Of a DNA stretch of 64,000 bases, positions 1 to 64,000 are shown piece by piece. The stretch comes from Affinundibacterium fentianense (lineage in GTDB: Bacteria > Pseudomonadota > Gammaproteobacteria > Burkholderiales > Burkholderiaceae_D), in the NCBI RefSeq assembly GCF_018139545.1, contig NZ_JAGSPJ010000003.1, positions 434,001-498,000 on the forward strand, given 5' to 3'. The translations under genes were made by a program, and so were the position numbers. The notes under the pieces are model-generated. The model made no database searches. It was not told the DNA's origin and was given only the letters and a program-made list of their open reading frames with translations. Positions within the stretch are counted from its first letter, which is position 1, and every line of letters starts with the position of its first letter.

Positions 1-1033
1 CCAGCCAAGATATCGCCAGCATTAGCAAGCCAATACCGACCATGATGCGAAGCGCGAAAAAGACGGGTGCGACAGGTGGATGCTTGCCGACAAAATCATT
101 GAGTCCTTTGAGTTCTCCATTGAGGTCGTGCGTGAGATAAAGCGAGGCTAGTTTTGGGATCGCAATTTCAGCTTTATTCACACGATTTTTTTGATCGGGA
201 ATCGCGAACAGGACTGCGGGGGCACCTTGCTGGGTTTCCCAAATTCCTTCCATCGCAGCGATTTTTGCTGGTTGATGTTGTAAGGTGTTCAGTCCATGTA
301 AATCACCAACGAGGATTTGCAAAGGGATCAATACCGCCGCTAATGTGACACCGGTTTTAATACCAATCTGAATGTCGTCACTGCGTCCGCCACGTACATA
401 GCGATAAGCACTAATACCTGCAATTAAAAATGCGACGGTTAAACCGGATGCCAGCATCATGTGCGTAAAGCGATAGGGCATCGATGGATTGAAAATAATC
501 TGTAACCAGCTGGTTGCATGCGCTTGGCCATTGATCATCTCAAAGCCGACTGGTGTATGCATCCATGAATTTAAGGCGATGATCCAAAACACGGAGAGCG
601 TGGTACCGCTAGCGACCAAGACCGTGGCGATGGTGTGGAGTCGATCTCCCACCCGCTTTTGGCCGAACAACATAATGCCAAGAAAAGTCGCTTCTAAGAA
701 AAATGCTGTCAAAATTTCATAGGCGAGGAGTGGTCCGGCGATGTTGCCAACGGTTTCCATAAAACCCGGCCAGTTGGTACCAAATTGAAAGCTCATGGTG
801 ATGCCACTGACCACGCCTAACGCAAAACTGAGGGCGAAAATTTTCACCCAAAAGTAGTAAGCGCGTTGCCAATGTTCTGCCTTGGTCCGGTTATAGCGCC
901 ATTTGAAAAACACCAGTACCCAGCCAAGTGCGATGCTGATGCTGGGGAATAGAATGTGAAAGCTGATATTCGCTGCGAACTGAATGCGCGCTAACAGCAT
1001 GGGGTCGAAAGTGCTTGCAAGTTCTGCTGACAT
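1..1033 (-). CDS. cydA: Cytochrome bd-type ubiquinol oxidase subunit I (partial, 3' end outside window)
   Basis: The reading frame opens at an ATG (1033) and runs off the left edge, giving about 344 residues of subunit I. It is a multi-pass inner-membrane quinol oxidase that reduces O2 to water. I translated it by hand. The N-terminal region holds the conserved His in NISFHILFP (heme b595 ligand in the family), paired Glu residues in YEILTAFFLEATFLG, and the GDLHG His (heme b558). The stretch after GDLHG resembles the short Q loop of cyanide-insensitive oxidases (CIO), so cioA is an equally good name. It lies 47 nt downstream of the GbsR-like regulator, probably in one transcript. cydB would be expected beyond the edge. 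Confidence 0.93.
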   Translation of the reverse strand, partial: MSAELASTFDPMLLARIQFAANISFHILFPSISIALGWVLVFFKWRYNRTKAEHWQRAYYFWVKIFALSFALGVVSGITMSFQFGTNWPGFMETVGNIAGPLLAYEILTAFFLEATFLGIMLFGQKRVGDRLHTIATVLVASGTTLSVFWIIALNSWMHTPVGFEMINGQAHATSWLQIIFNPSMPYRFTHMMLASGLTVAFLIAGISAYRYVRGGRSDDIQIGIKTGVTLAAVLIPLQILVGDLHGLNTLQHQPAKIAAMEGIWETQQGAPAVLFAIPDQKNRVNKAEIAIPKLASLYLTHDLNGELKGLNDFVGKHPPVAPVFFALRIMVGIGLLMLAISWL

Positions 1034-1039
1034 GATGGG

Positions 1040-1062
1040 TTCTCTTCTTCTCTTCTTCTCTT
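1040..1062. repeat. Octamer tandem repeat in the cydA leader
   Basis: On the coding (minus) strand the unit AAGAGAAG is repeated about 2.9 times over 23 nt, directly between the regulator stop and the cydA ATG. The purine repeats supply several alternative Shine-Dalgarno-like AAGAG/GAGAA stretches. This is seen directly. Any effect on translation is inference. Confidence 0.75.
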
Positions 1063-1080
1063 GAAATAGCGAACTAGCGA

Positions 1081-1650
1081 TTAATTTTTTGATTTACCGT
1101 CAAGACGTAGTCGATCCGTAAACTCAATCAACTTGACGACCTTGGAGCCCATTTTCATCAAGGTTTGTAGTGTCTCTGGTGAGAGTTTTTCGACGTCGTC
1201 AAACCACGCGCTAGTGAGTTCGATTAAGTCATGCATTTGTTGAATGCGTTCTAGCGCATATTTTTCACCATCCTTCGCATCCTCTTTCGCATCGTTTTTA
1301 AGTAAGGCTTCGCGCAGCATGGATAAGGTTGGCTCTACTTCGCGGCGGCGGCGCTCTTCCACTAAGTTGCGGAAAATTTCCCACACATCTTTGGGGGCTT
1401 CAAAAAATTCGCGGCGTTCGCCGGGGATGTGCACCAACTTCACTAAGCGCCAAGCTTGTAGTTCTTTCAGACTCATCCCGACATTTGAACGAGAAAAGGT
1501 TAATTGCTCGGCGATTTCATCGGCACACAGTGGTTTTTCGCTGAGAAAAATGAGTGCATAGATTTGCCCAACCGTGCGATTAATGCCCCAACGACTGCCC
1601 ATTTCACCGAAATGCGAGATGAATTTTTCTTTGGTCGGACTGATGCTCAT
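1081..1650 (-). CDS. GbsR/MarR-family transcriptional regulator
   Basis: A 189-residue winged-helix protein. Residues about 20-75 form a MarR-like HTH (recognition region ...AEQLTFSRSNVGMSLKEL...), followed by a wing with GERREFF. A charged, coiled-coil-prone helical C-terminal half (residues 95-175) probably dimerises. This arrangement is typical of the GbsR family, whose Bacillus founder controls glycine-betaine synthesis genes. Here the gene sits immediately upstream of the bd oxidase gene in the same direction, so control of the oxidase operon is the likely role (inference). The start is an ATG, and a possible operator lies just upstream. Confidence 0.82.
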   Translation of the reverse strand: MSISPTKEKFISHFGEMGSRWGINRTVGQIYALIFLSEKPLCADEIAEQLTFSRSNVGMSLKELQAWRLVKLVHIPGERREFFEAPKDVWEIFRNLVEERRRREVEPTLSMLREALLKNDAKEDAKDGEKYALERIQQMHDLIELTSAWFDDVEKLSPETLQTLMKMGSKVVKLIEFTDRLRLDGKSKN

Positions 1651-2041
1651 GATTTATTCCTTTTCCGTAGTTCCAGTAATATTTGAATTTCCAGTATTTT
1701 CAGGAAATATAGCACGATTATTTTTTTCGCGTTTTTTTCGCCTGATTTTGAAATGTCGCTTGTTTTCGAGATATTGCGCCGCAAGATTTAGCGCTGCGCA
1801 ATGGGACGCATGGTATGTGATGGACGTCGCCGAAAGCGGTCTAGATGTAGCACGAGCTTAGCATTGGCCTCGGTACGCAACAAATTGAGATTGAGCGGAA
1901 ATGAGTGGTATTAAGTGGAAACCGAATCAGACGCTGAGATCGTTTAGATGGTGCCGCGATTCTTTTCTCATCCAACCGATGTTGTCTCGATGAATCGTGT
2001 CTCAATAGCATTGTTCCACTACCCTGCTAAAAATCGTGGGG
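1651..2041. other. Intergenic region, 391 bp
   Basis: Between the regulator start and the stop of the propeller kinase, both on the minus strand. Apart from the repeats at 1671-1708 near the regulator promoter, it has no convincing gene. Short frames here lack ribosome sites and protein-like composition. No clear intrinsic terminator for the kinase gene was found. Confidence 0.6.
1671..1708. promoter_or_regulatory. Candidate operator upstream of the GbsR-like gene
   Basis: The octamer TTCCAGTA occurs twice (1671-1678 and 1689-1696). The second copy overlaps an inverted repeat ATTTCC-N10-GGAAAT (1687-1708). The position, 21-58 nt upstream of the regulator start, suits autoregulation by a dimeric MarR/GbsR protein. 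Only the repeats are seen; binding is inferred. Confidence 0.3.
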
Positions 2042-5000
2042 TCAGTCCGGCAGAATTTCATGTCCGAGAAATTCGATATAAAAGATGGTACCTCCTTCAG
2101 GATTCGTATCAAATCCGATTTCTCCATCCATTCTTTCGACCATCTCTTTTGCGATCGCGAGTCCGAGACCCGTGCCCTCTTTAGCACGGGTATCTGATGC
2201 ATCCGCCTGAGAGAATTTCTGAAAAATGCGCTCTTTAAACTCTGCTGAAATGCCAGGTCCACGGTCGATGACTTGGATTCGAACTCGATTTGATGCGAGG
2301 AGTTGGGCTTCAATACGGACGGCTTGATCTTGCGGTGAATATTTGCAGGCATTTGACATTAAATTCGCCATCACTTGCGCAAAGCGATCCGGATCCACTC
2401 GCAAAGCCAAATTGGGGAGCGAACCTGTAATCTTGACTTCGACACCTAATTTTTGCGCGAATGCTTGATTCGATTCGATTGCGTCGCCAATGAGCTTATT
2501 CAATGGCACGCGTTGGAAATTAAAGTCCATCATATTGGCTTCGATTTTTTGCATATCGAGTAAATCATTGATGAGGCGGCCGAGCCGCTCAGCATTATTT
2601 AACGCAATTTGTCCTAGTTTTTCAGCTGCGGGTGGGAGCGTACCTGCGACACCGCCGACTAAAAGCCCAAGACCGCCTCGAATCGCGGTGAGCGGTGTGC
2701 GCAATTCATGGCTAACCGTCGAAACAAATTGGGTCTTCATTTTTTCGACGCGCTTTTGTTCTGTGACGTCGCGGACAATCAGGATAAATTTTCTTTGTCC
2801 AGCATCGGCAAATTCACTGATAGACAATTCAGCAAAAAAGGGCCGACCGTCAACCCGCAATTGTTGGACTTCCATTTCGCCGTGGCCTTTTTCGGCAAAT
2901 TCGGGACTGCGAATACAAAGTGCTAAGCGCTCACTCAAATCTTCATTACATAGCTTGGCATATGGCATTCCCGCTATTTCTTCAGACGACCATCCAAATA
3001 GCTCGAGGCCTGCACGATTGCAGGTTTCAAGTGTCCAATATTCATCTGTGGTTAAAATCGCATCGGCCGCATTTTGTAAAATTGCTTGCATCCGACGTGC
3101 ATTGTCGCGGTTTAATTGTTGCTGCGCCAATAACTCCTGCAAACGCGCCGCTACCAAGGTTTCAAGGCGAAGTTGGTCACGGGTTAAATGTCCAATACGC
3201 CAACGATAAATGAAAAACAGCAAAGCGGCAGCGGCAATAAACAAGAACCATTTAAACCATGTTGTTTGCCAGTATTTGGGGGGGATTGCGATACGCAGAC
3301 TAGCGACCTCTTCGCTCCAGATTCCGTGATTATTTGTTGCCTTGACCAAAAACGTATACTCACCAGGATTGAGATTGGTATAGGTTGCGTTTCGGTGATC
3401 CGCGTCAGCTTCTACCCATTCACGATCAAAACCGTCTAAGCGATAGGCATAACGGTTGAGCGCAGGATCTGTAAAATGTAAGGCAGCAAATTCTAATGAA
3501 AACACGGATTCTTGTTCCGTGATTGTTAACTCACGCGGCGCCGTTACGGATCCCACCAATCGGACGCCACTAGGTAAATTTGCACTCCTGAGAGAACGAT
3601 TAAATACGCTGATGTCGGTGATGGCAATTTGGGGAGGGCTAGAGTTCGAATTCACGAGAGTTGGATCGACAATTGTGAATCCTTTGGTGCCGCCAAAATA
3701 AAGTTTGCCTTCACGATCGCGATAGGATGCACCCGCAAAATTGTCGGACATACCATCGCTGGCAGTATAGCGTTTGGCTTTACCGGTTTCAGGATTAAAT
3801 TGAATGAGACCATCTACCGTGGCGAGCCAGAGTTGACCACTGAGGTCGCTCTCGATCGCCACAATTTTGGCGGTTCCAACACTTCCCGCATCCGTGAAAT
3901 GTTTGAATTCGATTTTACCTGTCGGTGTGGTAATAATTTCGTTCAGTCCATTGGTAGCACCGACCCAAATTCGACCTTTTGCATCTTCGTGAAGCGAGGA
4001 AATATTGTCAGCGCTAATGCTGCTACTGTCGTCGGAGCGATGGCGGAAATGGACAAATTTCCCGGTTTTTTGATCCAGTAAATCTAAGCCGCCTCCGACC
4101 CATTCGGCACCAGCCCAGACTCTCCCTCGGCTATCTTGTAGTATCGTTGTAGTGCCTTTGGCACTGCGGCTATCCGGATTTTTCGGGTCAGGAGTAAATT
4201 TTGTGTGAGTGTTAGTTTGACTATCAAATCGGATCAAACTATTTCCCGTACCTAGCCAGAGTATTCCCTCATCGCCCGGTGCGATAACATTAATATAGTC
4301 TTCGGCAATTGCCCCAAAGTGGAATACGGTAAAGGTATCATCAGGGTTGAGTCGATCTAGTCCCAATGATGTTCCCACCCATACCGTGCCATTTTTTGTT
4401 CGGTATAGACTATAAGCCAGATCGTTGCTTAAGGAACCGGGGCGATTTTTATCTGCGCGAAAGCGTTTTTTGACAGTGCCGTCGACCAAGCTGAAAAGCG
4501 CTAAACCATTATTGCCGGTTAGCCAAAGTTCTTGTGACGGCGTTCCCACAATACGTCCTATTGAATTATTCGGGCGTGGATTATCGCTATCTGCATCAAA
4601 CGGTATGACACGTTTAAAGCCCTTGCTATTTAAGTTCGTTAAGGCAATCCCATCGGTAAGTGTTGCTACCCAAAGCATTCCACCGCGATCATGTAAAACG
4701 GCACGTACATCGTCGGAGGGCAAACTGTAAGGATCAATAGGCTGTTTGACGAATTGGACAAAACGTGATTGTTTTTGATCCCAACGTAATAGCCCAGCAG
4801 ATAGGGTGGCTGCCCAAATTGTGCCATCTCGGTCTGCATAAATGGCGTTGACTCGACTATTGGGACTGTCAACACGCTGTCGTGTTGTCCAATCTTGTTT
4901 GGTGTCCCAACGCACCAGACCATTCTCAGTACCGATCCACATGACTTTATCTGCACCTAGATAAAGCGAACGAACAATGTTTAGTTTTGAATCCGGTGAG

Positions 5001-5695
5001 ACATCGTCATCAATGCGGAAGTGTCGGAAACTAGTTGAGCCGGGTGCCAAATAATCGATTCCAGCTGGCCAGGTTCCCGACCAAACTCCCCCTTCAGCAT
5101 CGACAGCGATAGCATTGAGGTCATTGCTCCCGAGACTATCTGGTCGGGCAGGGTCGTGGGTGTAAAGCGTGAATTTTGCCTGGCGTGGATCAAAATGTTG
5201 CAAACCACCCCAAGTCGCTAACCAAAACCCTGTTTTACCATCGGAGATGATTGCTTTGATAATACGCTGGTTTTGCGTACCGGAACTTGGTTCAAAGCGA
5301 GTGAAATTATTGGATTGCGGATTGAAGAGCGCTAGGCCATTTTGTGTACCTGCCCAAATTTGTCCGTCTTTATCCTCATACAGTGCTGATATACGATCGT
5401 GCGGCAAACTTGTCTTGTCATTTGCTTGACTTTGGTACTTTTCACTTTGGTAGCCGTTAAAACGATAGAGCCCAGCATTGTTTGTCCCTATCCAGATAAA
5501 ACCTTGCTTATCTTGCAATAGTGAAAGGCTAGAAAGTTGGTCAACTCCCAGGGATGATAAACGCTGGAACCGTAATTCCGAACCAGCTGCTGCAGAGGCA
5601 AATGACGGAAAAATGCCAAATGCAATGATTAGCCATAGGAATAACTGCACAAGAGAGTGTTTGAACTTGAGAGCTAACGTCAAGATAGTATGCAA
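2042..5695 (-). CDS. Two-component-propeller sensor histidine kinase (Reg_prop/YYY/PAS/HisKA/HATPase)
   Basis: A 1217-residue membrane sensor kinase. A signal peptide (about 1-36, ending ASA) precedes roughly 700 residues of repeated blades with WxGT-type motifs (IWIGT, IWAGT, VWVGT), probably two periplasmic beta-propellers. Then come a Y_Y_Y-like domain (about 745-805), one membrane helix (813-832), a PAS domain (about 865-980), HisKA with phosphoacceptor His near 996 in VSHELRTP, and an HATPase domain with N (MSNACKYS), G1 (DRGPGIS) and G2 (GTGLGLAI) boxes. The start codon is TTG, supported by AGGTGA 8 nt upstream. There is no receiver or AraC domain, unlike Bacteroides hybrid sensors, and no adjacent response regulator. 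The signal sensed is unknown. Confidence 0.9.
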   Translation of the reverse strand: MHTILTLALKFKHSLVQLFLWLIIAFGIFPSFASAAAGSELRFQRLSSLGVDQLSSLSLLQDKQGFIWIGTNNAGLYRFNGYQSEKYQSQANDKTSLPHDRISALYEDKDGQIWAGTQNGLALFNPQSNNFTRFEPSSGTQNQRIIKAIISDGKTGFWLATWGGLQHFDPRQAKFTLYTHDPARPDSLGSNDLNAIAVDAEGGVWSGTWPAGIDYLAPGSTSFRHFRIDDDVSPDSKLNIVRSLYLGADKVMWIGTENGLVRWDTKQDWTTRQRVDSPNSRVNAIYADRDGTIWAATLSAGLLRWDQKQSRFVQFVKQPIDPYSLPSDDVRAVLHDRGGMLWVATLTDGIALTNLNSKGFKRVIPFDADSDNPRPNNSIGRIVGTPSQELWLTGNNGLALFSLVDGTVKKRFRADKNRPGSLSNDLAYSLYRTKNGTVWVGTSLGLDRLNPDDTFTVFHFGAIAEDYINVIAPGDEGILWLGTGNSLIRFDSQTNTHTKFTPDPKNPDSRSAKGTTTILQDSRGRVWAGAEWVGGGLDLLDQKTGKFVHFRHRSDDSSSISADNISSLHEDAKGRIWVGATNGLNEIITTPTGKIEFKHFTDAGSVGTAKIVAIESDLSGQLWLATVDGLIQFNPETGKAKRYTASDGMSDNFAGASYRDREGKLYFGGTKGFTIVDPTLVNSNSSPPQIAITDISVFNRSLRSANLPSGVRLVGSVTAPRELTITEQESVFSLEFAALHFTDPALNRYAYRLDGFDREWVEADADHRNATYTNLNPGEYTFLVKATNNHGIWSEEVASLRIAIPPKYWQTTWFKWFLFIAAAALLFFIYRWRIGHLTRDQLRLETLVAARLQELLAQQQLNRDNARRMQAILQNAADAILTTDEYWTLETCNRAGLELFGWSSEEIAGMPYAKLCNEDLSERLALCIRSPEFAEKGHGEMEVQQLRVDGRPFFAELSISEFADAGQRKFILIVRDVTEQKRVEKMKTQFVSTVSHELRTPLTAIRGGLGLLVGGVAGTLPPAAEKLGQIALNNAERLGRLINDLLDMQKIEANMMDFNFQRVPLNKLIGDAIESNQAFAQKLGVEVKITGSLPNLALRVDPDRFAQVMANLMSNACKYSPQDQAVRIEAQLLASNRVRIQVIDRGPGISAEFKERIFQKFSQADASDTRAKEGTGLGLAIAKEMVERMDGEIGFDTNPEGGTIFYIEFLGHEILPD

Positions 5696-6013
5696 CGGTT
5701 CACCTGAAATGAAAAAGCGTCAGGTAAGGATACTGACGATTTATCAGTCAACTTTGCCAAGTGGGTTGCCGACTGTCAATAGATTTCCCACCTTGCCAGT
5801 GTCATGCTTTGAGACCGGTAGCGAAAAACGCTTTTTTTACAACAGCAGATGATGGATCTAAGTCGATTTCCCTCGTTCATGACTCGTCTATGTTGTTCGA
5901 TTGACTTGTCCAAGTTCATGCCAAGCACTGTATTAGTATGTCGATAACGACTTACTCTTCAGATCAAGCCACGACTCATTTCGAATGATTTTATTCAAGG
6001 TACTGGACTATTT
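5696..6013. other. Intergenic region, 318 bp
   Basis: This lies between the propeller kinase start and the stop of the rlmI remnant. It should carry the kinase promoter. I read all frames for the missing RlmI methyltransferase domain and saw none. A frame of under 50 codons here has no recognisable features. Confidence 0.6.
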
Positions 6014-6604
6014 TTAAGACGATTTTGAAATTGAAGCGGATAAATTGGTCGGTGGTGCGTCACCTGCTAACACGCCTGTACCGCCCGACAATCCTTCACC
6101 TTGCCGAATCAAATAGTCAGTACGCTCATAAACGTTTTGACAGCCTGTTTCCGAAATCAGTGCTTTGACAATAGGGACTTTCCATGCATCAACCCCCGCT
6201 GCTTGAAATTGACAGGACAAGAATCCCGCTCCGAGCGCGTGGAATTCGACGACGAGTCCAGGTAGACCGTCTTCCTCACCATTCACGAGTCTCTGGGGTT
6301 TTCCTGCGGTATTCTGCAAAGGAAGATTTTTATGCAAGGCGATATGGATGCGACGCTTAAACATTGCATGGTCAACCGCTTCATGTTCGTCGAAAGTCCA
6401 AACCCGAGCGCGAATTTGTGACTTGGGGCTCCAACCAGCGCGTGCCAAAAATTCACCCTTGGAAGATCGAACGAGGCAAGTAGCACCAGACTTTATTCTT
6501 TCATGAAATTTTCCATCGACACGCTCAATCGCGGATAAATAGATCCATGGATTGCCTGCTTTTAATGAGGTCTCTTTGCCTTGCTTAATCGTAATCGTGA
6601 GCAT
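6014..6604 (-). pseudogene. Truncated RlmI-like 23S rRNA methyltransferase (N-terminal part only)
   Basis: A 196-residue frame matching the N-terminal half of the RlmI/YccW family, which methylates 23S rRNA C1962 in E. coli. It has a PUA-type domain (residues 1-70, with GNPWIYLSAIERV) and the linker domain with NGEEDGLPGLVVE and the segment ending GVLAGDAPP. Full-length members are about 390-400 residues and carry a C-terminal SAM-binding methyltransferase domain. Here the frame ends 11 residues after GVLAGDAPP, and nothing resembling that domain follows. It is therefore probably a deletion remnant without catalytic activity. A retained RNA-binding role is possible but unsupported. Confidence 0.7.
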
Positions 6605-6692
6605 AGTGAGTAATGATATGAATACATTGCAAGCAATGCAAAGTAAATCTTGCGTCAGTGCAAAATGACCAAAGAAATAAAAGAACTAAGGC

Positions 6693-6716
6693 CGGCCAAT
6701 CGGAATTGATTGGCCG
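6693..6716 (-). terminator. Hairpin terminator after the DUF6882-type gene
   Basis: Inverted repeat CGGCCAATC / GATTGGCCG (6693-6701 and 6708-6716, 6-nt loop) begins 14 nt after the stop of the gene at 6730-7389. The following tract on the minus strand is only moderately U-rich, so termination may be leaky. Confidence 0.5.
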
Positions 6717-6729
6717 AATTTAATCAAGG

Positions 6730-7389
6730 CTACTTCCAATGCAAGTTGCGTCGAACATTTGCCCAATGGCTTCCTGCTGACCTATCAATTGCTGCTTTTG
6801 TTGGGTTGTCAGGTGGCGCAATTGGAAGGGAGTTTGCTTTGTTTAATTGCCGCTCTGCCTGTTCTCTTATACCATCGATATGGATTTCGTCGGTGGTCAT
6901 AAAAATGTAACGACTGCCGACTCTCCCTCTGTAAATACTGTACGCACCCGTTAGTTTTCGCGTGACGGCCGCAAATTGCCATGCATCTTCCATCGTACAT
7001 TGGACAACTTTATTTTGGAACATTGGGTGTTTTTGGGCGCGCCCCCAGTGACGGGCGATCGTTGCATGTTCCCTTAGCGATGGCGGGATTTTGGTTTGCG
7101 CCCAGCCCCAAGCAAAGCTATTATCAATCTCATTATAAATACCAATTGTTTGAAAGTGGCTAGTACCAGTTCTCGCCCCATGAAATTGAAATACGATGAC
7201 GCCAGCTTCTAGATCCGCAGTCCAAGCCTTTTCTTTTCCATAGCGCCAATTTGCTGCGTGTTCTGCTTGTTGTGCAAGCATTTCATCATTTGCAGTATCA
7301 ATAAAAGCTTGTGCCTGCTCAGAGATGGTTTTCTTTGTTGAAGGGACGCTGCCGAATAATTGAAGCAAAAAAGTCTTGATCTTGTTCAT
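6730..7389 (-). CDS. DUF6882-like protein of unknown function
   Basis: About 219 residues, no signal peptide or membrane span. The layout of short aromatic strands (ANWRYGKEKAWTADLEAGVIVFQF, then a segment with SFAWGWAQ and IPPSLREHA) resembles DUF6882, a family without an assigned role. I recognised it by pattern only. The ATG at 7389 is preferred by convention. A TTG at 7401, four codons upstream, has a better-spaced AGG and could be the real start. It is a single gene between two hairpins, and its neighbours give no clue to function. Confidence 0.6.
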   Translation of the reverse strand: MNKIKTFLLQLFGSVPSTKKTISEQAQAFIDTANDEMLAQQAEHAANWRYGKEKAWTADLEAGVIVFQFHGARTGTSHFQTIGIYNEIDNSFAWGWAQTKIPPSLREHATIARHWGRAQKHPMFQNKVVQCTMEDAWQFAAVTRKLTGAYSIYRGRVGSRYIFMTTDEIHIDGIREQAERQLNKANSLPIAPPDNPTKAAIDRSAGSHWANVRRNLHWK

Positions 7390-7487
7390 GATTGATGACA
7401 AAAAACCTAGTCAAATCAAAAACTTACATTGGCTAAGGATTTATTTGGATAAGCTCCCATTATACCAGCAGCCTTAAGCAATGCACA

Positions 7488-7507
7488 CCACTCGCCTGAG
7501 CGAGTGG
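7488..7507 (-). terminator. Hairpin downstream of the NagX-like gene
   Basis: Perfect 8-bp stem CCACTCGC / GCGAGTGG with loop CTGA, 51 nt past the stop of the membrane protein gene. It lacks a strong U-tract, so it could be a terminator or an mRNA 3'-end stabiliser. Confidence 0.4.
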
Positions 7508-7558
7508 ATCTCATCTTTCATGTGTTTAGCCATGCGATGTTTGATCGCTGCTTGCGTA

Positions 7559-8773
7559 CTAAAACTTTATTCGGAAATTGAAACGATTGAGCTGATGGAC
7601 AACTCCGATGACTAAAAAGGCATAGAGTATTGCAGCGAGAATTCCAGCCATGCCCTCAAATTGGCGTATTGGGGAAGGTAAGTCTAAAAGTTTGAGCAGA
7701 GCTTCAACGACGAAGGGGATTAAGTAACATATCAAAGGATTGACTGCGGCAGCCTGAACAGGCTTAAACCAAACATATTGATGGCGGATATCGATCAGCC
7801 AGTACAATACGCAAAAAAATAAAACACAGATAGCCGCTGAGTAGAAACACCAAGAAGGACTTGCATAGATTTTTGAAATAGGGAAGTCCTGTCTAAGCCA
7901 GGTAGCAGCGAGAAAGAGGCAAAAGGCGAATAAGATGGCATCAATAAAGCGACGTGATTGCTTCGCTACGGTATTCTTTTCAAAGAATAGGACACTTGTG
8001 ACGACGCCACATAAGACAATCGCACTATGTGCAAGATGCCCATCCAGACTAATCAGAATTCGGTACCAGATTGCATTTGCGAAGTTGGAAGTCGTAGGCA
8101 TTTGATGAAGTAAAGCATAGGCAGCAATACAAACAGCAATCAAGAGAAGTAGCGCCGCAGTGCGCCCACGGCTAAGTTGATATAGCCAGCAAGACAGGAG
8201 ATATGCCCATCCTATCAATCCTAGGATTCCCCACCATTGGGGCATCATCATTTCAGACCCATCATACCCACCACGATAAACGAGAAATAGGCCAGTTAAT
8301 AGAGCAATGCCGAGGCAATACAGAGCCTGGTTTATCCAAACTGTTTGAAATGCATAAACACCCCATATGAGCAAAAAGGCGAAGTAAGAAATGAGTGACC
8401 ATAGGTGTATTGAGAATGGCATGCTGGCGGCATGAAAATTACCCTCCGCATTGACCATAAAAAAACCCATAACGATTAGAGCTAAAGCCCGGATAGCGAT
8501 ATGTTGATTTAGCATGATCATCGAATCACCTTTCATAATTCGATGATTCATACTAAACGGAATCGACATACCGACGATGAATAAGAACGCCGGAAATACA
8601 ATATCTGGGAAACTCATTGCATCAGCCTCAGCAGGCATGTGCTTGAGCCAGATCGAGATGCCATCAACACCAGCTAATTCATTGACGATGATCATGATGA
8701 AAAAGGTAATACCGCGAAATGCATCAATTGAGAGGACTCTCTCGTTCTTTAGAGAGTTGATGGTTGCTAGCAT
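7559..8773 (-). CDS. NagX/HGSNAT-like (DUF5009) multi-pass membrane protein
   Basis: 404 residues with roughly ten to twelve hydrophobic helices. The N-terminal signature RVLSIDAFRGITFF...NELAG and the early loop with SFPDIVFPAFLFIVGMSIPFS are characteristic of the DUF5009 / heparan-alpha-glucosaminide N-acetyltransferase-like group. In bacteria some members (NagX) lie in N-acetylglucosamine or chitin-use loci and may move or acetylate amino sugars across the inner membrane. The gene is divergent from a solute-binding protein gene (257 bp apart), which supports a sugar-related role. The exact reaction cannot be read from the sequence. Confidence 0.78.
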   Translation of the reverse strand: MLATINSLKNERVLSIDAFRGITFFIMIIVNELAGVDGISIWLKHMPAEADAMSFPDIVFPAFLFIVGMSIPFSMNHRIMKGDSMIMLNQHIAIRALALIVMGFFMVNAEGNFHAASMPFSIHLWSLISYFAFLLIWGVYAFQTVWINQALYCLGIALLTGLFLVYRGGYDGSEMMMPQWWGILGLIGWAYLLSCWLYQLSRGRTAALLLLIAVCIAAYALLHQMPTTSNFANAIWYRILISLDGHLAHSAIVLCGVVTSVLFFEKNTVAKQSRRFIDAILFAFCLFLAATWLRQDFPISKIYASPSWCFYSAAICVLFFCVLYWLIDIRHQYVWFKPVQAAAVNPLICYLIPFVVEALLKLLDLPSPIRQFEGMAGILAAILYAFLVIGVVHQLNRFNFRIKF

Positions 8774-8961
8774 GTAGAAATAGCTTTCAGAGTGAAATCG
8801 ATGGAGTCAAGATTGCTGATCGTTTTTGATTGAATGAAAATAATCAATGCAGCCGAAATACAAAATATTCGCTTGTTCGTTGCAATTTGATTGCGTCCGC
8901 ACATAGTAGAAAATTTACCCTGAACAACAAAAAACGACAATGCATAGAAGTACTTTGTTTT

Positions 8962-8979
8962 CTAAGTAAATGTACTTAG
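8962..8979. promoter_or_regulatory. 18-bp palindromic operator, copy 1
   Basis: CTAAGTA-AATG-TACTTAG, perfect 7-bp arms with a 4-bp spacer. It lies 52 bp upstream of the solute-binding protein start and 189 bp upstream of the divergent NagX-like start. A copy differing at one spacer base lies at 16252-16269. The pairing of the two sites around a two-component system suggests a regulator-binding site (inference). Confidence 0.65.
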
Positions 8980-9030
8980 CAAAATAAGCAATGATTTCAA
9001 TTCAAGCTGAAATGAGGCACACTAGAAATC

Positions 9031-10404
9031 GTGAAATTATCTATGCCATCGACCATGAAGATCATCAATAAAACTTCTTTTTTCAAACGAATAGGGCAAG
9101 CCTATGTGCATTTTTTTGGTGCCATAATTTTCTTCGTGTGCCCACTCGCCATAGCGGCTGAACTGAATATTTGGATTATGTCGACAACTGCGCAACCGCA
9201 ACAAGATATGCGAGAAATTTTACGACCATACTTGATAAAAAACCCAGGTTTACGGGTAAACGTTACTGTGTTGAATTGGGAAAGTGCGTGGAATCGTATA
9301 GTAAGTGCAGCAGCACTTGGACAAGGCCCAGATTTAGTCGAATTAGGAAGTACGTGGGTTGCTGCGATCTCAGCAAAGGATGCGTTGGAACCACTGAGTT
9401 TAGAACAGCAAAATGAGGTTGGCGGAGCACGTGCTTTTTTTCCGGCACTTTGGGTGACGACTCATCATCACAATCAAGGTCAGGTTTTTGCGATTCCGTG
9501 GTATGCGGGCGCCCGCGTAGCGTACTACAGAACAGATTTATTTGAGAAGGCAGGCATCAAGGCGAGCGATGCATTTGCAAATTGGAGTAGCTTTAAGCAA
9601 GCAATGCAGAAAATAAATGGAATCAAATTTGACGGGAAGCCAGTTGCTGCGTTGGGCTATCCTGGGAAGAGTGATTCAGATATCTTACACAACTTAGCTC
9701 CTTGGATTTGGAATGCGGGTGGTGATTTTTTGAGTCCAGATCGCCGATTGGCAACGATCAACTCTCCCGAAAGCCTGCAAGCGATTCGCTATTACACGAG
9801 TTTTGTAGAAGAAGGATTGGTCCCTTTATCGGCGCTGGAGAAAGACTCTGTACAAATAGAGTCTGGGTTTTTTACGAACCAATATACCGTGATATTTAGT
9901 GGTCCTTGGGTTTTGAAAACATTGACAACGCCAAAAGCGAAAGGAGGGCAGCTAGAGTCTGCTGCCGGACAAAATTTTGGCGTGGCTTCCTACCCAGCGG
10001 GGATCAAAGGAAACCAGACTTTTTTTTCGGGTTCCGATTTAGCATTGATGAAGTCTTCGAAAAATAAAGAAGAGGCGTGGAAGCTTCTTCGGTATTTAGT
10101 GTCACGCGATGCACAACTTAAATTTAGTAAGCTGTCAGGAATGCTTCCTGCCCGAATCGATGCCTTGAATGATCCAATATTAATGCAAGATCCTCATTAT
10201 GCAGAATTTGTTGGCCAAATTAAATTGGGCCGCCACTATCCCGTAGTGAGTGCTTGGGGGCAGTTAGAAACGATATTTCGCTCCCATATTGCGAGCCTAG
10301 TGACTGCTGTCGATGGAAAAAAGAGTCTTCAAAATTCAATGGCAATTCGAAAAAATTTAGATCAAGCGACGCTTCGTGCGAACGCAATTCTTTCGAAAGA
10401 ATAG
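9031..10404 (+). CDS. Family 1 extracellular solute-binding protein (sugar ABC transporter type)
   Basis: 457 residues as drawn from a GTG start. In-frame ATGs at 9043 and 9055 are alternatives and the ribosome site (GAGG, 13 nt from the GTG) is not decisive. A hydrophobic signal segment ends at PLAIAA, before the mature start ELNIW. Mature features fit family 1 binding proteins: an early WESAWNRIVSAAALGQGPDLVELGS-type stretch, FAIPWYAGARVAYYRTDLF, and a C-terminal GKKSLQ-like helix. It would bind a sugar in the periplasm. No permease or ATPase gene lies anywhere in the window, so it is an orphan. A shared palindromic operator sits just upstream. Confidence 0.85.
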   Translation: MKLSMPSTMKIINKTSFFKRIGQAYVHFFGAIIFFVCPLAIAAELNIWIMSTTAQPQQDMREILRPYLIKNPGLRVNVTVLNWESAWNRIVSAAALGQGPDLVELGSTWVAAISAKDALEPLSLEQQNEVGGARAFFPALWVTTHHHNQGQVFAIPWYAGARVAYYRTDLFEKAGIKASDAFANWSSFKQAMQKINGIKFDGKPVAALGYPGKSDSDILHNLAPWIWNAGGDFLSPDRRLATINSPESLQAIRYYTSFVEEGLVPLSALEKDSVQIESGFFTNQYTVIFSGPWVLKTLTTPKAKGGQLESAAGQNFGVASYPAGIKGNQTFFSGSDLALMKSSKNKEEAWKLLRYLVSRDAQLKFSKLSGMLPARIDALNDPILMQDPHYAEFVGQIKLGRHYPVVSAWGQLETIFRSHIASLVTAVDGKKSLQNSMAIRKNLDQATLRANAILSKE

Positions 10405-10545
10405 GTTTCGGACCGGTAAAAAAATCATTATCTGGGAAAAAATATCATTGATCGGCGAATTAAATGCGTTCAATTGATTGGTGTCGTTCGATTTGCGTGT
10501 AAAGGATTTCTTTTTCAAATGAATGGCAACATTGCGATGAAATTT

Positions 10546-11193
10546 TTAGGTTTGTTGCCATAAACTGGGTGGAATGTCGCGCAATTTTGCGGCTAGTTCC
10601 ATACTGGTTCTTACTTTTAGCTTCTGGCAAATATGTAAGCGGTGAGCCTCGACTGTTTTAGGGCTGATAGACAAGTGATCAGCGATCTGTTTTCCTAAAT
10701 AGCCTGCAACAATCTCGGTTAAGACCATACGCTCGCGTTGAGTGAGTTCAGCAATTTCATTCAATATTTGCGCTTGTTCGAAAAAATGCAATCGGGACTT
10801 TTCATCACTTTCCAATGCTCGGTTGATAGCGTCAATGAGACTTCGATGATCAGCAGGTTTTTCTAGGAAGTCGACGGCACCTTGGCGTAAAACACGGACA
10901 ACCAGAGGGATATCTCCATGTCCACTCAAAAAAATGACGGGGGGTAAGTAGTTATTTTGGAGCTTGCTTTTTCGTAGCAATTCGTCGAATAGTTCTAGAC
11001 CATTCATTTCAGGAATGCGTACGTCAATCAGTAAACATTGAAATTCGACAGGATCAGCCTGTTGCAGGAAGTCATGTGCCCGTTCGAACTCACTGATACG
11101 CAAGTTACGTGTTTCGAGTAGCATACGTAAAGAATGACGAACGCTTGGGTCGTCGTCGATGATGGCAATATGTGCTGAATTGGGAAGTGTCAT
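10546..11193 (-). CDS. FixJ/TodT-type response regulator (REC + LuxR HTH)
   Basis: About 215 residues from the ATG at 11193; a frame extension to 11241 exists but would add a non-conserved N-terminus. The receiver domain has acidic IDDDPS, phosphoacceptor Asp in CLLIDVRIPEMNG (about residue 57), Ser in FLSGHGD and Lys in LEKPAD. It is followed by a LuxR-type HTH near the C-terminus (LTQRERMVLTEI...SPKTVEAHRLHI). It is encoded 96 nt downstream of a DctB/FixL-type kinase in the same direction, so the two form a pair. It probably binds the palindromes at 8962 and 16252 (inference). Confidence 0.9.
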   Translation of the reverse strand: MTLPNSAHIAIIDDDPSVRHSLRMLLETRNLRISEFERAHDFLQQADPVEFQCLLIDVRIPEMNGLELFDELLRKSKLQNNYLPPVIFLSGHGDIPLVVRVLRQGAVDFLEKPADHRSLIDAINRALESDEKSRLHFFEQAQILNEIAELTQRERMVLTEIVAGYLGKQIADHLSISPKTVEAHRLHICQKLKVRTSMELAAKLRDIPPSLWQQT

Positions 11194-11289
11194 AATCCTA
11201 GGTACTTTGATTCGATCGAGATGAAAATTTGCGCACAGCATGCAATATATTTTTTCTCATAATGGCATATCTTTTCAATATAATTTTTC

Positions 11290-12984
11290 TTAAACCTGAA
11301 GTCTATCGTGCATTCCATCAGGGAGCGGTACTTGACTTTCATTCTCGCGTTCGTTCTCGCTTATGCGCGATGTTGACACTGATGCCTTTGGTATAGGCGC
11401 GAGTGGTGATAGTGGGAGCCGAAATCGAAATGCTGCGCCACCTATGGCAAGATTTTCTGCCCATATTTTTCCACCATGATTTTCGATGACGGTGCGACAT
11501 ATCGCCAACCCAAGTCCCATACCTTCTGATTTGGTTGTATAGAACGCCTGAAAAAGTTTTGGCAGTTCAGAAATGCCATGTCCTTGATCCACAACACTTA
11601 CTGTAACGTAATTGTCTGATTGAACTAAGTCAATGTTTAAAATCGCTGATTCAATTTGGGACCTGTCAACGGTTTCCATTGCCTCCAATGCGTTGCGCAT
11701 AAGATTGAATAACACTTGCTTTAACATGATACTGTCGCATTCGATGACGAGATCCTCCATATCTGAGTTGAATTGAATCGCAATATGCTGTTGTCTTGCG
11801 CGACCAGCGATTAATTCAATAGATTCGTTGATGAGTTTTGGAAGTGAATACGGTTCATGTAGGCTAGCGTTTTTTTGAATGAAATTGCGCATGCTACGCA
11901 TGATCTTGCCAGCACGTCGTGATTCCTCTCCCATCTTTTCCAATGCTTCTCGAATTTTAGGGGAAGTTAGTTGTTCTCTCTCAAGCAAAGATTCGGCTGC
12001 TGCTGCGTAATTTGCGATTGCTGCGAGAGGTTGATTCAATTCGTGTGCCATCCCTGATGCGAATTCAGCCAAGCTAGATAATTTCGCGGTATGCTGTATA
12101 AGTTCGTCTCGTTCTCTTAAAGCTTTCTTCGCTGCATGTCGTTCTTTTAGCCATTGTCGAAGTAGGCGTAAGAGCCACATAATGAGTAAGCCGAACAAGA
12201 TCACCGCCGTGGCGAGCGCGTAGAGTAAATGGTCGAAGTCTTGCGCTTCCCTGACGCTGGTTTTCAGCGATAGACCACTATTTACAGGACCGAAGTCGAG
12301 CCGACTCATTTTCTTACCATGCATGATCAAGCCGCCTTCGTTCGGCCAAAGTTGCTTGTCATTTTTATCGACTAAGCTTAAATCATAACGTTGCACAAAC
12401 CACCAAGGCACTGCCTCGGTCAAGAGTTTGTCGAGGTCGTACGTCACCAAGATGCTGCCGCCCCGAATTTGTTCGTTGGTGGTTGGCAATGCTAGCACCC
12501 ATAGGGGCGCAAATTGTTCGATCACATGACTATATGCCCCATCTTCTAGCGCTCGGCTACGTTCGATAGCATCCACGACGAGTGGGTCATTTAAAGGAGG
12601 AAGTTTGGCTGGTCGTTGCTGATATTCCGGTAAGCCGATTACACGTTGCTGTGATCGATCGACGATCTCTATCGCAAGGATGGCTCGATCATTTTTGATT
12701 AGGTCGTCGATTCTGCGTAAAAATTCATCATGTGATTTTTGTGATTCGACTTCGTAATCGAGCGCCCAATTTTGCAACATCACTTGATGCGTTCCCAATT
12801 CGTTAGTAATGAGTTGCTCCATCCAAAGCAAATCAAGTGACGATCGCCTGTCTGCAGTGTTTCGTTTTTCTGCATACCAAAGCCAACCCAAAGTGCTAGA
12901 CGCAAATAGGCCGATGGTCAGGAATAGCATGCTGCCGATCCATAACCAGCGATTCTGAAAAAAACTTCGTTTGGCTAACTGCAT
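11290..12984 (-). CDS. DctB/FixL-type sensor histidine kinase
   Basis: 564 residues from the ATG at 12984. The frame stays open to a TTG at 13176, but that start would overlap the upstream gene's terminator and is unlikely. A first membrane helix (about residues 9-32), a periplasmic double-Cache/DctB-like sensor region of about 230 residues, a second helix (VILFGLLIMWLLRLL) and a short coiled coil lead to HisKA with phosphoacceptor His in GMAHELNQPLAAI. The HATPase domain has NLMRNALEAM, DQGHGIS and GMGLGLAI. The HELNQPL form is typical of kinases of this class. Its partner is the FixJ-type regulator that follows. The ligand is unknown; its position between sugar-binding and TonB-receptor genes suggests a carbohydrate or related nutrient. 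Confidence 0.9.
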   Translation of the reverse strand: MQLAKRSFFQNRWLWIGSMLFLTIGLFASSTLGWLWYAEKRNTADRRSSLDLLWMEQLITNELGTHQVMLQNWALDYEVESQKSHDEFLRRIDDLIKNDRAILAIEIVDRSQQRVIGLPEYQQRPAKLPPLNDPLVVDAIERSRALEDGAYSHVIEQFAPLWVLALPTTNEQIRGGSILVTYDLDKLLTEAVPWWFVQRYDLSLVDKNDKQLWPNEGGLIMHGKKMSRLDFGPVNSGLSLKTSVREAQDFDHLLYALATAVILFGLLIMWLLRLLRQWLKERHAAKKALRERDELIQHTAKLSSLAEFASGMAHELNQPLAAIANYAAAAESLLEREQLTSPKIREALEKMGEESRRAGKIMRSMRNFIQKNASLHEPYSLPKLINESIELIAGRARQQHIAIQFNSDMEDLVIECDSIMLKQVLFNLMRNALEAMETVDRSQIESAILNIDLVQSDNYVTVSVVDQGHGISELPKLFQAFYTTKSEGMGLGLAICRTVIENHGGKIWAENLAIGGAAFRFRLPLSPLAPIPKASVSTSRISENERENESQVPLPDGMHDRLQV

Positions 12985-13169
12985 AAAGTTCACTAAAGAA
13001 ATTGAAATCAGGAAAGATCTCAAGAATGTGACGAATGAGGTTTTAAATATTCGTACATTAAAGCAAACATTAGGTCGAAATGCATCATCCATGAGATAGT
13101 TTTTTCGATGAAGAGTATGCGATGGTCGACAAGTTAATCTTGAATGGACGATTGGCGTCACGAAAAAAG

Positions 13170-13198
13170 ACGGCAAATCTCTTGTGGAAATTTGCCGT
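13170..13198 (-). terminator. Intrinsic terminator of the TonB receptor gene
   Basis: On the minus strand a 9-bp stem (ACGGCAAAT / ATTTGCCGT, plus-strand arms 13170-13178 and 13190-13198) is followed by a U-rich tract (TCTTTTTTCG). It lies about 180 nt after the receptor stop codon. Confidence 0.75.
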
Positions 13199-13203
13199 TT
13201 GAA

Positions 13204-13293
13204 GCCAGTTCGCTTTACGGCATCAGTTCTTTTTAAAACTGGCTATTGCTAGTACAGCTTTCTTTACCGGTGCAATGGGGGAGACCCGGTAAA
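13204..13293 (-). other. Structured 3' untranslated region of the TonB receptor transcript
   Basis: Between the receptor stop (13376) and its terminator lie two further inverted repeats: TTTACCGG / CCGGTAAA (13263-13270, 13286-13293) and GCCAGTT / AACTGGC (13204-13210, 13237-13243). With the terminator they make three consecutive hairpins in the transcript. This is the organisation expected of a 3'UTR-derived small RNA, but only the repeats are seen. Confidence 0.35.
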
Positions 13294-13375
13294 TGGAACT
13301 AAGTGGTAGAACGTCCTGGGGGAAGCTCGTCAGTTTAGAATGTGGGTAACATTTAGACTGTCTTCAATATTGGTC

Positions 13376-16069
13376 TCAATAGTTGATTGTGGCGCGGACT
13401 CCAAACATTCTTGGTGGATTGTAGCTATTGAATGTATAACCTCCGGCATTCCCTTGGCCCATCCAATTTTTGACAATATTGTTCGTGAGGTTAGTACCCC
13501 ACAATTCAACATCCCATTTCCCGTCCGCACTCGCTAATTTGAGTGCAGCGGTCCAATTTGTATAGGGATCTTGGTAGTCGCCGATCACTGGGTTATTTAA
13601 ATTGCGCACGGTAAAATACATGCGGCTTTGATATCTCATACCAATTGAAGGCGTTAAGATCCAGCCATTCGCAAGTTCAATTTCGTGAGAGTAATTGATC
13701 GCATAAGAATACTTTGGGGCCATTGGAAGTTGATTTCCGACGACATCGCGAATCGCACGACCTCGTTTATTGGGATCATTGCCGAGATAGATAGGTGCAC
13801 AAGGTTCGGCACCAAATTCTTGGCGGTAGCCGCACATCCAGTTGTCATCGTAAGTTGGATAAGACAGTACCTTCGAATTCAATACTGAGGCATACCCCGA
13901 TAAATTACCGCCAGCCCAAGGACGTGCTTTGTATTCGATTTCCAGCCCTTGAATTCTTGAGTTGCCGATATTTTCTGTTTTCCAAGCGGCCACTACATCG
14001 CAGGCGGGGTTCCAATCAGGACAAACTTCATCGGTTCGGAGTTTGCGTTGACCGACTGCGTTCATTCCAGTGACATGCATGTCGTTGTAATTAGTATGGA
14101 AGTACACGACGCTCAAATCAAGTTTATTGTCCCAGTGGCGTCCCTTATACCCAATTTCAAAATTGGTTGTTAGCTCCGGTTTGTATTCGAGAAAGCTATA
14201 TTTCTGTGTGCTTCCGTCGGTACATGTCCCACCTCCGCAAATATCGAATTTGTCGCCAAAACCACCAGGGCGGTAGCCGGTTGCCGCAGATGCAAAGACC
14301 ATCGTTGTTTTATCGAGATCATATTGCAACCCCAAACGATAAGTCGGTTTGGACCAATTTGCCTTATGTGTATTGACCACAGGGTCGGGAAATACGCCAA
14401 CACCAGCGAACGGCCCCATGTTGAAAGTGAGATCAGTGCCATTGTGGGGCGTGCCAGTGCCAAGCTCTTTGGGAACATATTTGCCGTTATAGTACCAAGG
14501 TGTATCGGCACTCCAAAGCCCGGCGCTGACACCACCAAGGTCTTCGCGGCTGTCTTTGCTAAATCGAAAACCAGCTGTGGCTGAGAGGCGATCGGCCAAC
14601 TTGAAATCAGCTTGTGCAAAAATCGCTTTCGAATGGACCTGACGATCTGGTTGCGCGTAAAACTGTCCTTGTGGCATTCCCCATGGTGCAGCGATGAGAT
14701 TGTCCTGAGCGAAATTAATCGCATTTTTTTCGGCCATGTTGAAGACACCTGCAACGTAGCGCCATTGATCGAAGTTTTGTTTGATTTGAACTTCATTTAC
14801 CAAAGATTTGTAATTTGAGTCCAGTGTATAGCTTGCCCAATCCAAAGCATGTTGAGCACCCCAGTTTCCCCAAGGCTCCATTACACCCACATCTGAAGCG
14901 AGAAAAGATTGTCCGCCATCGTCATCATGAAACTGGGTACGTTTCTGTACAGCGTAAGCAACTTTGTAACCAAGCTCTGTTTGTGGTGATAGTTTCCACA
15001 CAAGATTGCTTCGGTATGTGTCTATACTCATATCTAGCTTACCAGGCACATTGACTTTTGCATACCACTGACCTTGTGGACCGCAAGCGAAGCGTGTGCC
15101 TGCGGCCATCTTGCAGTCTTTTAACCCAACGTCACCCGCGCCAGAATTTTGGTAGTGCTCAAATCCGCCGGTCCATTCCAACTCATTGCTGATGCCCCAA
15201 CGTGCAGTGAGTCTGGTAGCCCATTGATTCGAATTGCTGTAGTAGTCTTTGGGTGAGAGTACTCGATTTAAGCGTTGATCAACATCGGGTTTGCCATCCG
15301 GTGTGAAGTGAGCACCGCCGTTTCCTTCCGAGAGTAAAACACCTCGATCGCTGAGATCTCGCTCCTGTTGAATATAGCCGTCGCGTTTGTCGCTCATAAT
15401 CGCAGCGCGTAATGCGAAATTGTCAGCCAAGCTAAAGTTGTAGACGGAGCGAATTTCTTTGCCGTTGTAATTAGCTAGGTTGAGCGAGGTCCAGCCGTAG
15501 TTATTTTTAAAATCGGGTTTGGCTGGCAGAATATTGACGACACCCGCAGTTGAATTGCGTCCAAATAAGGTTCCCTGGGCACCGCGCAGGACTTCAACCT
15601 GATCTAAGTCGAACATCAATGCGAGCGATCCTTGTGGCCTTGGTGAATAAATTCCATCGATGTGTATACCAACCGCTGGATCGCCGATCTCAGTGAAGTT
15701 GGTTGAGGTAACACCGCGAATGGATACCAAGACTCCTGAGTCGCCGTTGGATAGACCGAACTGTACGTTTGGTACCGTTCCACTCAAGTTGAGTAACTCT
15801 TTGACATTTGCCCGAAGTAAATCTTCGGCTTTCAGTGCAGTGACCGCGACCGGGGTTTTCAGCAACGAGGTCGCTTGCCGTGTGGCGCTCACAATGACTT
15901 CGGCAATTTCATCTTTCTTTTCTTCGTTACGTTGTGGTGCGTTCTTGTTATTTAAAACCTCTTGCGCGTCAGATTGGATGGCAAGCATGCTACAAACGCT
16001 TGCGATAGCCAGTTGCATAACTGTGCGCGAAGCAGTTGACCTGCTTTTCAATTGATTGATACGGGGCAT
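13376..16069 (-). CDS. TonB-dependent outer-membrane receptor
   Basis: 897 residues. A signal peptide (cleavage likely after IQSDA) is followed by a short linker, a possible TonB box (EVIVSAT), a plug domain (about 55-170, with VSIRGV and EVLRGAQGTLFGRNSTAGVVNI) and a long beta-barrel with alternating aromatic strands ending VRATINY, a typical terminal signal. Such receptors import siderophores, vitamins or oligosaccharides using TonB energy. Nothing in the sequence fixes the substrate. The nearby solute-binding protein and NagX-like gene favour a carbohydrate or glycoside, while the iron-handling neighbours leave a siderophore possible. The ATG at 16069 has a GAGAGAG ribosome site. An 18-bp palindrome lies 183 bp upstream. 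Confidence 0.93.
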   Translation of the reverse strand: MPRINQLKSRSTASRTVMQLAIASVCSMLAIQSDAQEVLNNKNAPQRNEEKKDEIAEVIVSATRQATSLLKTPVAVTALKAEDLLRANVKELLNLSGTVPNVQFGLSNGDSGVLVSIRGVTSTNFTEIGDPAVGIHIDGIYSPRPQGSLALMFDLDQVEVLRGAQGTLFGRNSTAGVVNILPAKPDFKNNYGWTSLNLANYNGKEIRSVYNFSLADNFALRAAIMSDKRDGYIQQERDLSDRGVLLSEGNGGAHFTPDGKPDVDQRLNRVLSPKDYYSNSNQWATRLTARWGISNELEWTGGFEHYQNSGAGDVGLKDCKMAAGTRFACGPQGQWYAKVNVPGKLDMSIDTYRSNLVWKLSPQTELGYKVAYAVQKRTQFHDDDGGQSFLASDVGVMEPWGNWGAQHALDWASYTLDSNYKSLVNEVQIKQNFDQWRYVAGVFNMAEKNAINFAQDNLIAAPWGMPQGQFYAQPDRQVHSKAIFAQADFKLADRLSATAGFRFSKDSREDLGGVSAGLWSADTPWYYNGKYVPKELGTGTPHNGTDLTFNMGPFAGVGVFPDPVVNTHKANWSKPTYRLGLQYDLDKTTMVFASAATGYRPGGFGDKFDICGGGTCTDGSTQKYSFLEYKPELTTNFEIGYKGRHWDNKLDLSVVYFHTNYNDMHVTGMNAVGQRKLRTDEVCPDWNPACDVVAAWKTENIGNSRIQGLEIEYKARPWAGGNLSGYASVLNSKVLSYPTYDDNWMCGYRQEFGAEPCAPIYLGNDPNKRGRAIRDVVGNQLPMAPKYSYAINYSHEIELANGWILTPSIGMRYQSRMYFTVRNLNNPVIGDYQDPYTNWTAALKLASADGKWDVELWGTNLTNNIVKNWMGQGNAGGYTFNSYNPPRMFGVRATINY

Positions 16070-16251
16070 TTTTTTGCTCTCTCGAAAATAGTCTAGGTGA
16101 TTGAAATGCCGACGCGTTTAACTTCCCCACTGTGGTCGGCTAGTCCATTTGTTTCCAATATGAAGGAGATAAGTCTTCAATCGCTAACAGGGACGGGACG
16201 TAGTTTTATCTTTGTGTCGGTGCTCTACAATTCTGAAATTTACTCTTGTCA

Positions 16252-16269
16252 CTAAGTAAATCTACTTAG
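16252..16269. promoter_or_regulatory. 18-bp palindromic operator, copy 2
   Basis: CTAAGTA-AATC-TACTTAG, with arms identical to those of the site at 8962-8979. It lies 183 bp upstream of the TonB receptor start and 489 bp upstream of the first gene of the divergent cluster. It is probably bound by the same regulator as copy 1 (inference). Confidence 0.65.
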
Positions 16270-16384
16270 ACATATCTTTCGCCTTTAAATTGAATCACTG
16301 TCTGTTCCCGCAAAGCGGTTTAAATCGGTAACGACGATTGCATAAGTTCGCTTTGCAGACTAGGTAATTTTTGATCAAGCAATT

Positions 16385-16408
16385 AACTTAGTAAGACGGA
16401 GCTAAGTT
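16385..16408. promoter_or_regulatory. Inverted repeat with operator-like half-sites
   Basis: AACTTAG-N10-CTAAGTT. The 6-base CTAAGT half-site equals that of the 18-bp palindromes, but the two halves are arranged outward instead of inward. It may be an auxiliary binding site or a coincidence. Confidence 0.25.
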
Positions 16409-16516
16409 GTTTGGATTTACGTGGATGGGGCTTTTGTTGACACGTAATTTATCCAAATCAATCTGTGCTTTTCTCATTTCTCCTCGGCTTTCGTGACGCA
16501 ATCCTTGTGTGGATAC

Positions 16517-16624
16517 ATGGCACGCTTGTTGCTAATTTCTTTGCTAATCATTTTGTTATTGCTTGCTCTCGCTTTATTTCTGAGAAGTAGCGTTTGGGAG
16601 AACCCCAAAAAAAAGTACAAATGA
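16517..16624 (+). CDS. Possible 35-residue single-pass membrane microprotein
   Basis: An ATG frame of 35 codons encoding MARLLLISLLIILLLLALALF followed by a short polar tail rich in Lys (ending PKKKYK). The composition is a clean transmembrane helix with a positively charged end, not expected by chance in AT-rich noncoding DNA. The ribosome site is weak (GTGGA about 5 nt upstream). It lies 133 bp before the FAD-SLDH small-subunit gene, whose complex lacks any visible membrane anchor, so an anchoring role is conceivable. Existence as a gene is uncertain. Confidence 0.35.
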   Translation: MARLLLISLLIILLLLALALFLRSSVWENPKKKYK

Positions 16625-16757
16625 TTCTTATTTATTTGGAAGAGAAATGGGTGCGTTTGTCGACATAAGACGCCTTGTGTTGAAAGGTGCCGAATAGATC
16701 TTCAAAGGAATGAGTAAGTGTGAATAGCCAGTAATCGCTGAAGGTGAGGAGACATTC

Positions 16758-17210
16758 ATGTCAACAATGGGTAACGATCAAGAAATTTTTTTGCAAATTT
16801 CGGTAGAGCTGACCGGATTTAATTCTGCCGAGCTACTTGGTACTGGGATGTTGGAAACGTATTTCGCCACCGTACAGGAGGGAACAACAAAGGAGAACTT
16901 GGGGTTGTTCCTACAGGCCTCTGCTGAAATTTTGTCTGAGACAGATGTATCCACGCGAGAAACACAGATTGCTAATTTGTTGATGCCTGATTCAAGTTAT
17001 TTAGGTCTGGCGAAAAACATTATTTATATGTGGTATTCCGGCCAATGGGGGCCGACTGTAAATAGTCCCGATGCCAATTTGCAGGAGGTGCGCAATATAA
17101 GTCCTGAAGCGTATGTGCAAGGATTGATGTGGACAGCTGCGAATACACACCCTCCAGGAGCCAAACAACCAGGTTTTGGGTCTTGGGCAATGCCACCCAT
17201 TCGAACATAA
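16758..17210 (+). CDS. FAD-dependent sugar/sorbitol dehydrogenase small subunit-like protein (FAD-SLDH family)
   Basis: 150 residues with the family layout: an N-terminal helix with FLQISVELTGF, a central IIYMWYSGQW segment and a C-terminal YVQGLMWTAANTH...GFGSWAMPP motif. In characterised complexes (sorbitol, fructose and glucose dehydrogenases) this subunit is a chaperone-like partner of the GMC flavoprotein and usually carries a Tat signal that exports both. Here the protein begins MSTMGNDQE with no twin-arginine or hydrophobic signal, so the complex would stay in the cytoplasm. The start ATG follows GAGGAG. It lies 53 nt upstream of the GMC gene. Confidence 0.8.
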   Translation: MSTMGNDQEIFLQISVELTGFNSAELLGTGMLETYFATVQEGTTKENLGLFLQASAEILSETDVSTRETQIANLLMPDSSYLGLAKNIIYMWYSGQWGPTVNSPDANLQEVRNISPEAYVQGLMWTAANTHPPGAKQPGFGSWAMPPIRT

Positions 17211-17263
17211 GGACATTGTTCGGTAAAACAGCATTCACAACGTTGCGAAAGGATGAAAATAGA

Positions 17264-19132
17264 ATGAATAAAAATTACGACGTCGTCATCGTGGGAACTG
17301 GCATTGCTGGAGCTGTTCTCGCAAAGACGTTGACACAAGCGGGTAAATCCGTACTGATGTTAGAGGCTGGATTGGAGGCCGGTATCGCTCTGAATCCAGA
17401 ACGCGCCTACAACAATTACCAACAGTATTTACAAACCTTTTATAGCAAGGCGAATAAGGCGACTAACGGACCTTATCCAGACATCAAGGACGCGGAATCG
17501 CCAGACGTTCTAGAAATTAAAGCGCAAACACCGTACGACTCTGGCTATCTGGTGCAGATGGGACCACTCCCATTCGCAAGTGATTGCCTACGTGGTGCTG
17601 GCGGGACGACATTACATTGGTTAGGTAACGTGCCGCGTATGTTGCCGAATGATTTTCGTATGCAGAGTCTATATGGACAAGGCGTCGATTGGCCAATCAG
17701 CTATCAAGACCTCATGCCTTATTACGAAATGGCGGAGAATGAAATTGGCGTGTCTGGTGATGTCGACGCACAGCTCGGACCAGATATGAATCGCAGCAAT
17801 TATGGCCCAAACTATGTGTTTCCGATGCATAAAATCCCACAGAGCTATCAAGATAAAATTTGGATGCAGAACACTGAAAATTTGTCTGTGATACTTAAGG
17901 GAAAGCAGTACAACATTACGTGTGTAAGTATGCCACAAGGCCGTAATTCTGATCCAAATTTACGCTACCGATTTTCGAATGTGACATGGGATGTGTCATC
18001 GCAAAAATTAGTGCTGCAGTCGAGTAGAGTGATGTACCAAGTGACGGGATCAGTTTGGAGTCCATACAGCGGAGAACGATGCGAGGGCAACGCCAGTTGC
18101 GTGCCGATTTGCCCTGTGCAAGCAAAATACAATGCCTTAAAAACACTTAAAAAATCCGATTTTTCTAACTTGGAAATTCGTACGCAGGCGGTTGCTTCAG
18201 AATTGATTGTCGACGGCAATTCTAAGGAAATAACAGGAATCGTTTACAAACGGTACGAGCACGGCGATTCGCCGAGGTATCAAACTGAAATTGCGAACGG
18301 AAAGTTATATGTCTTAGCCGCGAGTGCCCTTGAAAATGCCAAAATCTTGTTGGCATCCAATGCTGCCAATTCTAGCGACCAAGTTGGGCGAAATTTGATG
18401 GATCACTTGGTATTGTTAACGTGGGGTTTGTTCCCAGAAAAAGTCTATCCATACCGCGGGCCTGGGTGCACCACATATATTCCAACTTTTCGCGATGGTG
18501 AGTTTCGCAAAGATTTTGCTGCTTGGATATCTCCGCTAGATAATTGGGGTTGGTCTTGGCCAACTTTTGCTCCAGGCACCGATGTACAGAATGCATTGAA
18601 CCGCAATCTATTTGGCCAACAATTACGTGATTTTATTAATGATCGGGTAACACGCCAGGCATTATTGCACTTTGAATGTGAACAAGCCCCTGAGCAATCT
18701 AATCGGATGACGATTGATCCTCGTTATAAAGACCAGCTCGATAACTATCGACCAGTTATTCATTATGATGCCTCCGCATATATGCGCAAGTCATTTGAAG
18801 CGGCGAAAACCGTATCAGATCAGATTTTTGCTGCGAATCGAATCGAGGATTACACCGAGTACAAGCCAAGTGATGCTGATTATGTGATATGGGAGGGGCG
18901 AGGGTATACCTTCCGAGGTGCTGGACATATTGTCGGTACGCATCGTATGGGTAACGATCCTTCTAGCTCTGTCGTCAAGCCGACGCAACAAACTTGGGAT
19001 CACCCAAATTTATATTTAGTTGGTTGTGGAAACATGCCAACACTGGGAACTTCTAATCCAACTCTGACAATGACGGCGCTTACATTTATGGCGGCCGAAA
19101 ATATTCTTCAACATCTTTCGGAGACTGTATGA
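17264..19132 (+). CDS. GMC-family FAD oxidoreductase with cysteine-cluster motif
   Basis: 622 residues from the ATG at 17264, preceded by AAAGGATG; a longer frame from 17129 would overlap the previous gene and is rejected. An N-terminal Rossmann motif GTGIAGAVLA (residues 11-20) binds FAD. GAGGTTLHW (111-119) is the GMC flavin loop. The C-terminus has GTHRMG (His 560) and TSNPTLT (Asn 598), the family's catalytic His/Asn pair. Residues 273-284 read CEGNASCVPICP, giving Cys273, Cys279 and Cys283, which matches the iron-sulfur site described in bacterial FAD-glucose dehydrogenases. It probably oxidises an alcohol or sugar. No cytochrome c subunit is encoded nearby, so the electron acceptor is unclear. 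It overlaps the next gene by ATGA. Confidence 0.88.
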   Translation: MNKNYDVVIVGTGIAGAVLAKTLTQAGKSVLMLEAGLEAGIALNPERAYNNYQQYLQTFYSKANKATNGPYPDIKDAESPDVLEIKAQTPYDSGYLVQMGPLPFASDCLRGAGGTTLHWLGNVPRMLPNDFRMQSLYGQGVDWPISYQDLMPYYEMAENEIGVSGDVDAQLGPDMNRSNYGPNYVFPMHKIPQSYQDKIWMQNTENLSVILKGKQYNITCVSMPQGRNSDPNLRYRFSNVTWDVSSQKLVLQSSRVMYQVTGSVWSPYSGERCEGNASCVPICPVQAKYNALKTLKKSDFSNLEIRTQAVASELIVDGNSKEITGIVYKRYEHGDSPRYQTEIANGKLYVLAASALENAKILLASNAANSSDQVGRNLMDHLVLLTWGLFPEKVYPYRGPGCTTYIPTFRDGEFRKDFAAWISPLDNWGWSWPTFAPGTDVQNALNRNLFGQQLRDFINDRVTRQALLHFECEQAPEQSNRMTIDPRYKDQLDNYRPVIHYDASAYMRKSFEAAKTVSDQIFAANRIEDYTEYKPSDADYVIWEGRGYTFRGAGHIVGTHRMGNDPSSSVVKPTQQTWDHPNLYLVGCGNMPTLGTSNPTLTMTALTFMAAENILQHLSETV

Positions 19133-20214
19133 GTCAATCGATTTTCCAATCGCATAATCATCACAAACGCCATCAATTGTTGGCAGTTGATTTGCCGCGT
19201 GAATTCGCAGGAACAATTACGACGATTGAGTCCTTGCGTGAACATTTGCAGACCGCTGTCGAACTAGAACATTCGACAATACCGCCATACTTATGCGCAC
19301 TGTATTCCCTAAAAAGTGGTAGCAATACTTTTGCCATGCAGACCATACAAAGTGTCGTGATGGAAGAAATGCTGCATATGATTCTTGCCGCGAACATTCT
19401 CAACGCCATTGGTGGAGCACCAGCGATGAATACACCTGATTTCATTCCTAAATATCCTACCTATTTGCCTCATAGTGACGATGCTTTTCTTGTATCTCTA
19501 GGAAAATTTTCACCTGCGACTGTGGATACTTTTTTACAAATTGAGCATCCTGCACCAGAAGGTGCGCCGCCTGAAGCCGATCATTACGCGACAATAGGTC
19601 AGTTTTATTCTGCTATCAAACATGCGTTGCGGTATTTGGATCACATAACACCAGGCGGCATTTTCACTGGTGATGTCCAACGCCAAATAAGTGCGCAACA
19701 TTACTACGGTGGTGGCGGAAAATTGCTAGCCGTAACTTGCCTTGATGACGCGATCTTGGCGATCAACGAAATTATCGGTCAGGGCGAAGGAATCAATGGA
19801 ACGATTATGGATAGCGATCACAGATTTTTTGGTGAGGAGATCGAATACGCCCATTTTTTTAAATATAAAGAACTGCAAGCAGGGCGCCGCTATTTGCCGA
19901 CAGATAAAGCAAATGCGCCGCCAACTGGACCTGCTGTCGAGATCGATTGGAATGCGGTTTACGACATGCAAGATAATCCGAAAATGGGTGACTACGAAAA
20001 GGGCTCAGAAATTTGGACCAAAACATTTGCTTTCAATCGTACTTATATGCAGTTACTCAATCAATTGCATGATGCATGTAATGGCAAACCGGAAAGTTTA
20101 AGGCAAGCCATTCCTTTGATGTATGACTTGAAATATAAGGCGATGGAATTGATGCAGATTCCGACGCCGAATGGAAAGATGGCTGGACCGAGCTTCGAGT
20201 ATGTTCCTTTGTGA
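19129..20214 (+). CDS. Ferritin-like protein of the VioB/RebD iminophenyl-pyruvate dimer synthase type
   Basis: 361 residues. The N-terminal half carries ferritin-like metal motifs ELEHSTIPPY (residues 45-54) and VMEEMLHM (77-84), with a later EEIEYAHFFKY segment able to complete a diiron or single-iron site. The domain matches the ferritin-like family seen in VioB, RebD and StaD, which couple imino acids in violacein and rebeccamycin synthesis, but many stand-alone members have unknown substrates. The start overlaps the stop of the GMC gene by 4 nt (ATGA), implying translational coupling and a shared pathway. No signal peptide is visible. Substrate unknown. Confidence 0.78.
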   Translation: MSQSIFQSHNHHKRHQLLAVDLPREFAGTITTIESLREHLQTAVELEHSTIPPYLCALYSLKSGSNTFAMQTIQSVVMEEMLHMILAANILNAIGGAPAMNTPDFIPKYPTYLPHSDDAFLVSLGKFSPATVDTFLQIEHPAPEGAPPEADHYATIGQFYSAIKHALRYLDHITPGGIFTGDVQRQISAQHYYGGGGKLLAVTCLDDAILAINEIIGQGEGINGTIMDSDHRFFGEEIEYAHFFKYKELQAGRRYLPTDKANAPPTGPAVEIDWNAVYDMQDNPKMGDYEKGSEIWTKTFAFNRTYMQLLNQLHDACNGKPESLRQAIPLMYDLKYKAMELMQIPTPNGKMAGPSFEYVPL

Positions 20215-20286
20215 TGTTTTTCAGACGAAGTAAATTTTTGTTTTTTTACTTTCTTTAGTTTCTTAATCCATATTGGGAGTTAAGCT

Positions 20287-21222
20287 ATGTTATCGAATGC
20301 GATTGACCTAGACAATTTACCTTTTCGTGTACAAGTCTTGAGTGAAGACAATCCAAGCACGGCTACGGCCTTAGGACCATTGGCAGGACTAGTGGGAACT
20401 TGGCAGAGCCAGTCGGGCGCTGGCTGGAACGTGATTGCGGTGCCGGCTACGTTTCCTAGTGAGCAAAATGATCAGGGCTTTTGTTTGGAAGTCATTCCTT
20501 ATTTAGAAACACTGCGATTTCAAGCAGCAGTCATTGTTGCAGGTAATCGCGGGCCTGTAGTTGGAGGAGTGCAGCAAGATCAAGTGATCACTGGTTTGAT
20601 TTATGAACAAACGATTACGAGTGACTGTGCAACCGACTTTTGTGCTCAACGGGGGTTTCCAAAAGGCAGCGAGATTCATAAAGAGACGGGTATGTTTCTC
20701 AATATACCCAATTTGAATGGTGGCTTTGACATCGGGCGTTTGTCGATCATTCCACATGGAAATTCTGTTTTGGCGCTTGGCAATGCATTTGTCAACGATG
20801 ATGGTCCTGTCAGCATTCCATTCGGCACAGCGTCAATCGCCCCGATTGGCGGAAATTTAGGTTACGCGGAAGGACCGCAGTTTACCGTACCTCAATTTCC
20901 TGAATTTAATCAATCCAATCCTAACTCCGTTCTGTCTGATGCAGTCAAAAATCAGATTCTGAATAAAGTCACGACTTTGGTGCTATCGACAAATAATGCA
21001 ACTGGGGGTATTTTGAATATCCCATTTATACAAAACAACGTGAATGCTGTGAGCATGGATTGCATTTTTTGGATAGAAGAGGTGCAAGATGGTGATGCAA
21101 GTTTCATGCAACTGCAGTATACCCAGACTGTAAATTTAGTATTTCCGCGATCGAATGATCCGCAGAAGACGCCGATTACATGGCCGCACGTCGATGTGAA
21201 TACGATGCGAAAACTTGATTGA
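20287..21222 (+). CDS. Putative heme-binding (nitrobindin-like) family protein
   Basis: 311 residues without a signal peptide. The start LAGLVGTWQSQSGAGWN (33-48) and the central HKETGMFLNIPN...IIPHGNSVLALG pattern resemble a bacterial/fungal family annotated as heme-binding beta-barrel proteins. The resemblance is recalled, not searched. An ATG follows GGGAG. It lies 72 bp after the ferritin-like gene in the same direction, across an A/T-rich hairpin (AAGTAAA / TTTACTT, 20228-20251) that may attenuate transcription. It probably belongs to the same oxidative pathway. A non-heme role cannot be excluded because no axial ligand is certain. Confidence 0.6.
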   Translation: MLSNAIDLDNLPFRVQVLSEDNPSTATALGPLAGLVGTWQSQSGAGWNVIAVPATFPSEQNDQGFCLEVIPYLETLRFQAAVIVAGNRGPVVGGVQQDQVITGLIYEQTITSDCATDFCAQRGFPKGSEIHKETGMFLNIPNLNGGFDIGRLSIIPHGNSVLALGNAFVNDDGPVSIPFGTASIAPIGGNLGYAEGPQFTVPQFPEFNQSNPNSVLSDAVKNQILNKVTTLVLSTNNATGGILNIPFIQNNVNAVSMDCIFWIEEVQDGDASFMQLQYTQTVNLVFPRSNDPQKTPITWPHVDVNTMRKLD

Positions 21223-21280
21223 AATGTCTGTTGTTTTTTATCAGTAATTGTGTGTTAAAAGTACAGGAGTATTTGGCATA

Positions 21281-21312
21281 GGGGCGGTATTTTGGAGTAA
21301 TGATACCGCTCC
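21281..21312. terminator. Hairpin between convergent genes
   Basis: GGGGCGGTAT / ATACCGCTCC (21281-21290 and 21303-21312, one G-U pair, 12-nt loop) lies between the convergent heme-binding-family and hydrolase genes. It probably ends one or both transcripts, although the flanking U-tracts are poor. Confidence 0.5.
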
Positions 21313-21334
21313 ATCAACAATTCGTTTTTGTGGT

Positions 21335-22180
21335 TTAGTTGAATTGGCGTACGAATTCGCAGTATGCAGTTTTCACTTCTGTTCTTTGTAAGAGATTGTT
21401 GTGGCCACCTTCCTTTACCAAAACGTGTCTTTTTTCCTTGCTACCAATTGTATTGAACACTTTGAGACCAAGCGGTGCAGGCGTCGTTTGATCATTTTCA
21501 CCAGTGATCACTAAGCTCTTTCCTTGGAATTCATTAACAGCTATCGTATTGTCGATTTGCGCCAAGCTCGGTACGATGTCAAAGCGTATAAATGGTTTCG
21601 CGTACCACGGCGTTCGTAAACTCAGCACATCTTCGACAGTGGATGCTGTTGTTTCTAAAATAATGCCATCGACTGTTCGTTTTTGCGCAATATAGGCAGT
21701 CATAAAGCTTCCCAATGAGTGCCCATGAACAATCAGTTTTCCACTTGTTTTTGCCCGCGCAAAGTCAAAAATTCGGAGTGCATCTTCTTTTAGATTTTCG
21801 GTATTGGGCTCCCCTTGAGTACGCCCGTATCCACGATAGTCGAACATCATAAAATTGATTGGGCAATTCCCCACCTGAGCGGCCAATTGGTGCGCCGCGT
21901 CATCGATGTGTGATCGATTTCCGCCAAAATATAAAAGTGTCACGCTTGCGTTCTCTTGTTGCACAAAAAGTCCTTGCAAAGAATGGCCATTGGGAACGAG
22001 TACTTGCAATTCATTGAGTTTTGCGTAGGGTAAGTTTTCGCGCAGTTTTAATTCGTTGAATACCTGTTTATTGGCATAAGGCGCAATGTGGTCAGGCCGT
22101 ATAAACATCGACTCTTCAACGGTGACCGTTTTGCAAGCGGTTAAAACTAGCGTGAAAATGAAGGCGACGATTGAACGCAT
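21335..22180 (-). CDS. Lipoprotein-anchored alpha/beta hydrolase
   Basis: 281 residues. The signal peptide ends in a lipobox LTAC (Cys16). The fold motifs are in order: a strand/oxyanion region FGGNRSHIDD, nucleophile Ser155 in GHSLGS, Asp230 in GENDQTTP and His260 in EGGHNNLL. It resembles BEM46-like serine hydrolases. It probably works in the periplasm attached to a membrane; the substrate is not predictable. The ATG has a GGAGTATCTT ribosome site. It is transcribed alone, convergent with the oxidative cluster and downstream of hpnE by about 100 bp on the same strand. Confidence 0.85.
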   Translation of the reverse strand: MRSIVAFIFTLVLTACKTVTVEESMFIRPDHIAPYANKQVFNELKLRENLPYAKLNELQVLVPNGHSLQGLFVQQENASVTLLYFGGNRSHIDDAAHQLAAQVGNCPINFMMFDYRGYGRTQGEPNTENLKEDALRIFDFARAKTSGKLIVHGHSLGSFMTAYIAQKRTVDGIILETTASTVEDVLSLRTPWYAKPFIRFDIVPSLAQIDNTIAVNEFQGKSLVITGENDQTTPAPLGLKVFNTIGSKEKRHVLVKEGGHNNLLQRTEVKTAYCEFVRQFN

Positions 22181-22280
22181 AAGATACTCCGCATAAAAAT
22201 TAAGATAATGGTCTTGGCCGTTAGGATACTAAGATGTTTGTGTGAACTCCAAGGTCGTATTAATTTTGAGCGATTAGTCC

Positions 22281-23663
22281 TCAGCATGCGGTGTCTGAAT
22301 TTAACAAACTTTGACGAATCAAATCAGCGGCTTTTTTGCCGCTTCTTACAGCAGCTTCTAAGGTTGCAGGATAGTCACCTGTCGTATAGTCACCGGCGAT
22401 ATATATTCCCGGAATCGATGTTTGATTTGAGGGGCGCTGCAAATTGGGGAGACAGGAAAATGTCGCGCGTTTTTCATGTATGACTTTTGACCATTGAAAC
22501 TCAAGTAATTCTACGTTATTAAATTCCGAGGCGAGTTGGGCAGCGATGGCATGACTGAGTTCGGATTGCGTCAGGCTTTGCGCTGAATCCGATGCACTGA
22601 TGACCACGGCAATAAGGCCTGCTTGCGCAACTTGCAAATAGCTGCGATCAAAAACGAATTGACCCCAGTGCCCGATATCTGGGCGATCAATGAGCGCGAA
22701 GAATGCTCGATTCAATCGGAATGTAGGCGCGTACTGTAAGTAACAGGTTGTGATCGATTCAAACCGTAAGGATGTATCGACAGTTCTGTCATAGTCGGTC
22801 TTAATCTGTTGACTTTGGACGCCCGCTAATAGACGGCGGCTTTGATGGAAATTGGTAGCAATAATTAATTCATCAAACTCAAGGACCTCGCCGATTTTTC
22901 GATTGAGATCGGGTAATGTCCAACGCATCGAGTTACCTGGTGATATCGCGCGCACAGTGACGCCAGTCGTCACCTTGCCTCCGTGTGTTTCAATGTGGCG
23001 CGCGGCCGCGTTTGGAATGAGATTGCTAAGATCTACTTTGGGAATCAGCATATCCGAGGCGGCACGTTTTGCGCCTAAACTGTCTCGCAGGACGTTCAGG
23101 AAAATCTGTGCAGATGCACGCTCCGGAGGCGTGTTTAGTGCCGCTAGACACAAGGGATTCCAAAGTAAGGTACAAAGGTTTTGGGTTTGTTCGTGGATGG
23201 CCAACAGTTCACTTACAGAGCAATCATGGTTCAGCTTCCAATCCATCCATCGAGCCGAGGTAGAAAATCGTGCAAGTGATAATTTGTCTTCGCCGCTGAG
23301 CCCCTCGGCGTTCCAGAGCGCAGCCAACAGATGCAGCGGAGCAGGGAGACGCGGCGCGATAAAACGCATGCCAGTTTGCTTGGGATAAACCATTTGTAAT
23401 GGTAAGCGCAACATCGACTTGCCAAGATCAAGCTTTAGTTCTTTCATTAAACTTAAGCAAGCTGAATAGGCGCCCAACATGATGTGTTGACCATTGTCAA
23501 TTTGCATATCATGTAAATCGATACTTCGCGCTCGTCCACCTAGTTGGTTTGCGCTCTCAATCAAGTTGATCCGATGACCAAGTTGGCTTAGTCGCACGGC
23601 AGCAGCGCAACCCGCCCATCCAGCGCCAATAACCGCGATCTGACGGGAGTGTTGCTTAGCCAC
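22281..23663 (-). CDS. hpnE: Hydroxysqualene dehydroxylase
   Basis: 460-residue flavoprotein. The N-terminus has the FAD Rossmann motif GAGWAGCAAAVRL followed by ESANQLGGRARS, and the C-terminus has the second FAD signature IYIAGDYTTGDYPATLEAAVRSGKKAA. In the HpnCDE pathway HpnE removes the hydroxyl of hydroxysqualene to give squalene. The identity is supported by the directly adjacent hpnD, which overlaps its start by 8 nt. The family relation to phytoene desaturases makes sequence alone less specific, but the context settles it. Confidence 0.92.
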   Translation of the reverse strand: MAKQHSRQIAVIGAGWAGCAAAVRLSQLGHRINLIESANQLGGRARSIDLHDMQIDNGQHIMLGAYSACLSLMKELKLDLGKSMLRLPLQMVYPKQTGMRFIAPRLPAPLHLLAALWNAEGLSGEDKLSLARFSTSARWMDWKLNHDCSVSELLAIHEQTQNLCTLLWNPLCLAALNTPPERASAQIFLNVLRDSLGAKRAASDMLIPKVDLSNLIPNAAARHIETHGGKVTTGVTVRAISPGNSMRWTLPDLNRKIGEVLEFDELIIATNFHQSRRLLAGVQSQQIKTDYDRTVDTSLRFESITTCYLQYAPTFRLNRAFFALIDRPDIGHWGQFVFDRSYLQVAQAGLIAVVISASDSAQSLTQSELSHAIAAQLASEFNNVELLEFQWSKVIHEKRATFSCLPNLQRPSNQTSIPGIYIAGDYTTGDYPATLEAAVRSGKKAADLIRQSLLNSDTAC

Positions 23664-24516
23664 GTACGTAGGTTTTCCAAGCTAGCCAAAGCTTACGAAT
23701 CGGTGTCAGAGAAATTCGTTGCTTTAAGACTTGAAATTGATCGTGCTTAATTTCTTCGAGTAAGGCTTGGTAGATCGATGCCATGATTAATCCGGTTCGC
23801 TGTGAACGCCGATCCTCTGCTGGTAAGAGCGCAAAAGCTTCCGCGTACAATTGCTGTGTGCGTTCATATTGAAACTGCATTAAAGCAACAAACGCATCAC
23901 TATGACGGGCATTGAGTAAATCGCTAGCCGGCACATTAAACTGTTGGAGCTCATTGACTGGTAAGTAAATTCTTCCCTTTCGCGCATCCTCGCCAACATC
24001 ACGAATGATGTTGGTCATTTGAAATGCTAAGCCTAATTTTTCGGCAAATCGTTTTGTCTGTGGATTTTGAATGCCAAAAATACTTGCCGACATAATTCCA
24101 ACGACACCAGCAACGTGCCAACAGTATTTTTGCAGTCCAATAAAATCCAAGTATCTATTTTGGTTCAAATCCATTTCCATACCATCAATCACAGCCAACA
24201 GATGGGCTCCCTCAATTTGGAAGCGTTGTATATGTGGTAAAAGTGCTTTGGTGACGGGATGAGTCGGGTTCGCTTTCAGCATCGATTGAATTTCTTGACG
24301 CCACCAGATCAACTTGTTGCGGGCGACAGTTTCGTCGGTACAATCATCTACGACATCATCAACTTCGCGGCAAAATGCGTAAAGTGCGGTGATCGCTTGG
24401 CGCTTCCCTTGCGGTAAAAAAAGGAAACTGTAATAAAAACTGGAGCCACTTTGCGCGGCTTTTTCTTGGCAATATTCGTCAGGGGACATGCTGGTTTTGA
24501 GTTTCTGTGCAAACAA
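23656..24516 (-). CDS. hpnD: Presqualene diphosphate synthase
   Basis: 286-residue trans-isoprenyl diphosphate synthase. The first aspartate motif EVDDVVDD lies at residues 51-58, and the second region has RDVGEDARKGRIYLP, both needed to bind Mg and two farnesyl diphosphates. HpnD condenses these to presqualene diphosphate. It overlaps hpnE (8 nt), so the two are co-translated. Its partner hpnC lies about 1.8 kb away on the same strand but is separated by a gene on the other strand, so it must be a different transcript. Confidence 0.93.
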   Translation of the reverse strand: MFAQKLKTSMSPDEYCQEKAAQSGSSFYYSFLFLPQGKRQAITALYAFCREVDDVVDDCTDETVARNKLIWWRQEIQSMLKANPTHPVTKALLPHIQRFQIEGAHLLAVIDGMEMDLNQNRYLDFIGLQKYCWHVAGVVGIMSASIFGIQNPQTKRFAEKLGLAFQMTNIIRDVGEDARKGRIYLPVNELQQFNVPASDLLNARHSDAFVALMQFQYERTQQLYAEAFALLPAEDRRSQRTGLIMASIYQALLEEIKHDQFQVLKQRISLTPIRKLWLAWKTYVRG

Positions 24517-24718
24517 TTAAGGCGTAATCCTAACTGACTGTGCACATAAGTACAAACTGGTTTCGAGTAAAGTTTAGAAAGTGCTACAAACTTTCTTACA
24601 ATATAGTGATAAAAACTCTGCTGGGCTTGTTGTACAATGCCAGCTCGATTGATAGGTTCCAGCGACAGGTTGCTAATCAGTTTCCCATTCCGCGCGTTTT
24701 AAAGGTAGGTTTATTTTG

Positions 24719-25570
24719 ATGACATTGAATAAAAAAGTGGTGGCGTTGAGCGCTTTGTTAGTTGCCGTTTTAGTAGGCTGCGGCGGATTTGTTTACACCA
24801 CAGTTGGTGGAACGGTCAAAGGTCTAACATCAACAGGTAGTTATTTGGTTTTGGTGAATGGTGCTGGCTATACACAGTCTTTGTCTGCAGATGGCAGTTT
24901 CTCTTTTCGCGTTGCGAGCAACGGGGCTTATTCGATTACTGTTGGGCAGCAACCAAATCCAGTTAATTGTACAGTGACAAACGGCTCGGGAACCATGACT
25001 AGTGAGGCTCCGGTTACCAACATTGCTGTTAATTGTGTTCCTAATGTTCCTGTTGCGGGATCGTTGACCGGCTTGACGACAGGGCAAACTTTGACGTTGA
25101 GCCTGAATAATGTGGCACAAACTGCATTGACTGCAGATGGAGTTTTTTCATTTCAAACTTATGTTGTGAACAATAAAGAGTATGTCGCAAAAGTAGCCAT
25201 ACCTCCGGTTGGCCAAGTTTGTAAAATCCAAAATGCGACTGGAACCGCAGTCTTGTCTAATCCGCCTAGCAATATTGCGGTTAGTTGCGCGGCCGGTATC
25301 CCAGTCGGCGGGACTCTGTCGGGCTTGAAGTCTGGTACATACGTTATTTTGAGCAATACCTTGCCAGATGGTACGACCGATTCTCGTACTTTATTGGCTG
25401 ATGGTGTCTACACCTTCAATTTTAGTTTGTCGGATGGTGAAAATTACGACGTTCAAGTGACGACACAACCTTTGGGACAAAAATGTACTGTGGCAAATGG
25501 CAAGGCGAAGGCATCCATATTGACTCCTGCACCAGCAAGCAGTATCGCAGTTACCTGTGTCGCAGCCTGA
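24719..25570 (+). CDS. Secreted lipoprotein with three tandem domains
   Basis: 283 residues from the ATG at 24719, with AAAGGTAGG upstream; a TTG three bases earlier is also open. The lipobox VLVGC directs membrane anchoring. The rest consists of three repeats of about 75-85 residues, each starting with VGGT/VAGS...GL, containing a LxADGxFSF-type motif and ending with a Cys-containing strand followed by SNIAVxC. Each repeat has two Cys, likely one disulfide. The fold looks like a small beta-sandwich. Function is unknown. It is transcribed alone between the hpn genes. Confidence 0.75.
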   Translation: MTLNKKVVALSALLVAVLVGCGGFVYTTVGGTVKGLTSTGSYLVLVNGAGYTQSLSADGSFSFRVASNGAYSITVGQQPNPVNCTVTNGSGTMTSEAPVTNIAVNCVPNVPVAGSLTGLTTGQTLTLSLNNVAQTALTADGVFSFQTYVVNNKEYVAKVAIPPVGQVCKIQNATGTAVLSNPPSNIAVSCAAGIPVGGTLSGLKSGTYVILSNTLPDGTTDSRTLLADGVYTFNFSLSDGENYDVQVTTQPLGQKCTVANGKAKASILTPAPASSIAVTCVAA

Positions 25571-25592
25571 TTGAATTTAATTGCAAGTAAAA

Positions 25593-25618
25593 AGCCGGGT
25601 TAACCCCGGCTTTTTTTA
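25593..25618. terminator. Bidirectional intrinsic terminator
   Basis: AGCCGGG-TTAAC-CCCGGCT (25593-25611) followed by a seven-T run. A-rich sequence on the left allows use from the other side too. It ends the three-repeat lipoprotein gene, and the minus-strand M24-like gene stops inside it at 25616. Confidence 0.9.
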
Positions 25619-26320
25619 CAGACATATCAATTGTTTACTGTCGTTAAAATAGAAAATATCTTCGTGCTTAAATCCCCATTGCCCCCCTTTTAGACGAATA
25701 AATGGTTCAAAACTAAAGAAATTGACGCTTGATAATAAATTGTGATTGTTCGCTTGGATAAATTGCCGACTTTCGCGATTTGCCTCGAGACTATGCCCAA
25801 CGTTGCTGCGAAAATCTAAATTTACAAAACCACTTTGCCTGATCCGTAAGTTTGCCCACTGATATAGCGTGTGAAAGCTGACGTCAGGTGTGAGCCAAGC
25901 TTGCATTTCACGATGCAATTGAGCTTGGAATTGCAAACCATTTTGATATTCACGTGTTTTGGGATGTTCGACATAGGTTCCGAATTCAAACGCAAAACTT
26001 CGGGAGAAGTCGCCCCAGATGTCGTCGACACAAGGACTCAAGTCAACACTGATCAAGTTTTTCCCGCCGATGGGTTCTGTCGATGGTTTATATTGACGAC
26101 CCGAGATGGATAAACAACTCCTTTGTCCAGCTAAAACCAATGCTGGGCAATCATAGTACCAAGTGTTAGGCAGCCCAAATTGACAAAGTAAGGCATAGGC
26201 TTTTGACGCGATACTCTGTTCGCTATCCATTGGAGTTAGCAATCCAGGAAGTCGATGCATGACAAGTTTGGCGCGATTTTGCACATCTTGATAGGCTCGA
26301 ACTAGTTCGTTATTGGGCAT
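25616..26320 (-). CDS. M24-family (pita-bread fold) metallopeptidase-like protein
   Basis: 234 residues, close to the size of the M24 catalytic domain alone. The metal ligands of the family appear in order: Asp in ISVDLSP, Asp in WGDFSRSF, His in VGHSLEANRE, Glu in FSFEPFIR and Glu in GFKHEDIF. It may be an Xaa-Pro-type aminopeptidase or a related hydrolase such as creatinase. It follows hpnC by 24 nt on the same strand and is probably co-transcribed with it. This is a curious pairing, since no peptidase step is known in squalene synthesis. Confidence 0.7.
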   Translation of the reverse strand: MPNNELVRAYQDVQNRAKLVMHRLPGLLTPMDSEQSIASKAYALLCQFGLPNTWYYDCPALVLAGQRSCLSISGRQYKPSTEPIGGKNLISVDLSPCVDDIWGDFSRSFAFEFGTYVEHPKTREYQNGLQFQAQLHREMQAWLTPDVSFHTLYQWANLRIRQSGFVNLDFRSNVGHSLEANRESRQFIQANNHNLLSSVNFFSFEPFIRLKGGQWGFKHEDIFYFNDSKQLICL

Positions 26321-26344
26321 CGTTTCGCTCGCTCGTTGCTGGCT

Positions 26345-27160
26345 TTAACTGGACATTCGAATTGCACGCCAAAACATTATTGGGCCATCCAATTTTTGAA
26401 TGATGGGACGGTGTCTAAATACATCCATTCCCCTTGCTTCAATTTTTTCCAAGATGCGCAGCCCGCCTTGAATCACGAGTCGGAGTTCGAAGCCAATTCT
26501 TCCAGGTAGTTGATGGCAAAGAGGACTGCCTTCTAAGATCATTGCACGGGCTCGGCTGATTTCGAATTGCATTAATCGCTGCCATTGTTCATTCAAAATT
26601 CCTTTTGCGATGAAGGCGTCATCGATGCCAAAATGTCGCATATCATCTTGTGGTAGGTAAATGCGGGATTTATCCCAGTCAATAGCAATATCTTGCCAAA
26701 AGTTAATGAGCTGCAATGCTGTGCATATGCGATTGGAATTTTCTCGGTTCTTCGAATTGTCGGCTTGATAGAGTTGAAGCATGATTTGTCCGACCGGATT
26801 CGCGGAACGGGCACAATAATCAAGCAATTCGTCAAAATCACGATATCGCACTTGTATTACATCTTGCTTAAACGCAGAAATCAGATCGAGAAACGGTTGG
26901 AACGACAATTGATGTTTCGAAATAATTTGCTCAAGATCTTTAAAAAGAGGAATTGTTGTTCCTTTTTTACTTTGAATTTTATGCAATTCTTCTTCGTAAT
27001 TCGCTAAGGCAACGAGCCTCTCGGAAGGTTCGGCAGCTCCTTCGTCCGCGATGTCATCTGCGCTGCGGGCAAACGCGTAGATCACTCGAATTGCTGGCCT
27101 CAGATGCGAGGGGATAAGCCACGAAGCGACGGGAAAATTTTCATAGTGATCAACACTCAT
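26345..27160 (-). CDS. hpnC: Hydroxysqualene synthase
   Basis: 271-residue squalene/phytoene synthase family protein with aspartate motifs SADDIADE (residues 33-40) and DWDKSRIYLPQDD. HpnC converts presqualene diphosphate to hydroxysqualene, the middle step between HpnD and HpnE. The opening YENFPVASWLIP is typical of HpnC. It is divergent from the RND efflux genes across a region with two palindromes. Squalene-hopene cyclase is not in the window, so the final product (squalene, hopanoid or C30 carotenoid) cannot be told. Confidence 0.92.
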   Translation of the reverse strand: MSVDHYENFPVASWLIPSHLRPAIRVIYAFARSADDIADEGAAEPSERLVALANYEEELHKIQSKKGTTIPLFKDLEQIISKHQLSFQPFLDLISAFKQDVIQVRYRDFDELLDYCARSANPVGQIMLQLYQADNSKNRENSNRICTALQLINFWQDIAIDWDKSRIYLPQDDMRHFGIDDAFIAKGILNEQWQRLMQFEISRARAMILEGSPLCHQLPGRIGFELRLVIQGGLRILEKIEARGMDVFRHRPIIQKLDGPIMFWRAIRMSS

Positions 27161-27505
27161 ATAATCTCAGACAAAATAAATGACTCAAAAGTCATTGGCA
27201 ACGAAAAGATTCCTTATTATAATAAATAACTCATGAGTCATTTATTATATTGGCGTTAGCAAATTCAAAAGTGAAAAAGTCTGTTTTTGTGTGATCATAA
27301 TAGAATGTTGTTTTCATTTGTTTAAGTGTTAGTGGCCATAGTTTGCTTCATTTATCTTCTATGAATTTTGTTGCATCAAAATTGCATAGATTACTCGTCG
27401 TGCTGTTTTATATGGTTGTCAGGATAGAATGTTGATTGCTTTATTCGCTATCTGGACTTACAGCCTTACATTGTTTAGTGATGGAATCGTAAAGGAAATA
27501 ATCAA
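27161..27505. other. Divergent intergenic region, 345 bp
   Basis: Between hpnC (minus) and the RND adaptor (plus). It contains two palindromic operators (27179-27196 and 27221-27246) close to hpnC and a 10-base direct repeat TAGAATGTTG (27301 and 27425). No gene seen. Confidence 0.6.
27179..27246. promoter_or_regulatory. Two related palindromic operators
   Basis: Site 1 is AATGACT-CAAA-AGTCATT (27179-27196). Site 2 (27221-27246) is a 26-bp palindrome with half-sites AATAAATAACTCA and the complement of AATAAATGACTCA, one mismatch. The half-site AATAAATGACTCA also precedes the centre of site 1 exactly. Symmetric sites of this kind before RND pumps are commonly bound by TetR-family repressors, but none is encoded here. 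Confidence 0.6.
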
Positions 27506-28708
27506 GTGTCTATCCAATTATCGCAATCACACAGTCTGACTTCTGTTCGGTCGTTGATTTTAAAGAAAACAAGTTACCGCTTAGCGTTCCTGACTGTATT
27601 CGGTTTAGGGTTGCTGGTTGGTTGTTCAAAGAAACTTGAGAAAACTGAGGATGTTCGGCCAGTTCGTGCAGTTCAAGCGCAGCTCGAAGGCAGTGAAGTG
27701 ACTGCCGAATTTTCAGGTGAAGTGAGGGCTCGTGTTGAATCTAGGCTGGGCTTTCGAGTGCCCGGTAAGATCATTGCTCGCAAAGTCGAGCTAGGAACCG
27801 TTGTCAAGCGCGGGCAAGTTTTGATGCAATTGGATCCGCAAGATTTATTGCTAGGACAGACCCAAGCTCGTGCAGGCTTGACGGCTGCAGAGAGTAATCG
27901 CGATTTGGCGCAAGCGGAATTGAAGCGATATCAAGAATTGCGGGATAAGAATTTTGTCGCACAGGCCGTTTTAGATGCCAAAGTGACTGCATTCAAAGCC
28001 GCCCAAGCAAGCTATGAGCAAGCAAAGGCCAGCCTATCGAATCAATCGAATCAAGCGGGTTATGCGAGTTTGACTGCTGATGTCGATGGCGTTGTTACTG
28101 CGATTGAGGCAGAAATTGGACAAGTTGTTGCGGCTGGCGCGCCAGTTGTTAGACTGGCTAAAACTGATGAATTGGAAGTCATTGTCGGGATTCCAGAAGA
28201 TAAGATTAATTCAATTCGGCAAATGTCGGATGTGAAAGTGAGTTTGTGGGCAAATCCAAAAGAGGTTTTGCAAGGAAAATTACGCGAATTGTCGCCGATA
28301 GCCGACCAGGCGACTCGAACATTTACCGCCAAAATAATACTGCCGGCGAGCGTGAAAGACGTTCGCTTGGGTATGACGGCTATGGTCGTTTTTGGGATGA
28401 AAAATCCAAATAATATGATTCGCTTGCCAATCACTGCTTTGTTTCAGGATAAAAGCCAAAATTCTGTTTGGGTTGTTGAATCCGGTGTCGTGAAGTCAGT
28501 TCCAGTGCAGCTTGCATCTAGTCAAGGTGAAGATGTTTTGCTTGCATCAGGTGTTGTTGCAGGACAAACTGTGGTGACTGCTGGTGTTAATTTGTTGAAG
28601 CCAGGGCAACGCGTAACGATTTTAGGTGTTGAGTCAAATCAAGCGTCCAATCCTTCGACGGGAGCAGCTTCTGCGGCAACATCGGCTGCATCAGGAGCAG
28701 CAAAATGA
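27506..28708 (+). CDS. RND efflux periplasmic adaptor (membrane fusion protein) lipoprotein
   Basis: 400 residues. GTG start with AAAGGA 10 nt upstream. The lipobox is LLVGC (after a long N-region of about 35 residues). Adaptor hallmarks: lipoyl/barrel-sandwich LGFRVPGKI...KVELGTVVKRGQVLMQLDP, an alpha-hairpin (about residues 115-175), the second lipoyl half ADVDGVVTAIEAEIGQVV, a beta-barrel, and a flexible Ala/Ser-rich tail. It links an inner-membrane pump to an outer-membrane channel. It overlaps the pump gene by ATGA. No outer-membrane channel gene is present, so it probably uses one encoded elsewhere. Confidence 0.92.
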   Translation: MSIQLSQSHSLTSVRSLILKKTSYRLAFLTVFGLGLLVGCSKKLEKTEDVRPVRAVQAQLEGSEVTAEFSGEVRARVESRLGFRVPGKIIARKVELGTVVKRGQVLMQLDPQDLLLGQTQARAGLTAAESNRDLAQAELKRYQELRDKNFVAQAVLDAKVTAFKAAQASYEQAKASLSNQSNQAGYASLTADVDGVVTAIEAEIGQVVAAGAPVVRLAKTDELEVIVGIPEDKINSIRQMSDVKVSLWANPKEVLQGKLRELSPIADQATRTFTAKIILPASVKDVRLGMTAMVVFGMKNPNNMIRLPITALFQDKSQNSVWVVESGVVKSVPVQLASSQGEDVLLASGVVAGQTVVTAGVNLLKPGQRVTILGVESNQASNPSTGAASAATSAASGAAK

Positions 28709-31700
28709 GTGGCGAATTGAAAAAAGAAGGTGGATTCAATTTATCCCGATGGGCACTCGAACATATTCCCTTGACTCGATACTTAATGGTTGCACTTTTG
28801 CTTGGGGGGATTTTTAGTTTTGCTCGCCTCGGTCAAGATGAAGATCCACCATTCACTTTCCGTGCGATGGTTGTTCGGGCTGTTTGGCCTGGTGCGACAG
28901 CATTGCAGATGGCAGAACAGGTGACGGATAAGCTCGAGAAGAAACTGCAGGAAGCACCTTATGTAGACAAGATTCGTAGCTATTCTAAGCCCGGAGAAAC
29001 GCTGATTATTTTGCAATTGCGTGAATCGACTCCGCCCAAGGAAACATCGCAAACTTGGTATCAGGTTCGGAAGAAGATTGGAGATATTAAAGGGACTTTA
29101 CCTTCTGGAGTGGTTGGCCCATTTTTTAACGATGAATTTGGTGACACCTACGGCTCAATATTTGCGATTTCTGCGGATGGCTTTAATTATGAGGAGATGC
29201 GGGAATATGCGGATTTTATTCGCCAGCAATTTTTGCGTATCCCGAAGGTGGCCAAAGTTGAAATGTTTGGCGTGCAAGAAGAAAAAATTAATATCGAATT
29301 TTCACAAAAGAAGTTCTCGCAGCTAGGGGTGCCTTTTGAATCCATCGTTTCGCAAATTAACTCGCAAAATCAAATAGAGGCGAGTGGCGTGCTGACGACC
29401 TCGTCGAACAATTTGCAAGTACGTATTTCAGGCGCTTTGCTATCGGTTAAAGATCTCGAGAATTTGCAATTGCGCGCCAATGGTACGACTTTTCGGTTGG
29501 GCGATTTTGCGCAAGTTAAGCGGGAATACAAAAATCCCCCCGGGGACAAAATGCGTTTCAATGGCAAAGAGGTCATTGGGCTAGGAATCTCAATGGAAAA
29601 GGGTGGAAACATCATTGAATTGGGTAAACATCTGCAGGCTGAGGTCGCAACAATCAAAGCTAAATTACCGGTTGGGATTCAACTTGAACGTGTGTCCGAT
29701 CAACCGAAAATTGTTGCGTCTTCTGTTGGCGAGTTTGTGAATACACTGATTGAAGCTGTGGTGATTGTTCTTGCTGTAAGCTTTTTGTCATTGGGTTTGC
29801 ATACCAAGCCATGGCGACTCGACATCTGGCCTGGTTTGGTTGTGGGTTTGACGATTCCATTGGTGCTGGCTGTCACTTTTCTATTTATGCGTATTTTCAA
29901 TATTGATTTGCATAAAATTTCGCTTGGCGCTTTGATTATTGCTTTAGGACTTTTGGTTGACGACGCCATTATTGCGGTTGAAATGATGGTGCGAAAAATG
30001 GAGGAAGGATTCTCGCGTTTTGATGCCGCTACATTTGCATACAGCTCAACTGCAATGCCAATGTTAACTGGTACTTTAATTACTGCGGCTGGATTTTTGC
30101 CTATCGGTCTCGCCGAATCAGCGGCGGGCGAGTATACGTTCTCGATGTTTTCTGTGAACGCCTTAGCACTGCTCATTTCTTGGTTGGCGGCAGTATTATT
30201 TACGCCTTACTTGGGGTATTTGCTCCTGCATGTCAAACCCCATGCAGGTGCGGATGGACATCATGAGTTATTTGATACTCCGTTTTATACGCGGTTCCGT
30301 TCTTTGGTTAATTGGTGCGTCACTTGGAGAAAAACAACGATCGCGATCACTATGGGCGTATTCGCTTTGGGGGTATTTGGATTTAAGTTTATTGAGCAAC
30401 AATTTTTCCCGGATTCAAGTCGACCAGAGTTGATGGTTGAGCTATGGTTACCTGAGGGATCTTCGTTTGCAGCGACCGAAGCGCAAGCAAAGAAATTTGA
30501 GAGTTTTATTCAAAAGCAGCCTGGTGTCGAGAGCGTCACTAGCTATGTTGGGACTGGTAGCCCCCGTTTCTACTTACCGTTAGATCAGATTTTTCCGCAA
30601 ACGAATGTGACGCAAATCGTTGTGTTGCCGAAAGATTTGAAAGCACGGGAATTTTTGCGGTTGAAAATTAATCAAGCGTTTAAAGAAGACTTTCCAGAAG
30701 TGCGCGGAAGGGTGAAATTACTTCCGAACGGACCTCCAGTTCCTTATCCAGTGCAATTTAGAGTGACTGGATTGGAAGTTGAGAAAGTTCGAGAGATTGC
30801 GGATCGTGTTAAGGCAGTGATGCGGGCAAATCCGAACGCGATAGGGGTCAACGATAACTGGAATGAGTCAGTAAAGACTGTGCGGATTGATCTAGATCAG
30901 GATAAATTGCGTGCACTCGGAGTGACTTCACAAATGGTAATGCGTGCGGCAAATACGATCTTGACCGGCACCACAGTGGGGCAGTTTAGGGAGTCAAACA
31001 AATTAATTGATATCGTCGTGCGCCAGCCAGTGAGCGAGCGTTCAACCATTCAAGCATTGAGTGATGCGAATATTCCTACTGCGAGTGGAAAAACGGTACC
31101 TTTATCGCAGGTTGCGAAAGTTTCTTTGGCGTGGGAACCTGGAGTTGTTTGGCGTGAGGGGCGTGAATGGGCCGTGACTGTGCAATCTGACGTTGTGGAT
31201 GGCATTCAGGGACCGACAGTATCAGCGCAAATTAATCCTAAGCTTGATGCTATCCGAGCGTCGTTGTTGCCTGGATATAAAATTGAATTGGCTGGTGCGG
31301 CCGCGGATAGCGGAAAGGCACAGGAATCGATCGCTGCAAATGTTCCACTCGTGATCTTTATCATTTTTACGCTCTTGATGTTACAACTACATAGTTTTTC
31401 TCGTGCTGTGTTGGTTTTCTTGACTGGACCTTTGGGTGTTGCTGGGGCCGCGATGGCATTGCTGTTATTGCAGCGTCCGTTTGGCTTTGTCGCTCAACTT
31501 GGCGTTATCGCATTGTTTGGAATGATTATTCGGAATTCGGTCATTTTGATTGATCAGATAGAACAGGATCGCGCATCGGGCGTCCCAGCTTGGGATGCGA
31601 TTGTGGAGGCTGCGGTAAGGCGCTTTAGGCCGATTATTTTAACAGCTGCCGCAGCAGTTCTTGCGATGATTCCATTGTCCCGTTCAGTCTTCTGGGGACC

Positions 31701-31815
31701 AATGGCTGTCGCAATTATGGGTGGGCTGATTATTGCAACAGCGTTGACTTTATTGTTCTTGCCAGCTTTGTATGCCGCATGGTTTCGAATTAAGAAACCT
31801 GCATTCTCAAACTAA
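28705..31815 (+). CDS. RND efflux inner-membrane transporter
   Basis: 1036 residues with the twelve-helix RND layout: helix 1 after a short cytoplasmic start (LTRYLMVALLLGGIF), a large periplasmic loop, helices 2-6 with the proton-relay pair in LGLLVDDAIIAVEMM, a second loop, and a terminal helix bundle with GMIIRNSVILIDQIE. The sequence is closer to the less-studied AcrB/MdtB relatives than to metal exporters; no methionine-rich metal site stands out. It exports small hydrophobic compounds driven by protons. Translationally coupled to the adaptor. Confidence 0.93.
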   Translation: MSGELKKEGGFNLSRWALEHIPLTRYLMVALLLGGIFSFARLGQDEDPPFTFRAMVVRAVWPGATALQMAEQVTDKLEKKLQEAPYVDKIRSYSKPGETLIILQLRESTPPKETSQTWYQVRKKIGDIKGTLPSGVVGPFFNDEFGDTYGSIFAISADGFNYEEMREYADFIRQQFLRIPKVAKVEMFGVQEEKINIEFSQKKFSQLGVPFESIVSQINSQNQIEASGVLTTSSNNLQVRISGALLSVKDLENLQLRANGTTFRLGDFAQVKREYKNPPGDKMRFNGKEVIGLGISMEKGGNIIELGKHLQAEVATIKAKLPVGIQLERVSDQPKIVASSVGEFVNTLIEAVVIVLAVSFLSLGLHTKPWRLDIWPGLVVGLTIPLVLAVTFLFMRIFNIDLHKISLGALIIALGLLVDDAIIAVEMMVRKMEEGFSRFDAATFAYSSTAMPMLTGTLITAAGFLPIGLAESAAGEYTFSMFSVNALALLISWLAAVLFTPYLGYLLLHVKPHAGADGHHELFDTPFYTRFRSLVNWCVTWRKTTIAITMGVFALGVFGFKFIEQQFFPDSSRPELMVELWLPEGSSFAATEAQAKKFESFIQKQPGVESVTSYVGTGSPRFYLPLDQIFPQTNVTQIVVLPKDLKAREFLRLKINQAFKEDFPEVRGRVKLLPNGPPVPYPVQFRVTGLEVEKVREIADRVKAVMRANPNAIGVNDNWNESVKTVRIDLDQDKLRALGVTSQMVMRAANTILTGTTVGQFRESNKLIDIVVRQPVSERSTIQALSDANIPTASGKTVPLSQVAKVSLAWEPGVVWREGREWAVTVQSDVVDGIQGPTVSAQINPKLDAIRASLLPGYKIELAGAAADSGKAQESIAANVPLVIFIIFTLLMLQLHSFSRAVLVFLTGPLGVAGAAMALLLLQRPFGFVAQLGVIALFGMIIRNSVILIDQIEQDRASGVPAWDAIVEAAVRRFRPIILTAAAAVLAMIPLSRSVFWGPMAVAIMGGLIIATALTLLFLPALYAAWFRIKKPAFSN

Positions 31816-32027
31816 GTGTTGTACGAATTAAGTGGAAGTTGAACTAGATTGTTCCATTAATAGTAAAGGATGAGTAAGGCATGGTTCGTTTCCGCTTGTT
31901 AGTTTTTTCCAGTGCAAAAGCGGAGAAAAATCAGAAGTTTCCAATTCAATACAAAAAATTGAAGACAACTTTGGTTAAAATCTAGTAGAATAGCTGGTTG
32001 AAGTTGAAATGCCACAGCACAAGTGAT

Positions 32028-32053
32028 GGGCGACAATGTTATTGCAGTCGCCC
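32028..32053 (+). terminator. Hairpin upstream of tRNA-Leu
   Basis: GGGCGAC / GTCGCCC (32028-32034 and 32047-32053) followed by T-rich TTTGCTTTTG. It lies 213 nt after the RND pump stop and 45 nt before the tRNA, and may terminate the efflux transcript. Confidence 0.4.
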
Positions 32054-32097
32054 TTTGCTTTTGTGCCGGTTTTTCTACCGGAAGGTGTTTTCATCCC

Positions 32098-32184
32098 GCG
32101 AGGATGGCGAAATTGGTAGACGCACCAGGTTTAGGTCCTGACGCCAGCAATGGTGTGGGGGTTCGAGTCCCCCTCCTCGCACCA
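32098..32184 (+). tRNA. tRNA-Leu (anticodon UAG)
   Basis: Class II tRNA of 87 nt with an encoded CCA end. Acceptor arms GCGAGGA (32098-32104) and TCCTCGC (32174-32180) pair. The D arm has TTGGTAGACGC. The anticodon loop TTTAGGT gives anticodon UAG, reading CUN leucine codons. A long variable arm and a T arm with GTTCGAGTCC follow. It sits 27 nt before trigger factor, probably in the same primary transcript. Confidence 0.96.
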
Positions 32185-32211
32185 CAGACTCTTTATATTT
32201 GGACGATTTTC

Positions 32212-33555
32212 ATGGCAACTGCAGTCGAAACTTTAGAAAAATTAGAACGCCGTATTACGCTGACATTTCCGATTTCAGAAATGCAGCCGGAAATTGAGAA
32301 ACGTTTGAAAGTGCGCGCTCGTTCAGCAAAGGCGCCTGGCTTCCGTCCTGGTAAAGTGCCGATGAAAATGGTCGCGGCTCAATATGGGTATCAAGTTGAA
32401 AACGAAGTTCTCAATGAAAAAGTTGGAATTGCATTTAGCGAGGCAGTAAAGGAAAACAATCTGCGCGTTGCTGGCTATCCACGTATTGAACCTAAGAAAA
32501 GTTACTCAGATAATTATTTTACTTTTGATGCCACTTTTGAAGTCTATCCTGAAGTGGTCGTTGGTGATCTATCTGGAGTTGAGGTAACGCAAGTTAAAAC
32601 TGATGTGACCGATGCTGAGATCGATAAAACTATTGATATTTTGCGTAAGCAGCGTGTGCATTTTCACGTAAAAGGTGAGCAGGGCGAGCACGGTGATGGT
32701 GGCACAGATCAGTCTGCGCAGAACGGTGATCGTGCAACTGTCGACTTTACAGGAACTATCGATGGAGTTGAGTTTGCTGGTGGTAAAGCTGAGGCTTTCG
32801 CCTTTGTAATGGGTGAAGGTCGTATGTTGCCAGAGTTTGAGGCGGCGACCTTGGGCTTGAAAGTAGGGGAGTCGAAAGTATTTCCGTTGGCATTCCCGGA
32901 AGATTATCATAGCAAAGATGTGGCAGGTAAGACTGCAGAGTTTACAGTCACATTGACGAAGTTGGAATGGGCTCATTTGCCAGAGGTGGATGCTGAGTTC
33001 GCCAAAATGTTGGGCGTGGAAGATGGTGATCTTGCCAAAATGCGTAAGGACATTAAGGAAAATTTGGAGCGTGAAGTTAAGGGTCGCGTGAAGGCGAAAA
33101 CCAAGGATAGTGTCATGGATGCTTTGGTTAAGGCCGTTGAATTTGATGCGCCTAAAACTTTGATTGATCAAGATGCAGAGCGTTTGGCTGAGATGACTCG
33201 TCAAGATATGGCTCAGCGTGGAATGAATGTTCAAGGCGTTCCGTTTCCTACAGAGCTGTTCACGACTCAAGCTGAACGGCGTGTTCGTTTAGGTTTGATT
33301 TTGGCTGAATTGGTAAAAACAAACCAATTGCAGGCAACAGCCGAACAAATTAAAGCGCAGGTTGAGGACTTTGCCCAAAGCTACGAAGATCCACAGCAAG
33401 TAGTGAAGTACTACTATAGTGATCGTAATCGTTTAGCTGAAGTGGAAGCACTTGTATTAGAAGAAAACGTCGTTAACTATGTGTTGGGTCAGGCAAAAGT
33501 GACCGATTTAATTTTGCCATTTGATGAGTTAATGGGCAATAACGCGACACAATAA
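32212..33555 (+). CDS. tig: Trigger factor (ribosome-bound peptidyl-prolyl isomerase chaperone)
   Basis: 447 residues from the ATG at 32212; an upstream in-frame extension would run through the tRNA and is rejected. The ribosome-docking signature GFRPGKVP lies at residues 43-50. The FKBP-type PPIase domain (about 160-250) has [13 protein letters not shown] and [18 protein letters not shown] long helical C-terminal chaperone region follows. It shelters nascent chains at the exit tunnel. It is followed by clpP, clpX and lon, the usual protein-quality-control block. Confidence 0.97.
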
Positions 33556-33568
33556 GATAGGAAAATAC

Positions 33569-34195
33569 ATGGCAGGCATCATTCATAACTCTGGTTTCGA
33601 AACTAATATGCTTGGCATGGTGCCAATGGTTGTTGAGCAAAGTGGGCGCGGTGAGCGTGCCTACGACATCTATTCTCGCTTGTTAAAAGAACGCGTCATT
33701 TTCTTGGTCGGCCCAGTGAATGATCAGGCGGCGAATCTGATTGTTGCGCAATTGTTGTTCTTAGAGAGTGAAAACCCCGATAAAGATATTTCTCTTTATA
33801 TCAATTCGCCAGGTGGATCTGTCTCTGCCGGTATGGCGATTTTCGATACGATGCAGTTTATTAAGCCTGATGTCTCTACATTATGTACAGGCTTGGCTGC
33901 ATCGATGGGTGCATTTCTTTTGGCTGCTGGTGCAAAAGGGAAGCGTTTCTCATTGCCGAATTCTCGAATTATGATCCATCAACCGTTGGGCGGCGCCCAA
34001 GGACAAGCATCTGATATCGAAATCCAAGCACGTGAAATTTTATATTTGCGTGAACGATTAAACGGTATCTTGTCAGAAAAGACGGGTCAAACTGTTGAGC
34101 AAATTGCAAGAGATACAGATCGCGACAATTTTATGTCTGCAAACGCTGCCGCTGAATATGGTCTGATTGATAAAGTGTTGACACATCGCGTTTAG
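33569..34195 (+). CDS. clpP: ATP-dependent Clp protease proteolytic subunit
   Basis: 208 residues. Serine protease triad: Ser112 in [11 protein letters not shown], His137 in [10 protein letters not shown] and Asp186 in DTDRDNF. It forms the double-ring degradation chamber fed by ClpX or ClpA. The ATG has an AGGA ribosome site, and only 13 nt separate it from tig. It is followed by an intrinsic terminator before clpX, so read-through or a separate clpX promoter must supply ClpX. Confidence 0.98.
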
Positions 34196-34218
34196 AATTG
34201 ACTTGAGGGTTTAAATGA

Positions 34219-34251
34219 AACGCCCGCAGCCGACAGGTGCGGGCGTTTTTT
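34219..34251 (+). terminator. Intrinsic terminator between clpP and clpX
   Basis: 10-bp stem AACGCCCGCA / TGCGGGCGTT (34219-34228, 34238-34247) followed by a run of T, 23 nt after the clpP stop. Confidence 0.9.
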
Positions 34252-34386
34252 GTTTCTTGAATCAATTCGAATCTGCGTGAAAAGAATGAAAAACGTTTTT
34301 TTATGTAAGGTAAAGCTGCGAATGTCGGTTTTTTTGCAGTAATATAGTGTCTATTAGCGCCTTCGTTGAGTTTATTGAAAAGTATT

Positions 34387-35652
34387 ATGTCAGATAAAAA
34401 AAGTTCCTCAAGTGAAAAATTACTGTACTGCTCATTTTGCGGTAAAAGCCAGCATGAAGTAAAAAAACTTATCGCAGGGCCATCTGTTTTCATCTGTGAC
34501 GAATGTATTGATTTATGCAACGATATTATTCGCGATGAAATGAACGCTTTGGAGCCGATCGCGTCGTCGAAGAGTGATCTGCCAACACCAGTTGAAATAA
34601 CCGAGTTACTTGATCAGTACGTGATTGGGCAAGATAAGGCAAAGCGAATATTAGCCGTCGCTGTTTATAATCATTACAAACGACTTAAACATCTCGGTAA
34701 GAAAGATGATGTCGAGTTAGCGAAAAGCAATATACTTTTGGTTGGACCTACTGGATCGGGTAAAACTTTACTTGCACAAACTTTAGCGCGCATGTTGAAT
34801 GTGCCATTTGTTATTGCTGATGCGACAACGCTTACCGAGGCAGGGTATGTCGGCGAAGATGTGGAAAATATCATCCAAAAATTATTGCAAAATTGCAATT
34901 ATGAAGTGGAGCGAGCGCAAAAGGGAATTGTTTATATTGATGAAATTGATAAAATCTCCCGAAAAGCAGAAAACCCATCGATAACACGCGATGTGTCTGG
35001 CGAGGGTGTGCAACAAGCTTTGCTGAAGTTGATAGAGGGAACCATGGCGTCGGTACCGCCACAGGGTGGTCGAAAACATCCGAATCAAGACTTTATTCAG
35101 ATTGATACGACAAATATCATGTTTATTTGTGGCGGCGCGTTCGATGGCTTGGCAAAGATTATTTCAGATCGTTCAGAAAAAGGTGGAATTGGATTTGGCG
35201 CAAGTGTGAAAAGTGAGAGCCAAAGGAGTGCGAATGAGGTGATATTGGATGCAGAGCCTCAAGATTTGATCAAATTTGGAATTATTCCTGAATTAGTCGG
35301 ACGCCTACCTGTTATTGCTACTCTGATGGAGTTAGATGAGACTGCATTGACTCAAATTCTTGTTGAACCGAAAAATGCTCTGATAAAGCAATATTCAAAA
35401 TTACTTGAGATGGAAGGTTGTGAACTTGAGATTCGGCCTTCAGCGTTGCAAGCAATTGCGAAGAAGGCTATAGCAAGGAAGACTGGCGCGCGTGGTCTTC
35501 GTTCAATTTTGGAATACGCACTCCTTGATATTATGTTTGAGTTGCCAAGTGAAAAGAATGTTTCTAAAGTTGTTATTGATGAGAATACGATCAACAATGG
35601 CGGTAAGCCTTTGTTGATTTACAACGAACAGCCAAAGGTTGCGGGCGCTTGA
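34387..35652 (+). CDS. clpX: ATP-dependent Clp protease ATP-binding subunit ClpX
   Basis: 421 residues from the ATG at 34387 (MSDKKS); a TTG seven codons upstream is open but not conserved. The N-terminal zinc-binding domain has four cysteines (YCSFCGK and [10 protein letters not shown]). The AAA+ domain has Walker [12 protein letters not shown], Walker B VYIDEIDK and the ClpP-contacting GIGFGA loop. It unfolds tagged substrates and passes them to ClpP. An intrinsic terminator precedes it, so it probably has its own promoter as well. Confidence 0.97.
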
Positions 35653-35769
35653 CTTGTAAAAGTTTGAATTGCACTCTCATTGATAAGAATTCTGTTTTTT
35701 TTCTCTTACTTTTAAAAAATAAGCAGTACAATTTATTGAAACAATAGAGATATTTAGCTTCAATCGAAA

Positions 35770-35807
35770 AGCTACGCGGGGAGAAAGACTCTGTGTGGCT
35801 TTTTTTA
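35770..35807 (+). terminator. Intrinsic terminator after clpX
   Basis: A 12-bp stem containing several G-U pairs (35770-35781 with 35789-35800, loop AGAAAGA) is followed by seven T. It lies 117 nt after the clpX stop and before the lon promoter region. Confidence 0.75.
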
Positions 35808-35828
35808 TTGTTTTTTTCGGATGACGGG

Positions 35829-35856
35829 CTTGAGTTTTAGCCTAGTGCGCCAATCT
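35829..35856 (+). promoter_or_regulatory. Possible heat-shock (sigma-32-like) promoter of lon
   Basis: CTTGAG-N13-CGCCAATCT, about 35 nt before the lon ATG, approximates the sigma-32 pattern CTTGAAA...CCCCATNT. lon is a classic heat-shock gene, so this placement is plausible, but the -10 match is partial. Confidence 0.35.
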
Positions 35857-35890
35857 AGTTATTGAATGTATTTATTTAAAAAGGTGCGCC

Positions 35891-38299
35891 ATGACAACTT
35901 CCATAATTACTGAACGTACAGAACTACCACTATTGCCTTTGCGTGATGTCGTGGTATTCCCGCACATGGTGATCCCATTGTTTGTCGGTCGTCCTAAATC
36001 TATCAAGGCACTTGAAGCCGCGATGGAGCAAGGTAAGAGCATAATGCTCGCTGCGCAAAAAGCCGCTGCGAAAGATGAGCCATCAGCTGACGATATATAT
36101 GAAATCGGTTGTATCGCCAATATCTTGCAAATGTTAAAGCTGCCTGATGGTACGGTTAAAGTGCTTGTGGAGGGGGCTCAGCGAGCACGCATACACAAGA
36201 TTATTGATTCTGAGTCGCATTTTGTAGCAGATTTAACACCAATTGCGATGGACGGTGGTGATGAGTCAGAAGTGGAAGCAATGCGTCGAGCTATCGTTCA
36301 GCAGTTCGATCAGTACGTGAAATTGAATAAGAAAATCCCACCTGAAATCTTGGCATCCTTATCTGGGATTGATGATGCAGGCCGCCTTGCGGATACGATT
36401 GCCGCGCATTTACCTTTGAAATTGGAACAAAAGCAGGTAATCCTTGAAATATTTAGTGTTGCTAAACGTCTTGAACATTTGCTGGGGCAGCTTGAGGGGG
36501 AATTAGATATTCTTCAGGTTGAAAAACGTATTCGTGGTCGCGTTAAACGTCAAATGGAGAAGTCTCAACGCGAGTATTATTTGAACGAGCAAGTGAAAGC
36601 GATTCAGAAAGAACTCGGTGAAGGTGAAGAGGGTGCTGACATCGATGAGCTTGAGAAGAAAATTACGGCCGCTAAGATGCCAAAAGAAGCGCGCGATAAG
36701 GCGATGAATGAGTTGAAAAAACTCAAGATGATGTCGCCTATGTCTGCCGAGGCAACTGTAGTTCGTAATTACATCGATACCATCGTGAATCTACCTTGGA
36801 AGAAAAAATCTAAGGTGAACAATGACTTGAGTAATGCCGAGAAAGTCTTGAGCGATGATCATTATGGGCTGGATAAAGTCAAAGAACGAATTCTTGAGTA
36901 TTTGGCGGTACAACAACGAGTCGACAAACTGAAGGCGCCGATTCTATGCTTAGTCGGCCCACCTGGTGTAGGTAAGACCTCCTTGGGGCAATCGATCGCG
37001 AAAGCGACAAATCGTAAATTTGTGCGTATGGCTTTAGGTGGTGTGCGTGATGAAGCTGAAATTCGCGGTCATCGCCGTACCTACATCGGCTCTATGCCAG
37101 GCAAGATTTTGCAAAGTTTGTCTAAGGTTGGTGTACGTAATCCTCTATTCTTGTTGGATGAGGTCGATAAGATGGGAGCGGACTTCCGTGGTGATCCGTC
37201 GTCTGCGTTGTTAGAGGTATTGGATCCAGAACAAAATCACACATTCTCAGATCACTATATCGAAGTCGACTTTGATTTGTCTGATGTGATGTTCGTGGCG
37301 ACATCGAACTCTTACAATATCCCAGCGCCGTTATTGGATCGTATGGAAGTGATACGCCTCTCTGGCTACACCGAGGATGAAAAAGCGAGTATCGCACAAC
37401 GGTATTTATTGCCGAAGCAAATCAAGAATAATGGTTTGAAGGAAGAAGAAATTAACGTTTCTGAATCCGCGATTCGCGACATCATTCGTTATTACACGCG
37501 TGAAGCTGGTGTGCGTTCTTTAGAGCGAGAAGTATCAAAAATTTGCCGTAAGGTAGTGAAGATGCTGCTTCTCAAAAAGAACGAGAAGAAAGCCACTATC
37601 ACTGCGAAAAACTTGGATAAATATTTGGGCGTGCGTCGCTATGATTTTGGCGTCGCCACAAAAGAGAACCAAGTTGGGCAAGTTGTGGGTTTGGCTTGGA
37701 CCGAGGTTGGTGGCGATCTATTGACAATCGAAGCCGTATCGATGCCAGGTAAAGGCGGAACAATTCGCACCGGTACTCTTGGCGATGTGATGAAGGAATC
37801 GATTGAGGCTGCTCGTACGGTTGTTCGTAGTCGTGCTGCGCGTTTGGGAATAAAGGCAGACATCTTCGAAAAAACAGATGTGCATATTCACGTACCTGAA
37901 GGTGCGACGCCAAAGGATGGGCCTTCTGCTGGTATTGCGATGACGACTGCTCTTGTTTCTATTTTTACTGGAATTCCCGTGCGTGCTGATGTCGCCATGA
38001 CCGGAGAGATTACTCTGCGAGGAGAGGTATTGCCGATTGGTGGTTTGAAAGAAAAATTATTGGCAGCACACCGTGGTGGAATCAAGACTGTGTTAATCCC
38101 TGAGGAAAATGCGAAAGATTTAACAGAAATCCCTGATAACGTGAAGAACAAGTTGGAAATCATCCCAGTGCGTTGGATTGACAAAGTTCTGGAAATTGCT
38201 TTGGAGCGTCAGCCTGTTGCATTGACTGAAGAAGAAATGGCAGTGCCAGCGGTTGCTAAGGCAGAGGCAGCGACGGACACTTCTACAATTAAGCACTAG
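35891..38299 (+). CDS. lon: ATP-dependent Lon protease
   Basis: 802 residues. An N-terminal substrate domain ([23 protein letters not shown]) and coiled coil are followed by AAA+ with Walker [10 protein letters not shown] (about 355-363) and Walker [10 protein letters not shown]. The protease domain has catalytic Ser679 in PKDGPSAG and Lys in [12 protein letters not shown], matching E. coli numbering. It degrades misfolded and regulatory proteins. The extended C-terminus is Ala/Glu-rich. It ends convergently with lexA across a shared terminator. Confidence 0.98.
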
Positions 38300-38391
38300 A
38301 ATTAAGATAGTGAGTCTGCGAAGATTCTTGTGAAAGGATCTTCGTCACTTGGTCTGATATCAATCTTGATTTCGATGCTTAAGTTGAGGTC

Positions 38392-38421
38392 AAAAAAAGC
38401 CCGATCGATTCGGGCTTTTTT
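38392..38421. terminator. Bidirectional terminator between lon and lexA
   Basis: AGCCCGA-TCGAT-TCGGGCT (38398-38416) flanked by A-run on the left and T-run on the right, so it works for lon (plus) and lexA (minus). Confidence 0.92.
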
Positions 38422-38460
38422 AATTTGGGCTTTTTATTTTTTGAAATTTGACGGTGTCGA

Positions 38461-39114
38461 TTACCAGCTACGCAATAGCCCGACGGCAAGACCTTCGAGT
38501 GCGAACTCCGGCTCATTCTCGTTAATGATGATTGGCGAGAAGTCTGGATTTTCAGGAAGCAATTCAATACCTTGTGAAGTTTTCATGTAGCGCTTTACCG
38601 TGACTTCCTCACCGATACGTGCAACCACGATTTGACCATTTCGTGCGCTGTCTGTTTTCTTTACTGCTAGAAGATCACCATCCATAATACCGATGTCACG
38701 CATGGAAAGACCTCGAACTTTTAGTAGGAAGTCAGGTTTGGCGGAAAATAAGGATGGATCCACATTGTATGTCGCTTCTACATGCTCAGTCGCCAAGATC
38801 GGTGAACCTGCAGCAACACGGCCAACTAAAGGTAAACTTAACTGCATGAGTGCTGGGTGAGGCAAGGCCATTTGCATGCTCGGCATATGGTTGGATAGTT
38901 CGGAGTCTAAGAGTCTGATGCCGCGTGAGGTTCCTGCTGAAATCTCGATCACGCCTTTGCGTGCAAGCGCTTGTAAATGTTCCTCTGCGGCATTGGTCGA
39001 GCGGAATCCTAGTTCGTTGGCGATTTCAGCGCGAGTGGGGGGGAATCCGGTGTTTTGAATAGCATCTTTAATCAGAGTTAAGATTTGTTCTTGGCGTGCG
39101 GTGAGCTTGAGCAT
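38461..39114 (-). CDS. lexA: SOS repressor LexA
   Basis: 217 residues. The N-terminal winged-helix HTH (residues 1-65) has [26 protein letters not shown]. The self-cleavage site Ala102-Gly103 lies in VAAGSP, with catalytic Ser137 in GLSMRDIG and Lys174 in VTVKRY. RecA filaments trigger autocleavage and derepression. Two LexA boxes upstream show autoregulation. Confidence 0.98.
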
Positions 39115-39140
39115 GATGTTGTGGCCTTTTGGTAAATAGG

Positions 39141-39156
39141 CTGTATATATAAGCAG
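39141..39156. promoter_or_regulatory. LexA (SOS) box, imperfect
   Basis: CTGTATATATAAGCAG: one change from the CTGT-N8-ACAG consensus. It lies 27 bp upstream of the lexA start codon and one base from a perfect second box. Confidence 0.75.
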
Positions 39157-39157
39157 A

Positions 39158-39173
39158 CTGTATTTTTATACAG
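39158..39173. promoter_or_regulatory. LexA (SOS) box, perfect ends
   Basis: CTGTATTTTTATACAG matches CTGT-N8-ACAG exactly, 44 bp upstream of lexA. The tandem pair, centred 17 bp apart, would allow cooperative autorepression. Confidence 0.9.
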
Positions 39174-39292
39174 TGCATGCATAAATGCAAGTAAACATCA
39201 GCTTTTTTCTTATATTTGTCGCATTTGTTTCAGGATCAAATCACTTTTTGCTCAACTTGAAAGTTGCCATTATTGGAAATTGGCTTAAGTGA

Positions 39293-39321
39293 TTGATTAA
39301 ATTGTGAAAACCAGTTATCAT
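39293..39321 (+). promoter_or_regulatory. Probable sigma-70 promoter of the rpsF operon
   Basis: TTGATT (39293-39298), 17-bp spacer, TATCAT (39316-39321). Both hexamers are good matches and the spacing is ideal. It leaves a leader of about 65 nt before rpsF. Confidence 0.55.
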
Positions 39322-39337
39322 CGTGGGCTGTCCTCTT

Positions 39338-39365
39338 CCTGCACTCGTCTTGACGCCGAGGCAGG
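39338..39365 (+). promoter_or_regulatory. Hairpin in the rpsF leader (candidate S6:S18 autoregulatory site)
   Basis: CCTGC-A-CTCG paired with CGAG-GCAGG (39338-39347 and 39357-39365), with a CCG at 39356-39358 at the stem/loop edge. S6:S18 leaders in other bacteria expose a CCG trinucleotide bound by the protein pair. The position 28-56 nt before rpsF fits. Only the hairpin is certain. Confidence 0.35.
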
Positions 39366-39393
39366 CTATATTTTTTGTCCACAAGGAGAAATT

Positions 39394-39762
39394 ATGCGTC
39401 ATTATGAAATCGTATTTATCGTACATCCCGATCAAAGCGAGCAAGTGCCTGCAATGATCGAACGTTACAAAGCTACTGTAACAACACGTGGTGGCCAAGT
39501 TCACCGCGTTGAAGATTGGGGCCGTCGTCAATTGGCTTACATGATTCAAAAATTGGCTAAAGCTCATTATGTTTGCATGAACATTGAGTGCGACGCTGAA
39601 ACTTTGCTTGAGTTGGAGACAGCATTCAAATTTAATGATGCCGTTTTGCGTCACCTCACAGTGAAAATGAAAAAAGCAGAAACAGCTCCTTCTCCAATGA
39701 TGAAGTCTGTGCAGAAAGAAGATTCTGCTAAGGCACAACGCGTTGAAGCGCCAGCAGCTTAA
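39394..39762 (+). CDS. rpsF: 30S ribosomal protein S6
   Basis: 122 residues from the ATG at 39394, preceded by AAGGAG. The start [19 protein letters not shown] and the [22 protein letters not shown]-type core are characteristic of S6, followed by an Ala/Glu-rich tail. It binds S18 in the small-subunit platform. First gene of rpsF-priB-rpsR-rplI. A GTG further upstream in frame would swallow the leader hairpin and is not used. Confidence 0.97.
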
Positions 39763-39822
39763 TAATTTTGACTAAGAGCGTGTAAGAACTGTAAAGGCAG
39801 ATCGTAAAGGCAAAAAGAGCTT

Positions 39823-40137
39823 GTGAATCAACTTAAAGTAGTCGCCTCGATAGTTGAAAAATCGGTGTTGCGTTATACCCCAGGGGGAATACCAATCGCC
39901 ACAGCTACTCTGGTGCATAACTCTAAGCAAGAGCAAGCAGGCGGCCAGCGCCAAGTTGAGTTTGAGATATCTGCGATAGCCGCAGGGGAAATTTCGAAAC
40001 GATTCTTGGATATTGAACTTGGTGTGCCAATGTGTTTTACAGGATTCTTAGCACGTAAGAACCGCAACAGCAAAAGTATCGTTTTTCATGTGACTGAGTT
40101 TGACGTCGCTGAAAGCGAAACAAATTTACTAGATTAG
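39823..40137 (+). CDS. priB: Primosomal replication protein N
   Basis: 104 residues with a GTG start. A single OB-fold resembling SSB: VASIVEKSVLRYTPGGIPIATATLVHNS and the later FEISAIAAGEISKRF. PriB helps PriA reload DnaB at stalled forks. Its place between rpsF and rpsR, with dnaB close by, is the conserved beta/gammaproteobacterial arrangement. Confidence 0.95.
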   Translation: MNQLKVVASIVEKSVLRYTPGGIPIATATLVHNSKQEQAGGQRQVEFEISAIAAGEISKRFLDIELGVPMCFTGFLARKNRNSKSIVFHVTEFDVAESETNLLD

Positions 40138-40146
40138 GAGCCAAAA

Positions 40147-40431
40147 ATGGCATTCGGTAAAAAATTTGATAAAAGCAAATTGAAACAAAAGCGTCAGCAA
40201 CAAAATCCTTTGTTCAAGCGTAAAAAATTCTGCCGCTTCTCAGCAGGTCATGTAGCTGCAGTTGACTATAAAGACATCGATACATTGAAAGACTTCATCC
40301 AAGAAAACGGCAAAATTATGCCTGCACGTTTGACTGGCACTAAAGCTTTGTATCAACGTCAAGTTGACACAGCAGTGAAGCGCGCACGCTATTTAGCGTT
40401 GTTGCCATACACTGATTTGCACACAGCGTAA
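40147..40431 (+). CDS. rpsR: 30S ribosomal protein S18
   Basis: 94 residues with a basic N-terminus rich in Lys/Gln, then KKFCRFSAG and the IDYKD-like [19 protein letters not shown] core. The C-terminus ends [14 protein letters not shown]. Strong TAGGAG ribosome site, 9 nt after priB. Confidence 0.98.
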
Positions 40432-40468
40432 TTCATCGAATAACGCAGATAGAAATTAGGAGAAAAAA

Positions 40469-40921
40469 ATGCAAGTTATTTTGATGGATAAAGTCGTTAA
40501 TCTCGGCAACTTGGGTGATGTAGTTCGTGTTAAAGACGGTTACGCTCGTAACTTCTTGATCCCACAACGTATCGCTCGTCGTGCAACTGCAGCAGCGATC
40601 GCTGAATTCGAAGCGAAACGTGCTGAATTGGAAAAAGCAGCTGCAGCTAAATTGGCTGAAGCGCAAGCACAAGGCGAAAAATTGAACGGTTTGACAGTTC
40701 AAATTTCTCAAAAAGCGGGTGTTGATGGTCGTTTGTTTGGTTCTGTAACAAACTTCGACATCGCTGAAGCGTTGACAAAACAAGGCTTCGCAGTTGAGAA
40801 AGCGCAAGTTCGTTTGCCAGCAGGTCCTTTGAAAACAACGGGCGACCATTCTGTTTCTGTGGCATTACACACAGACGTAGTAGTGGACGTGATCGTTGCA
40901 GTATTGGGCGAACAAGCATAA
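40469..40921 (+). CDS. rplI: 50S ribosomal protein L9
   Basis: 150 residues. The signature start [30 protein letters not shown] with long central helix ([21 protein letters not shown]) and a C-terminal RNA-binding domain. Ribosome site TAGGAG. Last gene of the S6 operon; a strong terminator follows. Confidence 0.98.
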
Positions 40922-40945
40922 TTAAGTTCTTTCGAGAACAAAAAA

Positions 40946-40969
40946 AGCCGGGATTTCCCGGCTTTTTTT
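40946..40969 (+). terminator. Intrinsic terminator of the rpsF-rplI operon
   Basis: AGCCGGG-ATTT-CCCGGCT (40946-40963) with T-run on the right and A-run on the left, 24 nt after the rplI stop. Confidence 0.93.
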
Positions 40970-41089
40970 ATGGGTAGATTGATGTTGTTAAAATAACTTA
41001 TGTATCCATTATCTACTCTAAAAAGTCACAGTTTTGAATCAAAGGCTTGTCACACTTCTTCTCTTTTTGCGTTCGAATAAAAAGGTATA

Positions 41090-42487
41090 ATGCGCACCAT
41101 GAAACAAGCACCCGATCCTCAATTAGACTCACTCCGCGTTCCACCTCATTCTATCGAAGCAGAGCAATCTGTCTTGGGTGGTTTGCTGTTGGATAATGCT
41201 GCATGGGACAGGATTGCCGACTTTATCAGTGAAGAAGATTTTTATCGCTTTGATCATCGCTTGATTTTTCAAGCGATCGTGAAACTCATTAACTCATCAC
41301 GTCCGGCAGACGTGATTACAGTGTTTGATTATTTAAACGCTGCCGGAAAAGCCGATGACGCGGGAGGTTTGACCTACCTGAATGCATTGGCACAGAATAC
41401 GCCTTCGGCAGCCAATATTCGTCGATATGCTGAGATTGTGCGTGATCGTGGCGTGCTGCGTAAATTGATTACGGCTGCGGATGAAATTGCAGGGCAAGCT
41501 TTGAATCCGCAAGGCAAAGAAGTCAAGCAAATGTTGGATGAAGCGGAAGCGAAAATTTTTGCCATTGCAGAAGAAGGCGCACGTGGTGCTCAAGGCTTTC
41601 AAGCGATTCAACCTCTGCTTACGCAAGTTGTTGAACGTATTGATGAACTATATAACCGTGATCACACCAGTGACATTACCGGTGTACCGACTGGATTCGT
41701 CGATCTGGATCGCATGACTTCTGGATTGCAGCCAGGCGATTTGATTATTGTTGCAGGTCGTCCATCGATGGGTAAGACCGCATTTTCGATCAATATTGGT
41801 GAGAACGTGGCGATTGATAGCGGTTTGCCGGTCGCTGTATTTTCGATGGAAATGGGTGGTGCGCAATTAGCAATGCGTATGTTAGGTTCGGTTGGCAAAT
41901 TGGACCAACATCGATTGCGTACAGGACGATTGATTGATGAAGACTGGCCGCGCCTAACTTACGCGATTCAAAAGATGAATGAAGCGCAGTTTTATATTGA
42001 TGAGACACCCGCATTAAGTTCAATCGAATTACGGGCTCGTTCCCGCCGTTTGTCACGTCAGTGTGGTAAGTTAGGTTTGATCATCATCGATTACTTGCAA
42101 CTGATGGCAGGTAATTCCGGTGGTGAAAATCGTGCGACCGAGATTTCAGAGATTTCTCGAAGTATGAAGGGGTTGGCGAAAGAGTTGGGCTGCCCTGTAA
42201 TTGCTTTGTCACAGTTAAATCGCTCGTTGGAGCAACGTCCGAATAAACGTCCTGTTATGTCTGACTTGCGTGAGTCGGGAGCGATTGAGCAAGATGCGGA
42301 CGTTATCTTGTTTATTTATCGAGATCAGGTCTATAACCCGGACTCTCCAGATAAAGGTACCGCTGAAATTATTATCGGTAAGCAGCGTAATGGTCCGATC
42401 GGTAGTGTGCGTTTAAGCTTTTTGGGTGAGTATACAAAGTTTGATAACTATATTGGCTCATTGTCGATCTACGGCGATAACGAATAG
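41090..42487 (+). CDS. dnaB: Replicative DNA helicase DnaB
   Basis: 465 residues. N-terminal domain (SIEAEQSVLGGLLLDN), linker, and RecA-like motor with Walker A GRPSMGKTAFSI (about 222-230), Walker B LIIIDYLQLM and QLNRSLEQRPNKRP. It unwinds the fork ahead of the polymerase as a hexamer. The ATG at 41090 is drawn; an ATG three codons later is better spaced from AAGGT and may be used. It is separated from rplI by a terminator. Confidence 0.97.
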   Translation: MRTMKQAPDPQLDSLRVPPHSIEAEQSVLGGLLLDNAAWDRIADFISEEDFYRFDHRLIFQAIVKLINSSRPADVITVFDYLNAAGKADDAGGLTYLNALAQNTPSAANIRRYAEIVRDRGVLRKLITAADEIAGQALNPQGKEVKQMLDEAEAKIFAIAEEGARGAQGFQAIQPLLTQVVERIDELYNRDHTSDITGVPTGFVDLDRMTSGLQPGDLIIVAGRPSMGKTAFSINIGENVAIDSGLPVAVFSMEMGGAQLAMRMLGSVGKLDQHRLRTGRLIDEDWPRLTYAIQKMNEAQFYIDETPALSSIELRARSRRLSRQCGKLGLIIIDYLQLMAGNSGGENRATEISEISRSMKGLAKELGCPVIALSQLNRSLEQRPNKRPVMSDLRESGAIEQDADVILFIYRDQVYNPDSPDKGTAEIIIGKQRNGPIGSVRLSFLGEYTKFDNYIGSLSIYGDNE

Positions 42488-42651
42488 AGTAAGTTTTTGT
42501 TTGAATGTAAATTAATCAGTACGTCGTTGTGAAATTGTGCAGTAAAAATTTTGTAGTAACCACTAAGTCAGATGATCTCAATATGTATCGTTAGAAATAA
42601 TGGACGTTTGAGGCTTATATATAAAAATTTTCTAATTTCAGGGAAATAAAA

Positions 42652-43278
42652 ATGTTTGGACGATTAATGCCTACCGAAGGCAAATTTTTTGACATCTTTA
42701 ATCAACACGCAGAATTATGCGTCAAAGGTTCAAAAGAGATGGTTGCCTTGATGACCAACTTTGATGATTTGGAAATTCGTGTGCACGCCATTGAAGGGAT
42801 CGAAAAACAAGCTGACGCAGTCACTTATTCAGCGATTGAGTTGTTGCACAAAACTTTTATCACGCCGATTGATCGTGATGATATTCACAAGCTGATCACC
42901 AAGATGGATGACATTTTGGATCTGTTGGAAGATGCAGCACAAACGATTTCTCTCTACGATATTCGTGAAATTACACCCGAAGCACAGCGCTTGGCTGAAT
43001 TGTGTTTAGCGTGCGCATTGAAAGTGAAAGAGGCCGTTGCACTCTTGCATAACATGGATAACTCTCGTCAAATCTTGTCGATTTGTGAAGAAATCGATCG
43101 CTTAGAATCTGATGCTGATCACGTGATGCGTGCTGCGATGTCTAAGCTGTTCCGCGATGAACCTGATGTGCGTAATTTGATCAAGCTAAAGGCGATCTAC
43201 GAAATTCTCGAAACCGTGACGGATCGTTGTGAAGACGTTGCGAACATTATCGAAGGCATTATTGTTGAAAACGCCTAA
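42652..43278 (+). CDS. DUF47 family (PhoU-like) protein
   Basis: 208 residues, all-helical, with PhoU-like acidic motifs (EKQADAVTYSAIELL, MDDILDLLEDAA and CEEIDRLESDADH, RCEDVANIIEGI). Such proteins accompany Pit phosphate transporters and probably modulate them. It has an AGGGAA ribosome site and precedes pit by 66 nt. Confidence 0.9.
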   Translation: MFGRLMPTEGKFFDIFNQHAELCVKGSKEMVALMTNFDDLEIRVHAIEGIEKQADAVTYSAIELLHKTFITPIDRDDIHKLITKMDDILDLLEDAAQTISLYDIREITPEAQRLAELCLACALKVKEAVALLHNMDNSRQILSICEEIDRLESDADHVMRAAMSKLFRDEPDVRNLIKLKAIYEILETVTDRCEDVANIIEGIIVENA

Positions 43279-43344
43279 TTGGTGTTTCAACCTTCATATT
43301 GATCGCTTCTTTTCATAAAGAAGAAACTCACGAGAGAACTTACT

Positions 43345-44346
43345 ATGCAAATGAGTCTATATGTCATTATTTTATTAGTGACCTTAGCGTTATTGTTTGA
43401 CTTCATGAATGGCTTTCATGATGCAGCAAATGCGATTGCCACCGTTGTATCAACCGGCGTATTAAAACCTAGTCAAGCGGTGGCGATGGCAGCGCTGTTT
43501 AATGTGTTGGCATTCTTTGTTTTTAACCTGTCAGTTGCAAAAACGATAGGTAAGGGCACAATTGACCCACTTATTATTGATCATTATGTGATTTTCGGTG
43601 CTTTGGTTGGTGCGATTTTTTGGAATTTAGTGACTTGGTATTTTGGAATTCCTTCTTCTTCGTCCCATGCTTTGATTGGCGGTTTGATTGGAGCAGCAGT
43701 AGCGAAGGAAGGAACTGATGCCCTGATTGCTGCGGGTTTATATAAAATTATCCTGTTCATTGTTTTATCACCATTATTGGGGTTTGTGCTTGGCTCATTA
43801 ATGATGTTGATTGTTTCCTGGGTATTTGTGAAATCAACACCATTGAAAGTCGATAAATGGTTTCGTCGCTTGCAATTGGTATCTGCTTCAGTTTTTAGTT
43901 TGGGCCATGGCGGTAATGACGCACAAAAGACGATGGGCATCATTTGGATGTTATTGATCGCAGCGGGTTATTCAAGTGCGAACGATGCTGCACCACCTTC
44001 ATGGGTAGTTTATTCTTGCTACGCGGCGATCGGCGCTGGAACTTTGTTTGGTGGATGGCGTATCGTCAAAACGATGGGACAAAAGATTACTAAACTTAAG
44101 CCGGTTGGTGGATTCTGTGCCGAAACAGGTGGTGCTGCGACGCTAATTATGGCAACTATTTTTGGGATTCCGGTTTCTACTACGCACACAATTACAGGTG
44201 CTATTGTTGGTGTGGGATCGGCGCAAAAAATGTCTGCTGTTCGTTGGGGTGTTGCGGGCAATATTGTTTGGGCTTGGATCTTAACAATCCCAGCATCCGC
44301 TTTTGTTGCGGCAATTGCTTGGTGGATCGGTACAAAGCTTTTATAA
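43345..44346 (+). CDS. pit: Inorganic phosphate transporter, Pit family
   Basis: 333 residues, about ten membrane helices. Two inverted PHO-4 repeats with family signatures DFMNGFHDAANAIATVVSTGVL near the start and FSLGHGGNDAQKTMG in the middle, plus STTHTITGAIVG. It takes up phosphate (often as metal-phosphate) driven by protons. The DUF47 partner is just upstream, and an intrinsic terminator follows. Confidence 0.95.
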   Translation: MQMSLYVIILLVTLALLFDFMNGFHDAANAIATVVSTGVLKPSQAVAMAALFNVLAFFVFNLSVAKTIGKGTIDPLIIDHYVIFGALVGAIFWNLVTWYFGIPSSSSHALIGGLIGAAVAKEGTDALIAAGLYKIILFIVLSPLLGFVLGSLMMLIVSWVFVKSTPLKVDKWFRRLQLVSASVFSLGHGGNDAQKTMGIIWMLLIAAGYSSANDAAPPSWVVYSCYAAIGAGTLFGGWRIVKTMGQKITKLKPVGGFCAETGGAATLIMATIFGIPVSTTHTITGAIVGVGSAQKMSAVRWGVAGNIVWAWILTIPASAFVAAIAWWIGTKLL

Positions 44347-44366
44347 GGATAGATTTGAATAAAAAA

Positions 44367-44392
44367 ACCGAGCCGCAAAGCTCGGTTTTTTT
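44367..44392. terminator. Bidirectional terminator after pit
   Basis: ACCGAGC / GCTCGGT (44367-44373, 44380-44386) with flanking A7 and T7 runs. It serves pit and the convergent gene that ends at 44403. Confidence 0.93.
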
Positions 44393-44402
44393 ATATGTGG
44401 AG

Positions 44403-45101
44403 TTAATTGTATCGAAAGCCAAATTTATTTTGGATTTCGCCCAGACACGACCATGTCACCTTGCTGATGTTTTCTTCAGAGTCCAGCTCTGCTTGTTGGA
44501 TTTGAAATTTAGCAAATTCTGCTTTAATTAAAGGTCTCCAAAATTCATCTATCTCTTTTTCTAGGAGATGTTTAGAGCTGCCTCTTTCGGCGTAGACAGG
44601 TTTTCCAGAAAATCGTTTTTCCATTAAGTCTTTAACTATTTTTCCCATCTCGGGCAAGTTTTGTTGATATAGCCTAACGTGCTGCAATTCATGCTCCAGA
44701 ATTGCGCTGTAGGCGCAGCTTCCCTCTAGAAATTCATTGCCAATATAGACCTGAATTGGCTCGTAGGACAGCTGCACTTTTATTTGTGCTGCAAAGCATT
44801 CTCCCTCTTTGGACTTATCTTGCCAAACTGGACCACTGACATCAATTTTTGTGGTCGATTCAAGTGAGGTGAGCCCGACGACATAGTCACCAGCTAAGGA
44901 ACTCCTGCTTTTCGTGTTTAAAGTCTTGCTGGTATAAGGTTGGCTTATCCTATACCCTTTTTGATTTGTCGTTACTGAAATTTCGATCTTGTGACCTTGT
45001 GACTCACATCGGTTCAACGAGACCTTATTTTGACTAGCGCTAGCATTTGATAAGCAGACCAAGAGTGTCAAAATAATAGGCAATAAATGAATCGGTTTCA
45101 A
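44403..45101 (-). CDS. Secreted protein with HExxH motif (putative zinc metalloprotease)
   Basis: 232 residues. TTG start with a strong GGGAG ribosome site 5-6 nt upstream. A signal peptide ends at NASA. The motif ILEHELQHVRLYQ contains HExxH, the zinc-binding and catalytic helix of zincins. A Cys pair region (SLNRCES, EGECF, EGSCAYS, TWSCLGE) suggests disulfides in the periplasm. A further Glu (EKEIDEFW) could be the third ligand. The specific family was not identified. Confidence 0.7.
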   Translation of the reverse strand: MKPIHLLPIILTLLVCLSNASASQNKVSLNRCESQGHKIEISVTTNQKGYRISQPYTSKTLNTKSRSSLAGDYVVGLTSLESTTKIDVSGPVWQDKSKEGECFAAQIKVQLSYEPIQVYIGNEFLEGSCAYSAILEHELQHVRLYQQNLPEMGKIVKDLMEKRFSGKPVYAERGSSKHLLEKEIDEFWRPLIKAEFAKFQIQQAELDSEENISKVTWSCLGEIQNKFGFRYN

Positions 45102-45146
45102 TTTAACTCCCTTGGTCTTCGCTGCATTTTCTTAGGATAATGTTTA

Positions 45147-45905
45147 TTACATTTGCTTGAATAAATGCACGAAACTGCGGCTCACTTCTAGTTTTTCAGT
45201 CAAGCCTTTGATTTGAACCAAATGACGACCGCGCATATCACGAACCACACCCGAAATCGCTTTTGAATTGACTAAAGTAGAACGATGAATCTGCCAAAAA
45301 AGATGAGGATCCAGTTCTTCAGCTAGGTCGCGAACTGGTTTCCGAATTAAGGCTTCGTACGTTGCGGTTTGCACCCGAGTATATTTCTCGTCAGATTGAA
45401 AAAACAGGATATCCTCTACAGGAATAAGTCTTAACTCTTGTCCAATAGAGGCTTGTATCCATTGGAGGTAATCTGGTTTGGCCGCGATCCCGAGTTGCTT
45501 CGCTAGTTGCGCAAGCATATTACTCATATCGTTTGGCTCATGACTGGTGGTTAATCTTGCTTTCAACCTTTCAACAGTCTTACTTAATCGCTCTGTGTCT
45601 GCGGGCTTTAAAACGTAGTCAATGGCTCCTTGATCAAATGCCTCGACTGCATATTGATCGTAGGCCGTAATGAAGACAATATGCGCTTTGGTTCCGATTT
45701 CACGTGCTGCCTCTAAGCCGGTTTTTGCGGGCATACGAATGTCTAAGAAGGCAAGGTCAGGTTGGTATTGCTCAACCAGTTTTACAGCTTCGTCACCATT
45801 CTTTGCTTCTCCAAGAATTTGTAAATCTGGCCAAACTTGTTCCAGCCGTGAACGTAATTGGTCGCGCATTAGTCTTTCATCGTCGGCGATAATCGCAGTA
45901 GGCAT
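45147..45905 (-). CDS. LytTR-family response regulator
   Basis: 252 residues. Receiver domain with IADDERLMRDQL, phosphoacceptor Asp55 in LAFLDIRMPA, Thr in FITAYDQYAVEAF and Lys in VLKPAD. The C-terminal LytTR DNA-binding domain has IPVEDILFFQSDEKYTRVQT and FWQIHRSTLVN. It has a GAGGAAG ribosome site and lies 36 nt downstream of the LytS-type kinase. Targets are unknown; LytTR proteins bind direct repeats. Confidence 0.93.
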   Translation of the reverse strand: MPTAIIADDERLMRDQLRSRLEQVWPDLQILGEAKNGDEAVKLVEQYQPDLAFLDIRMPAKTGLEAAREIGTKAHIVFITAYDQYAVEAFDQGAIDYVLKPADTERLSKTVERLKARLTTSHEPNDMSNMLAQLAKQLGIAAKPDYLQWIQASIGQELRLIPVEDILFFQSDEKYTRVQTATYEALIRKPVRDLAEELDPHLFWQIHRSTLVNSKAISGVVRDMRGRHLVQIKGLTEKLEVSRSFVHLFKQM

Positions 45906-45941
45906 ATCTTCCTCAATCGTATTGGTTGTTGACTAGCTAGA

Positions 45942-47258
45942 TTATTTTGCTAGTTCATATGGAATTTCAATGGTAACGCAGACGCCGCTGGGTTGGTTAG
46001 CCGAAATAATAATTTGTGCCTTATCTTTGTAAATTAATTTAAGGCGCTCTCGGATATTTTGCAGTCCTAGGCCAGTGCCATTACTTGGTACCGCACCAAA
46101 TCCTAATCCGTCATCTTTTACTGTCACTCTCAGCTTTTCTTCGATTAATTCAGCTCGGAATTGCAACGTACCACCTTCAGCCTTGACTTCTAGCCCGTGC
46201 TTAATCGAGTTCTCAACTAGCGATTGCAGCATCATTGGTGGGAACGACGCGTTGCGCAAATGGTCAGGCATTTCAAGATCAATTGTTAATCGTTCTTCCA
46301 TACGCATTTTTAGCAATTCTAGATATGCCTTTACCATGTCCGCTTCGCGCCCAAGATTTGTTTTTGCGGCGTTCTCGCGCATCTGTGGCAAAACGGCACG
46401 CAAATAGGCAATTAAACTTCTTTGCATTTTTGCGGCCCGAGGAGGATCGGTTTCAATCAAATATTCAACTGAGGCCAGTGTATTAAATAAGAAATGGGGC
46501 TCAACTTGGGCCTGCATCATTTGCATTTGCGCTTCGCTGACTTGACGCAGCAGAGACTCGCGTTCCGCCGTAGCATTAGCTGCTTTCGCTTGTTCTTCCG
46601 CGCGGACTTTCCCCCCTAGCAATGCTTTCATTCCAAACAGCCCAAAAACCAGAAGTAAAACAAAATTTTGGAACCATCGTGAAGACTTCGTTTTCTCCTC
46701 ATCGGTTGCCTCGGCTGCCGCATCGGCTGCTGCACGTTCCATTTCGGCTCGAATTTCCCTTGCTAATTCTTTCGGGAGCTTAATATGAACATCATCTTTG
46801 CCGAAGGTAATTCCAGGAGCTTCTCCATCTTTGGCTTTGTTTTGAGCTGCCGAAGTAGCTGATTCGATTTTCGAACTGAGGTCTTCGGTCGCTTCATCTA
46901 CTATCTTCCATCCTTCGCCAGTGATGTCGACACGTTTGCTATTACCTGATTTCTCAGGGGCTTTAATTCGAATTCCGGTGTTGTCGATTTCGATTTTTTT
47001 ATCGTCTAATGCAACGGCCGTTTCTTGATGACTTCTCTTGAGTTCTTTCTTTGTCTTTTTTGTGACTTTTACTTCATCACTTGAGAAGAAAGTGTTTTGA
47101 ATTATGTCAGCGGAAGCCATTAAGAGGACTGCAAATAGAAAAAATTTCCACCACGATAATTTGCTTACCCATGTCGCAGTTTTATCAAAAGCAATACCCA
47201 ACCACGTCAACATATTTTTGATCGCTAGCTTTAAGGTTTCTTGTGTTTGTGGTGTCAT
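45942..47258 (-). CDS. LytS/YehU-type sensor histidine kinase
   Basis: 438 residues. Two membrane helices (about 37-56 and 197-215) enclose a 140-residue extracytoplasmic domain rich in charged residues, with two similar strands (IDNTGIRIKAPE, GKDDVHIKLPKE). The His_kinase domain has phosphoacceptor His255 in QVEPHFLFNTLASVEYL, and the HATPase part has LVENSIKHG and GTGLGLQNI. Paired with the LytTR regulator just downstream. Confidence 0.92.
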   Translation of the reverse strand: MTPQTQETLKLAIKNMLTWLGIAFDKTATWVSKLSWWKFFLFAVLLMASADIIQNTFFSSDEVKVTKKTKKELKRSHQETAVALDDKKIEIDNTGIRIKAPEKSGNSKRVDITGEGWKIVDEATEDLSSKIESATSAAQNKAKDGEAPGITFGKDDVHIKLPKELAREIRAEMERAAADAAAEATDEEKTKSSRWFQNFVLLLVFGLFGMKALLGGKVRAEEQAKAANATAERESLLRQVSEAQMQMMQAQVEPHFLFNTLASVEYLIETDPPRAAKMQRSLIAYLRAVLPQMRENAAKTNLGREADMVKAYLELLKMRMEERLTIDLEMPDHLRNASFPPMMLQSLVENSIKHGLEVKAEGGTLQFRAELIEEKLRVTVKDDGLGFGAVPSNGTGLGLQNIRERLKLIYKDKAQIIISANQPSGVCVTIEIPYELAK

Positions 47259-47502
47259 AAAAATCGTTTTTGCTCTCTTGGCTGAATAGATTGCTTATAA
47301 ATAATTCAATGTCGCACCTCGGATTGGGTTGCCGGTATGGACGGTGCCAATATACTCGAATGTGCTATGTTCAAATTGGGTTTTGCGACAGTTGGTCAGA
47401 ACTTTGGTATAGAACGAAAAATCGCGCGTATTTGAGGCAAAAAGCGCCACAAAACGCAGAGGTGTCGGTGTGCGAATTGATCGGAGCGAACTAATGTCCT
47501 GA

Positions 47503-47524
47503 TCCAATCTCCAACAAGATTGGA
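47503..47524 (-). terminator. Hairpin after the GGDEF/EAL gene
   Basis: TCCAATCT-N6-AGATTGGA, perfect 8-bp stem 17 nt past the stop at 47541. It lacks a U-tract, so it is either a weak terminator or a 3'-end stabiliser. Confidence 0.4.
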
Positions 47525-47540
47525 AATGACTTATGAACGT

Positions 47541-49772
47541 CTAATGGCTACTTAGCCAATTGCGTAAATCAAGCTTCGTTAATGGCTTTGCATAGAGATA
47601 GCCTTGGGCAAAGTGGCATCCGTAGGACATTAAGGTTTCAGCTTGTTGTTGTGTTTCTACGCCTTCTGCGATCACTTTGATATTAAGGCTTTGACTTAAT
47701 TGGACGATCATTTTGGCGATGCTTCCTTCGCTCGACTTGTCACCAATTTCATTAACAAAAGCACGATCAATTTTTAATTTGTCTACATTTAATTTCTGTA
47801 AATGACTGAGAGAGGAGAATCCAGTTCCGAAGTCATCGATTGAAACTTGGGCGCCGAGATGTTGAATGTGCTGCAAGGTTTGAATTAATAATTCTGGATC
47901 GGTCATCGCCATTGACTCGGTGATTTCCAGTTCGACACAATTTGCTGGGGCTTTCGTGTCTTGTAACGCTCTTTCGAGGCTTTGTAAGAACAGGGGATGT
48001 GAGAATTGCGCCTGAGAGACATTGACTGCCATTTTAAAGTCAGAAAAGCCTAACTTATGCAGTTCCAATAATTCAAAGCATGCGCTTCGCAAAACCCACT
48101 CACCGATATCGACAATTAATCCAGAATACTCGGCAATTGGGATAAATTGATCGGGAGGTACAAATTGACCATCCTCTGTTTTCCAACGCAATAGAGCCTC
48201 AGCGCCAATCGCATTTCCCGTTCGCATATCAATTTGTGGTTGGTAAACCACGAACAGCCGTTCATTTTCAAATGCGGCCCTCAACGCGTGCATCATTCTG
48301 ACCCGTTCGCGTATTTCCACTCCCATGTCGACCGTAAAATAACTGAATGAGGATCGTTGGTGCGATTTGGCTCGCTTTAAAGCAATGTTGGTATCTTTTA
48401 GTGCATCAGAGCTTCCACCGTCATAATTCGCCAAGCGCACTAATCCTATCGTGGAGGAAAGTTGTACTTCTTGTTGGTCAACATTGAAAGGTAAATGGAA
48501 TACACTCGAAATTTTTTCAGGTGAGACTAAATTCTCATCTCCTAATAATGCGAATGTATCTCCTCCTACCCTCGCTAAGTGGCACGCTGTTCCAAAATGA
48601 TCAAGTAAGCGTTTTGCAACCGAGCATAGTAGCAAATCACCAAATTGATGACCAAGTGCGTCATTCGTTTCTGCAAAATGATCAATATCGATCAATGAGA
48701 GTACGCTTTTCTCTTTCGCATTAGAACCCAACGTTTCATTGAGTGTTTGTAAAAGTTTTAGGCGATTTGCAAGGCCAGTTAGCGGGTCGAAGTAGGCAAA
48801 CTTGTGGAGCCTCGATGTAAGCATCACATTATTGAGTCCTACAGCGACATTGCTACAAAAAACCTCCAATAGTCTTTTATCTAGTTCGCTGATACTTGCT
48901 TCGATGTATACGCAAATCGTTCTTTGTCCTACATTGTCGAAAAACAAAACTGTGCTATTCGTTGAATAATAGTTTTTCTTGCTATCTAGACATTTTCCTA
49001 AGGTATCGAGAAGTTCATTCGATTCAATTTTTTTTAGTTCTTGTTCTAATAGCTGTGAAAAATGTGAGCTGCTCGCAATTATTGTTAGATTGACGATGTC
49101 TATTGGCTCACTATCTTCCTTTGAGCACGCAACGAATCCTTCAATTTTCCGACTTAACAAGAAGTTGATTTGCTGTAGTACGCCAGATGCAAAATTTTGC
49201 AACCCTTTTTGCGACATCAGTTCTGTGCTTGCATTAACGATAAGCTCAAGGCCTCGTTGGTTTGCAGAAATTGAGCAAATTTGTTCATAGGAACGAATAG
49301 CTGAAGTAACCGTTGTATATAGTTTGGTTCGAGTTAATTCAGATTTGGTTTTGTAATCATTGATGTCATAGTCACGAATTGCGTCAATTTCTGGGGCGTA
49401 ACCCGGTTGACCGGTACGCAGAATAATACGCACGTCATGCATCCCCAGAGTTTTGCGCACGTAATTAACGAGAGTGAGCCCTGCATCTTCTTGTTCCATT
49501 ACGACATCAAGCAAGATCACGGCTATGTTACTTTCTTTCGCCAAGATTTCGCGGGCTTCGCTAGCGGAGTAAGCATGCAAGAAACTCAGAGAACGATTTT
49601 GAATTTCGAGATTGCCAAGTGCAAACATTGTTGCTGAGTGGACATCTGGATCATCATCAATGATCATAATTCGCCAACTTGGTTGAGGCAAATTTGATTG
49701 CTCTAAGTGTTCTCCACTCAATTCGTCCATGAAGACTAGCGCGTCGTCATTGGCATGATTCATTTCGCTCAT
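47541..49772 (-). CDS. REC-DUF3369-GGDEF-EAL cyclic-di-GMP protein
   Basis: 743 residues. Receiver domain (33-150) with phosphoacceptor Asp89 in VILLDVVME, DUF3369 (about 150-320), a GGDEF domain whose active-site motif reads GGDTF (about 402-406), and an EAL domain (about 490-735) with intact EALLRW, NVSQAQFSHP and DDFGTGFSSL. The degenerate GGDEF suggests a loss of cyclase activity, leaving a phosphodiesterase whose GGDEF part may sense GTP (inference from family). No kinase lies adjacent; the LytS kinase downstream is not obviously its partner. Confidence 0.93.
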   Translation of the reverse strand: MSEMNHANDDALVFMDELSGEHLEQSNLPQPSWRIMIIDDDPDVHSATMFALGNLEIQNRSLSFLHAYSASEAREILAKESNIAVILLDVVMEQEDAGLTLVNYVRKTLGMHDVRIILRTGQPGYAPEIDAIRDYDINDYKTKSELTRTKLYTTVTSAIRSYEQICSISANQRGLELIVNASTELMSQKGLQNFASGVLQQINFLLSRKIEGFVACSKEDSEPIDIVNLTIIASSSHFSQLLEQELKKIESNELLDTLGKCLDSKKNYYSTNSTVLFFDNVGQRTICVYIEASISELDKRLLEVFCSNVAVGLNNVMLTSRLHKFAYFDPLTGLANRLKLLQTLNETLGSNAKEKSVLSLIDIDHFAETNDALGHQFGDLLLCSVAKRLLDHFGTACHLARVGGDTFALLGDENLVSPEKISSVFHLPFNVDQQEVQLSSTIGLVRLANYDGGSSDALKDTNIALKRAKSHQRSSFSYFTVDMGVEIRERVRMMHALRAAFENERLFVVYQPQIDMRTGNAIGAEALLRWKTEDGQFVPPDQFIPIAEYSGLIVDIGEWVLRSACFELLELHKLGFSDFKMAVNVSQAQFSHPLFLQSLERALQDTKAPANCVELEITESMAMTDPELLIQTLQHIQHLGAQVSIDDFGTGFSSLSHLQKLNVDKLKIDRAFVNEIGDKSSEGSIAKMIVQLSQSLNIKVIAEGVETQQQAETLMSYGCHFAQGYLYAKPLTKLDLRNWLSSH

Positions 49773-50015
49773 CTGATTTAAAGCTCCGTGGAGGTGCGAT
49801 ACTGTTCTAGTTATATTGGTAACTCAACAGCATGCGCCGATGAATGTTGCTCCAGTATAAAACAACTAGGTCAAAATGCACTGTTGGTTTGATGCAAATT
49901 TTCAGATTAAATTTCATTTTGATGCTTCTACTAGCAATACCAGCTTTTGTTTTCTGAAGAATCAAAGCAAGGCTGATAAAATGGGGGACATTTTTACACT
50001 TTATAGCGAAGCGAT

Positions 50016-51110
50016 ATGTCTGGAAATACTTTTGGCACATTATTTACGGTAACAACGTTTGGAGAGTCTCACGGGCCGGCAATCGGGTGTGTGATTGATG
50101 GTTGTCCACCAGGATTGGCGTTATCTGAACAGGATATTCAACCTGAGTTGGATCGGCGTAAACCAGGTACTTCGCGACACGTCACGCAAAGGCAAGAAGC
50201 CGATAAAGTAGAAATATTGTCTGGTGTATATCAGGGGAAAACGACTGGAACTCCGATTACTTTGTTGATTCGCAATGAAGACCAGCGTAGTAAGGATTAC
50301 GGAAATATTGTCGATACTTTTCGCCCGGGGCATGCCGATTTTACATATTGGAATAAATATGGGGTGAGAGATCCTCGCGGCGGTGGGCGTTCTTCAGCAA
50401 GGCTTACTGCGCCCGTTGTCGGTGCTGCGGCGATTGCAAAAAAGTGGCTTAAGGAGAAATTTGGCACGAGTTTCCAAGGAGGTATGACGCAATTGGGGGA
50501 AATTGCAATCCCATTTCAATCTTGGGAGCACACGCCAAATAACCCTTTTTTTGCGCCTACAGGTGATGGCGCGATTATCGCAGAGCTTGAAACTTATATG
50601 GATGCATTGCGCAAAGATGGTGACTCCATCGGTGCACGGATTGATGTGGTTGCGAATAATGTGCCGATTGGATTGGGTGAGCCTATTTACGACAAACTGG
50701 ATGCGGATATTGCCTATGCAATGATGGGTATCAATGCTGTCAAAGGCGTTGAGATAGGCGCAGGATTTGCATGTGTCGCACAACGCGGGTCGGAGCATGG
50801 TGACGAAATCACTGAGTCGGGGTTTTTATCAAATAATTCGGGCGGTATATTAGGCGGGATTTCAACCGGACAAGAAATTCGAGTTTCAATTGCGATTAAA
50901 CCGACTTCGTCAATTCGAACTCCAAAACGTTCAATAGATAGGTCGGGGAATCCAGTGATGGTTGAGACTTTCGGACGCCACGATCCTTGCGTTGGTATCC
51001 GTGCGACGCCCATCGCGGAAGCCATGCTTGCATTGGTTTTAATGGATCACGTTTTGCGAGATCGTGCTCAATGTGCTGATGTTGTTCGAAAGGGATCTGG
51101 CTTGACGTAA
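50016..51110 (+). CDS. aroC: Chorismate synthase
   Basis: 364 residues. Signatures [22 protein letters not shown] at the start, [14 protein letters not shown](V)RD and GRSSARLTA in the middle, and [10 protein letters not shown] near the end. It makes chorismate from EPSP with reduced FMN, the last shikimate-pathway step. Stands alone, with 243 bp upstream to the divergent GGDEF/EAL gene. Confidence 0.97.
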
Positions 51111-51344
51111 GGTTTCTTAGAAAATTTGGCTAATTGCGTAAGAAAATTCTCAAAATAAAAGTTGGTCAAATGTCTGAATATTGAGAATATTTGGATTTAA
51201 ATTTTGTGCACTTGGAAAAATAGGAATTTTATTTTGTGAAATTGGTCTCGAAAATACGAGGTTCGTTGGTTTTGCAGCGCACAATTGTGGCATAATCGAA
51301 AGCTGATTTTAGCTTTATGATTTCTTTATTTTCAGGCACCAACT

Positions 51345-52748
51345 ATGGCCAAGACGCTTTACGACAAACTTTGGGAATCTCACGTTGTACATACAGAAGA
51401 TGACGGAACTTCAATACTTTATATCGATCGTCATCTCCTTCATGAAGTCACCAGCCCGCAAGCATTTGAAGGTCTAAAGCTGGCTGGTCGTCAACCGTGG
51501 CGACACTCGGCAAATCTTGTCGTTGCCGATCACAATGTCCCAACCACAAATCGTCAAGATGGAATTGCTGATCCGATCTCGCGTTTGCAGGTCGAAACTT
51601 TGGATGCAAACGCCAAAGAATATGGATTAACCTACTTCGCGATGAATGATCTGCGCCAAGGAATTGTCCACGTCATTGGGCCTGAGCAAGGTGCGACATT
51701 GCCAGGAATGACCGTGGTGTGCGGCGATTCGCATACGTCGACACATGGTGCATTCGCTTGTTTAGCTCATGGCATTGGTACCTCGGAAGTTGAGCATGTG
51801 CTGGCAACACAGACTTTGCTAGCAAAGAAATCCAAATCTATGCTTATCCGGGTTGATGGTCAGACGCGTTTCGGAGTCACCGCGAAAGACATCGTCTTGG
51901 CAATCATCGGTAAGATTGGCACTGCTGGTGGTACTGGCTATGCGATTGAGTTTGCCGGTTCTGCTATCGAAGCTTTGTCGATGGAAGGGCGCATGACAGT
52001 TTGCAATATGGCGATTGAAGCTGGTGCGCGGGCTGGCATGATTGCTGTTGATCAGACGACGATTGATTACGTAAAAGGGCGGCCATTTAGTCCTGCGGGG
52101 ACTGATTGGGAGAAAGCCGTTACGTACTGGCGGACTTTGCATTCCGACGCTGGAGCGCAATTTGATACCGTGCTTAGTTTGCGTGCAGAAGAAATACAGC
52201 CTCAAGTAACGTGGGGCACTTCACCTGAAATGGTGGTGGCGATCGATGGTCAAACTCCTGATCCAGCCCTAGAACAAAATCCAGTTAAGCGCGATGCGAT
52301 AGTAAAAGCGTTAGCTTATATGAGTTTACAGCCGAATACGCGAATTGACCAAATTCAGATTGATAAAGTATTTATTGGCTCATGTACGAATTCTCGAATT
52401 GAAGATTTGCGCGCTGCTGCCAATGTTGTTGCAGGTAAATCTCGTGCAGCGAATGTGAAATTAGCGATGGTTGTTCCCGGCTCTGGTTTAGTGAAAAAGC
52501 AGGCGGAGGAAGAAGGTCTGGATAAAATATTTGTGGCTGCAGGATTTGAGTGGCGCGAACCAGGCTGCTCTATGTGTTTAGCGATGAATGCCGATCGCTT
52601 AGAGCCAGGGGAGCGTTGTGCTTCGACTTCGAACCGAAATTTTGAAGGGCGTCAAGGGCAAGGTGGGCGGACTCATCTCGTTTCACCGGAAATGGCAGCA
52701 GCAGCAGGGATCGCTGGGCATTTTGTAGATGTGCGCAGTTTTGCGTAA
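51345..52748 (+). CDS. leuC: 3-isopropylmalate dehydratase large subunit
   Basis: 467 residues. Aconitase-type 4Fe-4S ligands: Cys in IGSCTNSR and the pair in [11 protein letters not shown]. It forms LeuCD, which isomerises 2- to 3-isopropylmalate in leucine synthesis. First gene of leuC-entericidin-leuD-leuB-asd. The 234-bp upstream region contains no visible leader peptide rich in leucine codons. Confidence 0.97.
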
Positions 52749-52785
52749 TCAGATAGAGATAGCAAATAGAGATAGGGGAAATATC

Positions 52786-52917
52786 ATGAAAAAAATGGCG
52801 ACTTTTTTTACTATGTCTTTGGTTTTGTTGAGTTTGACCGCCTGCAATACCATTCAAGGAATTGGCAAAGACGTCAAAAAAGCAGGTGAAGTGGTGGAAA
52901 GTGCTGGGAAAAAATAG
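52786..52917 (+). CDS. Entericidin A/B-family small lipoprotein
   Basis: 43 residues from the ATG at 52786, after GGGGAAA. A signal peptide with lipobox SLTAC is followed by [21 protein letters not shown], the family hallmark. Entericidins are small membrane-lytic lipoproteins first described in E. coli. It lies between leuC and leuD with only 2 nt before leuD, an arrangement seen in Burkholderiales. Confidence 0.9.
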
Positions 52918-52919
52918 TC

Positions 52920-53567
52920 ATGAATAAATTTACTTTGCTCGACGGAGTAGTGGCTCCTTTGGATCGTGCCAATGTGGATACCGATGCCATTATTCCAAAG
53001 CAATTTTTAAAATCGATTAAGCGTACAGGCTTTGGGCCGAACTTATTTGACGAGTGGCGTTATCTCGATCATGGCGAACCTGGCATGGACAACAGTGTTC
53101 GTCCTTTGAATCCTGAGTTCGTCTTGAATCAAGCTCGCTATCAAGGTGCTTCAATATTATTGACGCGCAAAAATTTTGGATGTGGTTCGTCGCGCGAACA
53201 TGCGCCATGGGCGCTCGAACAATATGGTTTTCGAGTGGTCATTGCTCCAAGCTTTGCTGATATCTTCTTCAATAATTGCTTTAAAAATGGTTTATTGCCC
53301 ATTGTATTAAATGAAGAGATTATTGATCGCCTGTTTAACTTAGTGCGAGATCAAGACGGCTTTGCATTGACAGTTGATTTGGAGTCGCAACAAGTGCGAG
53401 TTCAATCGACGGGCGAAACCTTTGGTTTTGAGGTTGATGCTTTTCGTAAATATTGTTTGTTAAACGGTCTTGATGATATTGGTTTGACTTTGGTTCATGC
53501 TGAAAAAATCAAGAATTTTGAAGCAGCACACATCGCAGCACAACCTTGGTTGGCAAAAGTCATTTAA
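52920..53567 (+). CDS. leuD: 3-isopropylmalate dehydratase small subunit
   Basis: 215 residues. Swivel-domain signatures [19 protein letters not shown] and [15 protein letters not shown]. Complex partner of LeuC. Two nt after the entericidin gene. Confidence 0.97.
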
Positions 53568-53633
53568 GTTTGAATGATATGTTCTGTGCTGCCTCGGCTA
53601 TACCTCATAAATTTTTACTAAATTGATACAAGC

Positions 53634-54704
53634 ATGAAAATTGCAATATTACCGGGCGATGGCATCGGCCCTGAAATCGTTGAGCAAGCGGTTAAAGTGT
53701 TACGAGTTTTGGATGAACCCTTTGAGATGGAATTTGCGCCGGTTGGCGGCGCTGGCTATGAAGCGGCGGGTCATCCCTTGCCAGAGGCAACGTTGAAGTT
53801 GGCTCAGGAGGCGGATGCAGTATTGTTTGGTGCAGTCGGCGATTGGAAATACGATAGTCTTGATCGACCATTGCGGCCTGAGCAAGCTATTTTAGGCTTG
53901 CGTAAGAATTTGAATTTATTTGCTAATTTACGGCCTGCGATTTTGTATCCTGAGCTGGCTGGCGCATCAACGCTAAAACCGGAAGTCGTCTCAGGTTTAG
54001 ATATCTTGATTATTCGCGAGTTGACTGGCGATATTTACTTCGGTCAACCACGCGGTGTACGCGAGTGTCCAGACGGTCCTTTCAAAGGTCAGCGTGAAGG
54101 TTTTGATACCATGCGCTATGCCGAAGGGGAGATACGTCGTATTGCACATGTGGCGTTTCAAGCAGCGCAAAAACGAGACAAGCGTTTGACTAGCGTGGAT
54201 AAGGCGAATGTCCTAGAAACATTCCAGTTTTGGAAGGACATTATGATTGATGTCCACAAAGAATATCCCGATGTCGCTTTGGATCATATGTACGTTGATA
54301 ATGCAGCGATGCAATTGGTTCGTGCGCCGAAGAAGTTTGACGTGATGGTGACTGGCAATATGTTCGGTGATATTTTGTCTGATGCGGCGGCGATGCTCAC
54401 CGGTTCGATTGGTATGCTACCTTCTGCCTCATTGGATGCGAATAACAAAGGCCTATACGAACCTTCGCACGGCTCAGCTCCTGACATCGCAGGCAAAGGA
54501 ATTGCTAATCCATTAGCAACGATTTTATCTGCGGCGATGATGTTGCGTTATTCATTAGGTAAAGCCGATCAGGCAGATCGAATTGAAAATGCGGTCAAAA
54601 AAGTATTAACCCAAGGTTTGCGTACTCCTGATATCTTTGAAAGCGGCTGTACAAAAATTGGAACCGCTGAGATGGGTGATGCCGTTGTAAAGGCTTTACT
54701 GTAG
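53634..54704 (+). CDS. leuB: 3-isopropylmalate dehydrogenase
   Basis: 356 residues. Start [23 protein letters not shown], substrate loop [14 protein letters not shown], metal site [17 protein letters not shown] and NAD loop [18 protein letters not shown]. It oxidises and decarboxylates 3-isopropylmalate to 2-oxoisocaproate, the last dedicated step before transamination to leucine. Confidence 0.97.
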
Positions 54705-54755
54705 TGTTGGAATGATTTTTTTGTTGGCAGGTTGTCCTGCGATTTTTAGGGAAAG

Positions 54756-55886
54756 ATGATGAAACTAGTTGGCTTGGTCGGTTGGCGTGGAATGGTTGGC
54801 TCAGTCCTCATGCAGCGTATGCAAGAAGAAGGGGATTTTGCTCATATTGAACCCGTGTTTTTTTCAACATCAAACACCGGTGGCGCAGCGCCAGCGATGG
54901 CGAAGAATGAAAAAACATTGAAAGACGCAAATGATATTGAAGCATTGAAAAAATGCGACATTATTATTACCTGCCAAGGTGGTGATTACACTTCTGACGT
55001 TTTCCCTAAGTTGCGTGCTGCTGGGTGGAATGGTTTTTGGATCGATGCGGCATCTACTTTACGTATGGAAAATGACGCCATTATCGTTCTAGATCCAGTT
55101 AACCTTGATGTGATTAAGAGCGCCCTGAATCGTGGCGTCAAAAATTATGTCGGCGGTAATTGTACAGTTTCTTGTATGTTGATGGGCTTAGGCGGCTTGT
55201 TCCAGCATGGACTTGTGGAGTGGATGTCATCCATGACTTATCAAGCGGCTTCTGGAGGTGGTGCACAGCATATGCGCGAATTGTTGACGCAATTTGGCTC
55301 GATTAATGCCGAAGTAAAAGCCTTGCTGGATGATCCAGCTGCAGCAATATTGGAAATTGATCGTAAGGTATTGGCGAAGCAGCACAATTTTAGCGCTGAT
55401 GAAACCAAACAATTTGGTGTGCCTTTAGCCGGAAACTTAATCCCTTGGATCGATAAAGACTTGCATAACGGTGTTTCTAAAGAAGAATGGAAAGCTGGAG
55501 CTGAAACCAATAAAATTTTAGGTTTGGGTGAATCGTTCGGTACAAAGGCGATTCCTGTGGATGGGTTATGTGTCCGAATCGGTGCTATGCGTTGCCATTC
55601 TCAAGCTTTGACAATAAAATTAACGAAAGATGTGCCGCTTGATGAACTTGTTGATATGATTGCGAGCAATAATCAGTGGGCAAAAGTAGTGCCAAATACA
55701 CGTGAGGATTCGATGCGCGACTTGACGCCGGCTGCCGTCACTGGCGGTTTGACAATTCCCGTAGGGCGTTTGCGTAAAATGCAAATGGGGGGAGAGTATT
55801 TGTCGGCATTTACAGTCGGCGATCAATTGCTGTGGGGGGCTGCAGAGCCATTGCGTCGAATGTTACGAATCTTGATCGAGAATTAA
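54756..55886 (+). CDS. asd: Aspartate-semialdehyde dehydrogenase
   Basis: 376 residues. NADP motif [17 protein letters not shown], catalytic Cys in [13 protein letters not shown] and the substrate-binding His in [12 protein letters not shown]. It makes aspartate semialdehyde for Lys/Met/Thr and cell-wall DAP. Two successive ATGs (54756, 54759) after AGGGAAAG. Follows leuB by 51 nt; a strong terminator follows. Confidence 0.97.
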
Positions 55887-55910
55887 ATATTTTATTCGTT
55901 GTCAAAAAAA

Positions 55911-55936
55911 GGAATGTTGAAACATTCCTTTTTTTT
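55911..55936 (+). terminator. Intrinsic terminator after asd
   Basis: GGAATGT-TGAA-ACATTCC (55911-55928) then eight T, with an A-run before. Ends the leu-asd transcript. Confidence 0.93.
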
Positions 55937-56162
55937 ATTCTTTTGTTCTATGATTTGTAGAAATTGTCTAGTGGTAACAACGAATTCCTTTGGAAATAAC
56001 TATTTCGCCTCTTAATGTATTTACCATATCTAGAATTCACGTTAAGCTTGCGTGGCAAGTTGGGTAACGTTATCTTCAGTTAAGATATCTTTCGCTTGAG
56101 CAATTTTGCTGGTTCCAGTCGCAAAATTGGTTTGACTAAATTTCCCAGGAAATGTTCTAAAA

Positions 56163-58919
56163 ATGCATAATTACAAACGCTTACCGATAAGTTTTTTGGG
56201 ACGTAAGGCGCTTAAAGCTGCGGCCTTATCTTCATTGCTTGTCATTTCAAATGCATATGCGACAGGGCTAGGGAAGCTTACAGTTTTGTCGTCATTAGGG
56301 CAGCCTTTGCGGGCTGAAATCGAACTGACTTCCCCAAATAAGGAAGAAATTAATTCATTGGTGCCAAAAGTTGCATCAATTGAAGCCTTTCGGCAAGCTA
56401 ATATCGAGTTTAACCCCGCATTGCTATCGCTTCGATTTGCAGTTGAACAGCGCGGAAGCTCTTATGTAATTCGGGTTACTTCAACGCAGCCAATGAATGA
56501 GCCATGGGTGGATTTCTTGTTGGAGATGAATGCAAGTAATGGAAAATTAGTACGTGAATATACGTTCTTATTAGATCCTGCCGAATTGGCAAATGGGCAG
56601 ACCGCTCAGATTGCAAATCCCTCGCAATCAACAATAAAGCAGAGTCAGCCGATCGTTACTCCAATTGATGCAAAAGAAAAAGACGCTCCAACATCAAATG
56701 GTGTTGCAAAGCGTTCTTTAGCAAAAAATACGAGTACAGCGTTACCTGCTAATTCGGGTGATGCGCGTCAATATCGTGTTAAGCAAGGTGATACTTTGAT
56801 GCGAATCGCGTCGGCAAATCTTAACGGAGTTTCACTAGATCAGATGCTGGTGAGCATTTATCGAGCAAATCCGCAAGCGTTTGTTGGCGATAATATGAAC
56901 AGACTCAAGGCTGGTCAAATTTTGACGATTCCCGATGCGGAAACGGCGCGAGCAAATTCGCAGGTGGATTCACATCTATTAGTGCAAACCCATTCAGCTA
57001 ACTTTAATGCCTACCGGAATAAATTGGCAGGTCAGGTATTAGCCGCTCCAGTCGAGTCAACAGTTCAGAAAAGGCAAGCGACGAGCGGCTCGATCACCAC
57101 GAAGGTGAAAGAAGTTCCGACTGCTGCGAATGAGGCGCTCGATAAATTGAAGCTCTCGAAAGTTGCTGATGCGAAGAAAACCCAGGCGAAAGGTATCACC
57201 GAGGAAGATCGAATTGCCAAAGATAAAGCGTTAGCCGATGCGAATGCGCGAGTGAAAGAGCTTGAGAAAAATGTCAGTGAACTGAATAAACTATTAGCCG
57301 TGCCAGCAAAACCAGTTGCGTCGCCTGTCGTTTCCGCTTCAAAGGCGAGCGAGATTGTTGCTTCAAAGCCGAGCGCAAGCGCAGTTGCAGCGGCAAGTTC
57401 GTCTGCAGCAACTTCCGCCTCCCAGATGGCTTCGAATTCAGCGGTCGCAAAAAATGAATCAGCATCTGCTTCGGCTATGAAGAATGCGTCTGTTGTTGAA
57501 GCTGTCGCTTCAGCTAGTGCGGTAGTTCAAAAGCCTAAGAAGCCTGTTCCGCTTCCACCTCCGCCACCAGTTCAAGAAGAGTCTAGCTGGTTTGATTCAA
57601 AGTATTTGATTGCTGCCGGATTGCTAGCTGCGTTAGGTGGTGCAATCGGCGTGTATTCGTCGCGTAAAAAGAAAGAGTCCCACCAATTTGAGGATAGTAT
57701 CTTAACTGGATCAAGTTTGAAGGCGAACTCAATGTTTGGATCTACCGGCGGTCAAAGCGTAGATACAAACAATAGTGTATTTAATTCAAATTTTGCGCCG
57801 TCCGCGAGCCAATTGGATGCAAATGAAGTCGATCCTGTTGCAGAGGCTGATGTGTATATTGCATATGGTCGAGATTCGCAGGCGGAAGAAATTTTGAAGG
57901 AGGCATTGCGTACTCAGCCTGATCGCCATGCGGTACGTTTGAAATTACTAGAAATTTATTTTGGACGGAAGGATCTGCGGTCTTTTGAACTATTTGCGGG
58001 CGAGTTGTATGGCATGACCCGTGGAGAGGGGGATGAGTGGGGGCAGGCTGCATCAATGGGCATCTCGCTAGATCCAAATAATCCGCTCTACGCTGGTGCC
58101 AGTGCGCAGATCGAGGCCTATGCAGGAAGTGGATTGGGGCAGCCAACTCAACCGCTGGAAGATTTGGATCCAGAAGCATTGTTGGAAAACTCATTGTCAG
58201 AAGACATGTTGGATTCGATTAGTGTAATTGATACAGCATCTGCGCTGTCCGATGAGGGCTCGGGAAATATAGAGAAAGCCAAAGCTGAGCCGGCTCCGAT
58301 CGTGGAGGATCTTTCAATTGATCAAGGTCTTGACTTCGATTTGGATATTTCTGAAAAACCAGAAGAAGAGTTTCCACTGACCTTGCCTGAGATTGATGCG
58401 GTAAGTTCGATCAAGCCTGTCGTTGAAGATGAGCCAATGCCAGCAATCGACTTTGGTTCGATTGATTTTGACTTGGATAGTGATACAAAGTCTAATCCCG
58501 CAGAAACGTCCATTGAACAAAATGAGTCGCTTGAGGCTTTTAGTCTTGAAGAGCCGTCACTTCTTCAGGATCAGGATGGAGATGATGAAATCGAGATAGG
58601 TTCTTTAGATTTTGAGCTCTCCGATGATGAGGATGTAGGATCTAAAGCAGAACCGTTGTTAGCGAAAAATGAGGTGGGACTGAACTTTGGCCTTGACGAG
58701 AATCTAGGGAACGCGGAAGAACATGGAAATTCCGTTGTTGAAGAGCTTGAAGATAATTCTCCATATAATGCTGAAATGGCGACGAAATTGGATCTTGCCG
58801 TCGCGTATCGCGAAATTGGCGATAAAGAAGGTGCTCGCGAGCTGCTTGATGAAGTATTAAAGGGTGGTTCGAAGGAGCAAGTGGAAAAGGCGCGTCAGCT
58901 TTTGGAAGAGCTGAATTAA
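56163..58919 (+). CDS. fimV: FimV/HubP-type pole-organising protein
   Basis: 918 residues. Signal peptide (ends NAYA), a FimV N-terminal domain (GLGKLTVLSSLGQPLRAEIEL), a LysM peptidoglycan domain (about 199-255, YRVKQGDTLMRIA), a Ser/Ala-rich low-complexity stretch, one membrane helix (about 480-499), and a very acidic cytoplasmic part ending in the conserved TPR-like cap (LDLAVAYREIGDKEGARELLDEVL). In related bacteria it positions type IV pili and polar proteins. Upstream of truA, as in many Burkholderiales. Confidence 0.95.
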   Translation: MHNYKRLPISFLGRKALKAAALSSLLVISNAYATGLGKLTVLSSLGQPLRAEIELTSPNKEEINSLVPKVASIEAFRQANIEFNPALLSLRFAVEQRGSSYVIRVTSTQPMNEPWVDFLLEMNASNGKLVREYTFLLDPAELANGQTAQIANPSQSTIKQSQPIVTPIDAKEKDAPTSNGVAKRSLAKNTSTALPANSGDARQYRVKQGDTLMRIASANLNGVSLDQMLVSIYRANPQAFVGDNMNRLKAGQILTIPDAETARANSQVDSHLLVQTHSANFNAYRNKLAGQVLAAPVESTVQKRQATSGSITTKVKEVPTAANEALDKLKLSKVADAKKTQAKGITEEDRIAKDKALADANARVKELEKNVSELNKLLAVPAKPVASPVVSASKASEIVASKPSASAVAAASSSAATSASQMASNSAVAKNESASASAMKNASVVEAVASASAVVQKPKKPVPLPPPPPVQEESSWFDSKYLIAAGLLAALGGAIGVYSSRKKKESHQFEDSILTGSSLKANSMFGSTGGQSVDTNNSVFNSNFAPSASQLDANEVDPVAEADVYIAYGRDSQAEEILKEALRTQPDRHAVRLKLLEIYFGRKDLRSFELFAGELYGMTRGEGDEWGQAASMGISLDPNNPLYAGASAQIEAYAGSGLGQPTQPLEDLDPEALLENSLSEDMLDSISVIDTASALSDEGSGNIEKAKAEPAPIVEDLSIDQGLDFDLDISEKPEEEFPLTLPEIDAVSSIKPVVEDEPMPAIDFGSIDFDLDSDTKSNPAETSIEQNESLEAFSLEEPSLLQDQDGDDEIEIGSLDFELSDDEDVGSKAEPLLAKNEVGLNFGLDENLGNAEEHGNSVVEELEDNSPYNAEMATKLDLAVAYREIGDKEGARELLDEVLKGGSKEQVEKARQLLEELN

Positions 58920-58940
58920 TTGAATAGAAGTTGATTTGAC

Positions 58941-58968
58941 GGGCGCAGACATTGTCTGCGCCCATTTT
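58941..58968 (+). terminator. Hairpin terminator between fimV and truA
   Basis: GGGCGCAGAC-ATT-GTCTGCGCCC (58941-58963) followed by ATTTTCG. Perfect 10-bp stem; the U-tract is short. Confidence 0.75.
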
Positions 58969-58991
58969 CGTTTTAGGCACGATCATCCACA

Positions 58992-59813
58992 ATGTTGAAT
59001 AGAATTATTTTAGGGATTGAATACCTTGGTTTAAATTATCAAGGTTGGCAAACACAGCCAAGTGGAAATACGATACAAGATGTTTTGGAAATGGCTTTAG
59101 AGAAGTTCGCCAAAGTTCCAATTCAGACATTTTGTGCGGGACGTACTGATGCAGGGGTGCATGCTGTCGAACAAATCGTGCATTTTGATACCGAATTAAA
59201 TCGTGAGATGTATTCTTGGGTGAACGGTGTGAATGCATTTTTGCCGAGTGATATCGCAGTTAAATGGGCGCGACAAATTCATATTCAGCGTGAAGATCAG
59301 CATGCTTTCCATGCGCGTTTTAGTGCGTATGCGCGAACCTATCATTACTTAGTGCATAACGCCAACATACGATCATCAATATGGTCTGGACGTGCTGGGT
59401 GGTGTTTTCGACCACTTGATCTTGAATTGATGCAGCAAGGCGCGGAATTTTTGCTGGGGGAACATGACTTTACCGTTTTTCGTGCCGCAGCATGTCAAGC
59501 TAAGTCGCCAGTGAAAAATATGTACGACGTTCAGATTAGGAAACAAGGTGAGCTCATCATTTTTAGCTTACGCGCCAACGCATTTTTACATCATATGGTT
59601 AGAAATATTGTTGGCTCATTAATTTTTGTTGGAATGGAAAGACGAGATCCTGTTTGGATTAAACAATTATTAGTCGACAAGGATAGAAGCCAAGCTGCGC
59701 CAACGTTCATGCCGGATGGTTTGTATTTGGCTAAAATCGATTATGACAGTCGATGGCGGTTGCCTGAAACGAATGGGGAGAATTTGCCATATGGCTTGCT
59801 TCAAACTAGTTGA
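58992..59813 (+). CDS. truA: tRNA pseudouridine(38-40) synthase
   Basis: 273 residues. Catalytic Asp53 in CAGRTDAGVHA. Other TruA motifs are YLGLNYQGWQ and a C-terminal LHHMVRNIVGSL. It makes pseudouridines 38-40 in the anticodon arm of tRNAs. Immediately after a terminator, so probably transcribed partly from its own promoter. The usual downstream trp genes are missing here. Confidence 0.97.
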   Translation: MLNRIILGIEYLGLNYQGWQTQPSGNTIQDVLEMALEKFAKVPIQTFCAGRTDAGVHAVEQIVHFDTELNREMYSWVNGVNAFLPSDIAVKWARQIHIQREDQHAFHARFSAYARTYHYLVHNANIRSSIWSGRAGWCFRPLDLELMQQGAEFLLGEHDFTVFRAAACQAKSPVKNMYDVQIRKQGELIIFSLRANAFLHHMVRNIVGSLIFVGMERRDPVWIKQLLVDKDRSQAAPTFMPDGLYLAKIDYDSRWRLPETNGENLPYGLLQTS

Positions 59814-59856
59814 GTTCTTTATTGCTGTTCGTTATTTTAGATGAAATTGAAGAGGA

Positions 59857-59873
59857 GTTGCTTTTGAAGCAAC
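59857..59873. repeat. Small hairpin after truA
   Basis: GTTGCTT-TTG-AAGCAAC (59857-59873), without a following U-tract. It lies in the truA-lepA gap; function unclear. Confidence 0.4.
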
Positions 59874-59943
59874 ATCTCCAAGGAATTTGAGACAGTTGTA
59901 GGTGAAATCCGGTAAAATGTTGATTTTGCATAACCCAATTTTT

Positions 59944-59987
59944 AGGCGCTCGCTTGGGGCAAAGCCCACTTGTCGGCGCCTTTTTTG
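59944..59987 (+). terminator. Terminator-like hairpin upstream of lepA
   Basis: AGGCGC ... GCGCCT (59944-59949, 59976-59981) enclosing an inner GGGC-AAA-GCCC stem, then six T. It ends 21 nt before the lepA ATG. It may terminate truA transcription or act as an attenuator for lepA. Confidence 0.6.
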
Positions 59988-60008
59988 TAATTTGTTTTAG
60001 TGTATCTA

Positions 60009-61802
60009 ATGAATAATATTCGTAATTTTTCTATCATCGCTCATATTGATCATGGTAAATCGACGCTTGCTGACCGGATTATCCAACTATGTGGTGGGCT
60101 GTCAGATCGTGAAATGGAGGCTCAGGTTCTTGACTCCATGGACATTGAAAGGGAGCGAGGTATTACCATTAAGGCGCAGACTGCGGCTTTGCAGTACAAG
60201 GCTATTGACGGGCAAGTTTATAACTTAAATTTGATTGATACCCCAGGCCATGTTGACTTTAGTTATGAGGTTAGTCGTTCATTATCTGCATGTGAAGGCG
60301 CATTGTTGGTGGTCGATGCATCACAAGGTGTTGAGGCACAAACGGTAGCGAATTGTTATACGGCAATCGAATTGGGCGTGGAAGTTGTACCAGTTTTAAA
60401 TAAAATCGATTTGCCGTCTGCTGATCCCGATAATGCGAGTAGTGAGATTGAAGAAGTGATTGGGATTGATGCGAGTGATGCGGTGCATTGTTCAGCAAAA
60501 ACAGGCTTGGGTGTCCGCGACATTCTTGAGTCTTTGATCGTCAAAGTGCCTCCCCCAAAAGGTGATCCGGAAGCGCCCTTGCAAGCGCTGATTATCGATT
60601 CTTGGTTTGATAATTACGTTGGTGTCGTGATGTTGGTTCGGATTGTTAACGGAACTTTGCGTCCCAAAGATAAGATTTTGTTCATGGCGACAGAGGCGCA
60701 GCATTTGGTTGAGAGCGTCGGTGTGTTTACGCCAAAGTCGTTAAGCAGGTCGGAATTGACCGCAGGACAAGTTGGATTCATTATCGCTGGAATTAAAGAG
60801 CTAAAAGCTGCAAAAGTAGGCGATACGATCACGACTGTCGGACGTTCGGCTGTTACTCCACTTCCAGGATTTAAAGAGGTCCAGCCCCAAGTTTTTGCGG
60901 GCTTGTTTCCGGTTGAAGCAAATCAATACGATGCTTTGCGTGACTCGCTTGAAAAGTTGAAGTTGAATGATGCTGCGTTGATGTATGAGCCGGAAGTTTC
61001 TCAGGCATTGGGGTTTGGATTTCGTTGTGGCTTCCTAGGTCTGCTGCATATGGAAATTGTGCAAGAGCGGCTTGAGCGTGAATTTGACATGGATCTTATC
61101 ACGACCGCGCCCACAGTGATTTATGAAGTGGAAATGGGGGACGGTACCATTTTGATGGTTGATAACCCATCAAAAATGCCCGATCCATCGAAGATTGAAG
61201 AAATCCGTGAACCTATCGTCACGGTGAATCTTTATATGCCTCAAGAGTACGTGGGTTCGGTTATCACTTTGTGTACGTCCAAGCGAGGTGTGCAACTTGA
61301 TATGAGCTACCACGGGCGTCAAGTAAAATTGACGTATGAAATGCCAATGGCTGAAATTGTTCTGGATTTCTTTGATCGTTTGAAGTCTACTTCGCGCGGC
61401 TATGCATCCATGGACTATGAATTTAAAGAGTACCGTGCGGCTGATGTTGTTAAAGTGGATATGTTAATTAATAGCGAGAAGGTGGATGCTCTTGCAATTA
61501 TTGTGCATCGTTCAAACGCTCATTATCGCGGTCGAGCAGTGGCGTCAAAAATGCGTGAATTGATTCCGCGTCAGATGTTTGACGTTGCAATTCAGGCTGC
61601 GATTGGAGCGAATATCATATCCCGCGAAAACGTCAAAGCTTTGCGAAAAAATGTGTTGGCAAAATGTTATGGTGGTGATATTAGCCGGAAACGGAAGCTG
61701 TTAGAGAAACAGAAGGCTGGTAAAAAACGCATGAAGCAAGTCGGTTCTGTGGAGATTCCTCAAGAGGCGTTTTTGGCAATTTTACAAGTGGAAGAAAAAT
61801 GA
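60009..61802 (+). CDS. lepA: Elongation factor 4 (LepA)
   Basis: 597 residues from the ATG at 60009; a GTG three codons upstream is open. G1 [10 protein letters not shown]3 DTPGHVDF, G4 NKIDLP, and the LepA-specific C-terminal domain ([21 protein letters not shown]). A translational GTPase that acts on stalled or initiating ribosomes. It overlaps lepB by ATGA. Confidence 0.98.
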
Positions 61803-62695
61803 GTTTGCAAGCTTTAATTGGTAATTTCGCTCTGATTTTATTTATTCTATTGATCGTGACGGGCGTCGTTTGGTGTTTTGATCGTTTTACATTGGCACCA
61901 AAACGTAGACTCAATGCGGAAGCTATCCTTCGAGATTTTGATGCTAAATCTCATCCAGATTCAGGTGAGCGCGCCAGATTGGAAGCCGACTTATTACGTC
62001 AACCAGCTTGGGTTGAATATACAGGTAGTTTTTTTCCTGTGATTGCCTTAGTTTTTATTCTGAGGTCGTTTTTATTTGAGCCATTTAAGATCCCGTCCGG
62101 CTCGATGTTGCCGACGCTTTTCGTTGGCGATTTTATTTTGGTTAATAAATTTACGTACGGCATACGCTTACCAATTTTGGATAAAAAAATTATTTCGATG
62201 AATGAACCGCAACGTGGCGATGTGATGGTTTTTAAATATCCCAAAGATCCGAGTCAGAATTACATAAAACGGATCGTGGGTATTCCTGGTGATTTGGTTG
62301 TTTATAAAGACAAGAAGTTGACAGTGAACGGTGTTCAAAGTGAGTATGAGGGGATGCCTGACTTTTTGCATGAAGGAAGTCAATTGAGCTATTCCAAGCA
62401 ATTGAATGAAAAAACACCTGCGTTGACACATAGAATTCTGAACGATGAGGATCGGTCACCTGCTGTTTATATGTTTGGCGAAGCCGATTTTCCATTTGCA
62501 GATCAGTGCACCTACGATGCAGACGGAGTGAGTTGTAAAGTGCCGCAGGGGCATTATTTTATGATGGGTGATAATCGGGATAATAGTCAAGATAGTCGTT
62601 ATTGGGGCTTTGTACCGGATCAAAACGTCGTTGGTAAGGCTTTTTTTATCTGGATGAATTTTAGTGATATCAAGAGGATCGGTAGTTTTCAATAA
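61799..62695 (+). CDS. lepB: Signal peptidase I
   Basis: 298 residues. Two N-terminal membrane segments (about 7-27 and 77-92), then the periplasmic protease with catalytic Ser102 in SGSMLPTL and Lys157 in YIKRIVG, and the [14 protein letters not shown] box. It cleaves signal peptides. Translationally coupled to lepA. Confidence 0.97.
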
Positions 62696-62709
62696 AGTGG
62701 AGAGAGATT

Positions 62710-63108
62710 ATGCGTAATTGTCAGCAATATTCACCGAAGAAAAACCGCGGCATGACTTTAATTGGACTTATATTTGTTCTAGGTTTACTTGCGATGGTAG
62801 TGGTGGTTGCCTCCAAAGTCGCTCCAACAGTTATTGAGTTCGTATCGGTCAAAAAAGCTATTGTTTCGGCGAAATTGGCAGGCGGGAATTCTGTAAAAGA
62901 TATTCAGGTTGCGTTTGATAAACAGGCGAACGTTGGCTACATTGAATCAATCACTGGGAAAGATCTCGTGATTGAAAAATCTGAGACCGGTTACGAAATT
63001 AGCTTTTTTTATGTGAAAAAGATACCTTTAGTCGGACCTGCTAGTTTGTTGCTCGAGTATGAAGGAACAACAGCCAAAAGTCCCAGTACCAAAAAGAAAC
63101 AGGAATAG
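62710..63108 (+). CDS. DUF4845 family membrane protein
   Basis: 132 residues. Start RGMTLIGLIFVLGLLAMVVVVASKVAP gives one membrane helix, resembling a pseudopilin N-terminus, followed by a small domain with VKKAIVSAKLAG. A conserved companion between lepB and rnc in betaproteobacteria; role unknown. GGAGAGAG ribosome site. Confidence 0.9.
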   Translation: MRNCQQYSPKKNRGMTLIGLIFVLGLLAMVVVVASKVAPTVIEFVSVKKAIVSAKLAGGNSVKDIQVAFDKQANVGYIESITGKDLVIEKSETGYEISFFYVKKIPLVGPASLLLEYEGTTAKSPSTKKKQE

Positions 63109-63117
63109 TGAAGTGTT

Positions 63118-63972
63118 ATGAACGAACAGTTGCTGCAAAAACGCTTGGGTCACCAGTTCAATGATGTTGCATTACTGCAGCAAGCGTTGACACATCGCAG
63201 TCATAGTGTTTCGCACAATGAACGTCTGGAGTTTCTTGGCGACTCGATACTGAATTGTGTGGTCGCGTCAATTTTGTTTGAGACCTTTGAGAGTATCGAT
63301 GAAGGTGATTTATCTCGAGTCCGCGCGAATTTAGTTAAGCAGCAGTCTCTATTTGAAATTGCGCAGAAATTGGAACTGTCGCAGTTTTTGCGACTAGGTG
63401 AGGGAGAGTTGAAATCTGGAGGGTTTCGTCGACCTTCAATATTGGCAGACACCTTAGAGGCTTTGTTTGGCGCGATTTATCTGGATGCGGGATTTGATGT
63501 CGCGCGCAAAGTTATTCGATCGCTCTACGATCCGATTTTGGTTGCTGTTGATCCAACAACTTTAGGCAAAGATGCAAAAACATTGCTCCAAGAATTTTTG
63601 CAAAGTAAAAAAATTGCTTTGCCTCAATACAATGTTGTTGCTACGCATGGTGCTGCGCATAATCAAGAATTTGAAATTGAATGCTTAGTACCAAAGTTGG
63701 AGATTCAAGTTTTTGGAACCGGCGGTAGCCGTCGAGCAGGCGAACAAGCAGCTGCAAAATTAGCTTTGGAAACTGCTCTCAAAATGTTATCGAAGACCCC
63801 CAGTAATAAAAAAGTAAAAGCACGTACTTCGCAATTAAAGCTTGCTGGGATCGCAACTATTCAGTCTAGTGCAACGGCAAATGATGGAGTGCAATTTGCA
63901 CTCACAAAACAAGACCATCGTGATGAACAGCTTTCACTCGATGTTTCGTTTCCAGAAATTGCACAAAAATAA
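63118..63972 (+). CDS. rnc: Ribonuclease III
   Basis: 284 residues, longer than E. coli (226). The catalytic domain has signature [11 protein letters not shown] (Glu38, Asp42) and [15 protein letters not shown] (Asp111, Glu114). The dsRNA-binding domain is about 155-225 ([35 protein letters not shown]). An extra 55-residue C-terminal tail of no clear homology follows. It processes rRNA precursors and double-stranded RNA. Confidence 0.97.
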
Positions 63973-63989
63973 GATAAGAGTGATTTTTT

Positions 63990-64000
63990 ATGTCAGAAAA
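63990..64000 (+). CDS. era: Start of a probable era GTPase gene (partial)
   Basis: An ATG at 63990 opens a frame beginning Met-Ser-Glu, 17 nt after rnc. The identity is inferred only from the conserved rnc-era order; too little sequence is present to confirm. Confidence 0.45.

What the first reader, a model, noticed from the sequence alone, without database searches (positions are those of the whole stretch)
16758..21222. Cytoplasmic-looking oxidative module: FAD-SLDH small subunit, GMC flavoprotein, VioB-type ferritin and heme-binding-family protein
Known FAD-sugar dehydrogenase complexes use a Tat-exported small subunit and a cytochrome c subunit. Here the small subunit has no signal, no cytochrome gene follows, and a ferritin-like oxygenase-type protein is translationally coupled (ATGA) to the flavoprotein, then a heme-binding-family protein. 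This combination suggests a different chemistry: oxidation of a substrate imported via the TonB receptor or synthesis of a small molecule. I know of no characterised pathway with this exact set.
Basis: partly seen in the sequence, partly recalled or inferred. Interest (0 to 1): 0.72.

Follow-up and report, generated by a model that had tools for sequence, protein, structure and literature searches.

The report
Cytoplasmic sugar-dehydrogenase-type redox module
Four neighbouring genes encode an enzyme set that looks like a well-known bacterial sugar-oxidising complex moved inside the cell, where a ferritin-like metal protein and a heme-binding-family protein sit in place of the usual cytochrome; relatives keep the core set in distant bacteria, but its substrate and the role of the metal protein are untested.

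Summary
The window carries a small subunit (16758-17210), GMC flavoprotein (17264-19132), PF12902 ferritin-like protein (19129-20214, ATGA overlap) and NF040572 heme-binding-family protein (20287-21222). The small subunit scores below Pfam's cut-off, but profile comparison ties it to exported FAD-dehydrogenase small subunits (hhalign 96%, E 2e-9). It has no signal and no cysteine. The flavoprotein keeps the FAD-linking His, three 3Fe-4S cysteines and active-site His/Asn of Burkholderia glucose dehydrogenase; no cytochrome-like ORF was found nearby.

Small-GMC-ferritin is a conserved module: 8 of 8 related loci where the contig continues (Oxalobacteraceae, Lysobacteraceae, Bacteroidetes). A rearranged version with IolE sits on rhizobial plasmids, six of which add the heme protein. 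The loop before the Fe-S cysteines is 27-61 residues in ferritin-linked relatives and 9 in exported enzymes and in two relatives without linked ferritin; one divergent locus breaks the rule. The own genome lacks IolE and PF01261 proteins.

Most likely: a cytosolic FAD/3Fe-4S alcohol dehydrogenase whose cytochrome was replaced by a dimetal ferritin-like electron acceptor. The electron route is inferred. Ten literature searches found no description. New variant of a known kind.

The parts
16758..17210 (+). Small (gamma, 'hitchhiker'-type) subunit homologue, 150 aa, no signal sequence, no Cys; C-terminal PPGAKQPGFGSWAMPP resembles the flavoprotein-contacting loop of the BcGDH gamma subunit
   Evidence: loop residues of BcGDH gamma from PMC6719666
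17264..19132 (+). GMC flavoprotein, 622 aa: His118, Cys273/279/283, His555, Asn598 conserved
18080..18112 (+). Codons of Cys273 to Cys283, predicted 3Fe-4S ligands of the flavoprotein
   Evidence: aligned to BcGDH Cys212/218/222 (ligands per PMC6719666); Cys in 25 of 25 aligned GMC proteins
18023..18076 (+). Residues 254-271, part of the long loop before the Fe-S cysteines; present (16 or 18 residues) in 20 of 22 window-type GMC proteins, absent in the two without a linked ferritin gene (L107, L109) and in three exported types
19129..20214 (+). Ferritin-like (PF12902) protein, 361 aa; candidate metal ligands Glu47, Glu80, His83, Glu139, Glu220, Glu239, His242
19129..19132 (+). ATGA overlap of flavoprotein stop and ferritin-like start
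20287..21222 (+). Heme-binding-family protein (NF040572), 311 aa, THAP4-like by weak similarity; His131, His157, His301 invariant in 12 aligned members

Best explanation
A cytoplasmic descendant of the periplasmic FAD/3Fe-4S alcohol (mostly sugar) dehydrogenase complexes, encoded as one gene cluster. The small subunit binds the flavoprotein next to its Fe-S cluster, as in Burkholderia glucose dehydrogenase, but no longer serves export. A hydroxyl of a sugar-like or polyol substrate is oxidised at covalently bound FAD and electrons move to the 3Fe-4S cluster. In exported complexes they go on to a multi-heme cytochrome c; here the overlapping ferritin-like gene product, with a predicted two-metal site, takes that place, docking at an enlarged loop beside the cluster, and passes the electrons to O2 or H2O2. 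The heme-binding protein is a looser partner, handling peroxide or relaying electrons. Shown here: the gene set, homologies, conserved residues, absence of signal and of a nearby cytochrome-like ORF, linkage, and the loop-length pattern. Inferred: complex formation, docking, electron route, metal content, substrate class, role of the heme protein.
For: Homology to exported small subunits over 123 columns including the C-terminal loop. FAD-His and three Fe-S Cys in 25 of 25 chosen GMC proteins; His555 in 24 and Asn598 in 23, the misses being sequences cut by contig ends, so an outside one-electron acceptor is still expected. BcGDH's inter-subunit disulfide is missing: Glu at the Cys213 position, no Cys in the small subunit. 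Between Asn228 and the first Fe-S Cys there are 27-61 residues in 20 of 22 window-type proteins (18 with a linked ferritin gene, 2 cut by contig ends) but exactly 9 in the two without a linked ferritin gene (L107, L109) and in 3 of 3 exported types; eight further ferritin-linked proteins added by profile keep the whole segment, five more all or part of it. No cytochrome-like ORF nearby. One GMC C-domain protein in the genome and no PF12318 match at E 0.001. Ferritin-like gene directly after GMC in 8 of 8 loci where the contig continues; 4-base overlap also in L073 and L078. Candidate metal ligands kept across 44 PF12902 rows with few exceptions. Sugar context in relatives: GH15, IolE over its cut-off, isomerase-like protein.
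Against: No experiment, no structure model (structure prediction failed and was then switched off) and no test that the proteins bind. L110 has a very divergent GMC gene beside a ferritin-like gene with no small-subunit match and no long loop. Some rhizobial first GMC copies (L125-L128) have only about half of the segment. Relatives are not independent, so the loop pattern may reflect descent. G186 has small+GMC without a ferritin match, G154 has them on another contig from its ferritin, and 8 of the 14 ferritin-bearing sampled genomes have no small-family match. I see no conserved Glu at the helix-3 position of the ferritin bundle, so the metal site is inferred. PF12902 genes occur with quite different partners (VioB-type, LodA), so electron acceptance cannot be the family's only role. 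The substrate class rests on distant relatives; the own genome lacks IolE and PF01261. Heme-protein linkage in the sample is weak without the own genome (p 0.095).
Confidence: 0.48

Rival explanations
1. Product-processing (VioB-like) module: the flavoprotein makes a reactive carbonyl and the ferritin-like protein, a metalloenzyme, transforms that product (oxygenation, coupling or cleavage); the genes make or modify a small molecule.
For: VioB carries the same domain and candidate ligands. Relatives of the window cluster lie beside tyrosinase (L073 by Pfam, L066 by 86% identity) or ABM, Dabb, berberine-type FAD and cupin proteins (L071). PF12902 genes also sit with LodA-type genes (L061 by Pfam, L112 by eye), and a paper reports ferritin-like genes near fungal lodA-like genes (PMC4417212, passages).
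Against: The ferritin-like protein fails the VioB model (21.9 of 1250 bits) and, at 361 aa, lacks the VioB N-terminal half. I see no biosynthetic core gene among the four. Retained Fe-S cysteines suggest electrons leave the flavoprotein through a protein partner.
Confidence: 0.24
2. Peroxide handling: the flavoprotein is a true oxidase making H2O2, and the ferritin-like and heme proteins remove it.
For: Ferritin-fold dimetal proteins include peroxidases and catalases (recalled). The heme protein shares a domain with FMP-type peroxidases, and the own genome has such a peroxidase elsewhere (584.6 bits). A DyP-type peroxidase gene precedes the GMC gene in Gloeothece.
Against: GMC oxidases that I know of need no small subunit or 3Fe-4S cluster (recalled), yet both are conserved here. 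The window's heme protein fails the peroxidase model (91.9 of 300 bits).
Confidence: 0.16
3. The window genes are part of the same IolE/isomerase sugar or cyclitol catabolic pathway as on rhizobial plasmids.
For: Trio plus heme protein shared with six rhizobial plasmid clusters.
Against: Own genome has 0 matches to IolE (TIGR04379) and to PF01261 at 99.4% completeness; rhizobial flavoproteins are only 42-44% identical.
Confidence: 0.06
4. The complex is exported by another signal and uses a cytochrome encoded elsewhere.
For: None beyond ancestry.
Against: No upstream start or signal in the small subunit; none evident in the ferritin-like and heme proteins; flavoprotein begins at its Rossmann motif. 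The scan is crude: its hydrophobic-run test recognises only 2 of 4 exported controls, the RR/KR test 4 of 4.
Confidence: 0.03

Closest known systems
FAD-dependent glucose dehydrogenase of Burkholderia cepacia (BcGDH; PDB 6a2u) and fructose dehydrogenase (PDB 7w2j)
   Same: GMC fold, FAD-linking His, 3Fe-4S cysteines, active-site His/Asn, homologous small subunit with similar C-terminal loop
   Different: No export signal, no cytochrome c gene found nearby, no inter-subunit disulfide cysteines, long loop beside the Fe-S site, ferritin-like gene overlapping
LacABC lactose 3-dehydrogenase of Caulobacter (PMC9007349, passages)
   Same: Three-component sugar dehydrogenase; sugar epimerase genes nearby, comparable to the rhizobial relatives
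   Different: LacABC is described as membrane bound and acting in the periplasm; none of the four window genes is an epimerase. LacABC was not compared by sequence here
VioB, iminophenyl-pyruvate dimer synthase
   Same: PF12902-type domain and candidate metal ligands; flavoenzyme partner (VioA, recalled)
   Different: About 1000 aa with a large N-terminal half; window protein is 361 aa and its partner is a GMC/small pair
Glycoside 3-oxidases with C-deglycosidases (PMC10646112, abstract and passages)
   Same: GMC enzyme for sugars next to sugar-processing genes
   Different: O2-using, H2O2-making oxidase; no small subunit or Fe-S cluster (recalled)
FMP-type peroxidase (NF040571) and THAP4-type heme proteins
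   Same: Shared NF040572 domain; weak THAP4 similarity
   Different: Scores 91.9 against the peroxidase cut-off of 300

Membership tests
Exported FAD/3Fe-4S dehydrogenase complexes (BcGDH, FDH) | GMC catalytic subunit with FAD-linking His and active-site His/Asn | tested here: met
Exported FAD/3Fe-4S dehydrogenase complexes (BcGDH, FDH) | Three Cys binding a 3Fe-4S cluster | tested here: met
   Cys273/279/283 aligned to Cys212/218/222, 25 of 25; the cluster itself not measured
Exported FAD/3Fe-4S dehydrogenase complexes (BcGDH, FDH) | Homologous small subunit | tested here: met
   hhalign 96.2%, E 2.2e-9; Pfam alone below cut-off
Exported FAD/3Fe-4S dehydrogenase complexes (BcGDH, FDH) | Twin-arginine signal on the small subunit | tested here: not met
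Exported FAD/3Fe-4S dehydrogenase complexes (BcGDH, FDH) | Multi-heme cytochrome c subunit encoded alongside | tested here: not met
   control positive in 3 of 4 exported-type loci
VioB | Match to TIGR04492 over its cut-off, with N-terminal half | tested here: not met
   21.9 of 1250 bits, residues 71-235 only
VioB | Ferritin-like domain with conserved carboxylate/His residues | tested here: met
   Glu47, Glu80, His83, Glu139, Glu220 shared with VioB rows L119 and L120; positions 239-242 not covered in those rows; a third VioB locus (L121) was dropped because the script read a wrong frame
FMP-type peroxidase | NF040571 over its cut-off | tested here: not met
   91.9 of 300 bits
NF040572 heme-binding FMP domain | Score over cut-off | tested here: met
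   260.2 against 150 bits; heme binding itself not testable here
IolE-linked rhizobial cluster | IolE and isomerase-like genes present | tested here: not met
   0 matches to TIGR04379 and PF01261 in the own genome
Dimetal ferritin-like oxidoreductases | Bound dinuclear metal and O2 or peroxide reactivity | not testable with these tools
   ligand candidates only

The most novel reading that the evidence does not exclude
A soluble, cytoplasmic 'sugar oxidase chain': a GMC/3Fe-4S dehydrogenase that hands electrons, through an enlarged docking loop beside its Fe-S cluster, to a dedicated ferritin-like dimetal terminal oxidase instead of a cytochrome; a partnership I know of in no characterised GMC enzyme, found as an accessory module in proteobacteria, Bacteroidetes and a cyanobacterium.
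Probability: 0.33. Interest if true: 0.75.

Novelty: new variant of a known kind. Interest (0 to 1): 0.53.

Why it matters
The exported complexes are used in glucose and fructose biosensors. A natural soluble version with a non-cytochrome partner would show how such enzymes can be re-plumbed, explain what the small subunit does besides export, and give a first testable function to a group of PF12902 ferritin-like and NF040572 heme-binding-family proteins.

Tried and rejected
Rejected: naming the small subunit from Pfam alone (sub-threshold); calling the ferritin-like protein VioB or the heme protein a peroxidase; tying the module to the TonB receptor (not beside the cluster in the sister genome); transferring the rhizobial IolE pathway to this organism; judging foreign origin by base composition (GC of the four genes 0.44-0.46 against 0.444 for the window, uninformative, although only 2 of 43 genus genomes, own included, have the small gene). 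PDB profile search of the heme protein found nothing. Promoter and terminator scan was no better than shuffles. Phage search for the heme protein: no match. Paper searches returned none; 28, 65, 72, 97, 115 were short lists and 96 and 114 were seen only in part (20 of 80 and 10 of 36), none of what I saw describing the cluster. Longest-ORF listing of high-GC Lysobacteraceae loci picked wrong frames; positions there come from tblastn. In the ferritin comparison, second segments of L061 and L112 and the wrongly extracted L121 and L122 were dropped.

For that reason I raised the best explanation from 0.45 to 0.48 and the novel reading from 0.30 to 0.33 and lowered two rivals by 0.01. L117 was added as a cytochrome control.
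Full report
What is there. The window is stretch G000:C52:434001-498000 of a 4.23 Mb, 99.4% complete genome. The contig of the sister genome G406 is recorded as Oxalobacteraceae. Four + strand genes lie in the reported interval: small subunit 16758-17210, GMC flavoprotein 17264-19132, ferritin-like 19129-20214, heme-binding family 20287-21222. Gaps are 53, -4 and 72 bases. The ORF list starts the flavoprotein at 17129, overlapping the small gene; the ATG at 17264 agrees with relatives.

Identity of the small subunit. Pfam PF12318 matches at 15.4 bits, below its 24.2 cut-off; 11 of 17 aligned members match it at E up to 1, the best at 7e-5. A profile of the 17 (alignment A2) has as its best PDB hit the fructose dehydrogenase small subunit, E 0.0036. 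hhalign of A2 against four small subunits of the exported type (A7) gives 96.2% probability and E 2.2e-9 over 123 columns, including the C-terminal PG..W region. In BcGDH residues of that region (among them Pro156, Gly157, Phe158, Trp159, Ala160, Pro163) contact the flavoprotein near the Fe-S cluster (PMC6719666, abstract and passages). The window protein has no in-frame upstream start, no RR motif and no cysteine. Caveats: the check is a motif and hydropathy scan; hydropathy does not separate the groups, the hydrophobic-run test recognises 2 of 4 exported controls, and 2 of 17 relatives have RR in a possible upstream extension.

Identity of the flavoprotein. Its best PDB matches are BcGDH (E 2e-63) and fructose dehydrogenase. 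In the printed alignment BcGDH His105 (FAD link) and Cys212/218/222 (3Fe-4S ligands; roles from PMC6719666) align with His118, Cys273, Cys279 and Cys283; His555 and Asn598 stand in the regions of the BcGDH His/Asn pair (which residues form that pair is partly recalled). Numbers count from the ATG; protein P0002 carries one extra residue in front. Over 25 chosen proteins (22 of the window type, 3 exported type) these are kept in 25, 25, 25, 25, 24 and 23; the misses are L074 and L072, cut by contig ends. At the place of BcGDH Cys213, which bridges to the small subunit, the window has Glu; 2 of 25 have Cys. It is the only protein with a GMC C-domain match in the genome, and the genome has no PF12318 match at E 0.001.

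A loop that follows the ferritin gene. Between the conserved Asn228 and the first Fe-S cysteine there are 9 residues in the 3 exported-type proteins, 9 in the two window-type proteins without a linked ferritin gene (L107 of G154, L109 of G186), and 27 to 61 in the other 20 window-type proteins, of which 18 have a linked ferritin-like gene and 2 (L072, L074) are cut off by contig ends. L107 and L109 are about as similar to the window protein (41 and 43%) as the rhizobial ones that have the loop (42-44%). Thirteen more ferritin-linked proteins from L105, L106, L083, L111, L125-L128 were added to the same alignment: 8 have all 18 residues of segment 254-271, 1 has 16 and 4 have 8. Against this, L110, a very divergent GMC gene beside a ferritin-like gene, with no small-subunit match, has none of it. 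L117, exported type, has none. The pattern suits a docking site for the ferritin-like protein beside the cluster; shared descent could also give it.

The ferritin-like protein. PF12902, 206.5 bits. The nearest solved structure is 3hl1, named 'Ferritin like protein'. In 44 PF12902 rows from many contexts Glu47, Glu80, His83 and Glu139 are kept in all, Glu220 in 43 (Gln in L113), His242 in every row that covers it (five do not); Glu239 is replaced in several. The rows include two VioB proteins, whose aligned part ends before 239. The alignment to bacterioferritin 1nf4 puts Glu47, Glu80 and His83 on its E...ExxH stretch; that those bind iron there is recalled. On a FastTree tree of 44, the 21 proteins linked to GMC genes fall in a 24-leaf group that also holds two LodA-linked ones and one other, with weak support (0.47); the group of the window protein with Lysobacteraceae and Bacteroidetes members has 0.99.

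The heme-binding-family protein. NF040572, 260 bits (cut-off 150); FMP-type peroxidase NF040571 only 91.9 (cut-off 300). THAP4 similarity is weak (E 0.087 here; 6 of 12 members match at E up to 1, best 7e-4). His131, His157 and His301 are invariant in 12 members. Elsewhere in the genome a second member is a full FMP-type peroxidase (584.6 bits).

Conservation of the module. The one scan of 84,980 species genomes gave 11 loci; L075, a 36-residue match, was dropped. The other 10 have the small gene just upstream of the GMC gene. The ferritin-like gene follows in 8; in L072 and L074 the contig ends inside the GMC gene. The heme gene is within the stretch in 4 (L067 and L068, upstream on the other strand; L070; L071) and was not found in L065, L066, L073, nor in L069, whose stretch is short. 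Record titles: three Lysobacteraceae or Lysobacter, two Emticicia, one Chitinophagaceae, two other Bacteroidetes, one Oxalobacteraceae, one Janthinobacterium. L070 and L047 are the same contig of sister genome G406, with all four genes in the window's order at 64, 81, 74 and 74% identity. In the genus the small gene is in 2 of 43 genomes, own included.

Unbiased sample. In 398 genomes drawn evenly from the phylum the small family is in 7 and the ferritin family in 14, 6 shared; hypergeometric 3.9e-9, or 9.5e-8 without the own genome. By coordinates they lie within about 5 kb in 5 of the 7 (G000, G043, G253, G133, G362). G154 has small+GMC on one contig and a ferritin-like gene beside a 648-aa partner on another; G186 has small+GMC and no ferritin match. 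Eight of the 14 ferritin-bearing genomes have no small-family match. The models were built partly from Rhizobium, so relatives in the sample are not fully independent. The heme family is over its cut-off in 4 of 398 (76 have weaker matches), 2 of them also in the ferritin list; p 0.007, but 0.095 without the own genome.

Annotated relatives. tblastn against plasmids: flavoprotein 503 records (many plainly other GMC enzymes), ferritin-like 167, small 109, heme protein 11; the last three are mostly rhizobial. I opened 22 regions. Rhizobium lentis and Sinorhizobium: GH15, GMC, ferritin-like, small, IolE, TIM-barrel, MBL hydrolase, ThDP enzyme; Pseudoalteromonas has these with GH15, MBL and ThDP genes divergent; Gloeothece has GMC, ferritin-like, small plus IolE, isomerase and a DyP peroxidase; Ruegeria has small, GMC, ferritin-like with 4-base overlaps. 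Of the 11 heme-protein records, 6 (L076, L083, L125-L128) have small, GMC, GMC, ferritin-like, small, IolE, isomerase-like and heme protein in this order, with GH15 ahead in 5 (the L083 stretch begins after that place); in the other 5 none of these query genes lies within the fetched flanks. IolE of S. meliloti is over its model's cut-off (299 against 290), the ThDP protein resembles decarboxylases, the isomerase-like protein matches epimerase models only weakly. The own genome has neither IolE nor any PF01261 protein, so the trio looks like a core reused with different downstream genes.

Other neighbours of close relatives: a MauG/CCP-type and a glucokinase gene (L047), tyrosinase (L066, L073), ABM, Dabb, berberine-type FAD and cupin proteins (L071), FAD amine-oxidase-type and DAO proteins (L068). 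They suggest oxidation of a small molecule but no single substrate.

How it probably works. The flavoprotein has kept residues for alcohol oxidation at FAD and for a 3Fe-4S cluster. That cluster's job in exported complexes is to pass electrons to cytochrome c (PMC6719666). Keeping it without a nearby cytochrome gene calls for another acceptor, and the ferritin-like protein is the most constant neighbour, with a loop beside the cluster that is long where it is linked. I therefore favour substrate to FAD to 3Fe-4S to dimetal site to O2 or H2O2, at 0.48. A VioB-like role on the product (0.24) or peroxide removal (0.16) remain open. All steps past homology, linkage and loop length are inference.

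Known or new. Ten searches of the open-access library found no description of the set; most subscription papers are not held, and two long lists were seen only in part. Seen in papers: PMC6719666 (abstract and 12 passages), PMC4417212 (three passages), PMC9007349 (nine passages), PMC10646112 (abstract start and passages), PMC13001252 and PMC6515984 (two passages each, not bearing on this). Two defining features of the exported complexes, the signal and the cytochrome, were tested and not met, so it is a relative and a variant, not a member.

Noticed in passing
L048, L049, L050 (three congeners): A 909-947 aa protein with the PF12902 domain at its C-terminus and a VioB-like N-terminal start lies next to genes that look like the ebo cluster (3-dehydroquinate-synthase-like, EboE-like, UbiA-like; named by eye). 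The Mycetohabitans plasmid L090 is annotated with ferritin-like, 3-dehydroquinate synthase, eboE and UbiA genes in a row.
   Followed up: partly
L058:7688-11815: In congener G430 a heme-binding FMP-domain protein, a PF12902-like protein and an MNIO-type enzyme (PF05114, 322 bits) stand in a row, a possible peptide-modifying cluster.
   Followed up: no
L061:4545-8935 and L112:7711-12012: PF12902 genes beside LodA-type genes (Pfam match in L061, by eye in L112) and LodB-like genes (by eye), with the heme-binding protein also present in L061.
   Followed up: partly
L064:9368-10546 (own genome, contig C56): Full FMP-type peroxidase, 584.6 bits to NF040571, a paralogue of the window's heme-binding protein.
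   Followed up: no
L047:5574-6914: In the sister genome a two-CxxCH MauG/CCP-type gene lies divergently just upstream of the small gene.
   Followed up: partly
L085:7335-9044: Bradyrhizobium plasmid with a ferritin-like gene after what matches only the C-terminal end of a GMC gene: perhaps a decayed copy of the module.
   Followed up: no
window 22281-24516 and 26345-27160: Minus-strand genes that look like hopanoid/squalene pathway genes (hpnE, hpnD, hpnC type, named by eye from sequence).
   Followed up: no
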